Source: Persicimonas caeni
GTDB lineage: Bacteria > Myxococcota_A > Bradymonadia > Bradymonadales > Bradymonadaceae
Assembly: GCF_006517175.1 (NCBI RefSeq)
Contig: NZ_CP041186.1
Coordinates: 6,785,074-6,849,073, forward strand
Direction: 5' to 3'
Length of the DNA: 64,000 nt
Part shown: piece after piece, positions 1-64,000 of the stretch
Layout: each line of letters opens with the position of its first letter
Position numbering within the stretch: position 1 is the stretch's first letter
Position numbers and translations under genes: made by a program
The notes under the pieces: generated by a model
The model's database searches: none
Seen by the model: only the letters and a program-made list of their open reading frames with translations
Told to the model about the DNA's origin: nothing

Positions 1-1094
1 CGCTGGGCGTGTGTGAGCAGGCGGTTGTAGTTACGGATCGTGGGAAGGTCGACGCTGCAGTCGACCGGCACGAAGAGCTTGCTCGACGTCATTTGCCGCA
101 GAATCCACACCTCGAAGGCGTCATCCGCGAACAGCTTGTCGATATTCCATGCGACTGGGCGAACGGTGTAGTCGGTTTGGAGGCGGGAGGCTGCGATCGC
201 CAGGTGCCCGAGCCCACACCTACTGGGTGGAGCGCCGTCCATCGCGTGTTCCTCCGCCTCGACTCGCAGCAGGTCTTCTTCTCCGTGCGAGAGAACGTCG
301 AGGAGCACGCGCGCAGTCTCCTCGCAATTTGGCTTCTCCAAGCCCTCGGCCACGAGCGTGCCTTTGTCAGCTCGGAAGCTCGCAAGCGGTTTGGCGGTGG
401 CATCACGGATGACCACCTTCATCGGCTCTTCGAAAGTGTGGCAAAGGCGCAACAACAAGATGCAGTTGATCAGTCTCGGCCGGGGCGTCAGCTCCCAGTG
501 GCCATGCTTCGATGCGGTTAGGCCCGGCTGCGTCTCTTCGAATCCGAGCCCACGATCGAACCCAACTTCGGTCGGGTCGTTGTCAATGCCCCCTGTCTCG
601 CTCCGCTCCTCCTCTTCTGGGAGGGACTCGAGGTCGATTCCGAGCGAGGCGGCGACGTCGAAGACCTCATCACGGTTTCGCGTGATTGGGAGCACTTCCT
701 GCAGGTACTTGCGAGCTTGAATTGGCTCGTCTCGATGGTTGATGGCGAGTTGGAGGAGGGTTTGCACAGCCGAGTGATGATCGCCACGCCGGAACTGGAG
801 GTGGGCGAGCTCCACCATCGCCTTCTCGTTCGCCTCCGGCTTCGACGCGGCGAATCGAAGCGCGTTTTCCGCCGCTCCGAAAAGGCCCTGCTCGATGAAG
901 TCGTGGGCGAGGGGCACCAGCTCGTGAGCCAGCGCCACTGCGGTTTGATCGGTGAAGTCCGGAGACCGCAGCAAGAGGTTGATAAACGCATCGAGTTCTT
1001 GAGCGGTGGAGCTGTCGTCTTCAACCTTCCAGAGGTCGCCGATGAGGTCGAAGTAGTTGGTCCAGGGGTATTGTTGTTCGGCTGTATTTCGCAT
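1..1094 (-). CDS. Hypothetical protein, 3'-truncated by window edge; paralogue of the 2549-3895 gene
   Basis: The reading frame is open from an ATG at 1094 to the window edge (364 codons), so the C-terminus is missing. The protein begins MRNTAEQQYPWTNYFDLIGD and matches the 2549-3895 product along its length: both have the N-terminal WxNYF motif, the LQFRxGDHxxA segment, an acidic linker, a WxLTPxxxLxNCxLLLRL block and a LLxVLSHGE motif. The first ~150 residues look all-helical and TPR-like; the part after ~200 looks like a mixed alpha/beta domain. I recognise no catalytic motif. No clear Shine-Dalgarno precedes the ATG. The paralogue pair flanks the Ser/Thr kinase gene at 1392, which may hint at shared signalling, but this is only context. 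Function unknown. Confidence 0.8.
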   Translation of the reverse strand, partial: MRNTAEQQYPWTNYFDLIGDLWKVEDDSSTAQELDAFINLLLRSPDFTDQTAVALAHELVPLAHDFIEQGLFGAAENALRFAASKPEANEKAMVELAHLQFRRGDHHSAVQTLLQLAINHRDEPIQARKYLQEVLPITRNRDEVFDVAASLGIDLESLPEEEERSETGGIDNDPTEVGFDRGLGFEETQPGLTASKHGHWELTPRPRLINCILLLRLCHTFEEPMKVVIRDATAKPLASFRADKGTLVAEGLEKPNCEETARVLLDVLSHGEEDLLRVEAEEHAMDGAPPSRCGLGHLAIAASRLQTDYTVRPVAWNIDKLFADDAFEVWILRQMTSSKLFVPVDCSVDLPTIRNYNRLLTHAQ

Positions 1095-1391
1095 GTCTGT
1101 CGAAGCTTGTCGTGTAAGGTGGGGGGCGCTGGACGTTTGTCGCGTAGGTTAACGTGATTGGAGTTCAGTGCCGTGACCGCCGTGGATTTGTGTTGCCCGC
1201 AGTATACAAACGATGGCCGGTCGATGGGAAGCTGAAGTGATAAAAACGTTACAATAGTGTGAATAAGTGTTTCCCTTTGCGTTGTATAGCAGAGCAGGTG
1301 GACATCACGAATCGACGAAAAAATGGATCGCGCCGGGCGCGGCGGCTACACTGGCGGTATTCGCAGTATCGATCTCTATGGGAGTTCGGTG

Positions 1392-2519
1392 ATGAGTCAG
1401 GCGGTCTCCGACGACAACACGATCATCGGCCGGACGTTTTTCGGCGAGTATCGGGTGGTCGAAAAGCTGGGGGAGGGCGGAAACGGCGCGGTCTACCTCG
1501 CCCGCCAACGCGCCATCGAGCAGTATATCGCGTTAAAGGTGCTCCCCGGCGAGCAGGCGGCGACCGAGGAGGTCATCGGGCGCTTTCATCGCGAGGCGCG
1601 CGCCATCAGCATGCTCACCCACCCTAATATCGTGCGGGTGCTCATCTTCGGGCGCACCGATGACGACCTGCTGTGCCTGGCGATGGAGTACGTCGATGGG
1701 CGTGACCTACGCACGGCGATGGCCGAGCGCGACTTCGACGAGTTGCGGGTCATCAAAGTCATGAAGCAGATCTGCAGCGCGGTCTTCGAGGCCCACGAGT
1801 TGGGCATCATCCACCGCGACCTCACCCCCGAGAATATCCTGCTGTGCGAGTTTCGCGGAGAGCCCGACTTCGTCAAAATCCTCGACTTCGGTCTGGCTAA
1901 GATCCGCCAGCCCGACGACGCCGACCCCGGACTCACACGCCAGGGCGTCGTCTACGGCACCCCGATGTACCTGTCGCCCGAGCAAGGCCGCGCCGACGAC
2001 GTCGACTGGCGCACCGATATCTACAGTCTGGGCTGCATCCTGTACGAATTGATGGTCGGCGTGCCCCCGTTCGACGGGGCGGGGCCGCGCGAGATCATCG
2101 CCAAGCAGATCGCTGAAGAGCCCGTCCGCCTGGCCGAGTTCGTGCCCGAGCGCGCCTCCGAGACGATGCAGCGCATCATCAACCGTGCGATGGCCAAAGC
2201 ACCCGAGGACCGTTTCCAGACCGGCCTCGAGATGTTCGACGCCCTTGTCGAACGCGAGCGTGAGTTGCTCGCCGAGCGCAAGCTCCCCGCCAAGTCGTCG
2301 TATTACCCGGGGGTCGAGGTGACCGGGTCTGGTTCCGGCGACTACGAGGCGGCGGTGATCGATGACGTGGACGACCTCGCAGATCTCGACGAAGACCTCG
2401 CCGCCGGGGCCACGCCCGACGAGCACGACCCGCGGCTGACGATGATGGTCATCGTCAACGGCGTGCTGCTCTGCGCGGTGCTCGTGCTGTTGGGGCTGGT
2501 AAGTTGGCTGACGAGATGA
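1392..2519 (+). CDS. PknB-type Ser/Thr protein kinase with C-terminal membrane anchor
   Basis: 375-residue Hanks-type kinase. The start at 1392 (MSQAVSDDN) is chosen over an upstream in-frame ATG at 1323 because GGGAG lies about 7 nt before it and the kinase fold begins at residue ~20. Visible motifs: glycine loop GEGGNGAVY (27-35), the VAIK-type lysine in ALKVL (K49), catalytic loop HRDLTPEN (141-148), DFG (165-167) and activation-segment end GTPMYLSPEQ. All residues needed for catalysis are present. An acidic linker follows the kinase domain, then one hydrophobic helix (about 347-370) at the C-terminus, with no recognisable extracytoplasmic sensor. It should phosphorylate proteins on the inner face of the membrane. 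Substrates cannot be told from the sequence. The two unknown paralogues on either side (1-1094 and 2549-3895) are the obvious candidates for partners, by position only. Confidence 0.93.
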   Translation: MSQAVSDDNTIIGRTFFGEYRVVEKLGEGGNGAVYLARQRAIEQYIALKVLPGEQAATEEVIGRFHREARAISMLTHPNIVRVLIFGRTDDDLLCLAMEYVDGRDLRTAMAERDFDELRVIKVMKQICSAVFEAHELGIIHRDLTPENILLCEFRGEPDFVKILDFGLAKIRQPDDADPGLTRQGVVYGTPMYLSPEQGRADDVDWRTDIYSLGCILYELMVGVPPFDGAGPREIIAKQIAEEPVRLAEFVPERASETMQRIINRAMAKAPEDRFQTGLEMFDALVERERELLAERKLPAKSSYYPGVEVTGSGSGDYEAAVIDDVDDLADLDEDLAAGATPDEHDPRLTMMVIVNGVLLCAVLVLLGLVSWLTR

Positions 2520-2548
2520 GCCTCGTGCAGCCAAGTGCTCGGCTGTCT

Positions 2549-3895
2549 TCAGTCGTACTCGATGACAGCATTCGTCCGGTGGTCGGTCAGGTTGGGCAAT
2601 AGGCGTAGAAGCTGCGTCCATCGGCGCGGCTCGGCGCGGATCAGCAGGACGTCGGCTCCTTTGCGCGCCACCAACCACAGGGCGTCTTGCATCTCGCCGA
2701 TGCATGCACAGGGGTGCTCGTCGTCGAGTGCGACCTGGAACTGGCCGGGCAACTCGGCCAGGCGCTGTGCGTGAGTGAGCAGCCTGTGAAAGTCGTCCAG
2801 CTCGAACTCGGTCGTGCTCGACTTGATCGGAACAAAGATATCTCTAGGCGCGACTTGTCGAAGTACCGACCACTCGAAGAGGTCGTCGGCGAGCAGTGAG
2901 TCGAGATCCCAGGGGATGGGTTGCGCTGGGTAATCGCTCCAATGACGGGCCGCGGCGAGCAGTGCGTCGCCCAGTCGGACAGCCGAGCGGTTGCCGCTGG
3001 CTGGCTGGGCGCGTTGCGCGCGCACCTCGAGCTCCTCGCCTTCGCCGTGCGACAGGACCTCGAGGAGAGTTCGGGCGACTTGGTCGCGCTCGGTGGCTTC
3101 TTGTCTGCTCGTCCCTTGGCCGATCTGTGTGATCTTGCCGTTGTGGATGATCAAGGCGCCGACCTGCTCGCCGGCCGCGTCGTTAATGGCGACCTCGGCG
3201 GGCTCATCGAAGGTGTTAACGAGCCGCAAGAGCAACAAGCAGTTCTTCAGCGGCGAGCCGGGCGTCAACTGCCAGGTGTCGCTCTCGAGTTTGGCTGTGC
3301 CAGGCTCGGTCGTCTCGGCCCCGAGTCCTTGGCCCTGACGCATTTGAGAGTCGTCGTCCTCGAATGCTTCCCTCTCGAAGGCCATCTTGGCCATCGGAGC
3401 GCGTGCTTCGGCGGGGTCTGTGAGCGACTCCAGAGGGACCTCGAGATCTTCGGCGACGCGGTACACACTGTCGCGGCACTTGGTGATGGCAAGCGAGTCG
3501 TGGAGATAATCGCGGGCGCGTTCGGGTTGGTGGGCCCAATCGGCAGCGAGCTCCAAGAGGGTCTTTTCGGCGCCGCGGTGATCGCCCCCGCGGAATTGCA
3601 GGTTGGCGAACTCCGCGCGGGCCTTCGAGTTCACCGCCGGCTGCGCGGCCGCATATTCTAGCGCCCGTTTGGCGGTGCTGAACATGGCTCGCCCGATGTA
3701 CTCGCGGGCCTGGGAGACGAGCACCTCGGCTAGCTCTGCGGCCATCTCCGAGTCGAACTCGGGGTAGCGTTGCAAGTAGGTGAGCGCCACGTCGAGCTCG
3801 ACGGCTGCGGAGGTGTCGTCGACGGACTGCCACAACTCGTCGAGGAGATTGAAGTAATTGATCCAGGGCGATCGTACGGCTCGTTTACTCGTCAT
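2549..3895 (-). CDS. Hypothetical protein, paralogue of the 1-1094 gene
   Basis: 448 residues, no signal peptide or membrane segment, so probably cytoplasmic. The N-terminal ~150 residues are alpha-helical and repeat-like (helices around LDVALTYLQRYPEF and ARAEFANLQFRGGDHRGAEK), suggesting TPR-type packing. A glutamine/acid-rich linker (about 175-200) is followed by a second region with LTPGSPLKNCLLLLRLVN and LLEVLSHGEGEE, also found in the 1-1094 paralogue. It is convergent with the kinase gene; the two stop codons lie 29 bp apart. The ATG at 3895 has no obvious ribosome binding site. The role is not recognised. Having two divergent paralogues this close suggests an old local duplication, since the proteins now differ at most positions. 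Confidence 0.85.
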   Translation of the reverse strand: MTSKRAVRSPWINYFNLLDELWQSVDDTSAAVELDVALTYLQRYPEFDSEMAAELAEVLVSQAREYIGRAMFSTAKRALEYAAAQPAVNSKARAEFANLQFRGGDHRGAEKTLLELAADWAHQPERARDYLHDSLAITKCRDSVYRVAEDLEVPLESLTDPAEARAPMAKMAFEREAFEDDDSQMRQGQGLGAETTEPGTAKLESDTWQLTPGSPLKNCLLLLRLVNTFDEPAEVAINDAAGEQVGALIIHNGKITQIGQGTSRQEATERDQVARTLLEVLSHGEGEELEVRAQRAQPASGNRSAVRLGDALLAAARHWSDYPAQPIPWDLDSLLADDLFEWSVLRQVAPRDIFVPIKSSTTEFELDDFHRLLTHAQRLAELPGQFQVALDDEHPCACIGEMQDALWLVARKGADVLLIRAEPRRWTQLLRLLPNLTDHRTNAVIEYD

Positions 3896-4111
3896 AAATA
3901 CTGCTTGGAGTAAGACCTGAGTCAGCGGTCTGACGTGAGAATAGTCGGCGTTGACGGAAGCCCGTGAGGGGGCTCGAGGGCTGGGCGATTGGACTGGAGC
4001 GAATAGAGTAGAAGGATGAGTTGAATCTTCCGGTGCTTTGAGTTGAATAGGCTACGTGCGATTTTAACGTGCTGTCAAGCGGATGGCGCGGCCGCGGCGC
4101 CGCAGGGCTGC

Positions 4112-5353
4112 TCATTGCTCATCGTCTCGCAAGAAGACCACCCGATGCGCCTCGTCGGCCTGCGGCCACTGCACCGACTCGAGCTGCTTGTCGAGCACGG
4201 CGTCGGGCACCGAGCGGTCGCGCTCGCGGTTGCGGCGCCGAAACTCACCGGGCTCCATGTGGAAGCAGACGAGCGTGGTGAACGCGTCGTAGTCGAAGCC
4301 GAGGCCCAACGGAAGCCCGCGAAAGTCGCGGCGCAGGTTGGTCGCATCCCAGACCACCTTGCGATGATTGCGAAGGTGGTCTTTGAGCTGCTCTTTGGCG
4401 ATCTGGCGCACCTCGCCGTTTCGCGACTGATCGGCGGTGTCGCCGGTCAGCTCTTCGCGGATGTCATCCATCGACACCACGTGGTGCTCTGGCAGATGGT
4501 GGCGCGCCCAGGTGGTCTTTCCCGACCCGCTCGGGCCGCACAGCACGACCAGATCGGCGAATGCGTCGCGGTAGCCGTACGACTTGGCGACCGCCTCTTG
4601 GGGCGTGTAGATCTCGCCTCGCTCGGCTTCCCTTACCGCCCGGGCAAAGACGAACGCGCGCGTCGTTTCGTCGAAGCCGTTGAGCTCGGCGCAGATATGT
4701 TCCCACCACCCCTCGTACAAGCTTTGCGTCGGCTGCATGGCGCCGAAGACGCCGTGCTCCACTGCGAATAATCCGAACAGGTCGATATACTCGATTTGTT
4801 CGGCTCGGTCCGGGCACCGGCGCCCGCGCATGTCGGCCTGCTCCAACAGATACAACAACTCGACGTCAGCCAGGCGCGCAAGCTTGCGGTAGCGCCTGGC
4901 CGGTCGGTCGTCGATGACCAGGTGCTTGGGGTCGTGGTGGTGGCCGACGAGCGCCAACACCTGCGTGGTGACCGAAGCCGGCAAACCGAGCTCGAGGATC
5001 CTGTACGCCAGGTACGAACGCCCCTCGTCGGCATGACGCGGCGCGACGATGCGCTCTTTACCGGCGATGACACGCGTCTGGGTGCGAAGCGGCTTGGCGA
5101 TGTCGTGGAACACCGCGCTCAACACGAGCGCGAGCCGCCGCTCGGCCGACAATTCGACCTGCTCGAGCAGGCCGTAGGTCTCCTCGATCACCATCGACGT
5201 ATGCACGTAGACGTCGCCCTCGGCGTGCCACTCGGGGTCCTGCGGCGTATCGCCGAGCCGGTGGAGCAGGGCGAATCGCTCACCCCACGCTTCGACGATG
5301 GCGGCGAGGTCGGGCGTCGCCCCCTCGTAGATTTGTTGTGCCAGGGTATCCAT
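4112..5353 (-). CDS. HD-Pnk: HD-domain 2',3'-phosphatase fused to P-loop polynucleotide 5'-kinase
   Basis: 413 residues in two domains. Residues ~15-260 form an HD phosphohydrolase, with visible metal-ligand motifs FHDIAKP and GHHHDPKHL and an upstream His in VYVHTSM. Residues ~265-413 form an AAA_33-type kinase with P-loop GPSGSGKTTWA, then MDDIREELTG and an arginine-rich lid (FRRRNRERDR). This architecture matches the characterised HD-Pnk end-healing enzyme of Runella slithyformis, whose HD domain removes 2',3'-cyclic or 2'/3' phosphates and whose kinase phosphorylates 5'-OH ends (family knowledge). The ATG lies 3 nt after the stop of the RNA ligase gene, with GAGGA inside the ligase end as ribosome binding site, so the two are one operon. 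Together they could heal and seal broken RNA, for example tRNA or rRNA cut by a ribotoxin. Confidence 0.88.
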   Translation of the reverse strand: MDTLAQQIYEGATPDLAAIVEAWGERFALLHRLGDTPQDPEWHAEGDVYVHTSMVIEETYGLLEQVELSAERRLALVLSAVFHDIAKPLRTQTRVIAGKERIVAPRHADEGRSYLAYRILELGLPASVTTQVLALVGHHHDPKHLVIDDRPARRYRKLARLADVELLYLLEQADMRGRRCPDRAEQIEYIDLFGLFAVEHGVFGAMQPTQSLYEGWWEHICAELNGFDETTRAFVFARAVREAERGEIYTPQEAVAKSYGYRDAFADLVVLCGPSGSGKTTWARHHLPEHHVVSMDDIREELTGDTADQSRNGEVRQIAKEQLKDHLRNHRKVVWDATNLRRDFRGLPLGLGFDYDAFTTLVCFHMEPGEFRRRNRERDRSVPDAVLDKQLESVQWPQADEAHRVVFLRDDEQ

Positions 5354-5356
5354 GGT

Positions 5357-5992
5357 TCAGTCCTCGGCGAGGCCGTTTGCAATGACCTCGCGGTGCATCC
5401 AGTGTTCGTCGGTGGTGACGTGATTCGACCGCACCCATTTGGCGATGTGGTCGCGAAACACCCCGTGGTGAAAGCCCTCGGCGGTGCGCACGACGTAGCC
5501 CTCTTGCGTCTCCGTATCGATGTCGTCGGCGAGTCCACGTATCAGCTCTTCGTGCCAGGGGCCGCGATAGAGGATGGGCACATGCTCGAGACCGAGGAGT
5601 GCGCACCACTCTAAGGCCGCGTCCCAGTCGAGGCAGACGTTCTCCTCGTTCCACACCGAGAAAACCTCGAAGTACGAGGCGAGTTCGGTGTAGCGGAGAG
5701 AATGCTCGGCGTAGAGGTTCTCCCCGCACACGCGCCAGGCCTCCGGGATGAGGTGGCCGATACGTCCCTGGAGTCTCTTGACCCAGTTGCGGCTCGGGTG
5801 ATGACGCGAGTCGACCGAGCGCGCATGGATATGGTCGCGATACATCGTGGTGTTCTCGCCGTCGCGTTTCTCGGTGACCACGACCTCGCGCCCCTCGAAG
5901 TTCGACACGTCCCACCGAAAGACGTCGTCCTCGCTCGCACCGGGCGACCAAGGAAGGTGCGGAGTGCGCGGGTATTTTGTGTAGTTTGTCAT
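5357..5992 (-). CDS. ATP-dependent RNA ligase (nucleotidyltransferase superfamily)
   Basis: 211 residues, about the size of a minimal ligase adenylyltransferase domain. The nucleotidyl-acceptor motif I is EKRDGENTTMY (around residues 41-51), in which the Lys of KRDG should become adenylylated. Further motifs consistent with the family are CGENLYAEHSLRY (motif III region), EGYVVRT (motif IV, about residue 166) and AKWVRSNH (motif V). No separate OB-fold or C-terminal domain is evident, as in small bacterial Rnl-type RNA ligases. It is the first enzyme gene of the operon; HD-Pnk follows after a 3-nt gap, giving a complete healing-and-sealing pair. Upstream on the same strand lie a terminator-like hairpin, a short leader ORF and a strong promoter, which suggests attenuation control. 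Confidence 0.87.
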   Translation of the reverse strand: MTNYTKYPRTPHLPWSPGASEDDVFRWDVSNFEGREVVVTEKRDGENTTMYRDHIHARSVDSRHHPSRNWVKRLQGRIGHLIPEAWRVCGENLYAEHSLRYTELASYFEVFSVWNEENVCLDWDAALEWCALLGLEHVPILYRGPWHEELIRGLADDIDTETQEGYVVRTAEGFHHGVFRDHIAKWVRSNHVTTDEHWMHREVIANGLAED

Positions 5993-6024
5993 GGCGTTCG
6001 TGATTCAAAATGGGGCCCAAGAAA

Positions 6025-6060
6025 CGACAAAAGCCGGAACCCTCATCGGCACCGGCTCGA
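6025..6060 (-). terminator. Terminator-like hairpin in the leader of the RNA-repair operon
   Basis: On the minus strand AGCCGG (6056-6051) pairs with CCGGCT (6036-6031) around a 14-nt loop and is followed directly by TTTTG. It lies between the short leader ORF (stop at 6085) and the RNA ligase ATG (5992). It could be an attenuator for the operon, or a simple terminator of a free-standing small gene. The stem is short (6 bp) and the T-run modest. Confidence 0.45.
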
Positions 6061-6084
6061 AACGGCAACATGTGTATGGGCACG

Positions 6085-6144
6085 CTACATGACCGCAGGG
6101 CGGTCCGGCGGGGTCGATGATGATATGTAGGTGTCCTTACGCAT
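6085..6144 (-). CDS. Putative 19-residue leader peptide ahead of the RNA-repair operon
   Basis: A 20-codon ORF (MRKDTYISSSTPPDRPAVM, then TAG). It has an excellent ribosome binding site (AGGAG, 7 nt before the ATG) and sits just downstream of a near-consensus promoter (6164-6191), so transcription would start about a dozen bases before the ATG. It is followed by a terminator-like hairpin and then the RNA ligase gene. This order (promoter, short ORF, hairpin, enzymes) resembles attenuation leaders. It has no run of one rare amino acid, but contains three consecutive Ser codons and two Pro codons. It could also be an independent small protein. No homologue is known to me. Confidence 0.45.
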   Translation of the reverse strand: MRKDTYISSSTPPDRPAVM

Positions 6145-6163
6145 AGCTTTCTCCTTGGCCGGC

Positions 6164-6191
6164 ACCATAGCGGCGGATTTTCGGGTGTCAA
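6164..6191 (-). promoter_or_regulatory. Near-consensus sigma-70 type promoter for the RNA-repair leader/operon
   Basis: On the minus strand TTGACA (6191-6186) is separated by 16 nt from TATGGT (6169-6164). The -35 box is a perfect match and the -10 box matches 4 of 6 positions. Predicted initiation near 6157 is just ahead of the AGGAG and ATG of the leader ORF. Confidence 0.6.
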
Positions 6192-6199
6192 GTCAACCA

Positions 6200-6221
6200 C
6201 GTACGGGAATGGGGCTCCCCG
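6200..6221 (+). repeat. Partial copy (left core only) of the dispersed polarised repeat
   Basis: CGTACGGGAATGGGGCTCCC matches the left core of the 49-bp repeat, including the GGGAA arm; the right half is absent. Two small hairpins without T-runs (AGACCT/AGGTCT at 6343-6357; CGGGGCG-TTTT-CGCCCCG at 6367-6384) follow before the insertion sequence. Nothing else is visible in 6222-6395. Confidence 0.55.
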
Positions 6222-6395
6222 CAGGTTCGATCAGCGATCGCCCGTCCAGGGGTGACGAGGCCGTTCGAGACCGCCGGGGTGACTCAACGCCCCGGCAATG
6301 GCATACCTCCCCCTTTCCCCAGCGATGCGGGCGCTTTTTTAGAGGCAGACCTTCCAGGTCTGGTCTCGGGGCGTTTTCGCCCCGGGTTGTCTTTC

Positions 6396-7858
6396 GAAAG
6401 AGTGACGGCGTCGGCTGCGGGCTCAAGCCTCGAAGGCGTCAAACTCAGTGGTGTCCAGTATGGGAATGCACAGCGTCATAAGCGCCTGCTCGACAACCAT
6501 CTTCCAGGTTGGCTTGTGCCACTTCTCTGCGGATTTGTTGCGAGTCAGCGCACGCAGCATCGCCAGAATATTGATGGCAATGGAGCGCAAAAGCCCCGCC
6601 ACGAGCACCCCATCGGGATGCATCGTCCACGGCGTTCGACGCGCGTCTTCATCGAAGATGGCATCGGCGGTCCAGTGGCCTTCATTCTCGCAGCGCCAGT
6701 GGGCTCGGGCGAGTGCGAGCGCCTCTTTCGCCCCAAGCTCATCTGGGGACTCGGAGCTGACGAAGTAGCGGTTTCCTACCTCGGCGTCCTCGTCGCCGGC
6801 GACCACCCGCTCGATGCGCACCACCTGCCTGGCACCCTCGAAGCCGTACTCCCCGTCGAGCTTTTCGCGCCAGACGCTATAGCAGATCGTCTTTCCACGC
6901 TCTTCGACCACGTCCCGATGGTCAGCCTGACGACCTTCTCTGTCACCGAGAGTGTCGACGGCATGCTCCCAGAGCCTGCCCTGGCCGACTTTGAGCGACA
7001 TCAAATAACCAATGTCGCGCCCCTGGAGCATCTGGGCGACCTCGGGGGTGGCGTTACCGGCGTCGAGCGTGACCCGCTCAATGAGTTTGGTGCGTCCGTA
7101 GGCCGACATGAGCGCCGAGACGGTCAGCTCGATGGCGCCCCATTCATTTGTCTGACCGGCGATCGGCCACTGATCCAGCGCGACCGCCGCACTCGAGGAG
7201 ATCAATGTAGTGCGATGGACGCGGATAAGGCCGCACAGCTTGCCGTGGCTGCTCTCCTGGAGCTGGACGTGGGGAAACTGAGTCGACAGCACCTGGCGAA
7301 GCTCGGCGGGGGCCAACGTGGCGCCATCGAGGCTTGTGCGCTGGGTGACGAGCGCGCGCAGGCGCTTTTCGGGGACGGTGGCCACATGCTTGCCGTCGAT
7401 CGCGGCGGTGCTTTTTTGCAGGCGCACCGGTACAAGACGGCCTCGGCGCCACTCGGCTTTGACCTGCCGATGGAGGCATCGGCGAAGCTGGGGCCATTTG
7501 ATGCGGGGCAAAACCAGACCAAAGGCGTTGTCCGACACCCGCTCTTTAAGCCCGACTTGGGCGCGCACTGTGGGCCGAAGCTGCTCGCTTCTGACCTCCA
7601 CGGCCCGCACCGAGCGGGCGTGCGTCGAAAAGGCGAGTGCTCCCAGCTTGAGAAGCGCGTGCAGCGGGTGGACAACCCACTGCTGGGCTCGCGGATCGTC
7701 GACCCTCTCAAAGCGGGCATCCGAAATACGACGTAAAAAGCCCTTGGGTGTAGCGGCGTTTCTGCTTATTCTCATCTGTGCCATATCGACCTCATTCGTG
7801 AGGGAAAAGGCATCGACGGCGTCCGCAGCTTAGCCCGCAGGGACGCCGTCACTCTTTC
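6396..7858 (-). mobile_element. ISAs1/IS4-type insertion sequence
   Basis: One transposase gene is bounded by inverted termini: GAAAGAGTGACGGCGTC at 6396-6412 is repeated, inverted, ending at 7858, and similarity continues inward (CTGCGGGCT on both sides). The element is about 1.46 kb, normal for the family. I see no clear target-site duplication in the flanks, which may mean an old insertion or rearranged ends. It separates the RNA-repair operon promoter region from the repeat array at 8.1 kb. Confidence 0.85.
6423..7784 (-). CDS. DDE transposase, ISAs1/IS4 family
   Basis: 453 residues, intact. Family signs are AAIDGKHVAT (first catalytic Asp region), a middle Asp in ERVTLDAGNATPE, and the C-terminal signature ARAHWRCENEGHW followed by DAIFDEDARR, which carries the catalytic Glu and is typical of ISAs1-type ('H-repeat associated') transposases. 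It is somewhat longer than the usual ~370 residues, with a longer N-terminal part. The gene fills most of the element and its stop codon lies within the left inverted repeat region, so it appears complete and possibly active. Confidence 0.9.
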   Translation of the reverse strand: MAQMRISRNAATPKGFLRRISDARFERVDDPRAQQWVVHPLHALLKLGALAFSTHARSVRAVEVRSEQLRPTVRAQVGLKERVSDNAFGLVLPRIKWPQLRRCLHRQVKAEWRRGRLVPVRLQKSTAAIDGKHVATVPEKRLRALVTQRTSLDGATLAPAELRQVLSTQFPHVQLQESSHGKLCGLIRVHRTTLISSSAAVALDQWPIAGQTNEWGAIELTVSALMSAYGRTKLIERVTLDAGNATPEVAQMLQGRDIGYLMSLKVGQGRLWEHAVDTLGDREGRQADHRDVVEERGKTICYSVWREKLDGEYGFEGARQVVRIERVVAGDEDAEVGNRYFVSSESPDELGAKEALALARAHWRCENEGHWTADAIFDEDARRTPWTMHPDGVLVAGLLRSIAINILAMLRALTRNKSAEKWHKPTWKMVVEQALMTLCIPILDTTEFDAFEA

Positions 7859-7903
7859 TTGGCTCAGATGATACGAAATCTAGATCGGTGGGTCGATCCC
7901 TCG

Positions 7904-7959
7904 ACCGGAGCCGTGACCGGAGACCGGAGCCGTGACCGGACACCGGAGCCGTGACCGGT
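7904..7959 (+). repeat. Three 19-bp tandem repeats beside the IS right end
   Basis: The unit ACCGGAGCCGTGACCGG plus 2 nt repeats with starts at 7904, 7923 and 7942. It lies about 45 bp outside the insertion sequence. The 7859-8106 interval contains no other supportable feature or gene. Confidence 0.75.
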
Positions 7960-8106
7960 GCCGGCCGTCGACTCGGCGCGCTGCGCACGCCATGGAGGTG
8001 GGTGGGCGCGCATCTAGCTTTCAGGCTTTCCGTCCACCGGGACAAGCCCGGTGGGGCGGCTGCCTCGCCGAATTGCGAAAAAGAACCGCAGCTCAATCGT
8101 TGAGCG

Positions 8107-8504
8107 AACCTGAGGCTCCCCGACGAGGCCCGTTTGATGCGGGTGTGAGCGGAGCCACGTAAGGGAATGGGGTTCCCCGACGAGGCTCATTTTATGCGGG
8201 TGTGCGGGGGATTCACGAGGTCCCTTGGCGCGACGCGTTTCGATGGGTTAGGCTCCGAGAGAGCCACGTAAGGGAATGGGGTTCCCCGACGAGGCTCATT
8301 TTATGCGGGTGTGCGGGGGATTCACGAGGTCCCTTGGCGCGACGCGTTTCGATGGGTTAGGCTCCGAGAGAGCCAGCCACGTAAGGGAATGGGGTTCCCC
8401 GACGAGGCTCATTTTATGCGGGTGTGCGGGGGATTCACGAGGTCCCTTGGCGCGACGCGTTTCGATGGGTTAGGCTCCGAGAGAGCCAGGACCTCACCCG
8501 GAAG
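8107..8504 (+). repeat. Array of four polarised repeats within 109/113-bp tandem units
   Basis: A degenerate repeat at 8107-8151 is followed by three well-conserved 49-bp copies at 8158-8206, 8267-8315 and 8380-8428, all with GGGAATGGGGTTCCCC. The last three sit in near-identical tandem units (period 109 then 113 bp, the difference being an extra AGCC) that also include the stretch with CGCGACGCGTTTCGATGGG. The array ends a few bases before the start of the lipoprotein gene at 8510, so that gene's promoter must lie in or before repeated DNA. Confidence 0.9.
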
Positions 8505-8509
8505 TTCCC

Positions 8510-9421
8510 ATGACCCGACAATTCGTCACCGCTATCGCCACCGCCCTAGCCGTTGTCTCATTCTCGGCAATGGGCTGCAGCACCGCCAAAGACGAGGTGC
8601 GTGAGACGCCCGCGCCCGAGAAACAGAAGCTGGCGACGACCAAGCCCTCCGGCCCATTGCCGCCCGAGCTCGCCACCGAGTCGGAGCGATGGGAGGTGTA
8701 TGCGCGTTACGGGACGCTGAAGCCCCAGATCGTCGTCGTCGACGCCGGCCTTGAAGCCGACAAACTCGCCGGCTACCTGCCGCAGTTGGTTCGAGTGCGC
8801 GTCTCGTTCCCCAACCCCGACCCGAGCGGCATGCCCGACCGAAAGGCCCTCGGCTGGCTCAACGAGATCAGCGACTTTCTGCACGCGCTCGCCCAGAAGA
8901 ATCGGTGGAGCATCCCCGGCTGGGTGACCCACGACGGGGTGCGTGACTTCTACGTGTACGGCCCCTCGGAGCTGACCAAGGCGCTGCCGAAAGCGGTGCG
9001 CGACCAATATCCGGAGATCGACGTAGCGTTCGAGGCCGAGCAAGAGCCGGCATGGGAGACCTACCAAACGTTGCTGTACCCACGGCCGGTCGACTGGCAG
9101 GTCATCAGTAACCAACGCGTCATCCAGAAGCTGCGCGACCTCGGCGACACGCTGCAAACGCCCCGCAAGGTAATGCACTGGGCCCATTTCCCGAGCGAAG
9201 AGGCGCGCGAGTCATTCGCCGAGACCCTCGACGAATTCGAAGTCGACGAGATGTCGAAAGCCGACGACTCCCAAATGCCCTACGCGGTGCGCTTCTCACA
9301 CACGACGAGCGTCGAGCCGCCGGTCATCAATCCGGTCACCATCCGCCTGATGCGCCTCGCCGCCGCGCACGGCGGCGAGTACGACGGGTGGGAGACTTCG
9401 GTCACAACGCAGGTCGAATGA
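8510..9421 (+). CDS. Lipoprotein with DUF695 and RraB-like domains
   Basis: 303 residues. The N-terminus is a lipoprotein signal (hydrophobic stretch to ~22, then AMGC with Cys23 in a lipobox-like context). Residues ~55-185 resemble DUF695 (WEVYARYGTLKPQIVVVDAG start). Residues ~210-295 resemble RraB, the family of the RNase E inhibitor, with HWAHFPSEEARESF and the C-terminal signature GGEYDGWET. DUF695 and RraB domains are known together in cytoplasmic proteins; here the export signal implies a periplasmic or envelope role, so RNase E control is unlikely and the fold has probably been reused. The 3' end (from 9373) is tandemly duplicated downstream. Confidence 0.8.
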   Translation: MTRQFVTAIATALAVVSFSAMGCSTAKDEVRETPAPEKQKLATTKPSGPLPPELATESERWEVYARYGTLKPQIVVVDAGLEADKLAGYLPQLVRVRVSFPNPDPSGMPDRKALGWLNEISDFLHALAQKNRWSIPGWVTHDGVRDFYVYGPSELTKALPKAVRDQYPEIDVAFEAEQEPAWETYQTLLYPRPVDWQVISNQRVIQKLRDLGDTLQTPRKVMHWAHFPSEEARESFAETLDEFEVDEMSKADDSQMPYAVRFSHTTSVEPPVINPVTIRLMRLAAAHGGEYDGWETSVTTQVE

Positions 9422-9564
9422 CCCCCAAATTGGCCGCCCCCGTTAGGGAACGGGGTTCCCCGACGAGCCGGCGAGTACGACGGGTGGGAAACTTCGCTCA
9501 CAACGCAGGTCGAATGACCGCCAAATTGGCCGCCCCCGTTAGGGAACGGGGTTCCCCGACGAGC
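9373..9564 (+). repeat. 96-bp tandem duplication of a gene 3' end plus half a polarised repeat
   Basis: The last ~49 bp of the lipoprotein gene, its stop codon and the left core of the repeat (9441-9468) are repeated 96 bp further on with a few substitutions. The junction is in the repeat immediately after GACGAGCC, where the gene sequence CGGCGAGTACGACGGG resumes. The second copy cannot be translated in continuity with the gene. Confidence 0.88.
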
Positions 9565-9585
9565 CGCATTTGGTGCGGGTTTGCG
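9537..9585 (+). repeat. Polarised repeat, full copy
   Basis: Full-length copy with core GGGAACGGGGTTCCCC and right part CATTTGGTGCGGGTTTGCG. It is the complete counterpart of the truncated copy at 9441-9468. Confidence 0.85.
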
Positions 9586-9630
9586 AAGTTTTAGGGGGCC
9601 GTGACGTGGCGGTGCAATTGCCTCGCCGGC

Positions 9631-11673
9631 CTAAGCTTTGCGGTCGATGACCGGTGCGTAGAAGAGGGCGCGCAGGAGGCCGAGGAATCCGCCGAGGACG
9701 AATGCCCAGGGGAGGGCGGCGAGCGTCGTGCGCCAGTCGGGTTTCATCCAGCCGTGGACGACCACCTTCTCGGAGTCGTCCGGGGTGCTGGCAATTCGGC
9801 CGTGTTTGGCGAAGAAGGTCTCTTGGAGATGGTGATCGGGGGAGTGGCCGTCGGCGAGCATCTCTCGTTCGAATCGTAGGTACTTTCGTTGGAAGTCGCG
9901 GCCGCGCTCGAGCTCGGCGTCGAAGACATGGCGAAGGGCGGCCGCCGATTCACCCAAATGAGCTTGGAGCTCGGTCTTGCGATCGCCGCAATACTTGTGC
10001 AACTCGGCGCGCACCGACTCGGGCCAGCCGGCCCCGAGCCGCTCGGCGCGCTCGTAGGCGGCCCAGGCAAGTCGCGGGCGTCCCACTCGCTCCATGATGC
10101 CGCCCAGCGTCAGCGCGAAGTGTGGGTTTGGACCGCCGCCCAGCCGCCACATGCCCACAATGCCCAGGACAGGGTCGTCGAACGGCACGGCGACGTTTTG
10201 GGACAATCCATCGATATCGCTCCACTCGCCCTCGGCGCCCACATCTCGGATGAGGTCGCGAACGCCGATGCCGCCGATCTCTTCGGCCACCTGGTGCCAG
10301 CCCTGTTCGACGGTGTCCCAATCGTAGCGTGCCGGGGAGAAGAGAGGGCGTGAGAGGTCGCCGAGTTCACGTCCGACATAGTGCGTTCCCGACCCGTCGA
10401 AGCGCATGTCATCGCAGCTACGGTGGACGTCCAACCGATTGCCGACCATATCGTAGCGCCGGAGGAAGTCCGGGTATTCGGCACCGTAAAGCAAATATTC
10501 GATGGCAGCCTTCTGCCACACTTCACGGCCGAAATGCGCATTCGGATTGGCGGTGATCGCCTTGTCGATAAAGCTGAGCGCCTCTTCGAGACTATGGCGA
10601 GCATCCGGGGCGCCGGAAAGCGCGGCCTTCGCCGAGCGATGGGCGAGCACGGTGCCCAGGTTGGCATAGGTGGTGTAGCGCGGAAGGTCGGCTGCCTTTT
10701 GGAGTTGCAGCTTGTCGCGCAGCAAAGCCTCGGCTTCGTCGTACTCTCCGAGTCGGTCGAGGCCGACCGCCAGGTCATCGACGTGGCCGAACCACTCGGC
10801 GGGCGGGCGCTCGTCGGTGTCGCGGTTCCACCGGCGGTCGAGCCGGGCGAGTTTTTGGCGAGCGCGTGCGTTTCGCGCCCGGTAATATGCCTCGCCGGGG
10901 CGTACGTAGCGCTCGTGCAGGATGTCGTGCACCATCGCGAAGCGAAGCGTGACCGGCTTGGCCAGCCGGGCGCGAAGGCTTGAACGACGGTCGTTCTCGT
11001 TACCGTCGAACGCGCCTTCCACCCAGAATCGCTTCCATCGGCCACCGCGATCAGCCGGGCGGTCGAGGTGGCGCCAAGGCCGGGTTTTCCTGAGCGGGAA
11101 ATGGTGCGGCGCCGGTACCTGCACCGTGGGGCTTGGCGCCAGCGTGCGCGTCAAGGTCATGTCCAGGTCGGTGACGCGGTCGACGACCAAGACGCCCACG
11201 CCGACCGCGATTCCCAGCACCACCGTGGTGCCGACAGTCTTGGGCCAAAGCAGCGTCGGTGGTAAATCCGCGGCGGCGCCGCCGACGTATTCGCGCAGGG
11301 CTCGAAGTCGCTCTCGACGCGCCCACGCGAACGCCCCGCTCAGCAGCAAGACGGCGAGCGCAGACGAGCCGCCGAGTTTTAACCAGAAACTCGGTGGATA
11401 GCTCGGCTCGGCGAAGTAGGCGAGGTGCTCGTCCAGAGTCTCCAGAGTGACGGGATGGAGGGGGCGGCGAAACTCTCCCGAGGGTTGCGTAAATAGGTCA
11501 TCGGAGGCCGCGTCGGGGTGACTATCCTCGACGACGGACTGCCAATACGCCTGTCTGTAGCGCTGCTCGGCATAGTCGATCAGCGAGTCGTTGAGACACG
11601 CCGACGCGAACTCTGCGCCAAGAATGAGGACGGCGAGGAAGCTCGCCAGCCCGGCCAAGCGAGTCGGTTTCAT
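9631..11673 (-). CDS. Multi-pass envelope protein with TPR-like repeats
   Basis: 680 residues. A signal or anchor sequence (1-26, ending ASAC) is followed by a short acidic segment, two hydrophobic helices (about 90-110 and 145-170), a long soluble helical region with TPR-like spacing (about 240-620) and a final hydrophobic helix (about 650-672). The soluble region includes tetratricopeptide-type motifs around LDRLGEYDEAEALLRDKLQL and RLAWAAYERAERLG. No enzyme motif is visible. The gene starts inside the end of the upstream gene by an ATGA overlap (11670-11673), so it is translationally coupled to the AgmX/PglI-like protein, with which it probably forms an envelope complex. Function unknown. 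Confidence 0.8.
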   Translation of the reverse strand: MKPTRLAGLASFLAVLILGAEFASACLNDSLIDYAEQRYRQAYWQSVVEDSHPDAASDDLFTQPSGEFRRPLHPVTLETLDEHLAYFAEPSYPPSFWLKLGGSSALAVLLLSGAFAWARRERLRALREYVGGAAADLPPTLLWPKTVGTTVVLGIAVGVGVLVVDRVTDLDMTLTRTLAPSPTVQVPAPHHFPLRKTRPWRHLDRPADRGGRWKRFWVEGAFDGNENDRRSSLRARLAKPVTLRFAMVHDILHERYVRPGEAYYRARNARARQKLARLDRRWNRDTDERPPAEWFGHVDDLAVGLDRLGEYDEAEALLRDKLQLQKAADLPRYTTYANLGTVLAHRSAKAALSGAPDARHSLEEALSFIDKAITANPNAHFGREVWQKAAIEYLLYGAEYPDFLRRYDMVGNRLDVHRSCDDMRFDGSGTHYVGRELGDLSRPLFSPARYDWDTVEQGWHQVAEEIGGIGVRDLIRDVGAEGEWSDIDGLSQNVAVPFDDPVLGIVGMWRLGGGPNPHFALTLGGIMERVGRPRLAWAAYERAERLGAGWPESVRAELHKYCGDRKTELQAHLGESAAALRHVFDAELERGRDFQRKYLRFEREMLADGHSPDHHLQETFFAKHGRIASTPDDSEKVVVHGWMKPDWRTTLAALPWAFVLGGFLGLLRALFYAPVIDRKA

Positions 11674-12470
11674 GGCTCGGCTCCGCTACCGTCCGGCGTA
11701 TGGGACATCTCGATGGACAGGTCGACGACGGATTGGCTCGAGCCCGAAAACCGCGGGGTGCTAGCAGCCCGGAGTACCTGCTCGAGGCATTCGTCGAGCC
11801 GGTCGGTGTCGTCGAGTTGCTCGAACGCTGTCTGGGTCAATGAAGCCGACTTCATGCCGTAGTTCGGGTCGATGAAGAGTCGGCCTGTGAAGGTATACGT
11901 TCCCTGGCGACCAGCGGCATGCTGCGCCCTCTGCTCGAAGCATTCGATGAGCCGGTCGAGCGTTCTCTCGGCGATCGCGGTGGCCTTATGCTCGGGCAGA
12001 AAGCCGTCGACCTCGACGTGCGTGACCTCAGCGAGCCAGCGGCCCTTGCCGCGCTCGACGGGGTGTTGTTCTGCGCCGAGTGAACCGAACCCTGCAGTCC
12101 CAAAAGAAAGCTCTTCGAGCAATGAAACTCCAGGCTTGGACAGCAAGACGTACGACAGATGTCTGGGCGACGGCGCGAGGTGGCCGTCGAGGCGTTCTGG
12201 CGGCGGTTGGTACTCTTGCCAGGGAAGCCGTCCCTCGGGGTAGAAGGTTTCCTCGAAGCGAAAATAGACGTCGGAAAGGGCCTCAGAATCGACGCGCCGA
12301 CCGAACTGCCGCTCGAGCAAATCTGGGTCCGAGTCGCTCCGGTGAAACGCCAATTGCAGAAAGGCGATGTGGGCGAGCGCCGAGGCCAACACACACACCG
12401 CCAGGACTGCCGAGCTGCGCTCGAGCAGCGACTGATGGTGGGTCGACGTTGGAGAGGCGTCGTCTGACAT
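11670..12470 (-). CDS. Single-pass membrane protein with AgmX/PglI-like C-terminal domain
   Basis: 266 residues. A cytoplasmic N-terminus is followed by one membrane helix (about 20-42, AVLAVCVLASALAHIAFLQL) and a large extracytoplasmic part. The C-terminal ~100 residues (LIECFEQR, then TFTGRLFIDPNYGMKSASL, then LDECLEQVL) have the Cys-x-n-Cys TonB-like layout of the AgmX/PglI C-terminal domain common in myxobacterial motility and envelope proteins. That assignment is by pattern. It is the first gene of a two-gene operon with the TPR membrane protein (4-nt overlap). Confidence 0.7.
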   Translation of the reverse strand: MSDDASPTSTHHQSLLERSSAVLAVCVLASALAHIAFLQLAFHRSDSDPDLLERQFGRRVDSEALSDVYFRFEETFYPEGRLPWQEYQPPPERLDGHLAPSPRHLSYVLLSKPGVSLLEELSFGTAGFGSLGAEQHPVERGKGRWLAEVTHVEVDGFLPEHKATAIAERTLDRLIECFEQRAQHAAGRQGTYTFTGRLFIDPNYGMKSASLTQTAFEQLDDTDRLDECLEQVLRAASTPRFSGSSQSVVDLSIEMSHTPDGSGAEP

Positions 12471-12779
12471 AGGGGTAGCAGCAGGGGGCGTGAGGACCCG
12501 TGGCTGTGGTGAAGGGACGCGACGAGCAACGGTCTATCTCGAAGGCTCCCGATTGTGTCCAAGCGCGTGTACCAATGATTAGCACGGAGCCAGACATGAT
12601 GTCACATGCCGGTCCGCTGCAGACGTGAACCGCTGTTCGCCGGGTAAGGCGATGGAGGAGTGGTTTTGGCTCCAGACGAGCACGTATGCGCGATTGGCAT
12701 TGGCCGGAGAAGCGACCTCATTGCAGTCGAAAGGCGGGGCACGGCCAGGGCCACAGTTTGGGGTGCTTTTTTGGCCCCT
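12471..12779 (+). other. Intergenic region with no recognisable gene
   Basis: About 300 bp between the operon start at 12470 and the repeat at 12780. Both flanking genes are on the minus strand, so it should hold the promoter of the 12470 operon. I see no convincing promoter boxes, RNA gene or ORF with a ribosome binding site. Confidence 0.5.
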
Positions 12780-12828
12780 CGTAAGGGAATGGGGTTCCCC
12801 GACGACGCACGTTTTATGCGGGTTTGCG
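12780..12828 (+). repeat. Polarised repeat, full copy, overlapping a gene end
   Basis: Core GGGAATGGGGTTCCCC and right part GTTTTATGCGGGTTTGCG. Its right part is read on the minus strand as the last codons and the TAA stop of the hydrolase gene at 12814. Confidence 0.88.
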
Positions 12829-14034
12829 GGAGGTGAGCCAGTTTCCGAGCACCTCGTACACCTCCGGTTTGCACAACACGTCGAGGTGGCTGCAGCGCCT
12901 GGCGACGAACTGGTGGGCTTCGTCCAGGCCGAGGTCGTATTTGGGGTCCTCGTGGCGCCCCAGCGCGCTGTCGAGTTGGACGAGGCCGTCGCCGACGACG
13001 TGGTCGGTGACGTAGGTGGACGTGGCGGCCGTCGTGGCTGCGACGGCGTAGCATGCGACGCCCTTGGGGAGCGGTACCGGCTGGCGGCAATCAGTCGAGA
13101 GCTCGAAGCGCTCGCAGTCGCGCCAATCTTCGTGGACGAGGTTGCCGTAGCGCAGGTCGGTGACGCCGGCGCTTCGAATCTTAGCCAGCCGCGAAATGGG
13201 GGCGCTGTAGGCGCTGATTTGCAGGATCTGGTGCAGCCAGTTGCCGGAGCGCTCCAGCAGCGCGCCGTGGTGAGGCGTCGCCAAGAAGACGAGGTTGCGC
13301 AGGCGCTCGCGCCACGCGTGACCGGCCTCTTCGGCGTAGTGGCACGCGCTTCGGGCGACTAGGCCGCCCATACTGTGGGCGAGGATGCTCAGTTCGGTCA
13401 GCTCGGGCAGCTCGGCGGTGAACCCGTCGAGCAGGGCGGCCAAGTCGGCGCCGTTCTCGGAGATGTGGCGGCCGGAGTTGTAGCGCAGGTAAATCGGCAC
13501 GTAGCCGAGCTCTTCGGCCAGTGCCTGGCCGTGGTCGTGGCCTTTGCGAAGCCATTGCAGGTCGTTGCTGCTCGAGCCGTGGACCATCAGCAGGACCCGG
13601 CCGCCCGCTTTTCTCACCGCGGCGTGCAGTTTGGCGTCGTCGGCCGATACGGCGCGGCCGTCCTGGCGAAACTCCATCGGAATGGCCAAGGGGTTGTCGG
13701 TGGCGACGAGGTAGTCGCCCAACACTCCGTTGACCGCAGCCAACAAGGACTCGTTTGCCGAGGTCGGCCCCGATTCGTTGAGCCGCTCGGCGAACTCCTC
13801 GAGCGCGACGTCGATACCTGCGCCCACGAGGTTCGTGACGGCTCGGATATTCCGGTAGACCATGCCGGTGAGGCCGGTGGTGCGGTCGAGTTGACCGCCG
13901 GCCAAGAGCCCGCCAAACGTCGAGATGGTGCGGTGCATCGCCTCGACGATGTCGACGACCGCCAAGACCGCCTCGACGGTCAGTTGGCTCGTCCCGCGCA
14001 GGTGGTCCGGCTTGTTGTCAGAGTCGTCGGGCAC
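12814..14034 (-). CDS. Alpha/beta-hydrolase, lipase/GPI-deacylase-like
   Basis: 406 residues from a GTG at 14034, preferred over an ATG at 14115 because GGAG precedes the GTG by 7 nt and the longer form would leave only 11 bp between divergent starts. The N-terminal ~130 residues form a helical domain. The hydrolase core begins at RVLLMVHGSSSNDLQW (oxyanion region). The nucleophile elbow is AHSMGGLVAR, the likely acid is in VVGDGLVQLDSALG, and the catalytic His is in SHLDVL. No signal peptide. The last four residues and the TAA stop (CGCAAACCCGCATAA) come from the right half of the polarised repeat, so insertion or formation of the repeat reset the C-terminus. Divergent from the 14127 hydrolase. 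Confidence 0.8.
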   Translation of the reverse strand: MPDDSDNKPDHLRGTSQLTVEAVLAVVDIVEAMHRTISTFGGLLAGGQLDRTTGLTGMVYRNIRAVTNLVGAGIDVALEEFAERLNESGPTSANESLLAAVNGVLGDYLVATDNPLAIPMEFRQDGRAVSADDAKLHAAVRKAGGRVLLMVHGSSSNDLQWLRKGHDHGQALAEELGYVPIYLRYNSGRHISENGADLAALLDGFTAELPELTELSILAHSMGGLVARSACHYAEEAGHAWRERLRNLVFLATPHHGALLERSGNWLHQILQISAYSAPISRLAKIRSAGVTDLRYGNLVHEDWRDCERFELSTDCRQPVPLPKGVACYAVAATTAATSTYVTDHVVGDGLVQLDSALGRHEDPKYDLGLDEAHQFVARRCSHLDVLCKPEVYEVLGNWLTSRKPA

Positions 14035-14126
14035 TTTTCGCTCCAAAGCAGGCGTGGCATAAGTCGGGGCAGTCCGAAAACCAGCATCGAGTCTATACAA
14101 CAACTCTTCGCCCACAGAATTCGCCC

Positions 14127-14873
14127 ATGAGCATCGCCAACCACGACATCATCTCACAACGCTACTTCTTTCCGCAGCGCCATCCGTTGCCCGGCGCCAA
14201 GATGGTGGACGTCGGCGAGGCCAAGTTGGCCTGCGACGCGCACGACGCCGGCCACGACCTGACGCTCGTGCATTTCCACGGCAACGGCGAGATTGTCGGC
14301 CACTATGTGCCCGGCTTTGCCGAGACGCTAGCCGACCTGGGCGTCAACAGCTTCTTCGCCGAGTACCGCGGCTACGGCGGCTCGACCGGCGTGCCCCGGC
14401 TGGGCGCCATGCTCGAAGACGTGTCAGCGATTCGCGACGCCGTTGGCAAACCGGACGACAAGCTCGTCGTCTTCGGACGCTCCATCGGCTCCATCTACGC
14501 CATCGAATTCGCGGCGCGGTATCCCGATATCGCGGGCCTGGTGCTCGAAAGCGGCATCGCAGACGTGCTAGAGCGCATCTTGCTGCGAGCTTCTCCCAGC
14601 GAACTCGGCAGCTCCCTCGAGGCGATGCAGGAGGAGTTCGGCCGGCTCTTCGACCACGAGCAGAAGCTCGGCCAGTACACCGGTCCGACGCTCGTTCTGC
14701 ACACCGAGCACGACCACCTCGTCGACAAAACCCACGCCGAGCGCAACGCGGCGTGGGCCGGCGGAGACGCCGAGTTGGTGATGTTCGAGCGCGGCGACCA
14801 CAACAGCATCTACGGCGCCAATCGCCACGCCTACTTGCAGGCGCTGCGTGCGTTCTTCGAGATGGTAGCTTAG
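14127..14873 (+). CDS. Alpha/beta-hydrolase, ABHD17/BAAT-like
   Basis: 248 residues, cytoplasmic. Visible fold elements are LVHFHGNGEIVGHY (oxyanion hole), FFAEYRGYGGSTG, nucleophile elbow VFGRSIGSIYA (Ser), the acid in HTEHDHLVD and the His in RGDHNSIYG. Length and motifs fit small serine hydrolases of the 'alpha/beta hydrolase 17' type. Substrate unknown. The gene is transcribed away from the other hydrolase at 12814-14034 and is followed 57 bp later by a polarised repeat. Confidence 0.82.
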   Translation: MSIANHDIISQRYFFPQRHPLPGAKMVDVGEAKLACDAHDAGHDLTLVHFHGNGEIVGHYVPGFAETLADLGVNSFFAEYRGYGGSTGVPRLGAMLEDVSAIRDAVGKPDDKLVVFGRSIGSIYAIEFAARYPDIAGLVLESGIADVLERILLRASPSELGSSLEAMQEEFGRLFDHEQKLGQYTGPTLVLHTEHDHLVDKTHAERNAAWAGGDAELVMFERGDHNSIYGANRHAYLQALRAFFEMVA

Positions 14874-14929
14874 GAGGCCGACCACCAGAGGCTCGACCAA
14901 CGCCAAAAACGCTGCATCCAAACGAGGCT

Positions 14930-14978
14930 CGTAAGGGAAGGGGGTTCCCCGACGAGGCCCACTTCATGCGGGTTTGCG
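14930..14978 (+). repeat. Polarised repeat, full copy
   Basis: Core GGGAAGGGGGTTCCCC, right part CACTTCATGCGGGTTTGCG, 57 bp after the hydrolase stop codon. Confidence 0.88.
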
Positions 14979-15061
14979 GCAATGGAGGCACATTTTTTAG
15001 ATCCATCGAGGAGGGCGTGCGTTGGTAGGTGCAGCACGCCGATTCTTCGACAGGAACCACG

Positions 15062-18000
15062 ATGGATTGCCGAACCCAACGCTCTCGACTTTTGCTTCCG
15101 CTCGCGCTGTTGGCGCTTCTCTCAATGCAATGCAGTAGTGGGAGCCCAGATACGAGTATGGCCTACGAGTCGGCCTACCCGGCTGCCGAGCAAGACGGTG
15201 CGGCGGCCGGTGGTGAGTCGACCACCTGGAAGCGCTCCAAGATCGTGCCGCACACGTCCAGGCTGAAGGTCGGTGACGAGCGCACACTCGATATTCTGGG
15301 TATGGAGACGCAGGTTCGGATCGATGGGTTCCGCGCGCGGGTGCTCATCGACTACTACTTTCACAACCCCGACGACCGTCAGTACGAGGGCACGTTCAAG
15401 GTGCGCCTGCCGAACGAGGCATCGCCGTACTTCTTGGCGTTCGGCCAGAGCAAGACCGAGTTGGAGGCGGTGACGCCGAAAAAATTCAAACAGGCGAAGC
15501 TCGACGATGCGAATCCTGCCGACGAAGCGAAGCCAGCCGACCATGAGAAGCCAACTCACAAGACCGCCTTCGAGCCCAACGCCATCATGGCCGCGCGCCA
15601 GGCGAGCTGGATCGAACCGAAGGAAGCGCGCATCGTGCCCAAAGAGCAGGCGGCGTACGCCTACGGCGAGACGGTGCGCCGACGCGTCGACCCGGCGCTC
15701 ATGGAGTGGGCCGGGCCGGGCATGTTCAGCGCGCGCATCTTTCCTATCGCGCCCAACAAGGTCCATCGGGTGGTCATCGGCTACGACGCGAACCTGACCG
15801 CCATCGGCGACGACTACGAGTTCACCGTCCCATTGCCCGAAGGCGTGCCGTCGACCGAGGTTCACGTCGCCGTCGCGAGCATCGATGGGGTCACGACCAA
15901 GGTGCAGCCCGAAGTTGCCGCCGACGAAGCGTCGGAAGCCAGCTACTACTCGTTCTCCAATCCCGACGGGCGCCAGATTCGAATCCGTCTCGAAGGCGCC
16001 GGCGCCACCGCACTGACCGGTTCGGACCAAGTCGGAGACTATTTCGCCGCCCAGGTCACGCCCCAGTTGCCCGACGCATCGGACGACGGCGCGAAAAATG
16101 AGGGCGCCGCAGGAGCCAAGCCGGACGCCGTCTTCCTGGTCGACACCTCGCTGACGGCCAACCCGGACAGGTTCAACGTCTGGCGCAAGCTGATGCGCGC
16201 AATCCTGGAGAATAACCGCGGAAAGGTCGAGCGCTTCGGCGTCGTCTTCTTCAACGTCGAGTCGTTCTGGTGGAGGCCCGAGCTTGTGGCCAACACCTCG
16301 GAGAACGTCGACGCGTTGATGGAGTTCACCGACACGTTGGCGTTGGAGGGCGCGACCGATCTGGGCCAGGCGTTCGACCGCCTCGCCTCGGGGCAGGTGG
16401 ACATGTCGAGGGCCGACGTCTTCTTGATGAGCGACGCATCGGCCACGTGGGGCACGAGTGACCCCTACGCGCTTTCCGGGCGATTGGCGAAGGTCGGAAG
16501 CTCGCTCTTCGCCTATCGTACGGGCATGACCGGCGACGACACCTCCATGATGGAGCACCTCGCGCGGGAGACAGGCGGGGCGGTCTTCTCGGTGGTTGGC
16601 GAGTCGGAGGTCGCCGCGGCTTCGACGGCTCACACGGCCAAGCCCTGGACGATTCGCAACGTCAGCGTCGACGGCGCCAAAGACGTGCTGCTCGCCGGGC
16701 GTCCCAAGACGATTTTTCCCGGTCAACGTCTCACGGTCGTCGGGCGCGGCGGGCTCGCTGGCGGGGCTAAAGTCGACCTGGAGCTTGCGAGGGGCGAAGA
16801 GGTCGAGACGGTCGGCGTGCCGGTCGAGCACGTGCTGTCGTCGTCCTTGACCGCCAGAGCCTACGGGCAGGTGGCCGTCGGCCAGTTGGAGGAGTTCCTC
16901 GGCTCGACGCGGCCCTTCGCCGAGGCATACGCGCGCCAATATCGCGTGCCCGGAAAATCGTCGTCGCTGCTGATGCTCGAATCCGAGGAGGACTACAAAG
17001 CCTACGGTATCGAGCCGAAGGCCGACGCCGCCACGGTGCGAGGGAGCACGGTGCGCAACCAAGTGGTGAACGCGCTCGACGCACTGGCCAGCAAGCTCGG
17101 CGATCCGAAGGCCGCGTTCACCGATTGGCTCTCCCGCGCGAGTCAGATGCAAGGCGTCGGGCTCGCACCGTCAAAGTCCTTCCTGTCCCTCCTCGAGGAG
17201 CTTCCGGCCGAGTCCTTCGATGTCGTGGCCAAGCCGCTGACGTGTCGGAATCGCTCCTGGGAGCCCGTCTCGAAAGAGCTTCGCGAGGAACTCGGCGAGC
17301 AGGAGCCGAGCTACGATACGGTGGTCGCAGACGCCAAGCGCCGCCTCGAAAAGTACGGCAGCGACGACGCGCTCAAGGCGCTCAGCTCGCTCGTCGAGGC
17401 GAACCCGGCCGATGGCGTGTTGGCGCGTGACATCGGCTATTCGGCGACCGAGTGGGGGCATCACGGGCAGGCATATCACCTGTTTCGCCGCGTCGCCGAC
17501 GCTCGCCCTTGGGAGCCGCAGACCTATCACGCGATGGCATTGGCGCTGGCCAAGGCAGAGCGTGCGAACTTGGCGTTGGTCTATTTCGAGGTGGCGCTCA
17601 GCGGAAAGTGGCACGGGCGCTTCGGCAGCTTCGACGAGATTGTGCGTCTCGATTACCTGCGCTTTTTGCGCAAGACATCCGACGAGGAGTTGCACGAGGC
17701 GGCGCGTACCTTCGCCAAGACGCGACGAGCCAAGTTGGCCGACGAATTGGGCATCGACGCGGCCGATATGGTCGTCGTCATCGCTTGGAATACCGACCGC
17801 ACCGATATCGACCTGCACGTGACCGAGCCGAGTGGTGAGGTGTGCTACTATGGACACCCGAAGACCGACAGCGGCGGTCGTCTAACCCGCGACGTCACCC
17901 AGGGCTACGGTCCTGAGATGTTTGTCCTCGAGGACGCGCCCAGGGGGGACTACCGAGTTAGGGCGAAGTACTACGCGACCGACCGAAACCGCGCCGGGAC

Positions 18001-18130
18001 CCGCACCAAGGTGCAGGCCACGATCTACCGAAACTGGGGCAAGCCGACCGAGAAGGTGATCCGAAAGACTGTCACTCTGGAGGACGGCAAAGAGATGCAC
18101 GACATCATGAATGTGGACGTGAAGAAGTGA
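15062..18130 (+). CDS. Secreted/envelope VIT-vWA-DUF2135 protein
   Basis: 1022 residues from the ATG at 15062 (an in-frame ATG at 15029 would put a polar extension before the signal peptide). The signal sequence is followed by Cys24 in a non-canonical lipobox (SMQC). Domains in order: VIT domain (about 60-280, with IEPKEARIVPKEQAAYAYGE and GMFSARIFPIAPNK), von Willebrand A domain (about 345-525, MIDAS-like DTSLT at ~351), a helical, TPR-like segment (about 770-890), and DUF2135/YfaP (about 905-1022, IDLHVTEPSGEVCYYGHP). VIT plus vWA proteins bind other proteins at the surface; DUF2135 is common in bacterial secreted vWA proteins. Monocistronic: a repeat follows 65 bp after the stop. Confidence 0.88.
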   Translation: MDCRTQRSRLLLPLALLALLSMQCSSGSPDTSMAYESAYPAAEQDGAAAGGESTTWKRSKIVPHTSRLKVGDERTLDILGMETQVRIDGFRARVLIDYYFHNPDDRQYEGTFKVRLPNEASPYFLAFGQSKTELEAVTPKKFKQAKLDDANPADEAKPADHEKPTHKTAFEPNAIMAARQASWIEPKEARIVPKEQAAYAYGETVRRRVDPALMEWAGPGMFSARIFPIAPNKVHRVVIGYDANLTAIGDDYEFTVPLPEGVPSTEVHVAVASIDGVTTKVQPEVAADEASEASYYSFSNPDGRQIRIRLEGAGATALTGSDQVGDYFAAQVTPQLPDASDDGAKNEGAAGAKPDAVFLVDTSLTANPDRFNVWRKLMRAILENNRGKVERFGVVFFNVESFWWRPELVANTSENVDALMEFTDTLALEGATDLGQAFDRLASGQVDMSRADVFLMSDASATWGTSDPYALSGRLAKVGSSLFAYRTGMTGDDTSMMEHLARETGGAVFSVVGESEVAAASTAHTAKPWTIRNVSVDGAKDVLLAGRPKTIFPGQRLTVVGRGGLAGGAKVDLELARGEEVETVGVPVEHVLSSSLTARAYGQVAVGQLEEFLGSTRPFAEAYARQYRVPGKSSSLLMLESEEDYKAYGIEPKADAATVRGSTVRNQVVNALDALASKLGDPKAAFTDWLSRASQMQGVGLAPSKSFLSLLEELPAESFDVVAKPLTCRNRSWEPVSKELREELGEQEPSYDTVVADAKRRLEKYGSDDALKALSSLVEANPADGVLARDIGYSATEWGHHGQAYHLFRRVADARPWEPQTYHAMALALAKAERANLALVYFEVALSGKWHGRFGSFDEIVRLDYLRFLRKTSDEELHEAARTFAKTRRAKLADELGIDAADMVVVIAWNTDRTDIDLHVTEPSGEVCYYGHPKTDSGGRLTRDVTQGYGPEMFVLEDAPRGDYRVRAKYYATDRNRAGTRTKVQATIYRNWGKPTEKVIRKTVTLEDGKEMHDIMNVDVKK

Positions 18131-18194
18131 TGCAGTTCGAGCGCGATTCCGGCTGCAAGAAGTGGGGCAAAAAGGCTCAAAAAAAGACGGGCGA

Positions 18195-18243
18195 AGAAAG
18201 GGAATGGGGTTCCCCGACGAGGTCCGTTTCATGCGGGTATGCG
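18195..18243 (+). repeat. Polarised repeat, full copy
   Basis: Core GGGAATGGGGTTCCCC, right part CGTTTCATGCGGGTATGCG; it lies between the VIT/vWA gene and the PPC-methyltransferase gene. Confidence 0.88.
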
Positions 18244-18305
18244 GCGGATCCGGCCTATGCTATGACGTCGGATGAAGTTGTGGGAAAGCTACAAGGAAAA
18301 AACCG

Positions 18306-19520
18306 ATGAAAACCATCGCCATTCGCCTCGAGCCCGGCGCCGACCTGCGCCGCGAGCTGCGCACGTTGTGCGAGGCGCGTCATATCGACGCCGCCTGCGT
18401 CGTCACTTGTGTCGGGAGCCTTCGTAAAGCTGCGGTGCGCTACGCCGATGCGCCCGACGCCGAACTCCTCGACGGCCCCTTCGAAATTGTGTCGATGGAG
18501 GGCACCGTGTCGCGCCACGGGTGTCATTTCCACGTGGCGCTGTCGGACACCGACGGCCGGATGGTCGGCGGCCATCTCAAAGACGGCTCGGAGGTTCACA
18601 CGACCGCCGAGATCGTCGTCGGCGTGCTCGACGGGGTGGTCTTCGACCGCGCGCCGGACGAGCTGACCGGCTACGACGAGTTGGTGGTGCGGGAGCGGGA
18701 CGTACTTTCAGAGGAGGGTAACGAAGGCGAGGTACCCGATTTGTCGGACGTCCACGAGTACAACCGCCAGGCGTGGAATCGGCAGGTGCGCGAGGGCAAT
18801 CGTTGGACGGTGCCGGTGGACGCCGACGAGGTCGAGCGCGCCCGCAACGGGCAGGTCGATATCTTGCTCACGCCCACCAAATTCGTGCCCGCCGATTGGC
18901 TCGGCGAGCTCGACGGGGCCGACGTCTTGTGCCTCGCCGGAGGCGGCGGCCAGCAAGGCCCGATTCTGGCGGCGGCCGGCGCGAACGTGACCGTCTTCGA
19001 CGCCTCCGATGCTCAGCTCGAGCGTGACCGCGAGGTCGCCGAGCGCGAGGGCCTCGAGCTGCGCACCGTGCGCGGCGACATGCGCGACTTGAGCGTCTTC
19101 GACGACGCCTCGTTCGACCTCATCGTCCACCCCTGCTCCAATGTCTTCGTCGAGGAGATTCGCCCCGTGTGGCGCGAGGCGTACCGCGTGCTCCGCCCCG
19201 GCGGCGAGTTGCTCAGCGGGTTCACCAACCCGATTACCTACTGCTTCGAATGGGCGTCCGTCGAGGCGGGTGATCCGCAGATTCGCTACGGCTTGCCCTA
19301 CCGCACAGCCGACCACCTCGACGGCGCATTCGAGGCGAAATCGGTCGCCGACGGCGACCCACTCGAGTTCAGCCACACCCTCGAAGACCAACTCGGCGGG
19401 CAAATCGACGCCGGTTTCGCCATCGTCGGCTATTATGCAGACAAGTGGGGCTCGGGCGACTTCCCCGATCCGTATTTCGACGGGTTCGCCGCGACACGTG
19501 CGCTCAAGCTGCGTCGATAA
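18306..19520 (+). CDS. PPC/DUF296 domain fused to a class I SAM methyltransferase
   Basis: 404 residues in two parts. Residues 1-~115 match the PPC/DUF296 domain found alone in bacteria and in plant AHL proteins: MKTIAIRLEPGADL start, ACVVTCVGSLRKAAVRYAD, then HFHVALSDTDGRMVGGHLKDG. A ~35-residue acidic linker leads to a methyltransferase (about 150-404) with motif I DVLCLAGGGGQQGPILAAAG, an acidic residue ending strand 2 (VTVFDASD), a motif around FDLIVHPCSN and VLRPGGELL. The methyltransferase half is a familiar stand-alone family; the fusion to a PPC domain is unusual. SD and ATG are well placed (AAGGAAAAAACCGATG). Substrate unknown. The PPC half may bind a ligand or provide trimerisation. 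Confidence 0.85.
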   Translation: MKTIAIRLEPGADLRRELRTLCEARHIDAACVVTCVGSLRKAAVRYADAPDAELLDGPFEIVSMEGTVSRHGCHFHVALSDTDGRMVGGHLKDGSEVHTTAEIVVGVLDGVVFDRAPDELTGYDELVVRERDVLSEEGNEGEVPDLSDVHEYNRQAWNRQVREGNRWTVPVDADEVERARNGQVDILLTPTKFVPADWLGELDGADVLCLAGGGGQQGPILAAAGANVTVFDASDAQLERDREVAEREGLELRTVRGDMRDLSVFDDASFDLIVHPCSNVFVEEIRPVWREAYRVLRPGGELLSGFTNPITYCFEWASVEAGDPQIRYGLPYRTADHLDGAFEAKSVADGDPLEFSHTLEDQLGGQIDAGFAIVGYYADKWGSGDFPDPYFDGFAATRALKLRR

Positions 19521-19734
19521 TCCATCACCCAAATACAACTCGGTAGGCCCTACGAGGTTCGGTCACCTCGCACTCTTCTTTCCGACCACGCGCAACAGAA
19601 CGGCGCTCGTTGCATCTTAGCTTGTGGCAGGATGAGAGACCTGCTCAAGCACAACGTCCAGAAATGTATGCCGTACGCTCTCGGCCCTTTGTGAGCTGAG
19701 TGTGTCGGCGGTTTTCGCATTAATCGGAGAAAAT

Positions 19735-20118
19735 ATGAGCGCTTCTCCCCGAGCTACGACACGTTCGCCGGCCTCTCCCATCCTCGAGGAGGCCCTCCAT
19801 CGCACCCCGGACATCGAGGGTATGGTCTTGCTTCAAGCCAAGGGCGAGGTGCTCGCCGTGGCCGGTGCACACACCGACAAGCGGCGCCAACTCGCCTCGT
19901 TTGCCGTCGGCGTCTTCGAGTTGTCGACGCGTCTGGCGACCGAATCGGGCCGCGGCGACGTCGAGTTCCACCTGATGCGCACCGACGACGGCCACATGGC
20001 GATTCACCAGGTCGGCGAGGACCGGTTCCTCTTCAGCCTGGCCGCCGCCGAAGCCCCGTTGGGCCTGGTCACCCACGACCTGGGCTGGTGCGCAGACCGG
20101 CTGTCCCGCACTCGCTGA
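19735..20118 (+). CDS. Roadblock/LC7-like small protein
   Basis: 127 residues from the ATG at 19735, which has CGGAG 7 nt upstream; an in-frame ATG at 19702 lacks one. The fold pattern (helix, then VLLQAKGEVLAVAG, helix, FHLMRTDDGHMAIHQVGEDRFLFSLA) is that of roadblock/MglB-type modules, which bind and regulate small Ras-like GTPases in this bacterial group. It is the first gene of a three-gene set: 39 nt later comes a membrane-anchored roadblock-like protein, and that overlaps the PYP-like gene. No GTPase gene is in the window. Confidence 0.65.
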   Translation: MSASPRATTRSPASPILEEALHRTPDIEGMVLLQAKGEVLAVAGAHTDKRRQLASFAVGVFELSTRLATESGRGDVEFHLMRTDDGHMAIHQVGEDRFLFSLAAAEAPLGLVTHDLGWCADRLSRTR

Positions 20119-20157
20119 ACGCCGCCCCATCTCTTTTCGATCCACGGAGTCGACATC

Positions 20158-21207
20158 ATGGATCCCATCACCATTGCTTCACTCGTAGGGACCGGGCTGG
20201 TCTGCGGACTGGGCGGCTTCGTCGTCGGGACGCGCCGCGACGGCTCGAGCGAGCAGACGCCTGCCGCCCCCACACGACCCCCGAAAGACCCGCGCGTCGA
20301 TGAGTTGACGCACGAGAACAACATGCTGCGCAAGCTCACCGGGCTGGGCACGCCGCGGCGAATGCTTTCTGCGGAGGTGCTCGGCGAGCACCACGACTTT
20401 CTCGAGCGTCAACTCGCCGAGCTTGTCTCGTGCAATCACGTGCGCGCGGCGGCGTTCTTCGACGCCGATGGGCTCGTCGTCGCCGGTCAGGACCGAACAC
20501 CGGACGTTCGGATGCTCGCCTCGGTCTTTGCGACTGCGCTGAGCTTGAGGGTACGCAACGAGTCGTTCCGGCGCATCGACTGGGTCGACTCGGGCGGGCA
20601 TCGCTTCGAGTTCCACGCTCTCGGCGACAACGGACGGCTCTTCCTGGGCGTCTGGGCGGTCAGCGCGGAGGTGCCGCGCTCGGCCGTGGCGCGTATTCGG
20701 TACGCCTGCGCCGGACTGACCGGTGAGGGCACTTCGTCGGCGAAGGTGTCTCAGACCGTGCGGGCTGACGGCACGCGTTGGGAGGAGCTCTTCGAGCCGT
20801 TCACCTCGGCGATGGACGTCATCCAAATCGGCGTGGTGACGCCGGACGGAAAGACCGCCTCGCTGGCCGCGTCGGGCTCGACGCCCCTCACCGACGACTT
20901 GCGCAGCGTCGCCAGTCGCCTCGACCGCCTGGGCCATCGCTCCGAAGCGTTCGACGTGGGTGACACCGAGTACCTGGTGTTCACGTCCCCGGGCGGCCGG
21001 CGTTTTGGCTTCCACCCGCTCGAGACCTCCGATGGTCGGGTCGCGTTCCTCTACCTCGAGACGCCCGCCGACCAAGACTATCCCGAGCAGCGCATGCGCA
21101 AGTGGCTGGGTCAGTTGGCCTGGCGTCTGCCCCGGGTCGAGTTCGAGTCCGGCGAGCCAGATACGCCCGATAGGCAACCTGCCCAACAGAGCAGCGGAGG
21201 TCAGTAA
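20158..21207 (+). CDS. Membrane-anchored protein with two roadblock-like modules
   Basis: 349 residues. One N-terminal membrane helix (about 5-24, TIASLVGTGLVCGLGGFVVG) is followed by a proline-rich linker and a short coiled coil (VDELTHENNMLRKL). Two similar modules follow, about 75-195 (AAAFFDADGLVVAGQDRTP; FEFHALGDNGRLFLGVW) and 205-325 (QIGVVTPDGKTASLAASG; FGFHPLETSDGRVAFLYL), each with the beta-strand/helix order of a roadblock/LC7 fold. The call is by pattern only. Its stop codon overlaps the PYP-like gene start (TAATG), so the two are translationally coupled. It may tether a signalling complex at the membrane. Confidence 0.6.
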   Translation: MDPITIASLVGTGLVCGLGGFVVGTRRDGSSEQTPAAPTRPPKDPRVDELTHENNMLRKLTGLGTPRRMLSAEVLGEHHDFLERQLAELVSCNHVRAAAFFDADGLVVAGQDRTPDVRMLASVFATALSLRVRNESFRRIDWVDSGGHRFEFHALGDNGRLFLGVWAVSAEVPRSAVARIRYACAGLTGEGTSSAKVSQTVRADGTRWEELFEPFTSAMDVIQIGVVTPDGKTASLAASGSTPLTDDLRSVASRLDRLGHRSEAFDVGDTEYLVFTSPGGRRFGFHPLETSDGRVAFLYLETPADQDYPEQRMRKWLGQLAWRLPRVEFESGEPDTPDRQPAQQSSGGQ

Positions 21208-21998
21208 TGAGCGTCTTCCCCAATCGCGACAATATCGAAGAATACCTCGACTCGCTCGAGCAGCAGGTCGCCGACCTGCAGGAGGAGAACGAGCTCCTCG
21301 AAAAGGAGAATCAATTGCTGCGAAAGCGCCTGCAGCGAGCGCAGGCAAGCCGCGGCGGAGGCGCTGCCGGCTCGGCGTCCCGCAGCCGTGGGCGCTCGGA
21401 CGACAGTGACTCGCCGTCGACGCTGCCCGGCGTCAAGATGCACGAGCTGCGCGATGCGGCCGCCAAGGCGGGCATTCGCACGAAGGACAACGACTGGCGC
21501 GCCCCGAACCTCAACCAGGCGTCGGCGGTCGAACACCACCATGGGCGTCGCGATGAACTCAGGTCCGCTACGCTCGGTCGTCCGTTGCAGCCGAGCGAAT
21601 TCGACAGCCCCGAGCCGTCGAGGCCGAGCGGGGGCGCACCGCCCGTCGATTTGGGCTACGTCAACCGCGTCGGCGCCGACGAACTCGACGACCTGCCGTA
21701 CGGTCTGGTCGTGCTCGACCGCGAAGGCAACGTCTTGTTCTACAACGAGACCGAGTCGCGCTACGCCGGCTACAAGCCCGAGCACGTCGTCGGAAAGAAC
21801 TTCTTTCAGGACGTGGCTCCCTGCACTCGCGTCAAGGAGTTCGAAGGGCGATTCCGCCAATTTGTCGATGGCGAGTTGGGCCGGGTGACCTTCTTCGACT
21901 TCGCTTTTCACTTCGAGAGCGGCACCCAGGACGTGACCATCGCCCTGAGTCAGGGACGCTACAAAGGGCAGGTCAACGTGATGATGATGCGCCGCTGA
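21207..21998 (+). CDS. Photoactive-yellow-protein-like PAS protein with coiled-coil N-terminus
   Basis: 263 residues. Residues 8-46 form a leucine-zipper-like coiled coil, then comes a low-complexity linker with a small conserved patch. Residues ~160-263 are a PAS domain that follows photoactive yellow protein closely: VVLDREGNVLFYNETESRYA, then GKNFFQDVAPCTRVKEF. The PYP chromophore Cys69 corresponds to C206, and the hydrogen-bonding Tyr42 and Glu46 correspond to Y179 and E183, with the same 23-residue spacing from Glu to Cys. Arg52 is replaced (Tyr) and Thr50 by Ala. If loaded with p-coumarate it would be a blue-light sensor; if not, a redox or ligand-sensing PAS. It overlaps the membrane roadblock gene by one base, implying a common complex. 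Confidence 0.78.
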   Translation: MSVFPNRDNIEEYLDSLEQQVADLQEENELLEKENQLLRKRLQRAQASRGGGAAGSASRSRGRSDDSDSPSTLPGVKMHELRDAAAKAGIRTKDNDWRAPNLNQASAVEHHHGRRDELRSATLGRPLQPSEFDSPEPSRPSGGAPPVDLGYVNRVGADELDDLPYGLVVLDREGNVLFYNETESRYAGYKPEHVVGKNFFQDVAPCTRVKEFEGRFRQFVDGELGRVTFFDFAFHFESGTQDVTIALSQGRYKGQVNVMMMRR

Positions 21999-22111
21999 CT
22001 CCGACCGTGGGAGATTGCTCGCGGGGGCGTTCGTGTCGATCTTTGGAGCGGTACAACTGGCGCGTATCAGCGAGCCGGTGAATGCACTCGCCGACACATC
22101 GGGAGGAGACC

Positions 22112-22630
22112 ATGGTTTTTGGAAAGAAGAAGCAACACATCGACAACCTCAACGACCTGTACAGCCAGCAGCTCCAGGAGCAGTACTCGGTCGAAAACGA
22201 GTACCTCGACCTGTTGGCGGATTTGAACGAGACCGCCTCACTGGCCAATCTCAAGGAAGCGCTGGTCGAAGAACGCCGGCGTACCGAGCAGCATCGCGAG
22301 ACCATCGAGCGCATCTGCAGGCGCCGAAATCTCGACCCAGAGGGGCACTCCTCGAAGGGGATGAAGGCGTTGACCAAGTCGGTGGGCGACGCCATCGACG
22401 TCGACGGGGAGCCGGCGGTGCGCGACTTGGTCATCATGACGCTGCTTCGTCGCGTCAAGCAGTTCGAGGGGAGCGGCTTCGAGATGCTCCGCACCTACGC
22501 CGACAAGCTCGGCTTCGATGAGGACGCGCGCGACCACCAGAAGATGGTCGAAGAGGAAAACGTGGCCACCGCTCAGCTGGCAGACGTCGCCGACAACAAG
22601 ATCCTCAAAGGACTCAAGACCTACGATTGA
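22112..22630 (+). CDS. DUF892 ferritin-like protein (YciE/YciF type)
   Basis: 172 residues from the ATG at 22112, preceded by GGAGGAG; an upstream in-frame ATG at 22082 has no ribosome binding site. The sequence is all-helical with the DUF892 pattern: HIDNLNDLYSQQLQEQYSVE at the N-terminus, then AHREE-type helices with KEALVEERRRTEQHRETIER, and C-terminal QKMVEEENVATAQLADVAD. Such proteins form a four-helix ferritin-like fold and are linked to stress responses. The 3' end overlaps the oxyR 3' end by 10 bp (22621-22630), tail to tail, consistent with both belonging to oxidative stress defence. Confidence 0.82.
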   Translation: MVFGKKKQHIDNLNDLYSQQLQEQYSVENEYLDLLADLNETASLANLKEALVEERRRTEQHRETIERICRRRNLDPEGHSSKGMKALTKSVGDAIDVDGEPAVRDLVIMTLLRRVKQFEGSGFEMLRTYADKLGFDEDARDHQKMVEEENVATAQLADVADNKILKGLKTYD

Positions 22631-23592
22631 GGCTCGTCCCAATCGACGGCGCGCATCTGCGGCTTCGGTCCGGCGACATCTGGGATCGTCGCGTTGAGCT
22701 CGAGGTAGTGATCCCGAAGCACGTCCGCAATGTCGAGGAACCACGCCTCGCTGGGCGAGGTGGAGCGCCACTGCAGAGTGAGCGTGCGTCCGGGCGGGGA
22801 GTCGCCGAAGCTCCTCGCCACCAGCCCCTGGCCGGAGCGCAGCTCGGTGCTGAGCGCGCTCGCCGGCAAGAGCGTCGCGCCCAGCCCGCTCTCGACCATC
22901 CGCACGAGCGTCGCCACACTCGCGGCGGTGACCGAGGTCGCCGGAGGCGGCCCGGCCGCTGCGCATACCTCGATGGCTTGGTCGCGCAGGCAGTGGCCGT
23001 CCTCCATGAGGATGAGGCTCGCCCCGGCGACGTCGCAGGTTTCGATCGACTCGGGCGTGCTCAACGGATGATCGGTGGGCGCGACGAACACAAACGGTTC
23101 GACGATCAGGTCGGGGCCCGACAGCCCTGCATTGTCGAACGGACGTGCGAGCAGCCCCAGGTCGATCGCGCCGCCTCGAAGCTCGTCGAGGAGCACGTCG
23201 GTCTGCAGCTCGTGGATGGCAAAGGAGACTTCCGGGTAGATGCGACGAAGCGTCGCCAGCAGGCCGGGGAGGCCGTACGGGGCGATCGTCGGAATGACGC
23301 CGAGACGCACCAGCCCGTGGGGCTTGCCGGCGTAAGCGCTGGCCGCGCTCACCAACTCGCGCGCCTCGGCGAGCATCAGCCGCGCCCGCCTGACGATCTC
23401 TTCGCCGGCGGGGGTCATCAGCACCCTCGGCCGCGCCCGCTCGAAGAGCTCGACCCCCAGCATATCCTCGACCTCACGAACCTGCTTGCTCAGCGCCGGC
23501 TGGCTCACGGCACACTGCTTGGCAGCTTCGATGAATTGGCCCGTATCGGCCAGGGCGACGATATACTCGAGTTGTCGTAGTGTCGGTGTCAT
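22621..23592 (-). CDS. oxyR: LysR-family peroxide sensor OxyR
   Basis: 323 residues. N-terminal winged helix-turn-helix (1-60, LEYIVALADTGQFIEAAKQC then SQPALSKQVREVE) and a LysR effector domain (about 90-300). The redox motif EDGHCLRDQAIEVC contains Cys201 and Cys210, exactly the spacing of the E. coli OxyR pair C199/C208, so disulfide switching by hydrogen peroxide is expected. It ends in a 10-bp convergent overlap with the DUF892 gene. No catalase or peroxiredoxin gene is adjacent on this side. The regulated genes cannot be told from the window. Confidence 0.9.
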   Translation of the reverse strand: MTPTLRQLEYIVALADTGQFIEAAKQCAVSQPALSKQVREVEDMLGVELFERARPRVLMTPAGEEIVRRARLMLAEARELVSAASAYAGKPHGLVRLGVIPTIAPYGLPGLLATLRRIYPEVSFAIHELQTDVLLDELRGGAIDLGLLARPFDNAGLSGPDLIVEPFVFVAPTDHPLSTPESIETCDVAGASLILMEDGHCLRDQAIEVCAAAGPPPATSVTAASVATLVRMVESGLGATLLPASALSTELRSGQGLVARSFGDSPPGRTLTLQWRSTSPSEAWFLDIADVLRDHYLELNATIPDVAGPKPQMRAVDWDEPQS

Positions 23593-23649
23593 GACCGAGT
23601 GACCATAGGGGGTTGCAGGAGGCGCGACAACAGAGCGCCTCGAAGCGAC

Positions 23650-25914
23650 TCAGTGGCGCTCCAGTCCACACGCCTGATCCCAGTCCGAGGAGTTTCCGGC
23701 GTTGTCGCCGCCGCCGGGGACGGCCACCGAGATCGGCACCGTAAACGATGCGTTGGCCTGATAGGCAGTGTCGGTGTCGGGGTTCTCCACCGTCCCCTGC
23801 ACGATCCCCTCGGCGAGCAAGTGGGGCGCATCGCCCAAGATCCTGTCGATCGTAAGCGTGCCGAGGACGCGGTCGCCGTTGTCGTCCCGCGGCGATTCGA
23901 GGCCGATGATGCTTTCGGCGGTCGAGCCGCTCGAGGTGAACACCAGCGAGACCGGATAGGAACCTGGGCCGTCGTAGGGCACCCCTGCGGTGGCGACCAT
24001 CGACGTGCTGCCGTCCGGCGAATTGAGCAACAGCTGCATGGTCCCCTCCTGGCCGAGGTCGGTCGCGACGATCGACCCGAAGGGTGTGTCCGGCTGGGCA
24101 GCGCCGGCGCTCCAAGACACGGGACCGGCGTCGAAGTGCGCGTCGCAGGCGCTATTGATACGCAACTCGGTGGCGCTGTGTCGGCTGGTCTTTCCGTCGG
24201 GAAGCTCGAGGAAGACCCCGAGTTTGTAACTTGTCCCCGGCGTCATATCGCGCCCGGTGGGCACCTTCAGGTCGGTCACCGCCCAGGCCCATGGAAACAT
24301 CGGCACCTGTTGGCCGTGGTCTCGCAGGGGATATTTGCCGCCGATCTGCTCTCCGTCGAGCTCGAAGTAGAGCTTGTAGTCGGCGTCGGGGCCCCCGGCT
24401 TCGGGGTCGATTCCCTCGACGAGGACATGCGGCACCAACGAGTCGTCCGCGCCGTCGCCGACCATTCCGTCGACGAACCCGGTGATATTGCCTCCCTCCT
24501 CGAGACGCTGAAAGCGTGGCGTGGGCGCAGGCTCGGGGTCGTCGGGATTCTGAGGGGCGGGAGCAGGCGGTTCGATGTCGACGGAGCCGCCGCTCGGCAG
24601 CAAGGCCACGACTTCTCGTACCCGCATGTCACGCTCGCCGTCGCGAAGCTTCAAGAGCTGCGCGTCTAACGAGGCGGGCACCTCCTCGCCTTTCTGGATG
24701 AGGTCCTGTTCGATGCGTTCGCGGACCTGGTCGAGGCCGTCGGTGATCTTTTCGATGGCCACCTTCGAGGTATACCCGTGCTCGGCCAGCTCGGGATAGA
24801 GCGCCTTGGTCGCTTCGAGGGCGACTTCGTTGTCGACGGTGTCGTCCCAGCCGAGATAGACGCTGTCATCGGAGGTGATCGCCTCGCCGATGGAGCGTCC
24901 CACCCGGCTCATCGACAGGCAGCCATTGACGAAGACGAACTTATCGTCGAGGCCGTGGCCGTAGGCGGCACGGAAGAAATCGGCCTTCACGCCCACGACG
25001 AAGACGAGCTCGTTCACCCCGGAGTTGACCTCCTGGACCTGCAACAACGACAGGTAGAGCCCCGGGTCGTCCATCTCGCTGATCTGCTCGTTCGCCTTCT
25101 GTTTGGAGGCAGCGATGGCCTCCGGGTCGCGCTGCTCACCGCTGCCGAGGACTTCCGTGAGCACGTTGCCGACGCGCTGGCCGGAGAGCAACCCGACGTC
25201 GTAGCACTCGTCTTCGCCTTCGTCCGCCCAGCAGGTGCCGTGGGTCGAAAAGTGAATGACATCGAACTCGTGCCAGTTCTGCAGCGTATCGAGGGTGACC
25301 GCGTTGTCGATGGCGACCTCGAAAGCGGCATCGTGCTGGTAGTCGGCGTGGCGCTGCAGCGTCTTGCGGACCGTGTCGGCCTCGGTGCTGCCGAAGGAGT
25401 CCTCGTGGAAGTCCCACTGAAAGGGCGTCAGGATCGCGGCGCGTTTGGTCTCTCGCGAGCGTCCCTCGGTGTGGGCGACGAGCTCGTTGGTGCGGGTCAG
25501 AGCCGCGGCCGAGTCGTCGGTCGCGGGCGCCGGAAGGTCGCCGGTCAGCGCGGGGAGCCACAGCTCGGCAGGCCGGCCGCCGTCGACGCGGAAGTGAATC
25601 GCGTCGTCATTGACGCCAACCTCGACCACCGCGGGCTGGTCGCCCAGCCAGGCGCTGACCTCGGCGGGCGTGCTGCCATCGATGAGCTTGAAGCGTGCGT
25701 CGACCATCAGGTCGAGCATCTGTCGGTTGGTGTCGCTGCCGGCTTCGGCGAAGCTGCACGGCAGCGTGTCGTCGCTCTCGCAATCGAGCGGCGGTCCGCT
25801 GTCTTGTTCGCCGGACTCACCGTCCGAGCCGCAGCCAAACAAAAGGGTCGAACTCACAATCAGCAGGGCGGCGAGGCGAAGCCATCGGCGCGCGTGTCTG
25901 GTGTTGGGGCGCAT
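23650..25914 (-). CDS. Lipoprotein with a CHAT/caspase-like domain
   Basis: 754 residues. Lipoprotein signal with lipobox LFGC (Cys28), then an acidic linker. Residues ~155-400 show a caspase-like pattern: FDVIHFSTHGTCW (His225 in the strand-HG motif) and FVFVNGCLSMSRVG (Cys332), the two catalytic positions of CHAT and clan CD proteases, plus SDDSVYLGWDDTV after the Cys as in CHAT proteins. A proline-rich linker (about 470-490) leads to a beta-rich C-terminal half (about 490-745) like repeated Ig-type domains. Most CHAT proteins are cytoplasmic; an exported lipid-anchored form is unusual. It could be a protease acting at the envelope or on other cells. No obvious partner gene is adjacent. Confidence 0.75.
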   Translation of the reverse strand: MRPNTRHARRWLRLAALLIVSSTLLFGCGSDGESGEQDSGPPLDCESDDTLPCSFAEAGSDTNRQMLDLMVDARFKLIDGSTPAEVSAWLGDQPAVVEVGVNDDAIHFRVDGGRPAELWLPALTGDLPAPATDDSAAALTRTNELVAHTEGRSRETKRAAILTPFQWDFHEDSFGSTEADTVRKTLQRHADYQHDAAFEVAIDNAVTLDTLQNWHEFDVIHFSTHGTCWADEGEDECYDVGLLSGQRVGNVLTEVLGSGEQRDPEAIAASKQKANEQISEMDDPGLYLSLLQVQEVNSGVNELVFVVGVKADFFRAAYGHGLDDKFVFVNGCLSMSRVGRSIGEAITSDDSVYLGWDDTVDNEVALEATKALYPELAEHGYTSKVAIEKITDGLDQVRERIEQDLIQKGEEVPASLDAQLLKLRDGERDMRVREVVALLPSGGSVDIEPPAPAPQNPDDPEPAPTPRFQRLEEGGNITGFVDGMVGDGADDSLVPHVLVEGIDPEAGGPDADYKLYFELDGEQIGGKYPLRDHGQQVPMFPWAWAVTDLKVPTGRDMTPGTSYKLGVFLELPDGKTSRHSATELRINSACDAHFDAGPVSWSAGAAQPDTPFGSIVATDLGQEGTMQLLLNSPDGSTSMVATAGVPYDGPGSYPVSLVFTSSGSTAESIIGLESPRDDNGDRVLGTLTIDRILGDAPHLLAEGIVQGTVENPDTDTAYQANASFTVPISVAVPGGGDNAGNSSDWDQACGLERH

Positions 25915-26132
25915 GACGTGGTCTCCCGTCGTTCAGTAGGTGGTGACGCGTTCGACCATATCGTCTCGCGGACTGCTTTTCCAAAGGCCAATTCTGCGGA
26001 AGAAGAGGGCAGCGTGTGCTGCGCAGTGCATGAGCGTGCACCAGACCGCATTTGCTGTCCCAACAGTGCATGCGCAGGCATCATCTGCTAGCGTGCGGGG
26101 CAGCAAACCGTGAATCTCGCGAGGGTGGTGAC

Positions 26133-27266
26133 ATGCAACGTCGAGTTGTTGGCACTGGATTTTTGTTATTGGTCGCGGCGGCGGCCGTGGTGCTGGGGGC
26201 GCTCTTCGTGGCGCGCTCGGATGACGAGTCCGCCTCGAAGGCTGCGGCCGCAGGGGCGCAGTCGGCAGCGCCGCAGGACTCGCCGGGGGCCGATTCCGGG
26301 CCGAGCGAGCGCATCTATGACAAGGCAGTCGTTGACGAGCCGCCGGGCCATTGGGTGTCGATAGGCGATGACGCCGAGGCGCTCCCCGAGGCGCGGCGCT
26401 TCGCTGACGCGTTTGTGGAGACGGCGCAGTGTCTCGGGCACGAGACCGGTTGGTTTGTGTGTTCGGGGGAGTTGAGCGTGGAAGGGAAACCCTCGTGGTT
26501 GATGCCGGCACTCTTGGTCGGCGATAGCCATCGCCTGTACCTGGTGCCGGCCGAGCCCTCGGTGTCCGATTTTGCGACGCGATTCAGCGTCGAGGATTCC
26601 GGCTTTGACGAGGCGGTATTGGCGGTCGAGTACACCGATTCCGACGACCGAGACGACGTCTTCGAAGCCTCGTTGACGTGCGGAGAGCAGACCTTCGAGC
26701 TACGGCCGTTTGCCGCGACGGACGCGCGAAAGCTGGTCGACGAGGCCGAGATCCACTGGCCCGAGCCGCCGCGATGGTTCCGCGCCTGGCAGACCGAAGC
26801 GGGCGAGTTGGTGCTGTTGGAGACCAGGGAGGTCGCCTTGGCGGGGCGCCAGATGGCGGTCTGGGCCGGTGAGCCGCCGAGGCTCGACGGGTACGACGTC
26901 ACGACGATGCGCGTGCTGCGCGATGGAGGCACTCGCACCTACTACCTGGGCGACGGCGGCAAGCTCTACCTGCCGGCAGCGATGCTCGCGCGCAATTTCG
27001 ACGACGGTGAGCCCAGCGCGGAAGAGATGGTCGACGAGCAGACGACAACGTCGGGTGAAGTGCTGCGTCGCAAGTTGCGGTGGCCGACCTTCCAGCGGCC
27101 CGGCGCCGACGCAGCCGACGCCGCCAAAAAGCTCTACCTCGCCGGCGACGCCGCCCGCCAGCAACTCGAGAGCCTCGAGGCTCCCAAGCCGCTCACGCGC
27201 AAGCCGCCTTTCGAAAAGCCTCCCGGCGCCTGCTCCATCCTCGTCGGGGCGGCAGGTAGCCGATGA
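26133..27266 (+). CDS. Membrane-anchored or exported protein of unknown function
   Basis: 377 residues from the ATG at 26133 (GAGGGTGG upstream); the longer in-frame start at 26052 would precede the hydrophobic segment with a polar extension. One N-terminal hydrophobic helix (about 6-25, GTGFLLLVAAAAVVLGALFV), then an Ala/Ser linker and a soluble part with three roughly repeated beta-rich modules (the LYLVPAEPS, RMAVWAGEPP-like and YYLGDGGKLYLPA strands). No family recognised. It stands alone, followed 30 bp later by a polarised repeat. Confidence 0.75.
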   Translation: MQRRVVGTGFLLLVAAAAVVLGALFVARSDDESASKAAAAGAQSAAPQDSPGADSGPSERIYDKAVVDEPPGHWVSIGDDAEALPEARRFADAFVETAQCLGHETGWFVCSGELSVEGKPSWLMPALLVGDSHRLYLVPAEPSVSDFATRFSVEDSGFDEAVLAVEYTDSDDRDDVFEASLTCGEQTFELRPFAATDARKLVDEAEIHWPEPPRWFRAWQTEAGELVLLETREVALAGRQMAVWAGEPPRLDGYDVTTMRVLRDGGTRTYYLGDGGKLYLPAAMLARNFDDGEPSAEEMVDEQTTTSGEVLRRKLRWPTFQRPGADAADAAKKLYLAGDAARQQLESLEAPKPLTRKPPFEKPPGACSILVGAAGSR

Positions 27267-27295
27267 TGTGATATTGGGGTGACTTTTTTGGGCCT

Positions 27296-27346
27296 CGTAA
27301 GGGAACCAGGTTCCCCGACGAGGCCCATTCTATGCGGGTAAGCTGC
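27296..27346 (+). repeat. Polarised repeat, full copy
   Basis: First copy with the perfect palindrome GGGAACCAGGTTCCC; the right end is slightly diverged (GGGTAAGCTGCG). It lies between two convergent genes. Confidence 0.88.
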
Positions 27347-27357
27347 GATTGAGGTGG

Positions 27358-27987
27358 TCAGCGCACCTGCGGTCGGTCACCGCTGTCAGGACCGCCGCGT
27401 TGACGCCGGAAACTCTCTTGCTCGCCGGTGGTCTGCTCGGCGTGCTTTCCCTCGCAGAACTCCTCGACCATCTTGGCGCAGAACGCCTCGAGGTCACCCG
27501 GGTTGCGGCTGGTGACGAGGCCCTCGTCGACCACGACCTCTTCGTCCACCCAGTTCGCGCCGGCATTCTTCAGGTCGGTCTTGATCGAGTTGTACGAGGT
27601 GAGGGTGCGGCCGCGGGCGACGTCGGCCTCCACGAGCATCCAGGGGCCGTGGCAGATGGCCGCCACCGGCTTGTGCTGCTCGAAGAAGGCGCGCACGAAG
27701 TCGACCGCCTTGTCATTTGCGCGCAAGAAGTCCGGGTTCATCTGGCCGCCGGGGATGAGCAGGCCGTCGAAGTCGCCGGCGTCGGCCTTGTTCAGTTCGA
27801 GGTCGACGTCGAACTCGTCGCCCCAGTGGTCGTGCTGCCAGCCTTTGACCTTATCGGACTCCGGCGAGACGAGCACCGCCTCGGCGCCCTCATTGCGCAG
27901 CGCCTTCATCGGCTCTTCGAGCTCGACTTGCTCGAAGCCGTTGGCCGCGAGCATCGCGATTTTTTTGTTCTCCAGTCGGTTGGCCAT
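27358..27987 (-). CDS. DJ-1/PfpI family protein (general stress protein 18 / YhbO type)
   Basis: 209 residues. Conserved features: KKIAMLAANGFEQVELEEP with the Glu that contacts the nucleophile, GLLIPGGQMNPDFLR, and the nucleophile elbow PVAAICHGPWML with the catalytic Cys. NPGDLEAFCAKMVEEF near the end also fits this subfamily. Members act as stress proteins with reported deglycase or chaperone activity. The last ~25 residues are a polar, charged tail beyond the usual length. It is a single gene bounded by polarised repeats 12 bp past its end and 99 bp before its start. Confidence 0.9.
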   Translation of the reverse strand: MANRLENKKIAMLAANGFEQVELEEPMKALRNEGAEAVLVSPESDKVKGWQHDHWGDEFDVDLELNKADAGDFDGLLIPGGQMNPDFLRANDKAVDFVRAFFEQHKPVAAICHGPWMLVEADVARGRTLTSYNSIKTDLKNAGANWVDEEVVVDEGLVTSRNPGDLEAFCAKMVEEFCEGKHAEQTTGEQESFRRQRGGPDSGDRPQVR

Positions 27988-28085
27988 GGGTTTTACTCCT
28001 CGGTTGGGTCGAAAGCGTGGAAAGAGGCGCGGGAATCCGGCGCCTCGTTGGTGGTTGTTCCACTTTCAACCTTATCGCGCCGCGG

Positions 28086-28134
28086 CGTACGGGAAGGGGG
28101 TTCCCCGACAGGCCGCATTCTGTGCGGGTGTGCG
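28086..28134 (+). repeat. Polarised repeat, full copy with a small variant
   Basis: Core GGGAAGGGGGTTCCCC; the next bases are GACAGGCCGCATT instead of GACGAGGCGCATT. The right part, CTGTGCGGGTGTGCG, is intact. Confidence 0.86.
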
Positions 28135-28203
28135 ATGGATCGGGCGGCGAATCGATGGCACCTTGTAGGCCCGATTGGTGAGACGAATCACGAGGAGCAC
28201 GCG

Positions 28204-29313
28204 ATGAGCGATGGGAAGGAGCGAGAGCAAGGCCAAGACGCGCGTCGAGAGGAGCCGCCAGGGCCCCGACCGAAGGTGCGCGAGAAGGTCGTCATCCACT
28301 CGGCGGGCAGCTACGACAAGCTGCAAATCGAGAGAGAGCCGGTGCCCCGGCTCCAAGCCGACGAGGTGCTCGTCGAGGTGGAGGCGGCCGGGGTCAACTA
28401 CGCCGACGTGCTCGTTCGCATGGGGCTGTACCAGTCGGCCAAGGACTTCGTCGGCTGGCCGATCACACCGGGGTTCGAGGTCGCCGGGCGGATTGTCGAG
28501 GTGGGGCCCGACGTCGACGACGTGGAAGTCGGCCGGGAGGTCTGCGCGGTGTCCCGGTTCGGTGCCTATACGAGTCACCTGGTCACGCGGCGCCCCTACA
28601 TCTTCGACAAGCCCGCCTCCATGAGTTTCGCGCAGGCCGCCGGGCTGCCAACCGTCTTTATTACCGCCTGGTACGCGCTCCTCGAACTCGCCCATCCTCG
28701 CCCCGGCGCACGGGTCCTGGTGCATTCGGCGGCCGGTGGCGTCGGCGGCAGCCTCGTCCAACTCGCCAAGATAGCCGACTGCGAGGTCGTCGGGGTGGTC
28801 GGCGGCACGCACAAGATCGAGACCGCGCGCGAGCACGGCGCCGACCATGTGATCGACAAGTCCACCCAGGACCTGTGGGCCGAAGCCGAGCGCCTCGCCC
28901 CGCAGGGCTACGACGTCATCCTGGACGCCAACGGAGTCGCCACGCTCGGCGACAGCTACGAGCACCTGCGCCGAGGCGGCAAGCTCGTGATCTACGGGTT
29001 CCACACGATGATGCCCCGCAGGGGCGGCAAGCCCAATTGGCTCAAGCTCATTTCGGGGTGGCTTCGCACCCCGCGCTTCAACCCACTCGACATGACCAAC
29101 GCGGGCAAGAGCGTGCTGGCCTTCAACCTGAGCTACCTCTTCGACCGCACCGACATGCTCGCCGAAGCCGTCGATGACCTGCAGCGCTGGATCGGCGAGG
29201 GCTCGATCAAGCCGGCTCCGGTCACCACGTACCCGTTGCAGGAGGTCGGCCGCGCCCACGCCGACATCGAGTCCGGGCAGACGGTGGGAAAGCTCATTCT
29301 GGTCCCCGAATAG
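28204..29313 (+). CDS. Zinc-independent NADPH:quinone oxidoreductase, VAT1-like
   Basis: 369 residues from the ATG at 28204 (GAGGAG upstream). Medium-chain dehydrogenase/reductase without the zinc ligands: VEVEAAGVNYADVLVRMGLY substrate-domain motif, TAWYALLELAHP, cofactor motif VHSAAGGVGGSLVQLAK (NADPH) and VVGVVGGTHKIETAREHGAD. The insert with PNWLKLISGWLRTPRFNPLD resembles VAT1-type proteins. A polar 25-residue N-terminal extension (MSDGKEREQGQDARREE) precedes the domain. The last 336 nt are duplicated downstream. Likely reduces quinones or reactive carbonyls. Substrate not determinable. Confidence 0.88.
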   Translation: MSDGKEREQGQDARREEPPGPRPKVREKVVIHSAGSYDKLQIEREPVPRLQADEVLVEVEAAGVNYADVLVRMGLYQSAKDFVGWPITPGFEVAGRIVEVGPDVDDVEVGREVCAVSRFGAYTSHLVTRRPYIFDKPASMSFAQAAGLPTVFITAWYALLELAHPRPGARVLVHSAAGGVGGSLVQLAKIADCEVVGVVGGTHKIETAREHGADHVIDKSTQDLWAEAERLAPQGYDVILDANGVATLGDSYEHLRRGGKLVIYGFHTMMPRRGGKPNWLKLISGWLRTPRFNPLDMTNAGKSVLAFNLSYLFDRTDMLAEAVDDLQRWIGEGSIKPAPVTTYPLQEVGRAHADIESGQTVGKLILVPE

Positions 29314-29358
29314 AGGAGGGCGAACGGGGGCCGTCGCGCGCACGACTTTCTGGGGGCT

Positions 29359-29388
29359 CGTAAGGGAACCAGGTTCCCCGACGAGGCG
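29359..29388 (+). repeat. Polarised repeat, truncated at the duplication junction
   Basis: Left core GGGAACCAGGTTCCCC plus GACGAGGCG, then reductase coding sequence. Confidence 0.88.
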
Positions 29389-29723
29389 GCAAGCTCGTGA
29401 TCTACGGGTTCCACACGATGATGCCCCGCAGGGGCGGCAAGCCCAATTGGCTCAAGCTCATTTCGGGGTGGCTTCGCACCCCGCGCTTCAACCCACTCGA
29501 CATGACCAACGCGGGCAAGAGCGTGCTGGCCTTCAACCTGAGCTACCTCTTCGACCGCACCGACATGCTCGCCGAAGCCGTCGATGACCTGCAGCGCTGG
29601 ATCGGCGAGGGCTCGATCAAGCCGGCTCCGGTCACCACGTACCCGTTGCAGGAGGTCGGCCGCGCCCACGCCGACATCGAGTCCGGGCAGACGGTGGGAA
29701 AGCTCATTCTGGTCCCCGAATAG
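29388..29723 (+). pseudogene. Duplicated 3' fragment of the quinone reductase gene
   Basis: Encodes the last 111 residues of the 28204-29313 product with no start of its own; an ATG-like start could only come from internal codons. Exactly repeats the parent sequence. It would be expressed only by read-through. Confidence 0.9.
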
Positions 29724-29768
29724 AGGAGGGCGAACGGGGGCCGTCGCGCGCACGACTTTCTGGGGGCT

Positions 29769-29817
29769 CGTAAGGGAACCAGGTTCCCCGACGAGGCGCA
29801 TTCTGTGTGGTCGAGCG
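29769..29817 (+). repeat. Polarised repeat, full copy
   Basis: The complete copy that ends the second 410-bp unit. Core GGGAACCAGGTTCCCC; right end slightly diverged (CTGTGTGGTCGAGCG). Confidence 0.86.
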
Positions 29818-29840
29818 GTGATTAGGGCCGTCGCGGCAGG

Positions 29841-31977
29841 TCACGGCGACGAGGTCGTCTTACACAGGTCGAAAATGGAGAGTCCTTCGTCTGTTTCTAC
29901 GTAAACGAGGTCGTCGGAGACCACCACCGGTTTTTCATCGCTGACCACCCCACCGGTGTTTACGGCGAGTGCGCGTACGGCGGCGTCGGGAGTGCGTGCG
30001 TCGAGAAAGAAGAGACCGCCTCTGCTCGATGAATAGTATACGTAGTCTTCGCTGGCCGTGAGCCGCGCGGTCTCAACCGCCGAGATCTCCAAGGTGGTGA
30101 GCTCTGTCAGACGCGACGGGTCGGAGGCGTCGAGCACGCGAAAATCACTGCTGGCTTCTTCGGAGAGGTAGAGGCGCTGACGGGTCGTGGCGATATCAAA
30201 AACCGGCCACCGAAGCTCATAACTGCTTACCGTGCGGACCGCCGCCGGGTCGCTGATGTCGAGGACCTCCAACGGGTCGCCTCTTTTGGCGGGGGCGACG
30301 TATAGATGCTGACCTTCAGCCACCATCGCCCGGCTCGGCGGCACGCCCCGCACAACGCTCACTACAGAAGGCCGCGCCGGGTCAAGCACGTCGACGACGT
30401 ATAGATCACCTTCGAGGCTAGAGACAAACGCGTGGCGGCCGCGAAGCACGACATCCTGCGCCCCGGGGGATTGGCTGGGACTCGCCAAGTAGCGTTGCCT
30501 GTCGCGGCGATGCGATATCGAAGACGTAAAGGCCGCGGCCGGTGACGTAGGCGCGGTCGCCGCGAACCTCTAATTGCGCGGTCGGCTCATCGGTTGGGAT
30601 GTTCCCGATGCGAGCGACCGCGTCGACGGGGTCGACTCGCCATAACTCTATGCCCTCTTCGAGCCCAGTGACGAGCGCAAAGCCATTGGCCACGGCCATA
30701 TCCGTCGACGCACCAAAGCCGCGTCTGCGCGCCGGAAAGGAGTGTCTCTTCGGTGAACCCTCGATGTTGTGAAAGTCGATCACAACCAGCCCGTCGTAGC
30801 CTGCGGCGACCAGCGCGAGTTCGCCGATGCCCTCGACGTCATCCATGCCTCGAGTGATCGGCGAGCGCCCTCGGAGTCGAAGCGAGGTGGGGTCCGAGAT
30901 GTCGACGGCGGCAACACCGCCGAGCACCGTTGTGGCGTAGAGTGTCGAGTCGGCGACGTCTAGGCCGTTTACCCTGGTCGACAACTCGAGGGTGTCGAGC
31001 AGCGTAGGGGTGGCGGGGTCGGATAGGTCGACGGCGAGCATTTCATTCCGCCGCGCTGCAAAGGCCACATCGCCTGCGAAGGCGAACTCGCTGTCGGCAT
31101 CGACTCCCTGGAGCTGGCCGATCCAGTCGGGAGCGTCGAGGTCCGCAACGTCGAACACTCGTATGCTCCTGTAGGCCTGCGGATACGCTTCGCTCGTGAG
31201 CAACTGATTGCCGCGAAAAGCGAGCGTGTCCACGGTACCGGGCGAGGTGATGGTGGCTGCCAGTCGCGGGGCGGCGCGGTCGGAGAGATCGTAGAGTTGG
31301 ACGCCGGCCGTCGTCGACACCGCCAACCTTCCTGCGTCGATGGCGATGATGTCTCGGGCGCCGTCCCACGCGGTGTCGCTGGCCCAATCGATCTGCAGAG
31401 AGCCCACTGGGGTGGGGGACGCAGGATCACGCACATCGATGACCCACAGGTCGCGCGGCGCCCAACGCTGCAAGACATAAGCGTAGCCTCCATCGAGCTC
31501 GACCCTGCGGAAAGAGACAGGTTCCTCGCCGTCTTCTGTGGAAGCTTGGAGTTGCACGCCGCCCACAAATCTCGGCGCACTTACCTGGGAGATATCGAAG
31601 ACCAGCAGTCCCTCCTGTCCCGCCGCCACGTAAGCGTGCTCCCCCTCGACGGCTACACTCATCGCTGCATCACGCGAGTCGTCGGGATGTTCGATAAAGC
31701 CGTCTCGGCCGACCTTGCGCTGGAAGAGCAACTCGGGCATGTCGAAGGTGCACGTCTGGGCCGGAGCGCTTGGGGCGACGGACGTCCACGTGTCGGCGTC
31801 CGATTGTGTATCGGTACCGGATGTATCGGCATCAGACACATCGACACCAGACCCATCGACGCGCGTCGCGGCATCGTGCGCCGCGGCGTCGGGCCTCATG
31901 TCAGTGTCTCGACGCTCGCGGCACCCGCCCAGGGCCAGCAGCAAACAAAGGAGTGTGATCCCGTATCGGTCACGCAT
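29841..31977 (-). pseudogene. LVIVD-repeat lipoprotein, interrupted by a frameshift
   Basis: The start at 31977 gives a lipoprotein signal (LALGGC lipobox) and an Asp/Thr-rich linker, then tandem beta-propeller-type LVIVD repeats such as LLVFDISQVSAPRFVGGVQL, LWVIDVRDPASPTPVGSLQI and IRVFDVADLDAPDWIGQL. The frame fails near 30470: the first frame runs on to a stop at 30418, while the LVIVD repeats resume in another frame from 30488 to 29841 (LYVVDVLDPARPSVVSVV). Removing one C from the CCCCC run at ~30466-30475 gives a smooth reading (GESQPIPGAQDVVL). Either a recent +1 mutation, a phase-variable tract or a sequencing error. Intact, it would be a surface or periplasmic protein of about 700 residues. 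Confidence 0.82.
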
Positions 31978-32063
31978 GCGTCCGGTCTCCCCGTCATCTT
32001 CGAAGGAAATGAGCCGACGCACGATACGCGCAGTGAGGCGAGCTGTCCACGATGCTGCGCGGA

Positions 32064-32094
32064 CGTAAGGGAACCAGGTTCCCCGACGAGGCGG
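32064..32094 (+). repeat. Polarised repeat, left core only
   Basis: GGGAACCAGGTTCCCC then GACGAGGCG, where unrelated sequence (GAGCGTAGCGCGC) begins: the same break point as in the duplications. Confidence 0.85.
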
Positions 32095-32136
32095 AGCGTA
32101 GCGCGCTTTGAGCGAGGCGTCGGATCATTCAACGGT

Positions 32137-32865
32137 TCATTCGAAGGTTACGTCCACGCCGAGGTTGAGGCCGTAGGTGTCGGCGTCTTCTTCACCGTCG
32201 GTCAACACCGAGCGGGTCATGCCGACCATCGGCGAGATGGTCGAGCCGCCGGCCTCGATCGGCACCTTGACTCCGCCGGCGAATGTCGCTCCCCAGGTTC
32301 GTTGAGCAGTCATGATGTTGGTGCCCAGACCCTCTCTTTCGGAGCTGACGTCGATCGGTTGGGCGTTGATGGGCTCGCTTACAAAGCCGTCGACCGAGGC
32401 AAATGGAACGACATACGGGTTCTCGTAGGCCACAACCAGGCCGACATCCGGTGAGATATGCTGACCACCGTCAGAGGTGCCGCCGCCCACGCCGTAAATC
32501 AACGCCACGTGGTCGCCGAGCAACTCGGGCGCCCACTTTCCGCCGACCCGCGCGCTCCAGATGGTCGGATCGAGGTCAGCCGCAGCGTCGGAGTCGTCAA
32601 TCGTCATGAAGTTGGCGTCGACGCCTACCTCGGAGTGTTCGGTAACGCCGTGGCGGACCTTCAAGGTCGCACTCGCCGCGGCCAGCCCGAAGATTTCACC
32701 TTCCGATCTGACCGACACGCCGCCGGTGGTTCTGTCCTCGGCGACAGGTTTGGAAGACTCCAGCGGCGCGATGCGTGCCGGCGGCGAGTAGACGTGTGCG
32801 TGGCTGCATCCGACGAGCGCGCTCGCGATGGCAAAAAGACAGGTCGTAATGATGAGCTTCTGCAT
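32137..32865 (-). CDS. Lipoprotein, outer-membrane beta-barrel-like
   Basis: 242 residues from the ATG at 32865 (AGGGAG upstream). Lipoprotein signal with a perfect lipobox ALVGC (Cys19). The rest alternates glycine-rich beta-strands (KVRHGVTEHSEVGVDANFMT; WSARVGGKWAPELLGDHVAL; GVGGGTSDGGQHISPDVGLV; ending TYGLNLGVDVTFE with a terminal Phe-Glu), typical of small outer-membrane barrel proteins. No family named. Single gene between two polarised repeats. Confidence 0.75.
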   Translation of the reverse strand: MQKLIITTCLFAIASALVGCSHAHVYSPPARIAPLESSKPVAEDRTTGGVSVRSEGEIFGLAAASATLKVRHGVTEHSEVGVDANFMTIDDSDAAADLDPTIWSARVGGKWAPELLGDHVALIYGVGGGTSDGGQHISPDVGLVVAYENPYVVPFASVDGFVSEPINAQPIDVSSEREGLGTNIMTAQRTWGATFAGGVKVPIEAGGSTISPMVGMTRSVLTDGEEDADTYGLNLGVDVTFE

Positions 32866-33082
32866 GGCAACTCCCTTGTAGGTAGCAGGTACAAACAACC
32901 ATTGTGACTCGCCAGTCACTCCTTGCAGGGGCCGTACCAAGCCTCAAAAAAGGCCGTAGAGAGGCAACGTGGTATCTCGCGTAGGTGTGTGGGAGATGGA
33001 AGGCGCCGCCGGTGGATAGGGAATGCTCCGGAGGTGGAGGGGCGTCCCCTCCAAATGGTGCGTGTCCGGTCTCATGAAACCT

Positions 33083-33148
33083 CGTAAGGGAACCAGGTTC
33101 CCCGACGAGGCGGGTTCCCCGACGAGGCGCATTCTATGCGGGTGTGCG
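33083..33148 (+). repeat. Polarised repeat with an internal 17-bp duplication
   Basis: GGTTCCCCGACGAGGCG occurs twice in direct succession inside an otherwise full copy (right part CATTCTATGCGGGTGTGCG). The duplication joins just after GACGAGGCG. No other feature is visible in 32866-33082 apart from the expected promoter region of the 32865 lipoprotein gene. Confidence 0.9.
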
Positions 33149-33174
33149 AGCGTTTGACTCGTTTTTCGGCGCAG

Positions 33175-33957
33175 TCACGCGAGCGCCCGCTCAAAGTAGT
33201 CCATGTAGCCGTGCTGCTCGAAGCCTTGGGCGGCCACGATGGGAGCCGAGGTCTCCCGCCGGGCGTAGAGTCCCAGTCGCTCAATACCGCGCCGTCTTGC
33301 CGCGGTGGCCCGGGCTGCCAACATGGCGGTGTAGACGCCGTGGCCGCGATGCGCCTCGAGCACGCCGCCCGCCCAGATGAGCCCGAAGCTCAATGCGTCG
33401 AAGAAGGTGAGTCCGCAGGCGCCGGCGGGCTCGTCGTTTCGGTAGGCCACGAAGCGCGCGACTCGGCGCCCCGGTCCCGTACAGTCGTCGACCTCGCGGG
33501 CGAGGTCCTCGTCGGAAAGCTCGGGGGCGCGGCCGAAGACAGCGTCACGGATGGCGTAGAGCGTTCGCAGATCGTCGACCGACGCGACCGGGCGCACTTC
33601 GATGCCGTGCGCCGCCTTCCGGCCGTAAGCCTCGGTCCCGATACCGTACGCGAAGTGCCGGTGCCCGGGTTCGTATCCTGCACGGACGAGCGCAGCTCGA
33701 AGCTCCGGGGCGTCGCTCATCGGGTTGATGTGCCACCGGCTCGCGCCTCCCTGGTGGGCGCCCACTACCTCGTCGACCAACGCCTCGACTGGCTCGAGCG
33801 ACGGACGCACGCGCATCACGCGGTTGTAGCCGACGGTGGGCTGGGGTGAATGCGAGTATTTGATCGCCTCGCGCTCGACGACGGTGACGTGCGGCGGCAC
33901 CCAAAAACAGTCGGCGGTGGCGGCCTCGAGCGTCTTGTCTAGGCTGGATGGTTTCAT
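33175..33957 (-). CDS. GNAT-family acetyltransferase, paralogue of 45465-46265
   Basis: 260 residues from the ATG at 33957 (MKPSSLDKTLEAATADCFWV). A long N-terminal domain (1-~125, WVPPHVTVVEREAIKYSHSP) precedes a C-terminal GNAT fold, with acetyl-CoA loop motif GGVLEAHRGHGVYTAMLAAR and a final APIVAAQGFEQHGYMDYF strand-helix. About two thirds of residues match the GNAT at 45465-46265. This copy is alone between polarised repeats, while the other copy sits in an operon. Substrate unknown; the N-terminal domain is not a standard GNAT part. Confidence 0.87.
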   Translation of the reverse strand: MKPSSLDKTLEAATADCFWVPPHVTVVEREAIKYSHSPQPTVGYNRVMRVRPSLEPVEALVDEVVGAHQGGASRWHINPMSDAPELRAALVRAGYEPGHRHFAYGIGTEAYGRKAAHGIEVRPVASVDDLRTLYAIRDAVFGRAPELSDEDLAREVDDCTGPGRRVARFVAYRNDEPAGACGLTFFDALSFGLIWAGGVLEAHRGHGVYTAMLAARATAARRRGIERLGLYARRETSAPIVAAQGFEQHGYMDYFERALA

Positions 33958-33984
33958 GCTCAAAAACGTGTGTGTACTGTTGGC

Positions 33985-34015
33985 CGTAAGGGAACCAGGT
34001 TCCCCGACGAGGCGC
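33985..34015 (+). repeat. Polarised repeat, left core only
   Basis: GGGAACCAGGTTCCCC then GACGAGGCG, followed by unrelated sequence (CGGACCTGCAAGG). Only 28 bp upstream of the GNAT start codon. Confidence 0.86.
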
Positions 34016-34132
34016 GGACCTGCAAGGCCTGCGCGGTACCAACACATTCGGAGCGACGCGCAGCGGTAATGTTACATAAGATGTCTTATCGTCGCGAGCA
34101 CCGCAGATGTTCACGATGCTGCGCGATTGCAA

Positions 34133-34456
34133 TCAACGCTCGTCAGGCGAGTCGGCGGGCTCGGAGGCTGGCTCGTCGGCCGACTCCAGCACCGGGTACT
34201 CTTGGTCGATCGCGCCCGGGGGCACCTCGACTTCGCGCTGCTCCGACTCGTCGGGCTCGACGACACCTTGGGGCGTGTCGATGGGCCCGCCGCCCATCGG
34301 ACCGGTGCGCTCGGCGGGGGACTCCTCTTCGAAGAATTCGGACTGGACCGAATCGCCGTCTTCGCCGGTGCCGAAGACGGTCCAGGTGGCGAAGGCCAGC
34401 AGGACAACGAGCACGCCGATGATCACGGCGGTCACGGGATTGAGGTACTTGCGCAT
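34133..34456 (-). CDS. Small single-pass membrane protein
   Basis: 107 residues from the ATG at 34456 (CGGAGACCGACA upstream). One membrane helix at the N-terminus (about 7-28, VTAVIIGVLVVLLAFATWTV) then an acidic, proline-rich tail (EDGDSVQSEFFEEESPAE; ending EPASEPADSPDER). Unknown function. Its start is divergent from the 34623 lipoprotein gene, 166 bp apart. Confidence 0.65.
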   Translation of the reverse strand: MRKYLNPVTAVIIGVLVVLLAFATWTVFGTGEDGDSVQSEFFEEESPAERTGPMGGGPIDTPQGVVEPDESEQREVEVPPGAIDQEYPVLESADEPASEPADSPDER

Positions 34457-34622
34457 TGTCGGTCTCCGTTTGCGGGTACGTCTCGTGGACTGCGGTGTAA
34501 ACGTAGACACGAGCCCGGGGGAGGCGGTGCGGGTGGAGGCGCGTCGCCGCCACGTGGTTGCAGTTCGCAGGTGCGACGCCTACACTCCGGTGTACTGTTT
34601 CTTAACGACACTGGGGAAGACT

Positions 34623-35204
34623 ATGAATGTAATGCGAAAGATCGCCGGACCCGTTTTGTTGTGCACGCTCGTGCCCGCCATCCTGGTGGGATGTGACAAA
34701 GGTAACGACGCCGCTGGTGGCTCGGATGACTCGAGTGACGAGGAGAACGTCGTCACCTTCGAGGTCACCGGAGAGTTCGACACGAGCCTGGGCGTGCCGT
34801 CGCCGTACATCTCACACAGCAAGAGCAAGAAGAACGAGCGAAACAAGTGTCGAGTCAATGCCGTCGTGGACGGCTTCGAGATGACGCTGATTTACCCGGT
34901 CGGCCTGAAGGAGGGCGACGAGGTAAAGATTGTGGGCGACTACGAGTCCAAGTACCGCGATCGCATGGACGTGGTCCAGGCCGACCTCACCTACGACCCG
35001 TCGAATATGGTCGAGCCCAAAGGTTTCGAGGGCTCCTACAACCAAGATGCATCGGGGACCTTCACGGTCACCGAAGTCGGCGACAAGACCCTCTCCGCCG
35101 AATGGGAGTTCGACGCGACCAACAAGAAGGACGACAAGTCGGCAAAGGTGCACGTCTCGGGAGAGTACGACGAGCTGCCCCGCTGTGAAGTGGATGCCGG
35201 GTAG
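34623..35204 (+). CDS. Small lipoprotein of unknown function
   Basis: 193 residues. Ribosome binding site GGGGAAG before the ATG. Signal peptide with lipobox AILVGC (Cys24), an Asp/Ser linker, then a small beta-rich domain (TFEVTGEFDTSLGVPSPYI; MTLIYPVGLKEGDEVKIVGDY; GTFTVTEVGDKTLSAEWEFD). No family recognised. The repeat begins 11 bp after its stop. Confidence 0.78.
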   Translation: MNVMRKIAGPVLLCTLVPAILVGCDKGNDAAGGSDDSSDEENVVTFEVTGEFDTSLGVPSPYISHSKSKKNERNKCRVNAVVDGFEMTLIYPVGLKEGDEVKIVGDYESKYRDRMDVVQADLTYDPSNMVEPKGFEGSYNQDASGTFTVTEVGDKTLSAEWEFDATNKKDDKSAKVHVSGEYDELPRCEVDAG

Positions 35205-35214
35205 GTTGGACTCT

Positions 35215-35263
35215 CGGAGGGGAACCAGGTTCCCCGACGAGGCGCATTCTGTGCGGGTTTGCG
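35215..35263 (+). repeat. Polarised repeat, full copy
   Basis: Core GGGAACCAGGTTCCCC, right part CATTCTGTGCGGGTTTGCG. It lies between the lipoprotein gene and the 42-44-bp palindromic array. Confidence 0.88.
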
Positions 35264-35304
35264 GGCATTGAGGTCCCGAAAGATCGCCCCGCGAGCCGTC
35301 CCCA

Positions 35305-35834
35305 GGGACCCCGGGTCCTGTGGCGTGGAACCCGGCCGAGACGCCGAAGGACCCTGGGTCCTTTGTCACGAGACGTGACCGTCACGAAAGAGGACCCCCG
35401 GTCCTCGAGAACGTGACTCGGCCTCGGTGCAAAGGACCTCGGGTCCTTTTTCGCGGCGGTCGGACGTCGCGCCGAAGGATGCAGGGTCCTTGTCGGCGGC
35501 GGTCGAGCGCTGCCTGAAAGGATGCAGGGTCCTCGATCGCGCGAGTCGAGCGACGCGCGGAAGGACCCCGGGTTCTCTTTCGCGACGGTGGGGCGTCGCC
35601 TGAAAGGACGCAGGGTCCTTTGGCGTGACACTCGACCTTGGTGCAGAAGGACCGTGGGTCCTCGAGCGCGACGTCGAGCGCAGCGCGCGAGCATGCAGGG
35701 TCGGTCGACATGGCGGTCGAGTGGCGAGGACGAGGACTCGGGGTTGTTGGGGGCGGCGGTCGGGTTGGAAAACAGAGGACCCGAGGGCGTCGAGCGCGAC
35801 GCTCGGTCGTGAGCGAAGGGATGCCGGGTGGTTC
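35305..35834 (+). repeat. Thirteen-unit tandem array of 42-44-bp palindromic units
   Basis: Palindromic cores such as AAGGACCCTGGGTCCTT start at 35305, 35347, 35391, 35431, 35475, 35517, 35561, 35603, 35647, 35691, 35733, 35775 and 35817: spacing 40-44 bp throughout, mostly 42 and 44. GGGTCCT is the best-conserved part; the left arm varies (GGACCC, GGATGC, GGACGC, GGACCG). The last four units are degenerate. Between cores the sequence is related but variable (CGCGnCGGTCGAGCG-like). The period is not a constant multiple of three, so it is not a coding repeat. The 35264-35913 interval has no gene. Confidence 0.9.
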
Positions 35835-35913
35835 GGGGCGGGGCGCAGACGCGACGACGCCGACCGCATCCCGGGGCGGTCGGCGTCGTGGTCAGACCAA
35901 AGACACCCGGTGG

Positions 35914-36729
35914 TCAGGCTTCGACCGGCTCGGGGTCGGTGGCCGGGGAGGGCTCGTCGATATCGTCGCCGCTTCGGGGCTCGACGACCTCACCGGTGCC
36001 CGGATCGACCTCCGGGGTGTTGCCGCGCCGACGCACGTAGGTGGCGATACGCTCTTGCTGGTCTTGGACCTGGGCGAGCAGCGCGCTCATCACCTCGGGC
36101 TGGTCGGCGTAGTCGGCGAGGATGGTCGCCAGCACGCGCGCGAAGCCATCACGCGCGGCGTCTTCGGCGGCTTCGACGTCGTCGAACTCCACCACGTCTC
36201 GCCGGCGCACGTCGAGTTGGGCGCCGAAGCGCGAGTTGAGCGTCTCGAGCTGGTCGACGAGCACGTTCAGCCCGCACGCGGCGACATGCTCGGCATACTC
36301 GCCGCGCAGCCGGCCGAGCATCTCGTCGACCGCAGCGTGCTGCTCCTCGTACTTGATGCTGGTAAAGGGGCGCACGCCATTGGCAAAGAAGTCCTGACGA
36401 AGCTCGCGGGCCTTGGTGCGCTGGTCGCTGTCGACCGGGCTTCGCACCAGGACGCCCAGGTTGTAGTTGACGCCCGACAGGGTGCTGTCGATGGCGTTGT
36501 CGGTCTCGGCGGCCCCGCCACGCGATTGGGTGGTGGTGCGGTCTTGAGACAGCCATTTGGTGCGCAGCGAGCGCGCGTGGTGGCACTTGTCAATCGCCGC
36601 GGCCACACGCGTCTCCAGGGGCGCGTTGGGCTGCGACAGCGTGGCGAGCTGGCGCTCGATGTCGTTCAGACAAAAGAGCAAGCTCCCCACGCCCATCTGA
36701 TACAGGTCGAAAAAGCCGCGTATACGCAT
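35914..36729 (-). CDS. Hypothetical helical protein
   Basis: 271 residues from the ATG at 36729, which has GAGGAGA upstream. Starts MRIRGFFDLYQMGVGSLLFC, and is predicted mostly helical (ERQLATLSQPNAPLETRVAA; EEQHAAVDEMLGRLRGEYAE; ARDGFARVLATILADYADQP), with an acidic tail (VDPGTGEVVEPRSGDDIDEP). No membrane segment, signal peptide or known motif. Its 3' end faces the palindromic array at 35.3-35.8 kb. Function unknown. Confidence 0.72.
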   Translation of the reverse strand: MRIRGFFDLYQMGVGSLLFCLNDIERQLATLSQPNAPLETRVAAAIDKCHHARSLRTKWLSQDRTTTQSRGGAAETDNAIDSTLSGVNYNLGVLVRSPVDSDQRTKARELRQDFFANGVRPFTSIKYEEQHAAVDEMLGRLRGEYAEHVAACGLNVLVDQLETLNSRFGAQLDVRRRDVVEFDDVEAAEDAARDGFARVLATILADYADQPEVMSALLAQVQDQQERIATYVRRRGNTPEVDPGTGEVVEPRSGDDIDEPSPATDPEPVEA

Positions 36730-37016
36730 CTTAGTCTCCTCACAATTGGGTCGAGCAGTGACCTCCCAGGCGAGGTCACGGACACATGGCGACTGCGGCA
36801 ACAGCCAAAACCCGTACTGCGTCCAACCGGGGGCTCGAGCCGGCGAGGCCGACTCAGCCGGGAGGTGCCATCCCCCTCCCGCTACAATTGCCAGAATAGG
36901 GTGATGATGCCAGAGGAGGGGCGCGAAGGGAAGGGGCGCTCGCGTTTGTCCATTCCGCCCCACGTGTGTACGGTCAGTGCAGGTCATTCATAAACGTTCT
37001 CAACAAGGGTGGCGAC

Positions 37017-38882
37017 ATGAGCTCCGACATCGGAAGAAACGATCCTTGCCCCTGCGGAAGTGGGCGCAAATACAAGAAATGTTGCCTGAGAAAGCAAAAA
37101 GTGGCCAGCGGGAGGGTGGCGCCGCGCAGGCCCACGCCGGCCATCGAGGTGTCGCCGCGTGGTTGGGCGGAGCTGCAACGGCGGCTTCCTGACGACGTCG
37201 ACACCCTCGCCGGGGCGACAGCGGCGCTCGGCGACGCGGGGCCCGACATCCACAACTGGGTGTGGGACATGCTCACGATGTGGCGCAGGCAATCGGGTTC
37301 GAGCGCCGAGGCGGCCTCCCTGGGGGCGAGCTTCGCCGAAGAGATCGTGGCGCGCTTTTCTGCAGAAGACGACGCGTTCCGCCGGTCGGTCGAGGCCGAA
37401 CGCGCCTTTTTGTTGGGGCGAGCCGGTCGCACAGACGAGGCCGAGGCGATCTGCCGGCGGCATATCGACGCGCACCCCGAAGAAGCCCGCGCCTACTGCA
37501 CGTTGGCCGACGTGCTTCTCGACGCCGAGCCCGCCGAGCCAGCTCGGGCGCTCGAGGTTTTGGAGGAGGCGGCTGCGCGCCCCGTTTCGGATGCGCAGAG
37601 TTGGGATCTCGCGCGTCGGATCGAAGAAGCCCGAGAGATGCTGCGCACCCAAGAGATGCGCGCCTCGGAGCACTATGTCGAGTGGGACCAGTTCTGGGAG
37701 GCTTTCGACGACGCCGGCCTCGACCAGAAGTTCGAGATGGCCCGCGAGCGGATTGACAACGCCCCGGACTTCGACGCCGAATGGGCGTTTGCGTTGATGG
37801 TCGAGGGGCTCGGGGCGCCGTGTCAGGAGGAAGGTCGACGGAAGGAGTGGCTCGAGACCTTGGCGCGGCTTCGAGCTCGGCGGCCCGAGGTTGCAAAGCA
37901 GGAGTCTGGGTCTCTCGGGTCGATGGCGGTCGAGTTCGCCCTGGCAGGACACCGCGAGTACCTCGACGAGGCGCTGGCGTTGATGTTCGAGGAGCCGGCC
38001 AGCGCGCCGGATTTAGTCTTGCGGGAGTTCGAGCTACTTGCCTACGCCGGCGAAACAGGGCTGTTGGACTGGTTGAGTGAAAAGTGGCCCGAGTACCGAG
38101 AGGGCGAGAACTTGATGCCGCACGCCTATACCGAGTGGGCCAGTTGGGCGGCACTGGCGCAGCTGGCCGCCTGGGCCGAAGAGGACATCGACAGGGCGCA
38201 CACCCTGCAGGAGCTGCGCGATGTGCTCGGCGATATGTGGGAGGAGCTCGACCCCGGGCGAGTCGAGCGGTACGTGACCGAGTTTGTGGGTGCCGAGCCG
38301 GCGCGCTTCGACGCGGCTTCAGCCGCAGAGTTCGACGACGCAGACCGAGTCATCGAATCGGTCACGTTCGCGTTCGGCCGCGACTTGGTCGATGCTCAAG
38401 GCTGGCATCCCTTCAAGGCCTTGCTTGCGGTTCAGCATTTGAGCGCGTTTCTCGAGCACAACGCCCGGTGTGAGGACCCGTTCCAAGATGCGTACGCCAC
38501 CAAACAGGCAATGCAATCGAAGGCGATGCGTCGCCAACTCAAAGCGCTGCGAGAAGAGTGGCGCGAGGGGCCCCGGTTCGCGCCGCATCCCGATCTAGCG
38601 GAGGGCTTCGCCGAGGCCGTCTACGACGAGGGCATGTTCGGGGCCCCCTACTCGGCGGCGGCGTTCTTCGAGGCCGTGGTGCGGCTGACTCCCTGGCTGG
38701 CGCAGCGCGGCTTCATCGAGCGTGGCGAGTTGGTCGAGGCGATCCAAGGGCACTTTGGGCAGCGAATCAACGACGTGGGCGCCAAGTACGTGCGCGCGAC
38801 TGGCCGTCATCCGCTGCTGGTGCGAGGGTTCGCGGATGCGGCGGATGCGTTGGATAGAGCTTATGGCGCTAATCGCAGATGA
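37017..38882 (+). CDS. SEC-C motif protein with long helical repeat region
   Basis: 621 residues from the ATG at 37017 (AGGGTGGCGAC upstream). Residues 4-27 are a SEC-C zinc motif like the SecA C-terminus (GRNDPCPCGSGRKYKKCC, with the C-x-C and CC ligands). The rest is helical with TPR-like segments near 130-190 (AICRRHIDAHPEEARAYCTL) and acidic patches. SEC-C modules bind zinc and often ribosomes, SecB or nucleic acid. The rest of the protein gives no activity. Single gene between a divergent unknown gene and a polarised repeat. The 36730-37016 gap contains nothing I can name. Confidence 0.82.
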   Translation: MSSDIGRNDPCPCGSGRKYKKCCLRKQKVASGRVAPRRPTPAIEVSPRGWAELQRRLPDDVDTLAGATAALGDAGPDIHNWVWDMLTMWRRQSGSSAEAASLGASFAEEIVARFSAEDDAFRRSVEAERAFLLGRAGRTDEAEAICRRHIDAHPEEARAYCTLADVLLDAEPAEPARALEVLEEAAARPVSDAQSWDLARRIEEAREMLRTQEMRASEHYVEWDQFWEAFDDAGLDQKFEMARERIDNAPDFDAEWAFALMVEGLGAPCQEEGRRKEWLETLARLRARRPEVAKQESGSLGSMAVEFALAGHREYLDEALALMFEEPASAPDLVLREFELLAYAGETGLLDWLSEKWPEYREGENLMPHAYTEWASWAALAQLAAWAEEDIDRAHTLQELRDVLGDMWEELDPGRVERYVTEFVGAEPARFDAASAAEFDDADRVIESVTFAFGRDLVDAQGWHPFKALLAVQHLSAFLEHNARCEDPFQDAYATKQAMQSKAMRRQLKALREEWREGPRFAPHPDLAEGFAEAVYDEGMFGAPYSAAAFFEAVVRLTPWLAQRGFIERGELVEAIQGHFGQRINDVGAKYVRATGRHPLLVRGFADAADALDRAYGANRR

Positions 38883-38947
38883 CGTGATGTCAGGCGGATG
38901 GCCGAGCGGGTTGGGTGATGATGAGCCGGTAGCGCCATCGCGGCGGT

Positions 38948-39011
38948 CGTAAGGGAGCCCGTCGTAAGGGAACCAGGTTCCCCGGCGAGGCGCATTCTGT
39001 GCGGGTGAGCG
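38948..39011 (+). repeat. Polarised repeat, full copy with a duplicated left fragment
   Basis: A 12-bp left fragment CGTAAGGGAGCC (38948-38959) precedes a full copy at 38963-39011 with core GGGAACCAGGTTCCCC then GGCGAGGCG. Confidence 0.86.
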
Positions 39012-39028
39012 ACGGATCGGGTGGCGGG

Positions 39029-39619
39029 CTAGTAGGTGATGCGTACCCCGACGGTGCCGCCGTCGAGCGTGGGCGTGGGGGCGCCGAAGATGTCGAGGTC
39101 GGGTGGGCTCGGCTCGGGCGGCTCGTCGGTCCACTCGTAGCCGATGGTCGCCCCGCCGACGGCCATCACGGCGGCTGCGCCCACGGCGGCGAGTTTGGTG
39201 TTGGTGGAGGGGTCGTCGACGAGTGAGGTGACCAGCCACACGGTTCCTCCGCCGGCGACGGCGCCCACCAGAAATCCGCCCAAAGTCCCCTGCGGGGTCC
39301 CGTTGCCCTCGAGCCAGTTCCCGCCGTAGTAGGTGCCGAGGACCGTGCCGGTCGACATCATCAGCAGAGGGATGATCTCGGCAAAGGACGGAACCTGGCC
39401 GTCGCGGGGCTGCGCGGCCACCGTGCCGCCCATGGTCATGACGCCCCCCACGATCGCGCCGCCGACAAGGCCCAGCGTGCCGAAGCCGACCTCCGACAAG
39501 ATGCGCAGGCCGTCGGCGGGGCGGGTCGGCGCGTCGGCCGTCGTGTCGGGCTGCTCGGCCCAGCCGGGGGAGGCCGTCAGGAGCGTGAGCAGAAGGATTG
39601 TGGTCGTTGCGGTTCTCAT
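39029..39619 (-). CDS. Small exported/membrane protein with glycine-rich helices
   Basis: 196 residues from the ATG at 39619 (GGAAG upstream). Signal peptide (about 1-21, ending SPGWA), then several Gly/Ala-rich hydrophobic stretches (TLGLVGGAIVGGVMTMGGTV; FLVGAVAGGGTVWLV; AAVGAAAVMAVGGATIGYEW) and a polar proline-rich segment ending GGTVGVRITY. Glycine-zipper-type outer-envelope protein is likely. Function unknown. It is convergent with the SEC-C gene across a repeat and divergent from the endonuclease V gene. Confidence 0.7.
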   Translation of the reverse strand: MRTATTTILLLTLLTASPGWAEQPDTTADAPTRPADGLRILSEVGFGTLGLVGGAIVGGVMTMGGTVAAQPRDGQVPSFAEIIPLLMMSTGTVLGTYYGGNWLEGNGTPQGTLGGFLVGAVAGGGTVWLVTSLVDDPSTNTKLAAVGAAAVMAVGGATIGYEWTDEPPEPSPPDLDIFGAPTPTLDGGTVGVRITY

Positions 39620-39806
39620 CGGACTTCCGTGCTGTCGGGCGGCACCGGCTCGGGCCGCCACCATCTCGGGGACGGCGGGCGAGGCTGTGTTGTGCTGCGT
39701 TTGCGTTGTCCCTCATGGTAGGCGAGAAACGTCGATGATTGAAGGCAGCAGGCGCGTGGGGCAGCGGGAGCAAACGGTCCATCGAAGCCGAGTGGAGACG
39801 AAGACG

Positions 39807-40475
39807 ATGCACGATTGGGATATCACCTTCGAACAAGCCAAGCAGATCCAGCAAGAACTGCGCGACAAGGTGCGCGAGGCGCCGCTGCCCGGGCCGGTGC
39901 GCTTGGTCGCCGGGGCGGATGCGTCGTTTTCGAAGGGCTCGGACGACATGTTTGCCGCCATCGTGGTGCTCGACGCCAAGACGCTCGAGGTGGTCGACGT
40001 GGGGCGGGCCGAGTGTCGCGCGCTCTTTCCGTACGTGCCGGGTTACCTGTCGTTTCGCGAGGCGCCGGCGTTGCTGCAGGCCTGGGAAGAGCTCGACGTC
40101 GAACCCGACCTGCTCGTCTGCGACGCCCAGGGCCGAGCCCACCCGCGCAAGTTCGGGCTGGCGTGCCACATGGGCGTACTCCTCGACATTCCTACCATCG
40201 GCTCGGCCAAGAATCTGCTGTGCGGCGAGCATCGCGATCCGGCGCCTGACAAGGGCTCGTACCGAAGCATCTACGATCGGGAGGGCGAGGTCATCGGGTC
40301 GGTGTTGCGTACTCGCGCCGAGGTCAATCCGGTCTATGTGTCGGTCGGCCACAAGATCACGCTGCCGGCCGCCCGCCGCCAGATCATGCGGTTCAGCCCC
40401 AAGTATCGGATCCCCGAGCCGATCCGACACGCCCATAACGAGGTCAACCGGATGCGCCGGGCTGCGTTGGAATGA
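39807..40475 (+). CDS. nfi: Endonuclease V (deoxyinosine 3' endonuclease)
   Basis: 222 residues, normal size. Motifs: AGADASFSKGSDDMF (first active-site Asp), FPYVPGYLSFREAPAL (the PYxPGxLxFRE wedge motif) and LLVCDAQGRAHPRKFGLACH (second Asp and the DGxGxxHPR loop, here with Ala-Gln), then IPTIGSAKNLL with the structural Lys. It cleaves the second phosphodiester 3' of deoxyinosine in DNA, starting repair of deaminated adenine. GGAGACGAAGACG before the ATG provides the ribosome binding site. Confidence 0.93.
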   Translation: MHDWDITFEQAKQIQQELRDKVREAPLPGPVRLVAGADASFSKGSDDMFAAIVVLDAKTLEVVDVGRAECRALFPYVPGYLSFREAPALLQAWEELDVEPDLLVCDAQGRAHPRKFGLACHMGVLLDIPTIGSAKNLLCGEHRDPAPDKGSYRSIYDREGEVIGSVLRTRAEVNPVYVSVGHKITLPAARRQIMRFSPKYRIPEPIRHAHNEVNRMRRAALE

Positions 40476-40520
40476 GGTGCGGGTTTGGGGTTGTATGACT
40501 TCGTGGAGGTGTGGGTTGCT

Positions 40521-40721
40521 GGGAGATTGCGTAGAGGAGGCACTGCCGGTGCGTGGCGCTGCCCCCGGCCGGCCTCCGCCGGCCGGCCCCCGCGCGAAGC
40601 AGCGGGGGCCTATATGGTCGGCCTATCAAAAGTGGTTCAGAGGCGAACCTACAACAATGTACCTCTGTTGCTAGAGCAACCATAAATCCCCCCGTTGCTT
40701 CGCACGGGGGGCAGGCGATCG
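40521..40721 (-). repeat. Hairpin-rich repeat element, copy C (inverted, truncated)
   Basis: Reverse-complement relative of the 41904-42159 element: same end GGGAGATTGCGTAGAGGAGG, strong hairpins (GGCCGGCC around TCCGCC; CCCCCGCGCGAAGCAGCGGGGG; CCCCCCGTTGCTTCGCACGG), then sequence divergence after GGGGGGCAGGCG. Shared flank (TGGAGGTGTGGGTTGCT) extends beyond the hairpin end. The 40476-40809 gap holds nothing else. Confidence 0.82.
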
Positions 40722-40809
40722 GCGGCTCGTGTTGCGGACGAGATGCATTGGCCAAGCGAAACTCGCCGAACAGGACATGAAGCGCTTGACGGGGGGAGCA
40801 TCGTGGCAC

Positions 40810-41235
40810 CTAGATGTCCCGCGTCTCGTCGTACGCTTCGGCGATCTTCAGCAGGGCGTCGAAAAGCTTCTCGCTTCGAAATGTGCGTTCGATGTCGCGC
40901 ACAACTTCCGGTTCCTCGTGGTCCCACGCAACCGACATGTCTTCGTAGTAGGGGTGGGCGGTCTCCAGCTTATCGAGCATCTGGCTCGTCACCAGCACAA
41001 TCGGTTGGCCAAGGTTGGCCATCAAGAATGCCTCGACAGCGCTTAATGTCACCTCTCGTGCGGGGCCAGACGTGGCGTCTTGACTCGCGCTTGATGGCGA
41101 GTCGGACTCAAAGGCGTCGGAGTGTGGCCCATACACGGCTCCACCAAACACAACGGACTCACCGTCGTCGCTACGCACGGCTTTCCCGCAGTGGATGTAT
41201 TGCTTGGTCACGAGGTTGAGAAGGTGAAGGTGCAT
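40810..41235 (-). CDS. Hypothetical protein
   Basis: 141 residues starting MHLHLLNLVTKQYIHCGKAV. The middle has a serine/aspartate-rich stretch (FESDSPSSASQDATSG), and the second half alternates strand and helix (FLMANLGQPIVLVTSQMLD; RSEKLFDALLKIAEAYDETR). No signal peptide and no recognised motif. Weak ribosome binding site. It is a short single gene between hairpin-rich repeat elements, with somewhat lower GC than its neighbours; a real gene is likely but not certain. Confidence 0.55.
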   Translation of the reverse strand: MHLHLLNLVTKQYIHCGKAVRSDDGESVVFGGAVYGPHSDAFESDSPSSASQDATSGPAREVTLSAVEAFLMANLGQPIVLVTSQMLDKLETAHPYYEDMSVAWDHEEPEVVRDIERTFRSEKLFDALLKIAEAYDETRDI

Positions 41236-41344
41236 GGTTGCTACCGCTCGATTAGGGGGAGCGTTCCTTTCGTAAATACTGAGCGGAGAATAGCGATTGC
41301 CTTCGGCTAGAACAACGGGTCAAAAGGGGACGAGGCTCTCCGAG

Positions 41345-41374
41345 GTCGCAAGGGAACCAAGTTCCCCGATGAGC
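41345..41374 (+). repeat. Polarised repeat, left core only
   Basis: GGGAACCAAGTTCCCC then GATGAGCT, joined directly to hairpin element A. Confidence 0.82.
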
Positions 41375-41482
41375 TGGGAGGTTGCGAGCAGTAGGCATTG
41401 CCGATTCGCGGCGATGCCCCCCGGCGGAGGCCGCCGGGGGGCATCGCCACGCACCGGCAGTGCCTTCTCTACGCAATCTCCC
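41374..41482 (+). repeat. Hairpin element A (109 bp)
   Basis: Ends GGGAGGTTGCG and, inverted, CGCAATCTCCC. The centre is a perfect 17-bp stem, GCGATGCCCCCCGGCGG at 41411-41427 against its complement at 41431-41447, with a 3-nt loop. The outer arms are also related to each other (GTAGGCATTGCCGATTCG versus the complement of GCACCGGCAGTGCC), so nearly the whole element can fold as one long hairpin. It is an internal-deletion form of element B. Confidence 0.88.
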
Positions 41483-41625
41483 AGCAACCCACACCTCCAC
41501 CAAGTCAACCGTTCGGGCCCGCCGTACGTGTGTGGCGGTCGAGGGGCATCCACGCAAGGCGACGTTAGAGACGTCGCTGCGCCGCAGAGCGCCGCGCCCC
41601 GACCTGGTTGTAAGATGTGCGGGAT

Positions 41626-41672
41626 GGTGAGAACCAGGTTCCCCGACGAGGCGCATTCTATGCGGGTGAGCG
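41626..41672 (+). repeat. Polarised repeat, near-full copy with altered left end
   Basis: GGTGAGAACCAGGTTCCCC then GACGAGGCGCATTCTATGCGGG: the GGGAA arm is changed to GTGAGAA, the rest intact. Confidence 0.84.
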
Positions 41673-41873
41673 GCGGCTTGTAGTGGCTTGTTGGGGCGCC
41701 CTTGCAGGGGAGCGGCTCCTTCTATTAGGGGCGCCTGCACGGCGGCGCGGCCATTATGGAATCGTGTCGATGTAGCTCATGTGGTCGATGAGGCGACTCC
41801 CTAATGGTCTTAGCCCTTAATAGCTGGCGCTGCTGGTCTGCATGGCTTTCGCTCCTCGCAAGCCAAACCGGAC

Positions 41874-41904
41874 TCGTAAGGGAGCCAGGTTCCCCGACGA
41901 GGCG
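41874..41904 (+). repeat. Polarised repeat, left core only
   Basis: GGGAGCCAGGTTCCCC then GACGAGGC, joined directly to hairpin element B. Confidence 0.83.
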
Positions 41905-42159
41905 GGAGGTTACGAGCAGTAGGCATTGCCGATTCGCGGCGATGCCCCCCGGCGGCCTTCGCCGCCTGCCCCCCGTGCGAAGCCACGGGGGGCTTTATGG
42001 TCGCTCTAGCAGCAGTGGTGCATTGTTGTAGGTTCGCCTCTGAACCACTTTTGATAGGCCGACCATATAGGCCCCCGCTGCTTCGCGCGGGGGCCGGCCG
42101 GCGGAGGCCGGCCGGGGGCATCGCCACGCACCGGCAGTGCCTTCTCTACGCAATCTCCC
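41904..42159 (+). repeat. Hairpin element B (256 bp)
   Basis: Same ends as element A, but with internal hairpins (GGCGGCCTTCGCCGCC; CCCCCCGTGCGAAGCCACGG; GCCCCCGCTGCTTCGCGCGG; GGCCGGCGGAGGCCGGCC) and a central single-stranded-like tract containing GTAGGTTCGCCTCTGAACC. The fold would be multi-branched. Copy C at 40521 is an inverted relative. No ORF with a start signal. A MITE-like element or structured RNA are both possible. Confidence 0.85.
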
Positions 42160-42303
42160 AGCAACCCACACCTCCACCAAGTCAACCGTTCAGGCCCGCC
42201 GTACGTGTGTGGCGGTCGAGGGGCATCCACGCAAGGCGATGTTAGAGACGTCGCTGCGCCGCAGAGCACCGCGCCCCGACCTGGTTGTAAGATGTGCGGG
42301 ATG

Positions 42304-42352
42304 GTGAGAGCCAGGTTCCCCGACGAGGCGGGTTCCCGACGAGAGGCATTTC
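42304..42352 (+). repeat. Degenerate polarised repeat
   Basis: GAGAGCCAGGTTCCCC, GACGAGGCG, then a second partial GGTTCCCGACGAGAGGCATT: the same internal duplication pattern as at 33083, now decayed. Confidence 0.78.
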
Positions 42353-42430
42353 ACCAAGCGATTGACTAGATGAGCAAAGCGTCGCCCGCTTGGTGCCTGA
42401 GCGGGCATGGTAGATAGTTATTTGGTTTTC

Positions 42431-43384
42431 TCACATACCCAAAGCGTCACGTACATCCTGACGGTCCAACATCTCGACACACCAGCGAAAGTGGCCATCC
42501 GTTCCGTCGGGCGCGTAGGCGTTGCTCGTAAGGAGGGCGTACACCGCGCGGTAAGCCAGAAGCGTGTCGCGGTCGTAGCCGAATGCTCGTTGCATGGTCG
42601 TGGTTAGCTGCTCGTCGAGTTCGCGCGCACAAGGGCCCCACATCTCGAAGATGGCGCTTGTGATGCTCGCGTCGAAAGCTGGATCTCCCACCGTCGACAA
42701 GAAGCCGAAATCGAGCACGGACACGGGCTCAATGTCGTCATTGACCAGGATGTTGGCGGGGCACAAGTCTCCGTGGATTACGCTCATTGTCGCGTTGTCG
42801 CGCGACTCGAGAAAGCTGTGCGTGGCTTCGAGGAGGGCGTCGAGTTTAGACACTTCGCGCTCGAGTTGAGTTGCAAAACGCGCGACCCGTCGGCGTAGCA
42901 GACCTCCGATACTGTCGCTCCAGCGGTCACTTCCTTCCCAGAACGACTCAGTCTCATCGAGCACGAAGACCTGGCGAAACTCGGAAGCTTCGCCGATGGA
43001 TAGAAACGTCGAGAGTACCTCCACGAGGGCATCGACGGCTTGTGGCTTGGGCCGCTTCGCCGTGGAGACAAGGTGTTGGTCGAGAGGGGTTCCCGGTAAG
43101 AAGTCTTCGGTGGTAATCGCGACGCCGTCGACAGTGTCGATTCGGTGAATCTTCGGGGTACGCAGTGAGTGGTTCGCACGCGAGAGCCGGTCGTAGTATG
43201 CGGCGAGCGGCCGGAGGGTGTCGGCCCCTCGATGGAACCACACCTTTGCTACGAGCTCGCCTGGAACGAGCGAGTAGACGGCTCCCTCCATACCTGCGGC
43301 GAGTCGGGTAGCGTCAGGGTAACCTCGTGCTCGAAAGTATTCGAGCCACTGTTTTTCGGCGGAAGCGGCCTTCTTGTCTCTCAT
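42431..43384 (-). CDS. Aminoglycoside phosphotransferase-like (APH) kinase
   Basis: 317 residues. APH/choline-kinase fold: N-lobe with AAGMEGAVYSLVPGELVAKV (nucleotide loop and Lys), Brenner motif VIHGDLCPANILVND (catalytic Asp, Asn) and metal motif SVLDFGFLSTVGDPAFD. Last gene of a four-gene operon; its ATG overlaps the stop of the Nudix-methyltransferase-APH gene (ATGA, 43381-43384). Proteins of this fold phosphorylate small molecules, not only aminoglycosides. The substrate is unknown, and the presence of a second APH domain encoded just upstream suggests related or sequential substrates. Confidence 0.88.
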   Translation of the reverse strand: MRDKKAASAEKQWLEYFRARGYPDATRLAAGMEGAVYSLVPGELVAKVWFHRGADTLRPLAAYYDRLSRANHSLRTPKIHRIDTVDGVAITTEDFLPGTPLDQHLVSTAKRPKPQAVDALVEVLSTFLSIGEASEFRQVFVLDETESFWEGSDRWSDSIGGLLRRRVARFATQLEREVSKLDALLEATHSFLESRDNATMSVIHGDLCPANILVNDDIEPVSVLDFGFLSTVGDPAFDASITSAIFEMWGPCARELDEQLTTTMQRAFGYDRDTLLAYRAVYALLTSNAYAPDGTDGHFRWCVEMLDRQDVRDALGM

Positions 43385-45468
43385 TGGAAGTGATCGCGAA
43401 AGTGTTCGAGGTCATTGCATAACGACTCGATGTTGCCGGCGTCGGCCAAGGTGACAAATGGTTCTCGGTCGTCGGCGGCGAGTTCGGGCATCTCGCCAAT
43501 TCGTCGTCGGTAAAAGGGTTCGACGTGCCGTAGCACCTTATCGGCCGACACCTGTCCATAGCCGCGACAAAGCGCTGCCACTCGCGCTCGAACCATTTCC
43601 CTGCTTATATCTCCGTCGAGCATCCCTCGATTCTCTCGCAGAGGGCCGAGCTCGAACGCCACTTCGGCAACGTCATCTAGCGGGTCGCCGAATCTCGCCA
43701 TGTCCCAGTCGATGACGCCGGAGAATTCGCCGTCGTCGACGATCATGTTCCAGGGGCCGAGGTCGCCGTGGGTGACGACGTGCGCGGGTTCGGGGGCGGT
43801 GGGACCCCAGGCGAAGCTGACGCCGTCGGTCAGCTGGAAATCTGCCGTCGACTCGTGAACCTGCCGAAGCCAACGCCCGACCTGCTCCATCCACTCCGAG
43901 GACTGCACCGCCTCTGGCCATGGGCGGAGAACGGCCTGGCCGTGCAGATGCGTCAGTATCTCGCTACTGCCGTCGATGGCGACGAAACGAGGCACGCCCG
44001 CGACTTCACGCTGCTCGAGATGGTCGAGCAACTGATGGACCGCCTGGCTCCAGGGCCTCAGCGGGCGCCTTATATGCGCGCCGTCGGTCCAGACTTCGGT
44101 CAGGGTGCCTTCGCCCAGGCGGGTCCATGAGGAGGAGTTGTTGTTGCGATTCGTTCCTCGGCCGAGGCGCTCGAAGCAGGCGAATAGTAGCGACGTTCGG
44201 TAAGGGAGCCTATCAGGCTTGCCATACTCGTCGTCGACGGCGTCGAAGAAGCCGCTTTTGACGAAGTCACGGCCGCGCTCGTCGAGCGCTGCGAAGTTGT
44301 ACATCAGCGACAGGCTCTCCCACACCTGCTCGGTGTCTGCATCGAGCTCGAGGGTGAGCGACTGGGGCGGAGTGCGTGCTTCGAATCCAGTCTTGCGACC
44401 AAAGAGCGACAGGAGTCCTTCTTCAGTGCGCGTCCGGTTGTCGCCAAGCCTCGGGCAAGCACCGCCGAACTGAGCCACGGCGTCTTTCATGAGACACTTG
44501 AATGTCCTGCCAATCCCAGCTGGCCAGGAGCCGTCACTGACAATCAGGCCAACAACGCCTCCTGGACGTAACACACGGCCAATCTCGGCGACGACCTCTT
44601 CGACCTCCTCCATGAGCATCAGCGACATGTGGCACAACACGACGTCGATCGATGCGTCGGCCAACGGCAGCTCTTGAGCTCGCGCGTTCAGTAGCTCCGG
44701 CTCACAGAGAGCAAGACGCGCTCGAGCTGCCTCGAGTTCAGCGTCGCTGACGTCGACTCCGATGAGTCGAGCGTCCGGAAGCTGTTCGTGCACGAGCTCG
44801 AGTAGAAACCCATCGCCGCAGGCCAGGTCGAGAACGGTCGCGCCTCGTTCGGCCGAGGTCGCGACGGAGCACAACATCTCATAGCTCGACCGGCCTGATT
44901 CGGTGCGTCCGCGGGCGAGGGTCTTGGTTGTGGCGCCGGCGTGGCGTTGGTGAAAGGTCTGGAGGAGTCTTTGGCCGGGGGAGAGGGCACTTGTCATGGG
45001 AATTCCATCTTCATCTGAGAACGCGGTTTTATCTGAGAACGCGGTCAATGCCTCCTGCGCGATGGGCGTCAGTTGCGTTCCCGGCAACTGGTCGAGCGGT
45101 AGCCACACCGCGTGGGAGACATCCTCATTGTCGACGACCACGGCCGGTTCGACAGCGTCGGGCGACGAGGCTCGATAGATTAGCGCCACGTGGAGGAGTT
45201 CTTCTGGCTGTGGTCGGTCGAGGAGATGACAACATTGGATAACCGTCGTCGTCAGCGGTTGCGGTGCGTCCAGGCGAAGCCCGGTCTCTTCTTGCACCTC
45301 TCGAAAGAGAGCCTCGACCGGACTTTCGTTCGTTTCGAGTCCGCCGCCCGGGAGATCCCAGCAGCCACGGTACGGCCCGCGCTGTTTGCGCACGAGCAAG
45401 ACGGCGTCGTTCTCGACGAGCAGGGCGTACGCTCCCACGTGGCGATGCCTTACATCAATTTTCGTCAT
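43381..45468 (-). CDS. Three-domain fusion: Nudix hydrolase, SAM methyltransferase, APH kinase
   Basis: 695 residues. (1) Nudix domain, residues ~1-150; the Nudix box GGGLETNESPVEALFREVQE then ETGL (41-64) has all catalytic Glu residues. (2) Class I methyltransferase, ~160-440; motif I VLDLACGDGF (212-221), acidic strand-2 end VDVSDAELEAA, VLCHMSLML and VLRPGGVVGL. (3) APH kinase, ~445-695; HGDLGPWNMI (567-576) and VIDWDMARFGDP (585-596). An internal Met (158, MTSALSPGQRLL) marks where a stand-alone methyltransferase would start. Just before it, the linker contains a short tandem repeat (AFSDK/AFSDE). ATGA overlaps on both sides couple it to its neighbours. The combination is unknown to me; a nucleotide-linked or nucleoside-like small molecule is a reasonable guess for the substrate. 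Confidence 0.9.
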   Translation of the reverse strand: MTKIDVRHRHVGAYALLVENDAVLLVRKQRGPYRGCWDLPGGGLETNESPVEALFREVQEETGLRLDAPQPLTTTVIQCCHLLDRPQPEELLHVALIYRASSPDAVEPAVVVDNEDVSHAVWLPLDQLPGTQLTPIAQEALTAFSDKTAFSDEDGIPMTSALSPGQRLLQTFHQRHAGATTKTLARGRTESGRSSYEMLCSVATSAERGATVLDLACGDGFLLELVHEQLPDARLIGVDVSDAELEAARARLALCEPELLNARAQELPLADASIDVVLCHMSLMLMEEVEEVVAEIGRVLRPGGVVGLIVSDGSWPAGIGRTFKCLMKDAVAQFGGACPRLGDNRTRTEEGLLSLFGRKTGFEARTPPQSLTLELDADTEQVWESLSLMYNFAALDERGRDFVKSGFFDAVDDEYGKPDRLPYRTSLLFACFERLGRGTNRNNNSSSWTRLGEGTLTEVWTDGAHIRRPLRPWSQAVHQLLDHLEQREVAGVPRFVAIDGSSEILTHLHGQAVLRPWPEAVQSSEWMEQVGRWLRQVHESTADFQLTDGVSFAWGPTAPEPAHVVTHGDLGPWNMIVDDGEFSGVIDWDMARFGDPLDDVAEVAFELGPLRENRGMLDGDISREMVRARVAALCRGYGQVSADKVLRHVEPFYRRRIGEMPELAADDREPFVTLADAGNIESLCNDLEHFRDHFQ

Positions 45469-46265
45469 GCCTCTGCCCGTAGCGACGTCGACTCACGCTC
45501 GAAATAGTCCAAGTACCCGTGCCGCTCGAACCCCTGTGCGGCCACAATCGGAGCGGACGTCTCCTCCCTAGCGTAAAGCCCGAGCCACTCGATGCCGCGC
45601 TGTTTTGCTGCGCGGGCTCGGGCGGCCAGCAAGGCGGTGTAGACGCCGTGGCCACGGTGCGCCTCGAGCACGCCGCCCGCCCAGACGAGCCCAAAGCTCA
45701 ATTCGTCGAAGAACGTCAGCCCGCATGCGCCGGCGAGTTCACCCTTTCGGTATGCTAGGAAACGGGCGACGCGGCGCTCCGGGCCGGTGCAGGCGTCGAC
45801 CTCGCGGGCGAGGTCTTCGTTCGAGAGGTCGGGGTTGCGCCCGAAGACGTCGGCGCGGATTTCGTAGAGCGCACGCAGATCGTCGACCGACGCGACCTGA
45901 TGCACCTCGATATCCGACGCGGGCTTGCGGTCGTAGGCGTCTGTGCGGATGCCGTAGGCGAAGTGTCGGTGCCCCGGGGCGTATCCGGCGTCGGTGAGCG
46001 CACGCCGGAGCCTCGGGTTGTCACCCATTGGGTTAATATGCCATCGGCTCGAGCCGCCTTCGTGGGCGTCCAGTACCTCTTCGAGTAGAACTTCGGGAGG
46101 TTCGACGTTGGGCCGCACGCGCACCACGCGGTTGTAGCCGACCGATGGCTGTGGCGAATGGGTGTATTTGATCGCTTCGCGCTCCACGACCTGCACATGC
46201 GGCGGCACCCAGAAGCAGTCGGCGGTGGCCGTCTCGAGGATGTTGTCGAGGGGTGTTGGCTTCAT
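45465..46265 (-). CDS. GNAT-family acetyltransferase, paralogue of 33175-33957
   Basis: 266 residues from the ATG at 46265. N-terminal domain (WVPPHVQVVEREAIKYTHSP) then GNAT fold with AGGVLEAHRGHGVYTALLAA as acetyl-CoA loop and APIVAAQGFERHGYLDYFER near the end. Second gene of the operon, with ATGA overlaps at both ends (46262-46265 upstream, 45465-45468 downstream), so it should be made in fixed ratio with the others. Its paralogue 12 kb away lies alone in a repeat-bounded unit, with most residues shared. Confidence 0.88.
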   Translation of the reverse strand: MKPTPLDNILETATADCFWVPPHVQVVEREAIKYTHSPQPSVGYNRVVRVRPNVEPPEVLLEEVLDAHEGGSSRWHINPMGDNPRLRRALTDAGYAPGHRHFAYGIRTDAYDRKPASDIEVHQVASVDDLRALYEIRADVFGRNPDLSNEDLAREVDACTGPERRVARFLAYRKGELAGACGLTFFDELSFGLVWAGGVLEAHRGHGVYTALLAARARAAKQRGIEWLGLYAREETSAPIVAAQGFERHGYLDYFERESTSLRAEA

Positions 46266-47152
46266 GATGTCTGACCTTTTTTCCAATCTTTGCTCTTCAA
46301 CTCCATGCGCAGCTTGGCGTAGGAAACGTCGTCGATCACGACCGCGTCTTCGAGTACCTCGGCGGTCTCGAAGCCGAGGCTCTCGAAGAGGGCGACGGCG
46401 ACGTCGTTGTCGGCGCGAACGACCAGCCAGACGTGTTTCAGCTTCATTTCGTCGAAGCCGTAGTCGAGCATCAACTCCATGGCCTCTCGACCGAGGCCGC
46501 GACCCCGCGCCTTGGCTTCTCCGAGGACAATCGAAAGCTCGGCCGACTCCCCGTCGACGACATCACGGTAGCTCGCCGAGCCGATGGTCACTCCGTCGAG
46601 AAGTTCAATGCTTACGTCGAAGACCGGACGGTTCGAGTCGGTGACCATTTCGAGATAGTCACGGATATCCTCGATGGGAAGCTCATCTTTTCCGGCGAGC
46701 GGGAGATAGCGGGTGACCTGCGGGTCGGCGAACCACTTGTGGCGAAGTGGTGCGTCCTCCATGAGCGGTTTTCGGAGCCGAAGGTGAGCGCCAGTGCTGT
46801 AGATGTGGTCTGAAGGGGCGTCGCATTCCATATCATCTACCGTTAGATCTAGCAGCAACTCGGGCTCGACCCGCTTGCCGAGCGTATCGCGCTGGATTGC
46901 CCGGTGCTCGAGGTCGATGGGAAGGGTCGACTCGGCATAGACTCGTCGGGCCTGTTCGAGATCTTCGGCCTCGATCGCGTATACCAAAACATAGCCGTCG
47001 TCGTCTTCCAGCAGCCAGGCCTTCTCCGAGCGCACACCTTCTTGCTCGAAGGACGCGAAGATCTCCTCGCGGCGGTCCTTCAACTCGCGCATCCAAGTGC
47101 GAAGCTTGTCGACTTTACCCGGTTTAACTCGTTTGAATGATATTTGGAGCAT
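46262..47152 (-). CDS. DUF6176-like domain fused to a RimJ/RimL-type GNAT
   Basis: 296 residues from the ATG at 47152, which is very close to a strong GGAGGAG. Residues 1-~100 resemble DUF6176 (MLQISFKRVKPGKVDKLRTW; REEIFASFEQEGVRSEKAWL; YVLVYAIEAEDLEQARRVY), a small ferredoxin-like fold. Residues ~125-290 are a GNAT of the ribosomal-protein/aminoglycoside 6'-type (HLRLRKPLMEDAPLRHKWFA; GEAKARGRGLGREAMELMLD; VVRADNDVAVALFESLGFET). First gene of the four-gene operon. Its ribosome binding site is complementary to an upstream segment of the leader, so translation of the whole coupled operon could be gated here. Confidence 0.85.
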   Translation of the reverse strand: MLQISFKRVKPGKVDKLRTWMRELKDRREEIFASFEQEGVRSEKAWLLEDDDGYVLVYAIEAEDLEQARRVYAESTLPIDLEHRAIQRDTLGKRVEPELLLDLTVDDMECDAPSDHIYSTGAHLRLRKPLMEDAPLRHKWFADPQVTRYLPLAGKDELPIEDIRDYLEMVTDSNRPVFDVSIELLDGVTIGSASYRDVVDGESAELSIVLGEAKARGRGLGREAMELMLDYGFDEMKLKHVWLVVRADNDVAVALFESLGFETAEVLEDAVVIDDVSYAKLRMELKSKDWKKGQTS

Positions 47153-47154
47153 GT

Positions 47155-47240
47155 CTCCTCCGAAACACAATGCGCCAGCCCGTTCGTCGGAGGAGCTACC
47201 ATGAACGCGAAAAGCCCCGTCCGACGAATCGGGCGGGGCG
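47155..47240 (-). promoter_or_regulatory. Switch-like leader RNA of the four-gene operon
   Basis: On the minus strand, in transcript order: a terminator-like hairpin GCCCCGCC (47239-47232) with GACGGGGC (47221-47214) followed by TTTT (47213-47210); then CTCCTCCGACGAAC (47195-47182); then TCGGAGGAG (47163-47155), which is the ribosome binding site. CTCCTCCGA is a perfect 9-nt complement of the ribosome binding site, and the overlapping TCCGACGAA is a perfect 9-nt complement of TTCGTCGGA (47228-47220) inside the terminator hairpin. The two pairings share TCCGA and exclude each other, as in a riboswitch or attenuator. The ligand or signal is unknown. Confidence 0.55.
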
Positions 47241-47529
47241 CGTAACCTTGTTTAGCTGACCGACGAAATCAGCACGCACACCCGCTCGTATCACTGTGTT
47301 CGCGACACATCGTACAGCCGGCGTTGGGGGATGCTGCGTTCATGGCGTACACTCGTTGAACGTCGGTCAGGTTGTTGTTAGCTACCAGACGTGCAGAGGC
47401 TGCGCAACTTCAACCGGCCAGCGAATCCCTTGCATAGCCAGCGTCGGTGGAGCGATCACCGCTTTCTGGTGCACGACGACGAGGTGGCGTGGCGTTCGGC
47501 TTGTTCTCGAACTTCCAAGGAGCAGTGAG

Positions 47530-48243
47530 ATGGCGGATGACATGTATGGGCGAAGGGCGTGGCTCTACGACCTGATCTATGATGGCAAAGACTACGCCTC
47601 GGAGGTCGAAAGGCTTCGCCAGATACTCTCCGACCATGGAGTCGAATCCGGCGCCTCAGTGCTCGAGGCCGCCTGTGGAACGGGAAATTACCTCGAGCAT
47701 CTCGTCAATTTCTACGACTCGAGCGGCTTTGACATCAGCGCCGACATGCTCGCACTAGCTCGTCATAAGGTGGCGGAGGTCGAGCTGTTCGAAGCCGACA
47801 TGTTCGCCTTCACGCCAAAGAAGACTTATGACGCGGTGTTGTGTCTCTTCTCGTCGCTGAGCTACGCCGACAGTCTCGCCCAACTCGAACGAGCCGCACG
47901 GAACTTCTATGAGGCGCTTCGCCCGGGCGGGGTCCTGGTCGTCGAGCCCTGGATCGGACCGGGCGACGCCGAGCCAGGGCGGCCGTTCATGAAGACCTAC
48001 CAAGACGACGATATCAAGGTGTGCAGACAATTCGTCAGCAAAGAGGAGGGGCGAAGGGCCACGCTCGATTTCCACTGGCTGGTCGCCGAGCGTGGAGAAG
48101 ACGTCGAATACTTCACTACACAACTAGTGGCATATCTATATTCGGCGACCGAATACCGCCAAGCGCTCGAAGACGCGGGGTTCGAGGTCGTCTACGACAG
48201 CAATGGGGTGAGCGGGCGAGGTCTGTTTGTTGCACGGCGGTAG
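47530..48243 (+). CDS. SAM-dependent methyltransferase, DesVI/TylM1-like
   Basis: 237 residues from the ATG at 47530 (AAGGAGCAGTGAG upstream). MYGRRAWLYDLIYDGKDYAS at the N-terminus, motif I VLEAACGTGNYLEHL, strand-2 acidic residue in SGFDISADMLALA, DAVLCLFSSLSYADSL, and LRPGGVLVVEPWIGPGDAEP. The start and the EPW-type segment resemble N,N-dimethyltransferases for amino sugars. Divergent from the four-gene operon across a 377-bp region that contains the operon leader; nothing else is visible there. May act on the same class of small molecules. Confidence 0.85.
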   Translation: MADDMYGRRAWLYDLIYDGKDYASEVERLRQILSDHGVESGASVLEAACGTGNYLEHLVNFYDSSGFDISADMLALARHKVAEVELFEADMFAFTPKKTYDAVLCLFSSLSYADSLAQLERAARNFYEALRPGGVLVVEPWIGPGDAEPGRPFMKTYQDDDIKVCRQFVSKEEGRRATLDFHWLVAERGEDVEYFTTQLVAYLYSATEYRQALEDAGFEVVYDSNGVSGRGLFVARR

Positions 48244-48324
48244 AGCGAACGCGGCGTTGGCTGGCGGAGGGCTGACGACGTCGCCGAGTAGCTCGACAGC
48301 GACGTTCAGCTGAAGATAGCAGAT

Positions 48325-48816
48325 CTACCCAAGCCACTTGATCATCTGCAAACACGGATTGCCCTCGTCCCACAACGTCGCAAACTCCTGGAGTGGCTTG
48401 AAGCCGACGCCGCGATAGAAGCGGCGAGTGCGAGCGTACTCGGGGGAGTCGTGCGCGTCGCTGAGCGTCTTGATCTGCAAGAACTCGACGCCTTGGGCGC
48501 GAAGATAGGACTCGGCACGCTCGAGCAGGGCGCGGCCGACGCCGCGGCGGTGGTGCGACGGCGCGACTGCCATCACCACGATTTCGGCGGCGGCATCGCT
48601 ATGTCGCTCGAGGCTCGCAAAGCCGACGGTGGCGCCGTCGGTGCGGGCCACGAAGGTGGGCAATTCGGCGATCTGCTCGACATACTCGACGATTGCCTCC
48701 TCGATGCCGAACCAGGCTGGCAGGTCGCGGAGGAGGTGCTCGCATGCAGCGACGTGTTGGGTGCCTTGGGCGAGTGTGATGTCTAGGTGCTCGGACATAG
48801 GCAAGGTTGCGGTCAT
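48325..48816 (-). CDS. GNAT-family acetyltransferase
   Basis: 163 residues from the ATG at 48816 (a second possible ATG at 48798). HVAACEHLLRDLPAWFGIEE, TVGFASLERHSDAAAEIVVM, acetyl-CoA motif VAPSHHRRGVGRALLERAES, and ARTRRFYRGVGFKPLQEF near the end. Third gene of a short operon with the cupin and TfoX_C genes (20 nt after the latter). It faces the methyltransferase gene tail to tail. Substrate unknown. Confidence 0.85.
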   Translation of the reverse strand: MTATLPMSEHLDITLAQGTQHVAACEHLLRDLPAWFGIEEAIVEYVEQIAELPTFVARTDGATVGFASLERHSDAAAEIVVMAVAPSHHRRGVGRALLERAESYLRAQGVEFLQIKTLSDAHDSPEYARTRRFYRGVGFKPLQEFATLWDEGNPCLQMIKWLG

Positions 48817-48836
48817 CCATGGTTTCCCAGATGCGT

Positions 48837-49094
48837 TCACCGGGGCTTCGCTGCGCCAACCGCCCGGCGCAGCTCGCGCTTGCGTCGGTCGTCGATGTCC
48901 CGCCAGTCGCGGTCGGTCACTGCGCCTTCGAGCGCCCACAGCAGGTTGAGCGATACCTTCGGGTGGACCATGCGTACGCGCCGAAAGCACTCGGCGGCCC
49001 CCAGGTCGCGGACCTCTTGGAGGTCGAGGAGTCCGGCATCGGCGAGCATTTCGGCGGAGCGAGGGCCGAGGTTTCGTGCGTCGGCGAGGTTCAT
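48837..49094 (-). CDS. TfoX C-terminal domain protein
   Basis: 85 residues, a stand-alone TfoX_C domain: NLADARNLGPRSAEMLADAG, LLDLQEVRDLGAAECFRRVR, then LNLLWALEGAVTDRDWRDID. This is the helix-hairpin-helix-like C-terminal module of TfoX/Sxy; the N-terminal domain is absent, as in many small TfoX_C proteins. Its start overlaps the cupin gene stop by ATGA (49091-49094). Role unknown; nucleic-acid or protein binding is plausible. Confidence 0.85.
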   Translation of the reverse strand: MNLADARNLGPRSAEMLADAGLLDLQEVRDLGAAECFRRVRMVHPKVSLNLLWALEGAVTDRDWRDIDDRRKRELRRAVGAAKPR

Positions 49095-49561
49095 GAGTTG
49101 TTCCTGTGGTCGGCGGCGGGGAGCATCTCGAAATCCTCGAAGTCGAACCCGGGTACAACCAAGCAGCCGACCAACGAGTAACCCGCTGGGCCCTCGGTGG
49201 GCGTAGCCGTCTGCCACCATCCGGCGGGCACCAATGCTTGGAGTTGGCCCTGCGGCGGCGGGCCGACCAGCCGCTCTTCGAACTCCCCGTCGGAGTCGGC
49301 GCACAGCTCGAGTCGCAACGGGTCGCCGAGTTGATGCAGCCAAAGCTCGTCGGAGCGGACGCGATGCAGTGCGGAAACCTCGCCGGCCGGCAATAGGTAG
49401 ATGATGCTCGTGCCCGCGTTTCGCAGCCCGGGATGGCCGGGGAGGGCGCTCGACGGTAGTGTGAGCTCCGAGCGCCACGTCTCTTTGAAGAAGCCTCCCT
49501 CGGGATGCGCTTCGAGCTGCAGGTGGTCTACGAGTTGGTCGATGGTCGGTGGCTTTGTCAT
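49091..49561 (-). CDS. Cupin-fold protein, DUF985
   Basis: 156 residues. The DUF985 pattern is clear: LVDHLQLEAHPEGGFFKETW, TSIIYLLPAGEVSALHRVRS, ELWLHQLGDPLRLEL, then PAGWWQTATP and YSLVGCLVVPGFDFEDFEML. Conserved His and Glu residues of the RmlC-like cupin barrel are present. First gene of a three-gene operon. The family is poorly characterised; sugar-nucleotide epimerase-like binding has been suggested for cupins of this shape. Confidence 0.87.
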   Translation of the reverse strand: MTKPPTIDQLVDHLQLEAHPEGGFFKETWRSELTLPSSALPGHPGLRNAGTSIIYLLPAGEVSALHRVRSDELWLHQLGDPLRLELCADSDGEFEERLVGPPPQGQLQALVPAGWWQTATPTEGPAGYSLVGCLVVPGFDFEDFEMLPAADHRNNS

Positions 49562-49610
49562 GTCCGGGATGATCGGGGGGTTACGTGATGTGTGTCAATA
49601 TTTGGGATGA

Positions 49611-49659
49611 TGCCCGGGAACCAGGTTCCCCGACGAGGCCCACGCTATGCGGGTGTGCG
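49611..49659 (+). repeat. Polarised repeat, full copy
   Basis: Core GGGAACCAGGTTCCCC, right part CACGCTATGCGGGTGTGCG, 50 bp upstream of the cupin start codon. Confidence 0.87.
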
Positions 49660-49690
49660 TCGAGTTCGCGCCGGTCGAAAGGTGTTGCAT

Positions 49691-50287
49691 TCAGGCGCTT
49701 TCGATGAGCACCTGATTCGCCGCCATGAGTTGGTCGAAGACCGACCAGTAGGTGGCCTCGTCGGGCAGGGCGTGCGTGTCGAATCGTCGCCAGGTGAGGC
49801 ACGAGCGCTCGTAGTCGCGCGCCAGTGGGGTGGACGCGGCGAGGTCGACGTCTTGGCCGATGGTGAACACGTGGTCGAGGTGCTCGGTGAGGGTGTCGAC
49901 CGTCGATGCGCGGCGGCTGGCGAGCAGATCGGTTGCTTCTTTGCCGTGCTCGCGGCGCAGGCGTTGCGTACCCCAGCAGATCGCGACCACGAGCGCGCTG
50001 CCGTCGGCCGCGAACATGGTGGTCACATAGCGCCCATCCTGAGCGGTGTCGGTCTCCTGCGGGTCGAGTACGGCCAGCCAGGGCACATTCGCCCAGGTCG
50101 CCCCGATTCCGGTGGACGCGCGGACGAGGTAGTCTTTCGCCAGGGGTTGCACATGCGCCTCATGCGCCTGACGAATGGCCCCCATGATTTCGAAGATCAC
50201 GTGCTGCTTGTGCCGCGGTCCGTAGCGCGCCAGCGGATACTGGTCGAGCATCTGCCCGAATAGGGTGTCGAGCGATTCTTTGGACAT
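49691..50287 (-). CDS. Orphan McrB N-terminal-like (MrcB_N/DUF3578) protein
   Basis: 198 residues. The sequence has the MrcB_N pattern: YLVRASTGIGATWANVPWLA, VLDPQETDTAQDGRYVTTMF, AADGSALVVAICWGTQRL, and a final ARDYERSCLTWRRFDTHALP. In type IV restriction systems this domain recognises modified DNA and is fused to a GTPase or nuclease. Here no AAA+ or nuclease domain is fused or encoded nearby, so it is a stand-alone reader-like protein or a leftover of a lost system. Length fits an isolated domain. Confidence 0.72.
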   Translation of the reverse strand: MSKESLDTLFGQMLDQYPLARYGPRHKQHVIFEIMGAIRQAHEAHVQPLAKDYLVRASTGIGATWANVPWLAVLDPQETDTAQDGRYVTTMFAADGSALVVAICWGTQRLRREHGKEATDLLASRRASTVDTLTEHLDHVFTIGQDVDLAASTPLARDYERSCLTWRRFDTHALPDEATYWSVFDQLMAANQVLIESA

Positions 50288-50439
50288 CTGTGGCCCTGTT
50301 TGCGAGCGCAGGTGCTCATCTCGTGCAGGCTCTCAAGCTGCGTCTCTATCCGTCGCATGCGCCTTGCTTCTTCCCGTTGCTGCTCTTGGCGGCGCGCGGC
50401 GAGGAGTCGCCGCGCGCCAACTGGGGTGAGGACCAGGGG

Positions 50440-51705
50440 TCAGGGACGGAAGTCGTCGGCGAGCTTGGCGATCACCGAGTTCAACTTCAGCTTCGCCATT
50501 CCCAATCCATTATCGTTCTCCAAGACGAGCACCGTGTGGTAGTGCGCCTTGCCGGGGGCCGATTTCAGGGGGTCGTCTCCCTCGTTGAGGCAGCGCACCA
50601 AAATATGGGCTTCTTCGGCCATGACATGGACCAACTGGCCGCGGCCCGCGCCCATGTCCAAGCTGGCCTTCTGGGCGTTCAGAAGCACGTTGTTCGCCAA
50701 CACGCCCATTGTCTTGAGCTTGTCCTTGTAGCCATCACCGGCGAGCATCGCCAGCGACTCACCATTGGGGGTGAAAATGCCGACTCCGGCAAAACCTTCG
50801 AGGTCGGCGAGTTCTTTGAGGGTGTCACGTACAGACATGTTCGACTCCGTTACAGATGCAGATTTGGCAGTAGACTTCTTCTTGCTCGTCTTGTTGCTGT
50901 TGTCGTTGCTTTTAGTGTTGTCGTTGCTTTTGCTGTCTTGCGTGCGTGTTGCTCCGTTGGTGGGCGGTGGTGGCGGTGGAGGGACTTTGAGCCCCAGATC
51001 GAATTCGACGTCCGACTCCTCGTCGGCCAGCTCAGCGCCGCGCTCGTCGTGGAGGCGATACGCGTCCATGAGCAGGGGGCCTAGCTTGGTGTCGATGGTG
51101 CGTTTCTTCTTGCGAAGCACGCTATCCACGGCGATATCGGGGTCCTCCCAGGTCACGATCTTCGAGGCGGCTTCCTCGCCGTCCATTCCGCTGGTCTCGG
51201 CGTTGATCAACTCCCCTTTGAGAAAGTAGAGCAGGCCAATCTGGTCGCCCGATTGCACCTGCAGCGTGCAGGTCTTCTTCTCCATCTCGATGAGCTGGAG
51301 AAACGTGGGCAACGCGATTCCCTGCAGGCGTCCTCGCGAGCCGGCATCGAGCTGGTCGAAGATCCGACCGACCAGGTGGTCGAACTCGATGGGCTTGTCG
51401 AGAAACTGACTGATCCCCAGCTCGGACAGCTTGCGGGCGATCTTTCGTGAGCCGAAGGCGGTCATCACGAGGACCGGAAGCCGGGGAAACTCTTTGTTGA
51501 GATGCTCGACCAGCTTGAACCCGTTGACCCGCGGCATCTTCAGATCCGTGACCACCAGGTCGACCGGCGTCTCTTCGAGCACGTCGATGGCCTCGCGGCC
51601 GTCGAAGGCAGTCAACACCTGAAAGTCTTGGGAGTACGCCTCGAGGCCATCGGCTATACTCTTCAGAAACGACTCTTCGTCATCGACAATTAGGACATTC
51701 TTCAT
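50440..51705 (-). CDS. Response regulator with DUF4388 and roadblock-like domains
   Basis: 421 residues. Receiver domain 1-~120 (NVLIVDDEESFLKSIADGLE, phospho-Asp in DLVVTDLKMPRVNG, MTAFGSRK and LDKPIEFDHL with the switch Lys). DUF4388 at ~125-230 (LQGIALPTFLQLIEMEKKTC; LYFLKGELINAETSG). A proline run and a Ser/Asn/Lys linker (about 240-290) then a roadblock/LC7-like module at ~300-421 (GVGIFTPNGESLAMLAGDGY; ILVRCLNEGD). No DNA-binding domain, so output is by protein contact, likely to a small GTPase or a polarity/second-messenger complex. Confidence 0.82.
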   Translation of the reverse strand: MKNVLIVDDEESFLKSIADGLEAYSQDFQVLTAFDGREAIDVLEETPVDLVVTDLKMPRVNGFKLVEHLNKEFPRLPVLVMTAFGSRKIARKLSELGISQFLDKPIEFDHLVGRIFDQLDAGSRGRLQGIALPTFLQLIEMEKKTCTLQVQSGDQIGLLYFLKGELINAETSGMDGEEAASKIVTWEDPDIAVDSVLRKKKRTIDTKLGPLLMDAYRLHDERGAELADEESDVEFDLGLKVPPPPPPPTNGATRTQDSKSNDNTKSNDNSNKTSKKKSTAKSASVTESNMSVRDTLKELADLEGFAGVGIFTPNGESLAMLAGDGYKDKLKTMGVLANNVLLNAQKASLDMGAGRGQLVHVMAEEAHILVRCLNEGDDPLKSAPGKAHYHTVLVLENDNGLGMAKLKLNSVIAKLADDFRP

Positions 51706-52049
51706 GTGGTAACTCGACGTCTATAGCTCCGACACTCCCGTGTCAGCGCCTCTTCCATGTTGCTCATTGGCTACGTGCGAGTTCCATGCCAGCCTCGAAC
51801 AGGCGTCCGAATAAGGACGATTTTTATCCATACTGGTAAGTAGAGGCACTGCGATGCGTCTTCGCAGTGGAGATGGGAGCAACTCGAGGGAAGCGAAGTC
51901 TTTTGCCGATACGTGAACTCTCGAAATCAGCTTTAGGCGAAAAACCTGCGGGCAGGCTCGAGAATGTGAAATATTTTCCTCACCTGTCGCCACCGAGGAC
52001 CGGCGTCGACACGAAACCCGGGCGATTGAAGATGGGCGCGATCCGCCGT

Positions 52050-52098
52050 CGTAAGGGAAGGGGGTTCCCCGACGAAGCCCATTCCATGCGGGTGCGCG
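52050..52098 (+). repeat. Polarised repeat, full copy (last in the window)
   Basis: Core GGGAAGGGGGTTCCCC, then GACGAAGCCC and right part CATTCCATGCGGGTGCGCG. The surrounding 51706-52273 gap shows no gene: it holds the promoter region of the 51705 response regulator, this repeat and the direct repeat at 52181. Confidence 0.86.
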
Positions 52099-52180
52099 AG
52101 AGATTGGGGGCGCCGAGGTGCGGGTTTGGATGGGATGTTTTATTGCCTTCGGTGGCGGCCATGCAGGAGTCGTGGCGCCG

Positions 52181-52197
52181 TCCGAAGGTAGCGCTCG
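52181..52197 (+). repeat. Direct repeat, left of the nucleotidyltransferase pair
   Basis: TCCGAAGGTAGCGCTCG, repeated at 53059-53075. A related GC-rich tail (GGCGCGGACGGCGCGCCTTG) ends at 52272, beside the nucleotidyltransferase stop. Confidence 0.8.
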
Positions 52198-52273
52198 CAA
52201 AAGGCGCAAGCACAACCCTCGGCTACAGGGCCTCGCGAAAAACGCTCGGCTCGGCGCGGACGGCGCGCCTTGC

Positions 52274-52753
52274 TCATTGGCCTTCGTCGCTGTCTTCGCG
52301 CTCCGCGTTTTTTTGCATCTCGAGCGTCTCCCGTAGCACTGGAATGCGTGCGCGGTCCTTAGGCAGTGAGGATTCCTCTTTGAGTTCGACGTACTTCGCC
52401 AGCGACAGCACGTGGAGCCGGTGCCCGTCGAACTCGACGTCGATGGAGTCGCCAAGGAGTTGCTCGTAGGTCAGGCCATGTTCGATGGTGCCGAGCAGGT
52501 CGAGGGGACCGTAAATCGTGGTCAGGAGTTGATGACCGGTTGAGGCGAGGTGCTCGCGGGTTGGCTCGAGTCGCTTGCCGGGGGGGCCGCGGAACTGGGC
52601 GTCGAGAGCGTCGAGTGCCTCGACCAGCGCGTCGATATTTTCCTCGGTGCGCTGGTGGACGATATCAACATCGACGGTCATCACCGGTGCGCCCTGCAGT
52701 ACAGCGGACAGTGCGCCGACCAAGATGAAGTCGACGTCGTGGTCGAGAAGCAC
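52274..52753 (-). CDS. Nucleotidyltransferase-fold protein (MNT/AbiEii-like)
   Basis: 159 residues from a GTG at 52753, but the natural N-terminal helix (DFQQILRVLLDHDVDFILVG) starts 10 codons earlier. No ATG/GTG/TTG exists between the GTG and an in-frame stop at 52796-52798. An ATT codon at 52783 lies 7 nt after AGGAG and would give that N-terminus, so AUU initiation is possible. The fold is a minimal nucleotidyltransferase: ILVGALSAVLQGAP, VDVDIVHQ (catalytic Asp pair), and TIYGPLDLLGTI. Such proteins are toxins or antitoxins in MNT/HEPN and AbiE-type modules. Overlaps the small upstream gene in the same operon. Confidence 0.75.
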   Translation of the reverse strand: MLLDHDVDFILVGALSAVLQGAPVMTVDVDIVHQRTEENIDALVEALDALDAQFRGPPGKRLEPTREHLASTGHQLLTTIYGPLDLLGTIEHGLTYEQLLGDSIDVEFDGHRLHVLSLAKYVELKEESSLPKDRARIPVLRETLEMQKNAEREDSDEGQ

Positions 52754-52772
52754 GCGAAGAATCTGTTGGAAA

Positions 52773-52970
52773 TCAGTCCGAATTGATCCGCTCCTTCATC
52801 TGCCGAACCGCGTTGACCTGTTGCTGGATAGCCAGCAGGCGCTCGGTCGGGGAGAGCGAGAGCATCCAGCGAATCAGGCTGCGGTCCACGCCAGAGTCGG
52901 CATACTCGTCCGACGGAGCGGAGGATTGCTCGGGGGCGTCAGCAGGGCCTTGCTCGGAATGCTTAGGCAT
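52773..52970 (-). CDS. Small partner protein of the nucleotidyltransferase
   Basis: 65 residues from the ATG at 52970 (76 if the ATG at 53003 is used; neither has a strong ribosome binding site). A disordered, polar N-terminus (MPKHSEQGPADAPEQSS) leads to a helical C-terminal part with VDRSLIRWMLSLSPTERLLA and IQQQVNAVRQMKERINSD. This small-protein plus nucleotidyltransferase order is frequent in related genomes. It is likely the antitoxin or a regulatory partner. The gene pair is bracketed by 17-bp direct repeats. Confidence 0.62.
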   Translation of the reverse strand: MPKHSEQGPADAPEQSSAPSDEYADSGVDRSLIRWMLSLSPTERLLAIQQQVNAVRQMKERINSD

Positions 52971-53058
52971 AGGCGTGTTCTCTTCGCTAGAGGACACGTT
53001 CATCTTACGCGCCGTGCGCTCCATGGTCCACCAACGTGGAGCTTGTTTGTGGTTTGAG

Positions 53059-53075
53059 TCCGAAGGTAGCGCTCG
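53059..53075 (+). repeat. Direct repeat, right of the nucleotidyltransferase pair
   Basis: Second copy of TCCGAAGGTAGCGCTCG, followed by GCGCGGCGTGGACTGCGCGC, similar to the tail of the left copy. Spacing between copies is 878 bp. Confidence 0.8.
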
Positions 53076-53164
53076 GCGCGGCGTGGACTGCGCGCCTTGG
53101 TCGACGCGATGGCGGTCGTCGCTTCGATGGCGGCCCGACCGGTTTTTTTGTTTTTGAGAAAACC

Positions 53165-53331
53165 GCGGAATGCAAAGGGGGAAAGGGGACCGAGCCTCGG
53201 CGAGTTGGTTTGCTGCAGATTCGGATGCCGGTTCCCGCAGGCGTGGCAGCGCCACGTCGAGGACAACCGGCGCCGAAGATGCACAAACCAGCCGGCGAGG
53301 GCGACGGGAGCTTTCCCCCTTTGCGTTCCGC
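53165..53331. repeat. Inverted-repeat-bounded segment next to the tRNA gene
   Basis: GCGGAATGCAAAGGGGGAAA (53165-53184) recurs inverted, with one mismatch over 21 bp, at 53311-53331. The enclosed ~125 bp has no gene. The right arm ends 5 nt from the tRNA 3' end and also forms a small hairpin (CTTTGCG-GAA-CGCAAAG) that may help tRNA 3' processing or termination. Confidence 0.75.
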
Positions 53332-53335
53332 AAAG

Positions 53336-53409
53336 TACCCCCACCGGGATTCGAACCCGGACTGGACGGATTTTAAGTCCGCTGCCTCTGCCAGTTGGGC
53401 TATGGGGGC
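53336..53409 (-). tRNA. Class I (short variable arm) tRNA with anticodon UAA
   Basis: A 74-nt cloverleaf: acceptor GCCCCCA with TGGGGGT (first pair G-U), D-arm with the GG pair in CAACTGGCAGA, anticodon stem-loop GCGGA-CTTAAAA-TCCGT (anticodon UAA, U33 and A37 in place), 5-nt variable loop CCAGT, T-arm CCGGG-TTCGAAT-CCCGG, and A73. CCA is not encoded. By anticodon this reads the Leu codon UUA, but bacterial tRNA-Leu normally has a long class II variable arm, which is missing here. Confidence 0.85.
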
Positions 53410-53699
53410 TTGTTTGGTGCTCATTTGTCGCACCTGAAACATGCCGGTGCGCACATTATTTCGGCGCCCGGCCGGTTGTGCAAGTGTCTCGCGTGGTGCA
53501 CATCCATGGCGCAGTTGCCCCTGCGTAGCATGTGGCGTGTGGTTGCGGAAGGGGCGATCTGACAGAGCGGGCTTGAAAAATCGGGGCGGTTGCTCGTTAA
53601 TTAAACGCAGTGTTGGAAAGACCTTGCGGGCGAGCCGGGTGTGCGGAGATTGGCACGCGGTGACGTCTGCTTCATGAATATTGCGCAACGGAGACAAAG

Positions 53700-54671
53700 G
53701 TGAGCAACGGAAACGACTGGAATGGCGGCAACAACGACTGGGGGCAGTCTTCGAATCAGCCCGCGGGTGGGCCGGAGCAGAACCAGCAGATGGTCCATCA
53801 AGGTGGAGGAACCGACGGCGGCAGTTATGGCGCCGGCGGCTCCGGATTCGAGCCGCCGGGAGGCGGGCCGCCGCTCGACGCGGTGACCGAAGGGTGGGGT
53901 GGCGGCCATGAGGTGACCCTCGACGAGGTCGTCGACCGGCTCAAGCTGGTGGCGAACCGGGCGATGGGGCCGGTGCTCAAGGCCTGGCTGGCCGTGGGCG
54001 CGGTGATCCTCGTGTTCAATATGCTCGACGCGTTTTTGGGGATCATCAATTACTTCGTCGACAGCGTGGCGGTGAGCGGGGCGATCGGGATCGTCTCGAT
54101 GATCCTCGGCATTGTCGCCTTGGTCGTGTCGATCGCCGCCGGCGCGCTGCAGTTCGCCATGTTCAAGCCGCTGCATCGGGTCGTCTTCGAGGGCGAGCAC
54201 GTCTACAGCGGGCCGATGGACGTGATCAACGAGGCCAAGGGGCCGTTCGTTGCGATCGTCATCCTCACCGTCGCGATCACGTTTCTGTTCGGCCTGGGCG
54301 CCGCCTGCTGCTTGGTGCCCGGTCTGTTCATCGCGTTCGTCTTCAGCCAGGCGCCGTATATTGCGGCGACCCAGGACGTCGACCCGATGGAGGCGGCCAA
54401 GCGCTCGTTCGTGCTCAACAAGACCTACTGGATGCCGGTGCTCATCGCCATCGGAGCGCTCGTCATTATCGGCGCGTTTGCGTCGTGCTTCGTTGGCGCG
54501 GGGACGTTCGTGGTCGGGCTGGCGTCGTCGTTTCTCTATCCGTTCAGTCTGGTGATCATCGCCGGGGTCTACTGGCTGTTCACGCAGTTGGCGATGTTCG
54601 GGATCTTCTTGGTGCACATGGCGTTGTTCTCGACGCTGGAGACCAAAGAGACGGGGAAAGAGCCCGCTTGA
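53700..54671 (+). CDS. Polytopic membrane protein with disordered Gly/Asn/Gln-rich N-terminus
   Basis: 323 residues from a GTG at 53700 with CGGAG 8 nt upstream. The first ~75 residues are low-complexity (GNDWNGGNNDWGQSSNQPAG). About six membrane segments follow (for example WLAVGAVILVFNMLDAFLGI; IGIVSMILGIVALVVSIAAG; AIVILTVAITFLFGLGAACC; LIAIGALVIIGAFASCFVGA). Overall layout resembles DUF975-type integral membrane proteins, including a conserved loop before a helix (ATQDVDPMEAAKRSFVL). Function unknown. The 53410-53699 gap shows nothing beyond this gene's promoter region. Confidence 0.82.
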   Translation: MSNGNDWNGGNNDWGQSSNQPAGGPEQNQQMVHQGGGTDGGSYGAGGSGFEPPGGGPPLDAVTEGWGGGHEVTLDEVVDRLKLVANRAMGPVLKAWLAVGAVILVFNMLDAFLGIINYFVDSVAVSGAIGIVSMILGIVALVVSIAAGALQFAMFKPLHRVVFEGEHVYSGPMDVINEAKGPFVAIVILTVAITFLFGLGAACCLVPGLFIAFVFSQAPYIAATQDVDPMEAAKRSFVLNKTYWMPVLIAIGALVIIGAFASCFVGAGTFVVGLASSFLYPFSLVIIAGVYWLFTQLAMFGIFLVHMALFSTLETKETGKEPA

Positions 54672-54717
54672 GGCGTGTGATTGTCGGGGCGGCCCTGCTG
54701 CCCCGACAACCCCAAAC

Positions 54718-56673
54718 TTACTCTTCCAATTCTTCCAATTCCTCGACCGGCGGCGCCTTGTAGAACACCGAGATGGTGTGCCGCCCCGGTCCCACCCGCA
54801 CGATTCGCTCGAAGCTGCTGCCTGTGGTGACGAGCTTGCGCAGCGAAATCTCCTCGCCGTCGACGACCACCCGCTCGATCTCCTCGCCGTCCCAGGTGCG
54901 CGGGAAAGCCACGCCCGGAATCGCGCCGCCTTCGACCGACGAGGCGCGGGCGCCGAGTAGGTTGACCGAGATGGTCAGCCGGCGGTTGACCGACGACCAT
55001 TGACTGGTGAGCACCGACTGGCGCCGGGCGCTCAGAAAGTCGTGGAACTCGCCGATGGTCGTCATCCAGTGGCGGTACTCCTCGGCGAGGTCGAAGGTGT
55101 TGCGGAAGGTGAGCAGGATGCCCGGGGAAGGCTCGGTGCGCATGGCGGTCGACGGCAGGCTGATGACAAGACTCTCGTGGAAATATGCCTCGCTGTTGCC
55201 GAGCATGCGCTTGAGCCGGTCGACGTTGGCGTTCTTGCCCTGCAGGACGAACGGGTACTCGAGGATGGGCAGGGGGAGCCCACGGTCGTCGACCGGGTAG
55301 TACGGAAAGCCGGTGCCAAAGAGGTAGCCGTAGTGCTCGGGGTCGGTGGGGCCGAAGCTGTTGTCGACCTGCAGGCCGGCCTTGCGAAGCTGGCGAAGGG
55401 TGGTGTCCCAATCGTTGGCGAAGATCGAGTCCTCGACGCGGCCGAAGGAGATCGCCTTCTCACCGCCGACGGCCATGCTCAGCTGTTGGCGTTGTTGGGT
55501 GAGCGTGAGTTCGCGTTTGATGGGCTTGATGGCGCCCACGCCGACCGGCTCGGTGACGTGGTCGCGCGTCTGGCCGTTGACCCACAGGAGCCCGATCTCG
55601 GCGCCCGTCTCACGAAGCAGCGAGGCTTCGGTGGGCGTGACGATGTCGGAGGCGACAAAGACGGTCGACGAGGCGTCGTTCTTGCGCGCCCAGTCGGCGT
55701 AACCGATCGCCGCGCGAAGGTTCTCGGGGGTGGGGTGGGTGAGCATCACCGCGCCCGCCATCTGGCCGGGGAACATCCACAGCCGGGGCATCGGGCGGAC
55801 TTCAGACAGCCGGTGGAACAGCGCGCGCTCGAGCAGGTCGGCGTAGGGGACGTGCGAGGTGAGCATGCGCTTGTGAGCGGCGCGTGCGTCGACCGGCAGT
55901 TGCTCGGCGCCGGGCTCTCGCCCAAAACGCATGCCCTCGGTGGGGCGCCCTTGCTGCAGCGCGGTGACCGTGCAGCCAAAGTCGAACAAAAAGGCGTAGA
56001 CGTGGCCCTGGCCGAGCTGGTTGACCGTCAGGCCGGGCTGGCTGTCGACCTCGAGGAGCATCGGACCAGCCGGGTGCGCGTCCATCGGCGGGGCAGGCAA
56101 GAGCTTGCCGGTCAGGGGCGTGTCGGGCAGGTGCTTTCGCATCGGGCCGTGGATGTCGAGACCCTCGGTCGACGTAATCGTGCGCGCCATGCGCTCTTTG
56201 CCCGCGGTCGACACGCCCGTCAGGAGCTCCCAGCCTTCGCCTGGCTGCTCGACGATGATCTGGCCGCCGTTTCGGGCGAAGCCTGCCAGCGCACTGATAC
56301 CCGTCGACGGCATCGCCGCGGCCACGCGCCTGGGCACGATCACCACACTGCGCCCGGCGAGCATCTCGGGGCTCAGGTTGCGGTTCAGCGCGGTGGCAAA
56401 GGAGCCGAAGTGCTGCCAGAGCCCGTTGAACCAGCCGTAGCTGCAGTCGAGCTCGGTGAACTTGGCTGCCTCGGCGGCCGGGGTGTCGGGAAGCAGCAGC
56501 AGCACGTCGCCCTCGGTGCGGTCGGGCGGCCGACTTCCGGTGGTGGTGGGCGACTCGCTCGGCTGGAAGTGCGGCTCGTCGAGCATGACGGTCAGCCCGA
56601 AGCCGGCTGCAATGAGAGCCAGCAGGATGAAGTCCCACTTGAGCGCCCCGAGGATCGATTGCTTCCGTGCCAT
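54718..56673 (-). CDS. Membrane-anchored deacetylase-like protein, paralogue of 56677-58668
   Basis: 651 residues. N-terminal membrane helix (about 8-30, WDFILLALIAAGFGLTVML), then a DUF4350-like alpha/beta domain (about 50-270; SYGWFNGLWQHFGSFATALN, GGQIIVEQPGEGWELL). Next comes a region like an inactive or divergent polysaccharide deacetylase barrel (about 300-560; HPTPENLRAAIGYADWARKN, TVFVASDIVTP, LQVDNSFGPTDPEHYGYLFG) and a C-terminal beta-domain ending in an acidic tail. Shares PYADLLER and GTGFPYY-type motifs with the upstream gene, 3 nt away in the same operon. Envelope polysaccharide processing is a guess. Confidence 0.78.
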   Translation of the reverse strand: MARKQSILGALKWDFILLALIAAGFGLTVMLDEPHFQPSESPTTTGSRPPDRTEGDVLLLLPDTPAAEAAKFTELDCSYGWFNGLWQHFGSFATALNRNLSPEMLAGRSVVIVPRRVAAAMPSTGISALAGFARNGGQIIVEQPGEGWELLTGVSTAGKERMARTITSTEGLDIHGPMRKHLPDTPLTGKLLPAPPMDAHPAGPMLLEVDSQPGLTVNQLGQGHVYAFLFDFGCTVTALQQGRPTEGMRFGREPGAEQLPVDARAAHKRMLTSHVPYADLLERALFHRLSEVRPMPRLWMFPGQMAGAVMLTHPTPENLRAAIGYADWARKNDASSTVFVASDIVTPTEASLLRETGAEIGLLWVNGQTRDHVTEPVGVGAIKPIKRELTLTQQRQQLSMAVGGEKAISFGRVEDSIFANDWDTTLRQLRKAGLQVDNSFGPTDPEHYGYLFGTGFPYYPVDDRGLPLPILEYPFVLQGKNANVDRLKRMLGNSEAYFHESLVISLPSTAMRTEPSPGILLTFRNTFDLAEEYRHWMTTIGEFHDFLSARRQSVLTSQWSSVNRRLTISVNLLGARASSVEGGAIPGVAFPRTWDGEEIERVVVDGEEISLRKLVTTGSSFERIVRVGPGRHTISVFYKAPPVEELEELEE

Positions 56674-56676
56674 AGC

Positions 56677-58668
56677 TTACCGGTAGTACACGTCGATGGT
56701 GTTGAAGCCCGCATCGAGGGGAATGCGGCGAAATTTATAGCCGACGAGTCCCGCCGGCAGCGTCTCGACGTCGCCCGAGACGAGCTCGCCGGCGATGCGG
56801 TTGACGCCTTTTTTGGCCAGATGAAAGCCCTTGCCGTCGAGCTTGGCGGGCACTGTGATGGACATGCCGCGGCGCTTCGACTCGACGGTGATGCGCAAGA
56901 GGGTCGCGCTCTCGGGGCTCGGCTCGGCGACCTCGTCGGGAGCGTCGTCGCCGGCCTGCGGCGCGGGCCGCCTCTTTCTTGGGAGCTGGGCGTCGCGCAC
57001 CACGCGGCTCTGGATGCGCCCGGCGCGTCGAGAGCGCAAGAATTGGTCGAAGCGAAGCACGTTCGTGATGATGTGGTTTTGCTGCTCGGCCAACTCGAAG
57101 ACGCCCAGCCACTTCTCAAAGCGCTCCATGTCGGGATAGTCGGCGAAGATCTCGGGGTCGACCGCCCAGGTGATCGCCTGGTGGTGGCCGGCGGCACTCT
57201 GCGAGATGAGCTCGGCGAGTTCGGGGCCTTCGGTCACGCCGGTCGGGTAGACCACGGGGAGCTCGCGCATGCCGAGGGGCTGGCCCTCGTTGTTGACGAC
57301 CAAGAAAGGAAATCCGGTGCCGAAGGCATAGCCGGCGCCGGGCGCCGGGCTGTAGCTCGTGTCGACGCGGATGTCCTGGGCGGCCATCAGTTCGAAGGGG
57401 CGAGCCCACTCCTCGTCCCACCAGCTGTCGGTGATGCGCGCCGTCTTGACGTAGTTGACCGGCAGCGTCTCGCGCAGCTCGTCGAGCTGGGCGGCCAGAC
57501 CCACCGGTTGGGCCAGCGGCTGGAACTCGCCGATGCCCACGCGTTCCAGAAGCTCGTGGGGCGTGCCTTCTTTTTTCCAGGAGAGGCCGAGCTCGCCGCC
57601 CATGCGCTGGATGATGGCCGCGCCCGAGGCGGTCAGCCCGGAGTCGACCGAGGAGAGCAGGGTGGAGACGCCGTTTTTGTCGGTCTCGTAGTCGAGCATC
57701 CATCCGCCGCCGTCGCCCAAGGCGGTGTCTTCGTGGAGGGCGACGATGGCGCCGTTGGCGCCGCCGGGAAAGGGCCAGAACATCGGCACCGGGGTGTAGC
57801 TTCCGATGACGCCGTGGACGATGAAGCGCTCGAGCAGGTCGGCGTAGGGCACCGGGTTGGTGTGAAGCTCGGGGGCCATGATCAGCGCCGAAGTCTTCGG
57901 CGTGGTATGGCCCTCGGGGGCGTCGACCTCGTAGTCCGAGGAGGGGCGGCCCTGCTGCAGGGCGACCATCTGCTGGCCAAAGTCGAAGTCGACGGTGATG
58001 GCGGTGCCGTCGCCCATCGGCGCGGCGTAGATGGCCGGGGCGCCGTCGATGGCCAGGTGGGTCGTGGCGCCCTGGCGCGGGGCAGTCGAGCCGACGAATT
58101 CGGTCGACAGCGGCATGCCCATCATTTCTTGCTTGTAGGGGTCGACCAGCCCGCGCAGGTAGGTCAGCTTCTGGCCCTCGCGCTCGCCGGCGCGGCCGTT
58201 GGCCGAGAAGGTGTCGCGAAGCTTACCCTTGGGGCGCTCCACGACGATGATGTTGCCGTCGAGGGCGTGAAGGCGAAGCTTTTCGAGCAGCTCGTCGGGC
58301 ACCTGGTCGGAGACCGAGGAGGTCAGCACGACCACGCGCGATGCCTCCAAGACCTTCATCGACAGCGACTGCGGGGTGGCGATGGAGACCGGGCCGATCT
58401 CCTGTTCGAACAGGTTGATCCATGCCACACTGAAGTCGCGCGCCTCGAAGTCGGGTCCGCTATTGCGAATCGCCTCGTAGTCGAGCACGATGAGCACGTC
58501 CGAGTTCGCCTCGCGGGTAATCGTCATACCCTCGGCCGTCTCGACGTCGGTCTCCAGGACGAACGGCGAATTGTCCAGGTACAGTGCGGTGGCTACGATC
58601 AGCACGAGCGCCCACAAGAGCGCGCGATAAGCTGTGTGAGCCGATTGTTTTCGGCGACTTTCGAACAT
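56677..58668 (-). CDS. Membrane-anchored deacetylase-like protein, first of a tandem pair
   Basis: 663 residues with the same architecture as the 54718-56673 product: N-terminal membrane helix (AYRALLWALVLIVATALYLD), DUF4350-like region (VLIVLDYEAIRNSGPDFEAR; LDGNIIVVERPKGKLRDTF), barrel-like region with VPYADLLERFIVHGVIGSY, VDTSYSPAPGAGYAFGTGFP and a long linker, and a C-terminal beta-domain (MSITVPAKLDGKGFHLAKKG) ending VYYR. The two may form a heteromer. The gene is divergent from the 58809 membrane gene with a 140-bp shared upstream region. Confidence 0.78.
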   Translation of the reverse strand: MFESRRKQSAHTAYRALLWALVLIVATALYLDNSPFVLETDVETAEGMTITREANSDVLIVLDYEAIRNSGPDFEARDFSVAWINLFEQEIGPVSIATPQSLSMKVLEASRVVVLTSSVSDQVPDELLEKLRLHALDGNIIVVERPKGKLRDTFSANGRAGEREGQKLTYLRGLVDPYKQEMMGMPLSTEFVGSTAPRQGATTHLAIDGAPAIYAAPMGDGTAITVDFDFGQQMVALQQGRPSSDYEVDAPEGHTTPKTSALIMAPELHTNPVPYADLLERFIVHGVIGSYTPVPMFWPFPGGANGAIVALHEDTALGDGGGWMLDYETDKNGVSTLLSSVDSGLTASGAAIIQRMGGELGLSWKKEGTPHELLERVGIGEFQPLAQPVGLAAQLDELRETLPVNYVKTARITDSWWDEEWARPFELMAAQDIRVDTSYSPAPGAGYAFGTGFPFLVVNNEGQPLGMRELPVVYPTGVTEGPELAELISQSAAGHHQAITWAVDPEIFADYPDMERFEKWLGVFELAEQQNHIITNVLRFDQFLRSRRAGRIQSRVVRDAQLPRKRRPAPQAGDDAPDEVAEPSPESATLLRITVESKRRGMSITVPAKLDGKGFHLAKKGVNRIAGELVSGDVETLPAGLVGYKFRRIPLDAGFNTIDVYYR

Positions 58669-58808
58669 CCCGTACTGCGTGGCGAGGAACTGGGGCTGAG
58701 GAACGTCGAGCCTCGCGGGCTTCGACTCCCGCCGGAAGTATATGGGTTAGGCCCGCTCTGTAAACGCCAAAAAAGGCTGCAAAAGCCGCCAAATCGCTGG
58801 CACTTGTC

Positions 58809-59360
58809 ATGAAAAGCGTCATTACTTCGCGCGACAACGGAACCTTCAACATCGGCCAGACCCCTGCGGGCCGCGCCGCGGCGGCGATGGAGCGCTTCGT
58901 CTTCATCTTCCCGTTGATCGTGCTCGGCGGCTCGATTTTCTTTCTGCCCGACTATATCGGGCGCTACCGTGAACAAGAGCCGATGCCCGGGTTTTTGTTC
59001 CTGGCGCTCGTCCTCACCGCGCTCTTTATCGGTCTGGTGGCCTCCACGCTGCGCTTTTTTCGCAACGATCTGTGGGTGGTCGACGCCGGCGAGGGGATGC
59101 TCGTCTACCAGGCCAGCCGCGTGTTCGGGAAGGGCTTCGAGCAGGCGGGCATCGAGCTCGACATGGTCGAGCGCTTCATCGTCAACATCGAGGACGCGCC
59201 TCGCGACAGCGAGATCTTCGTGCGCGTCGACGGCCACGGCACCGAGCGGGTGATCTCGTCGCGCTTCGGCGTCGAGTCGGTGCGCGAGGCGGCCGACGAG
59301 CTCAAAGCCTTTCTGGACGACAAGGGCATCGATATTCCGGTGATCGTCGAGCAGAAATGA
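58809..59360 (+). CDS. Two-helix membrane protein of unknown function
   Basis: 183 residues. Two membrane helices (about 28-47, RFVFIFPLIVLGGSIFFLPD, and 61-82, GFLFLALVLTALFIGLVAST) followed by a cytoplasmic or extracytoplasmic beta-rich domain (DLWVVDAGEGMLVYQASRVF; EIFVRVDGHGTERVISSRFG) of PH-like appearance. No recognised family. No obvious ribosome binding site before the ATG. The 59361-59519 gap shows nothing I can name. Confidence 0.72.
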   Translation: MKSVITSRDNGTFNIGQTPAGRAAAAMERFVFIFPLIVLGGSIFFLPDYIGRYREQEPMPGFLFLALVLTALFIGLVASTLRFFRNDLWVVDAGEGMLVYQASRVFGKGFEQAGIELDMVERFIVNIEDAPRDSEIFVRVDGHGTERVISSRFGVESVREAADELKAFLDDKGIDIPVIVEQK

Positions 59361-59519
59361 GGGCGTGCACTCAACGCTTCCAGCCTTTACAATCCCACCA
59401 TATCGAGTCTGCTACGGGGGCTGCAGGAATCCTTTGGACCCCTTTTGCAGTTGAAGCTTGTGCAGATGACGATTGTAGCGTCGAAATCGAGACCACTGCC
59501 ACTTTCGAGGATGAGCTGA

Positions 59520-62500
59520 ATGCAGCGTCTTCGCCTGAAGCTGGGAATCATGCTGGTTGTGCTGGCCACCTACGGCACCGCCGAAGTCATCACCCCTGCG
59601 CCGGTCTACGCGCAGGATTGGGACGTCAAAGGCGGTGAGAAGCGTCGCCAGGAGATCATTCGCCGCTACAAGCAGTTGCTCGAGCGAAACCCCGTCGAGG
59701 GGCTGATCTTCGAGAAACTCGTCGCCTACGTCGGCCGCGGCAAAGGCCTCGACGGGTTGATCGACGACTACAAAAAGGCCGTCGAAGCCAAGCCCGACAA
59801 GCTCGCCTACCGGCTGATCCTGGGGCACCTGCTCAAGACCAAGAACGACTACAAAGGGGCGCTCGAGCAATACGAGAAGGCCGTCGAGCTCGACGACGAC
59901 AACCCGACCGCCTTCTTGGCGCGCGGCTCGGCGCATATGCTCCTGCAGCACGACAAGAAGGCGACCGAGGACTTCGAGAAGGCGCTCGAGCTCGAGGACG
60001 ACAAGGACCGCAAGACCAAAATCTTGCGCAAGCTCGCCGACGTGGCCTTCGCCCAGCGCGACTGGGAGCGCGCCGAGAAGTACTACGACCAGCTCATCGC
60101 CCTCGACAAGCGCAACGAGTACCTGCGCATGGAGTACGCGCAGGTGCTCGTGAAGTACAAGCGCTACGAGAAGGCGCTCGAGCAGTACGACGCGCTCATC
60201 AAGCTGGCCGGGCGCGACACCAAGGCGCGGGCGACCACGCTTCGCGACAAGGGCGACGTCTACGAGCGCATGGGCGAGCCGGAAATGGCCGTCAAGACCT
60301 ACCGCAAGGCGATGAAGCTGATGCGCGAGGGTCACTGGCTGCACAACGAGCTGCGCCACCGGGTCGTCGACGTCTACCGGGGCATGGACAAGCTCGACGA
60401 GCTGCTCGAAGAGTACGAAAAGGAGTGGAAGTATCCCGACTACGACGAGTCGATGATGCTGGCCAAGCTCTACGACGAGCTCGGCAAAGAGGACAAGGCC
60501 CTCGATTATTACCAGCGCGCCATCAAGAAGAACCGGCGCAAGGTCGACCCGCGCCTGAAGGTCATCCGCATCCTGCAGCGCCGCGGCGAGGACAAAAAGG
60601 TCGTCGACGCCTACCAGGACCTGATTCGTGTGGCGCCCGGCCAGCACCGCTTCCAGTTCGAGCTCGTCCAGATCTACTTTCGCATGGGCGACCGCAAGAA
60701 GGCCGAGCGCCAGCTCACCCGCATCGCGCGGCGCTTCCGGCGCGACCCGCAGGTCTATCTGGAGCTCGCCGACACCTATATGCGCTACGACATGCGCGAC
60801 AAGGCGCGCAAAGCCTACGAGCGCCTGGTGCGACTCGACCCGAAAAACGAGAGCTATATCCTGAGTTTGGGCGAGTTCTACTACCGCGAGAGTGAGCTCG
60901 ATAAGGCGAAGAAGACTTGGAAGAAGATCCTGCGAAGCCGGCTGTCGAAGGCCGAGGCGCACGCGCTGCTCGGCGAGACGTACGCCGAGCACGGCATGAT
61001 CGACAAGGGGATCGAGGAGTACAAAAAGGCGATCGAGCTCGCGCCCGACGACCTGACGATTCGCCGCGGCGTTGCCATCAACTACGAGCAGGCGCGGCGC
61101 TTCCAGCAGGCCATCGACGCTTGGAGCCACATCATGGAGAAGGCCGAAGAGCCCGAGATGCGCGCCGAGGCGCGCGGTCGGATCATCGGCATCTACCAGC
61201 AGCAGGGCAGACTACGCTCGAAGATGCGCGACTTCGCCAAGGCCTTCGAGGCCGACGAACCCGACGAGGAGTCCGGCTACTTCCTCGCCGAGGCGCACCT
61301 GAAGCGCAAGGAGTACGAGGAGGCCGAGGCGGTCTACTCGAAGCTCATCAAGCTAGACGACGAGGAAAGCAAAGAAGACGTCGAGGCGTTCGAGGCCCTG
61401 CTTCGCATCTACGAGCAGACCGGCGACAAGAAGAAGTCGATCGCGGTGCTCGAGAAGATGGCCGAGCTTCGGCCCAAGCTCGCCCGCGAGTACTTCCACC
61501 GCATCGCCGAGCTGTCGCTGGAGCTGTATCAGGACGACAAGGCGGTGCAGTACGCCATGCGCGCGGTCGAGCAGAACCCCGACGACGCGACGGCGCACGC
61601 CCGCTTGGGCGACGTCTACCGCGAGATGCAGCGGCTGGAGGCGGCGGCCAAAGAGTATCGCGTGGCCATCGACCTCGACCCGCGCGCGTTCGACCACACC
61701 ATGAAGCTCGCCGAGCTTCTCATGGAGTTGCAGCAGTACGAGGAGGCCGAGGAGCTCTATCGCACGATCGTCAAGAAGGCGCGCGACGAGTCGCTCATCC
61801 TCAAGGCGGGCCGAAAGGCGATGCAACTGGCTGAGGCCGACGGACGGCTCGAAGAGCTGGAGATGGAGTTCTCGCCGCTGTTGTTCAGCGCGCGCTCCAA
61901 GCCGGTGTACCGAAAGCTGATGCTCGAGCTGTACGACCGCGTGGTCACGCCGTTGGTGACCGAAATGCGCTACGGCATGGCGGGCGACCGAGACGAGACG
62001 AAAAAGCAGATCGACAAGATGTCGCGCCAGGCGCTGCCGGCGCTGACCGACGCGCTGCAGTCCGACGACGTCGGCCAGCGCGCGTTGGCGATTCGGCTGC
62101 TCGGCGACCTGCACGCCGGCCCGGCGGCGCCGACTCTGGCGCGTATCGCGGTCGACCCGAAGAGTTCGCTGCGTAGCCTGGCGGTCATGTCGGTGGCGCG
62201 CATCGGCGACGAGCGCGCCTCGCGTACGCTGATTCGGGCGCTCGACAGTGACGACCCGACGGTGCGCGACTTGGCCACTTGGGCGCTCGGCTTCACGGGC
62301 GGATCGCAGGCGGTCAAGGCGCTCGTCGACATCGTCAAAGAGGGGCAAAACTGGTCGCAGCAGGCGCTCGCGGCCGTCAGCCTCGGTCGTATCGGCGACG
62401 CGCGGTCGTCGCGGGCGCTGCTCGACGCGTTCGACTCGGCGCGGATCAGCCGCTCGTCGGACAATATCGCGATGGCGATTGTGTGGGCCTTGGGGCGCGC

Positions 62501-63590
62501 CGAGAGTGACAAGGCGGTCGACAAGCTGACCAAGGCGCTCGAAGAGGGCTCCAAAGAGGTGCAGAGTTTGGCCGCCTGGAGTCTGGCGCGCGTCGGCAAC
62601 GACGAGGCGCTCGAGGCGCTGCTCGACGCCTATTGGAGCGACGAGCCGCAGCAGCGTGAGGTCGCCGGGCGTGGTCTCGTCCAGCTCGCCGGGCGCGAGC
62701 CGGAAGGGCAGGGCGCTGAGTCTACGGCGCGCGAGGTGGCCCATGACATCCAGTATATCAACGACCGCCGCCACGAGATCCAAACCGACTCGGTGCTCTC
62801 GAGCCTGCGCCAGGACGCGAGCGCCATCGACGTGACGCCGGCGGGCGATTTCATCACGGATCATCTCGACACCTTCGCCCGCATGGCCAAAGGCAAGCTC
62901 GAGGGCGACAACGCCCGCGTGCGCCGCATCGTGCTTCGCGACCTGGCGGATATGTCCGGTGGGATGGGCTTCGGGGTCTTGTCGCCGGCCACCGATGCCG
63001 ACAAGGCGGCGGTGAAGAAGCTGGTCGCCAAGCTCCACTCTCCGCTCCAAGAGATCGCCAAGAGCGAGGAGTCGGCGGTGCTTCGTCCGGTCGCCACGCT
63101 TTTGGGGGCGGTGGGCGACAGCGGCGACGTGCCCAAGCTGCTCGAACTCGCCAAGAGCGACGACGTCGCAGTGCGCGAGGCGGCCGTCTCGGCGCTTGGC
63201 AAGATGCCGACTTCGAAAGAGTTGGTCGAGGCAGCCAAAGCTCGCCTCGGAGACGACTCGTTCGCTGTCCGCTCCGCAGCTGCAGTGAGTCTGGGCGAGC
63301 TCGTCGGCGCGAAGGACGCCCAGGCCGACGCGATCACCAAGGCGCTGCTCGACACGCTCGGTGACGATTACCGCGCCGTGCGCGAGGCGGCGGCTGAAGG
63401 GCTCGTCGCTCTCGGAAGCGACGCGGCCATCAACGGACTGGCCGAGCGGCTGGCGAATCTGTCGCTTCCGGTGAAGTTGGTCGCGCTTCGGGCGCTGGCC
63501 GACAGTGAGTCGGAGGCGGCCAAGAAGGCGCTGGTGCCGTATGCCGACCACGCCGATATGAGGCTTCGTCGGGCGGCGGCCGGTTTGTGA
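59520..63590 (+). CDS. Large exported TPR and HEAT-repeat protein
   Basis: 1356 residues. Signal peptide (about 1-31, cleavage after VYAQ). Residues ~45-790 are tandem TPRs (ALEQYEKAVELDDDNPTAFL; KAEAHALLGETYAEHGMIDK; ARLGDVYREMQRLEAAAKEY), about 20 copies by period. Residues ~845-1356 are HEAT repeats (RALAIRLLGDLHAGPAAPTL; VAVREAAVSALGKMPTSKEL; VKLVALRALADSESEAAKKA), ending with the last repeat. Both are protein-protein scaffolds, so this is probably a periplasmic assembly platform. It precedes the FHA-protein gene, 95 bp away on the same strand. Confidence 0.9.
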   Translation: MQRLRLKLGIMLVVLATYGTAEVITPAPVYAQDWDVKGGEKRRQEIIRRYKQLLERNPVEGLIFEKLVAYVGRGKGLDGLIDDYKKAVEAKPDKLAYRLILGHLLKTKNDYKGALEQYEKAVELDDDNPTAFLARGSAHMLLQHDKKATEDFEKALELEDDKDRKTKILRKLADVAFAQRDWERAEKYYDQLIALDKRNEYLRMEYAQVLVKYKRYEKALEQYDALIKLAGRDTKARATTLRDKGDVYERMGEPEMAVKTYRKAMKLMREGHWLHNELRHRVVDVYRGMDKLDELLEEYEKEWKYPDYDESMMLAKLYDELGKEDKALDYYQRAIKKNRRKVDPRLKVIRILQRRGEDKKVVDAYQDLIRVAPGQHRFQFELVQIYFRMGDRKKAERQLTRIARRFRRDPQVYLELADTYMRYDMRDKARKAYERLVRLDPKNESYILSLGEFYYRESELDKAKKTWKKILRSRLSKAEAHALLGETYAEHGMIDKGIEEYKKAIELAPDDLTIRRGVAINYEQARRFQQAIDAWSHIMEKAEEPEMRAEARGRIIGIYQQQGRLRSKMRDFAKAFEADEPDEESGYFLAEAHLKRKEYEEAEAVYSKLIKLDDEESKEDVEAFEALLRIYEQTGDKKKSIAVLEKMAELRPKLAREYFHRIAELSLELYQDDKAVQYAMRAVEQNPDDATAHARLGDVYREMQRLEAAAKEYRVAIDLDPRAFDHTMKLAELLMELQQYEEAEELYRTIVKKARDESLILKAGRKAMQLAEADGRLEELEMEFSPLLFSARSKPVYRKLMLELYDRVVTPLVTEMRYGMAGDRDETKKQIDKMSRQALPALTDALQSDDVGQRALAIRLLGDLHAGPAAPTLARIAVDPKSSLRSLAVMSVARIGDERASRTLIRALDSDDPTVRDLATWALGFTGGSQAVKALVDIVKEGQNWSQQALAAVSLGRIGDARSSRALLDAFDSARISRSSDNIAMAIVWALGRAESDKAVDKLTKALEEGSKEVQSLAAWSLARVGNDEALEALLDAYWSDEPQQREVAGRGLVQLAGREPEGQGAESTAREVAHDIQYINDRRHEIQTDSVLSSLRQDASAIDVTPAGDFITDHLDTFARMAKGKLEGDNARVRRIVLRDLADMSGGMGFGVLSPATDADKAAVKKLVAKLHSPLQEIAKSEESAVLRPVATLLGAVGDSGDVPKLLELAKSDDVAVREAAVSALGKMPTSKELVEAAKARLGDDSFAVRSAAAVSLGELVGAKDAQADAITKALLDTLGDDYRAVREAAAEGLVALGSDAAINGLAERLANLSLPVKLVALRALADSESEAAKKALVPYADHADMRLRRAAAGL

Positions 63591-63685
63591 GTTGCGAGAG
63601 CCTGAAAGCGGTCGCACCGAACACCTTGACCTGAATTGTTGTCCAGCCTAATCTGCCTGCGTCATTCACTGCAGAGGAGTGCAGC

Positions 63686-64000
63686 ATGTCGAGCTCGAGA
63701 ATTTGCACAAATTGTCAGGCAGTTGTCCCGGAGGGACATCACTTCTGCGGCCGTTGCGGCGCCCGGTACCACGAGGGCGGCGAGGCCGAGCAAGACGAGA
63801 CGCTCTACTTCGGCGCGATGATGGCGCCGGGGCGTGCGAAGCTCATCCTCATCAAGGGTGAGGGGCTCGAAGGTCTGAGCTATCATCTCAACGCGACCGA
63901 GCACGTCGCCGGTCGTGGGAACGGTGCGATTCTGTTCCCCGATGACGACTTTTTGAACAAGCGTCACGCGACGTTCCTGTATCGCGACAACAAGTTGTTC
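63686..64000 (+). CDS. Zinc-ribbon/FHA protein, 3'-truncated by window edge
   Basis: 105 codons are present; the frame is open to the window end. GAGGAG precedes the ATG. Residues 5-28 form a zinc ribbon (CTNCQAVVPEGHHFCGRCGA) and an FHA domain begins at ~50 (KLILIKGEGLEGLSYHLNAT, then HVAGRGNGAILFPDDDFLNK and the conserved H in KRHATF). FHA domains bind phosphothreonine, so this is a possible reader of Hanks-type kinases such as the one at 1392. Confidence 0.88.
   Translation, partial: MSSSRICTNCQAVVPEGHHFCGRCGARYHEGGEAEQDETLYFGAMMAPGRAKLILIKGEGLEGLSYHLNATEHVAGRGNGAILFPDDDFLNKRHATFLYRDNKLF

Follow-up and report, generated by a model that had tools for sequence, protein, structure and literature searches.

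A cysteine-rich upstream ORF, a terminator-like hairpin and alternative pairings form a candidate transcription attenuator before DUF6176 genes in Persicimonas caeni

In a 64,000-nucleotide stretch of the Persicimonas caeni genome (the window, meaning the whole stretch of DNA analysed here), we found that a four-gene operon led by a DUF6176 gene is preceded by a short Cys-rich ORF, a terminator-like hairpin and a set of predicted alternative pairings, and that a second copy of this leader lies elsewhere in the same genome. The reading that we favour, though tentatively, is that the element may be a leader-peptide transcription attenuator with cysteine as its signal, because the order of its parts fits: ORF, antiterminator strand in the last codons, terminator, genes. 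In attenuators of the trp and his type, a short ORF carrying codons for one amino acid is followed by an antiterminator strand, a terminator and the controlled genes. The present leader has the same layout, but here Cys would serve as the control codon, the genes under control form no known biosynthetic pathway, and the window copy possibly has an added layer at the ribosome-binding site (RBS). Every leader and operon feature of the window is carried by the minus strand (Table 1), which the original prediction, of an on/off switch in this leader, had left unstated. That prediction also missed the upstream ORF, which lies beyond the region it covered, and the antiterminator. Its claim that gene 1 is coupled to the other three genes is borne out by ATGA overlaps that chain all four ORFs.

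Table 1. Leader and operon features in the window
Feature	Position	Strand	Description
Candidate promoter, weak	47379-47407	-	TTGCGC-17-TAGCTA; aligns with TTGCGA-17-TACCCA before the paralogue
Upstream ORF, Cys-rich	47269-47343	-	MNAASPNAGCTMCREHSDTSGCAC; 24 codons; 25-codon counterpart in the paralogue
Region 2, antiterminator strand	47274-47285	-	GCGGGUGUGCGU, inside the final codons of the upstream ORF; part of the longest invariant run (18 nt); pairs with region 3
Region 3	47233-47243	-	ACGCGCCCCGC; takes in the initial part of the terminator 5' arm
Terminator-like intrinsic hairpin (3:4) and UUUU	47210-47239	-	10 pairs, -17.8 kcal/mol
Region 4, terminator 3' arm	47214-47228	-	UUCGUCGGACGGGGC; 14 pairs and one bulged C to region 5
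Region 5	47183-47196	-	GCUCCUCCGACGAA; the anti-RBS (47187-47195) lies within it; both copies keep CCUCCGAC
Extended hairpin	47172-47241	-	Predicted to displace the terminator after region 5 has been transcribed; folding energy -53.3 kcal/mol in the window
Region 6, RBS of gene 1	47155-47163	-	UCGGAGGAG; 3-8 nt before ATG 47152
Gene 1	46262-47152	-	DUF6176 domain fused to GNAT acetyltransferase; PF19673 1e-17, PF13302 6.5e-22
Gene 2	45465-46265	-	GNAT acetyltransferase; PF00583 5.5e-7; ATGA overlap with gene 1
Gene 3	43381-45468	-	NUDIX, methyltransferase and APH domains; PF00293, PF08241, PF01636
Gene 4	42431-43384	-	APH-like phosphotransferase; PF01636 8.3e-16

The second leader copy lies at about C1:290368-290573 of the same genome, a single contig of 8.05 Mb, and precedes a DUF6176 gene that stands alone. 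The two leaders are 66% identical from the upstream ORF to the gene start, and the first 303 nt of gene 1 and its paralogue are 79% identical. Upstream ORF, terminator and downstream block are common to both copies, with the order ORF, terminator, DUF6176 the same in each. The longest invariant runs between them are 18, 14, 11, 9 and 8 nt, and the four longest together exceed those of shuffled alignment columns (P = 0.0008; this and the other P values reported here are nominal and were chosen after looking; the comparison is of two sequences in one genome, and several pairings had been viewed before the antiterminator pairings were tested). The runs cover CGAGCGGGTGTGCGTGCT at the end of the upstream ORF, the two arms of the terminator and the T residues that begin its tail, GCGTTCATG, followed by CCTCCGAC; among the four longest are region 2 and the terminator 3' arm. 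Because the second copy precedes a DUF6176 gene alone, the leader is, judging by these two copies, tied to DUF6176 in this genome and not to resistance-like enzymes. The paralogous DUF6176 gene (L003 3410-5867) is flanked by two similar membrane-protein-like ORFs with common upstream sequence, which suggests a local duplication at this locus.

The upstream ORF of the paralogue reads MNTTSTLTCCCITCRERGEASGCAC. Both ORFs start and stop at matching places, with TGA as the stop codon in the window and TAA in the paralogue; they differ by an in-frame 3-nt indel and carry Cys at matching positions. Cys is enriched in the two copies relative to stop-free shuffles (P = 0.035 and 0.003), and accounts for 1.5% of residues in a sample of the window's proteins. 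These candidate control codons also lie ahead of the antiterminator strand: Cys codons 10 and 13 of the window ORF and 9, 10, 11 and 14 of the paralogue ORF precede region 2, three of them being consecutive (CCC) in the paralogue and none in the window copy. Apart from C..CRE and SGCAC the peptide is poorly conserved, and the substitutions between the two copies are not concentrated at third codon positions, which argues against strong conservation of the whole peptide. We did not use the invariant SGCAC codons as evidence, which would be too weak, since 18 of the 38 four-fold sites of gene 1 are likewise unchanged. The Shine–Dalgarno (SD) sequence before the ORF is weak, and the ORF by itself does not stand out in folding energy (z = -0.1 and -1.4 in the two copies). 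The start of the ORF (CCATGAACGC, 47334-47345) is complementary to the post-terminator sequence GCGTTCATGG (47199-47208) over 10 nt in the window and 6 nt in the paralogue. A pattern scan for a promoter upstream of the leader found none; the weak candidate in Table 1, in which about half of the consensus positions agree, would leave a 5' leader of about 30 nt before the upstream ORF.

Between the ORF and the genes lies a predicted intrinsic terminator. Its hairpin, GCCCCGCCCGATTCGTCGGACGGGGC at 47214-47239 followed by TTTT at 47210-47213, has all 10 pairs unchanged between the copies. The T run is short (TTTT in the window, TTT in the paralogue), and other genomic hairpins of this sequence type carry longer or split T runs; so short a run would fit a leaky terminator and may make for a poor one. 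In the window the competing 2:3 helix has 11 pairs with a single bulged U; the paralogue has one more mismatch. In an RNA ending after the terminator 5' arm, with a ribosome on the Cys codons, 2:3 is predicted to fold in both copies, where it would exclude the terminator; with the ribosome at the stop codon, 2:3 is impossible and the terminator is predicted to form, again in both. The energy that the 5' arm gains from 2:3 is -15.6 kcal/mol in the window, where shuffles average -5.8 (P = 0.001), and -11.1 kcal/mol in the paralogue, where they average -6.9 (P = 0.08). Equally strong pairing with both terminators was reached by about 2% of shuffles of the shared strand or synonymous rewrites of SGCAC. 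In the complete leader, the terminator and antiterminator folds are near-equal in predicted energy.

If the leader is an attenuator, RNA polymerase would transcribe the short Cys-rich ORF and then the terminator. A ribosome that finished the ORF would cover region 2 while at the stop codon, the 3:4 terminator would form and transcription would end before gene 1. A ribosome that stalled earlier, most likely at the Cys codons when charged tRNA-Cys is short, would leave 2:3 to pair, no terminator would form and the operon would be expressed. Region 4, the 3' arm thus set free, could in the window copy pair with the anti-RBS (region 5), which would keep the RBS open; in read-through RNA that kept the terminator, the anti-RBS could instead pair with the RBS (5:6). 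The ORF, the hairpin, the alternative pairings and their occurrence in both copies can be read from the sequence, and from these we infer the transcription start, translation of the ORF, termination, stalling and its signal, and the regulation itself. It is rather unlikely that all five segments (ORF end, terminator 5' arm, 3' arm, anti-RBS and RBS) work as a single chain, in which one Cys-stalled ribosome both prevents termination and uncovers the RBS, tying the DUF6176-led operon to cysteine supply. The favoured reading, if true, would extend cysteine-codon attenuators beyond mycobacteria to one that works through a terminator, and it would give a first regulatory clue for DUF6176, on which we found no paper in the literature searched.

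The pairings on which the original prediction was built are exact. The RBS TCGGAGGAG (47155-47163) is a perfect complement of CTCCTCCGA (47187-47195), TTCGTCGGA (47220-47228), inside the hairpin ending in TTTT, is a perfect complement of TCCGACGAA (47183-47191), and the two helices have five bases in common (47187-47191). Among the 40 SD-bearing starts of ORFs of at least 100 aa in the window, this 9-nt RBS complement is the longest, the next being 8, 7 and 7 nt, and 3 of 10,000 dinucleotide shuffles of its own upstream 80 nt reached 9 nt (P = 0.0003, nominal for a case picked after reading 64 kb). In the window, the predicted mean pairing of GGAGGAG is 0.98 with the terminator and anti-RBS helix and 0.43-0.45 in the alternative (antiterminator) folds. 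In the paralogue the terminator fold (0.67-0.75) and the alternatives (0.63-0.76) give similar values, so no RBS switch is predicted there. Between the copies, the anti-RBS/RBS helix has five invariant pairs, one wobble, three broken pairs and no compensatory change; of the four pairs on the loop side of the TTCGTCGGA helix, one has a compensatory change and three are broken. The exclusive pairings would therefore gate the RBS in the window as proposed, but three of the nine RBS pairs are broken in the paralogue without compensation, and covariation, which the original prediction had set as its test, speaks mostly against the two helices when judged on the single homologous leader found. At most, the RBS helix may add a level of translational control to the window copy, and the apparent RBS switch must be read jointly with the upstream ORF.

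Pairing between regions 4 and 5 is predicted at -23.2 kcal/mol in the window (shuffle P = 0.006) and -16.7 kcal/mol in the paralogue (P = 0.11). The extended hairpin pairs both terminator arms with the sequence that follows, TTCGTCGGA/TCCGACGAA forming its middle. Between the copies it has 17 invariant, 2 double compensatory, 2 wobble and 4 broken pairs; variable pairs are kept and lost in equal number (four each), close to the chance expectation, so the hairpin lacks proof by covariation. Both bases of a conserved C.A mismatch in the terminator are paired in the extended hairpin, which we counted in its favour. Its energy is better than that of shuffles in the window (z = -5.3) but not in the paralogue (z = 0.4). 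In the window it beats the terminator plus anti-RBS helix by 10 kcal/mol, and masking of the RBS would therefore be a kinetic state. On the plus strand, 47189-47245 holds GGAGGAG, then ATG at 47202 and a 14-codon ORF (MNAKSPVRRIGRGA) antisense to the terminator; the spacing of GGAGG and ATG is kept in the paralogue, where the differences follow the hairpin loop. An N-terminal extension of gene 1 from a minus-strand ATG at 47202 was rejected: such a start shares the reading frame of the gene in the paralogue but not in the window.

Several other explanations of the leader bear on the same evidence. That the anti-RBS at 47187-47195 alternates between RBS and terminator arm and gates translation alone, perhaps with a ligand, is highly unlikely: the exact 9-nt complement, first of the 40 starts, and the near-complete RBS pairing in the window argue for it, but the uncompensated breaks and lack of a predicted switch in the paralogue, the 10 kcal/mol advantage of the extended hairpin and the lack of an Rfam match argue against it. 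An Rfam scan of the window gave no gathering-level match except a tRNA (tRNA-Leu), and a scan of the leader gave no riboswitch, only a chance microRNA match (E = 4.8). Thus neither a conserved aptamer nor a known riboswitch family was found, and the compensatory changes expected of a ligand riboswitch were not established in the two helices, with two sequences to compare. The original prediction had also drawn a parallel to leaders of aminoglycoside-resistance genes. An aminoglycoside riboswitch was proposed for integron aac/aad leaders, with masking of the RBS upstream of aminoglycoside-modifying enzyme genes as the point of likeness (PMC7588185), but such a riboswitch in integron cassettes was contradicted by experiment, the element being the integron integration site (PMC9410878); the present leader instead has a Cys-rich ORF and a terminator. 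With the second leader preceding a DUF6176 gene only and no Rfam riboswitch match, the parallel is weak, and a drug-sensing riboswitch is disfavoured. The conserved upstream ORF and antiterminator argue for attenuation driven by the ribosome rather than by a ligand. Such a ribosome might also stall in response to an antibiotic or general translation stress and not to lack of cysteine. In the drug-induced transcription attenuators of ermK and mef-mel, a stalled ribosome on the leader ORF favours the antiterminator over an intrinsic terminator (PMC5418344), the same logic as proposed here, and enzymes resembling acetyltransferases, kinases and methyltransferases are encoded in the window operon. 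However, the paralogue leader precedes only a DUF6176 gene and Cys codons are the feature common to both copies, so a drug or stress signal seems quite improbable. The present sequences are unrelated to those of ermK and mef-mel, and nothing seen here points to a drug.

It is somewhat unlikely that the ORF is an ordinary gene for a small Cys-rich peptide, which might bind metal or thiols, and that the terminator belongs to this gene, with DUF6176 expressed by leakage or from its own promoter and the pairings being by-products of G+C richness and shared descent. Conservation of ORF and terminator together would suit such a gene, as would the C-x2-C and C-terminal C-x-C motifs common to both copies, the weak advantage of the paralogue pairing over shuffles and the even split of kept and lost variable pairs in the extended hairpin. 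The peptide, however, is poorly conserved outside C..CRE and SGCAC, gene, terminator and DUF6176 keep the same order in both copies, and the window pairing is far from its shuffles. It is scarcely credible that the ORF encodes a precursor of a modified peptide, tailored by the enzymes of the operon. In its favour, GNAT, methyltransferase and APH-like enzymes are encoded beside a small peptide that is rich in Cys and has a Cys at its C terminus, but the paralogue peptide adjoins DUF6176 alone, no typical peptide-modifying family was found in the five neighbouring proteins scanned, and conservation extends beyond residues to codons. Cysteine as the signal of the favoured attenuator has a counterpart in the mycobacterial polycysteine attenuators (Canestrari 2020), in which, according to passages of PMC9031893 and PMC9094748, a Cys-rich short upstream ORF is proposed to sense cysteine supply through ribosome speed. 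Those ORFs are leaderless, have contiguous Cys codons and are described in the same passages as acting on downstream translation, whereas the present leader has an intrinsic-terminator-like hairpin and likely a 5' leader, and its Cys codons in the window are separated and not contiguous as in the mycobacterial class, in which we therefore do not place it.

Beyond the two known copies, we found no further homologous leader by DNA search of 116 related genomes, by a peptide-like DNA pattern in 190 related genomes or by a covariance model in 21 family genomes. These searches gave short or weak matches, mostly to the terminator part, and the weak full-length matches were one in G000 and three in relatives (E = 0.03-0.17). 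We also drew DUF6176 homologues from relatives, GTDB contigs, 379 genomes of the phylum, plasmids and viral contigs; a Cys-rich short ORF of the leader type was absent from the upstream regions inspected, which came from the records other than plasmids. Outside this genome, the closest homologue of the gene 1 DUF6176 domain (75% identity) is encoded in G008; a GNAT gene immediately precedes it, and the leader is absent. Near the beginning of the domain, this homologue (L013, reverse complement, from 1501) carries an in-frame TAG, which reflects either a broken gene or a sequencing error. Within the window, gene 2 has a paralogue 12 kb off (33175-33957; 77% protein identity), upstream of which no such leader was found.

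Two families of repeats were observed elsewhere in the window. The near-palindromic repeat TCGGGGAACCTGGTTCCC occurs, with at most 2 mismatches, at 15 sites between 9446 and 49633 (for example, 33088-33105 and 49616-49633), all reading on the minus strand; the 8.05-Mb genome holds 18 exact copies, 8 of them in the window. An intergenic array of AAGGACCC.G.GTCCTT-like palindromes spans 35304-35663, with a spacing of 43 bp and one step of 85-86.
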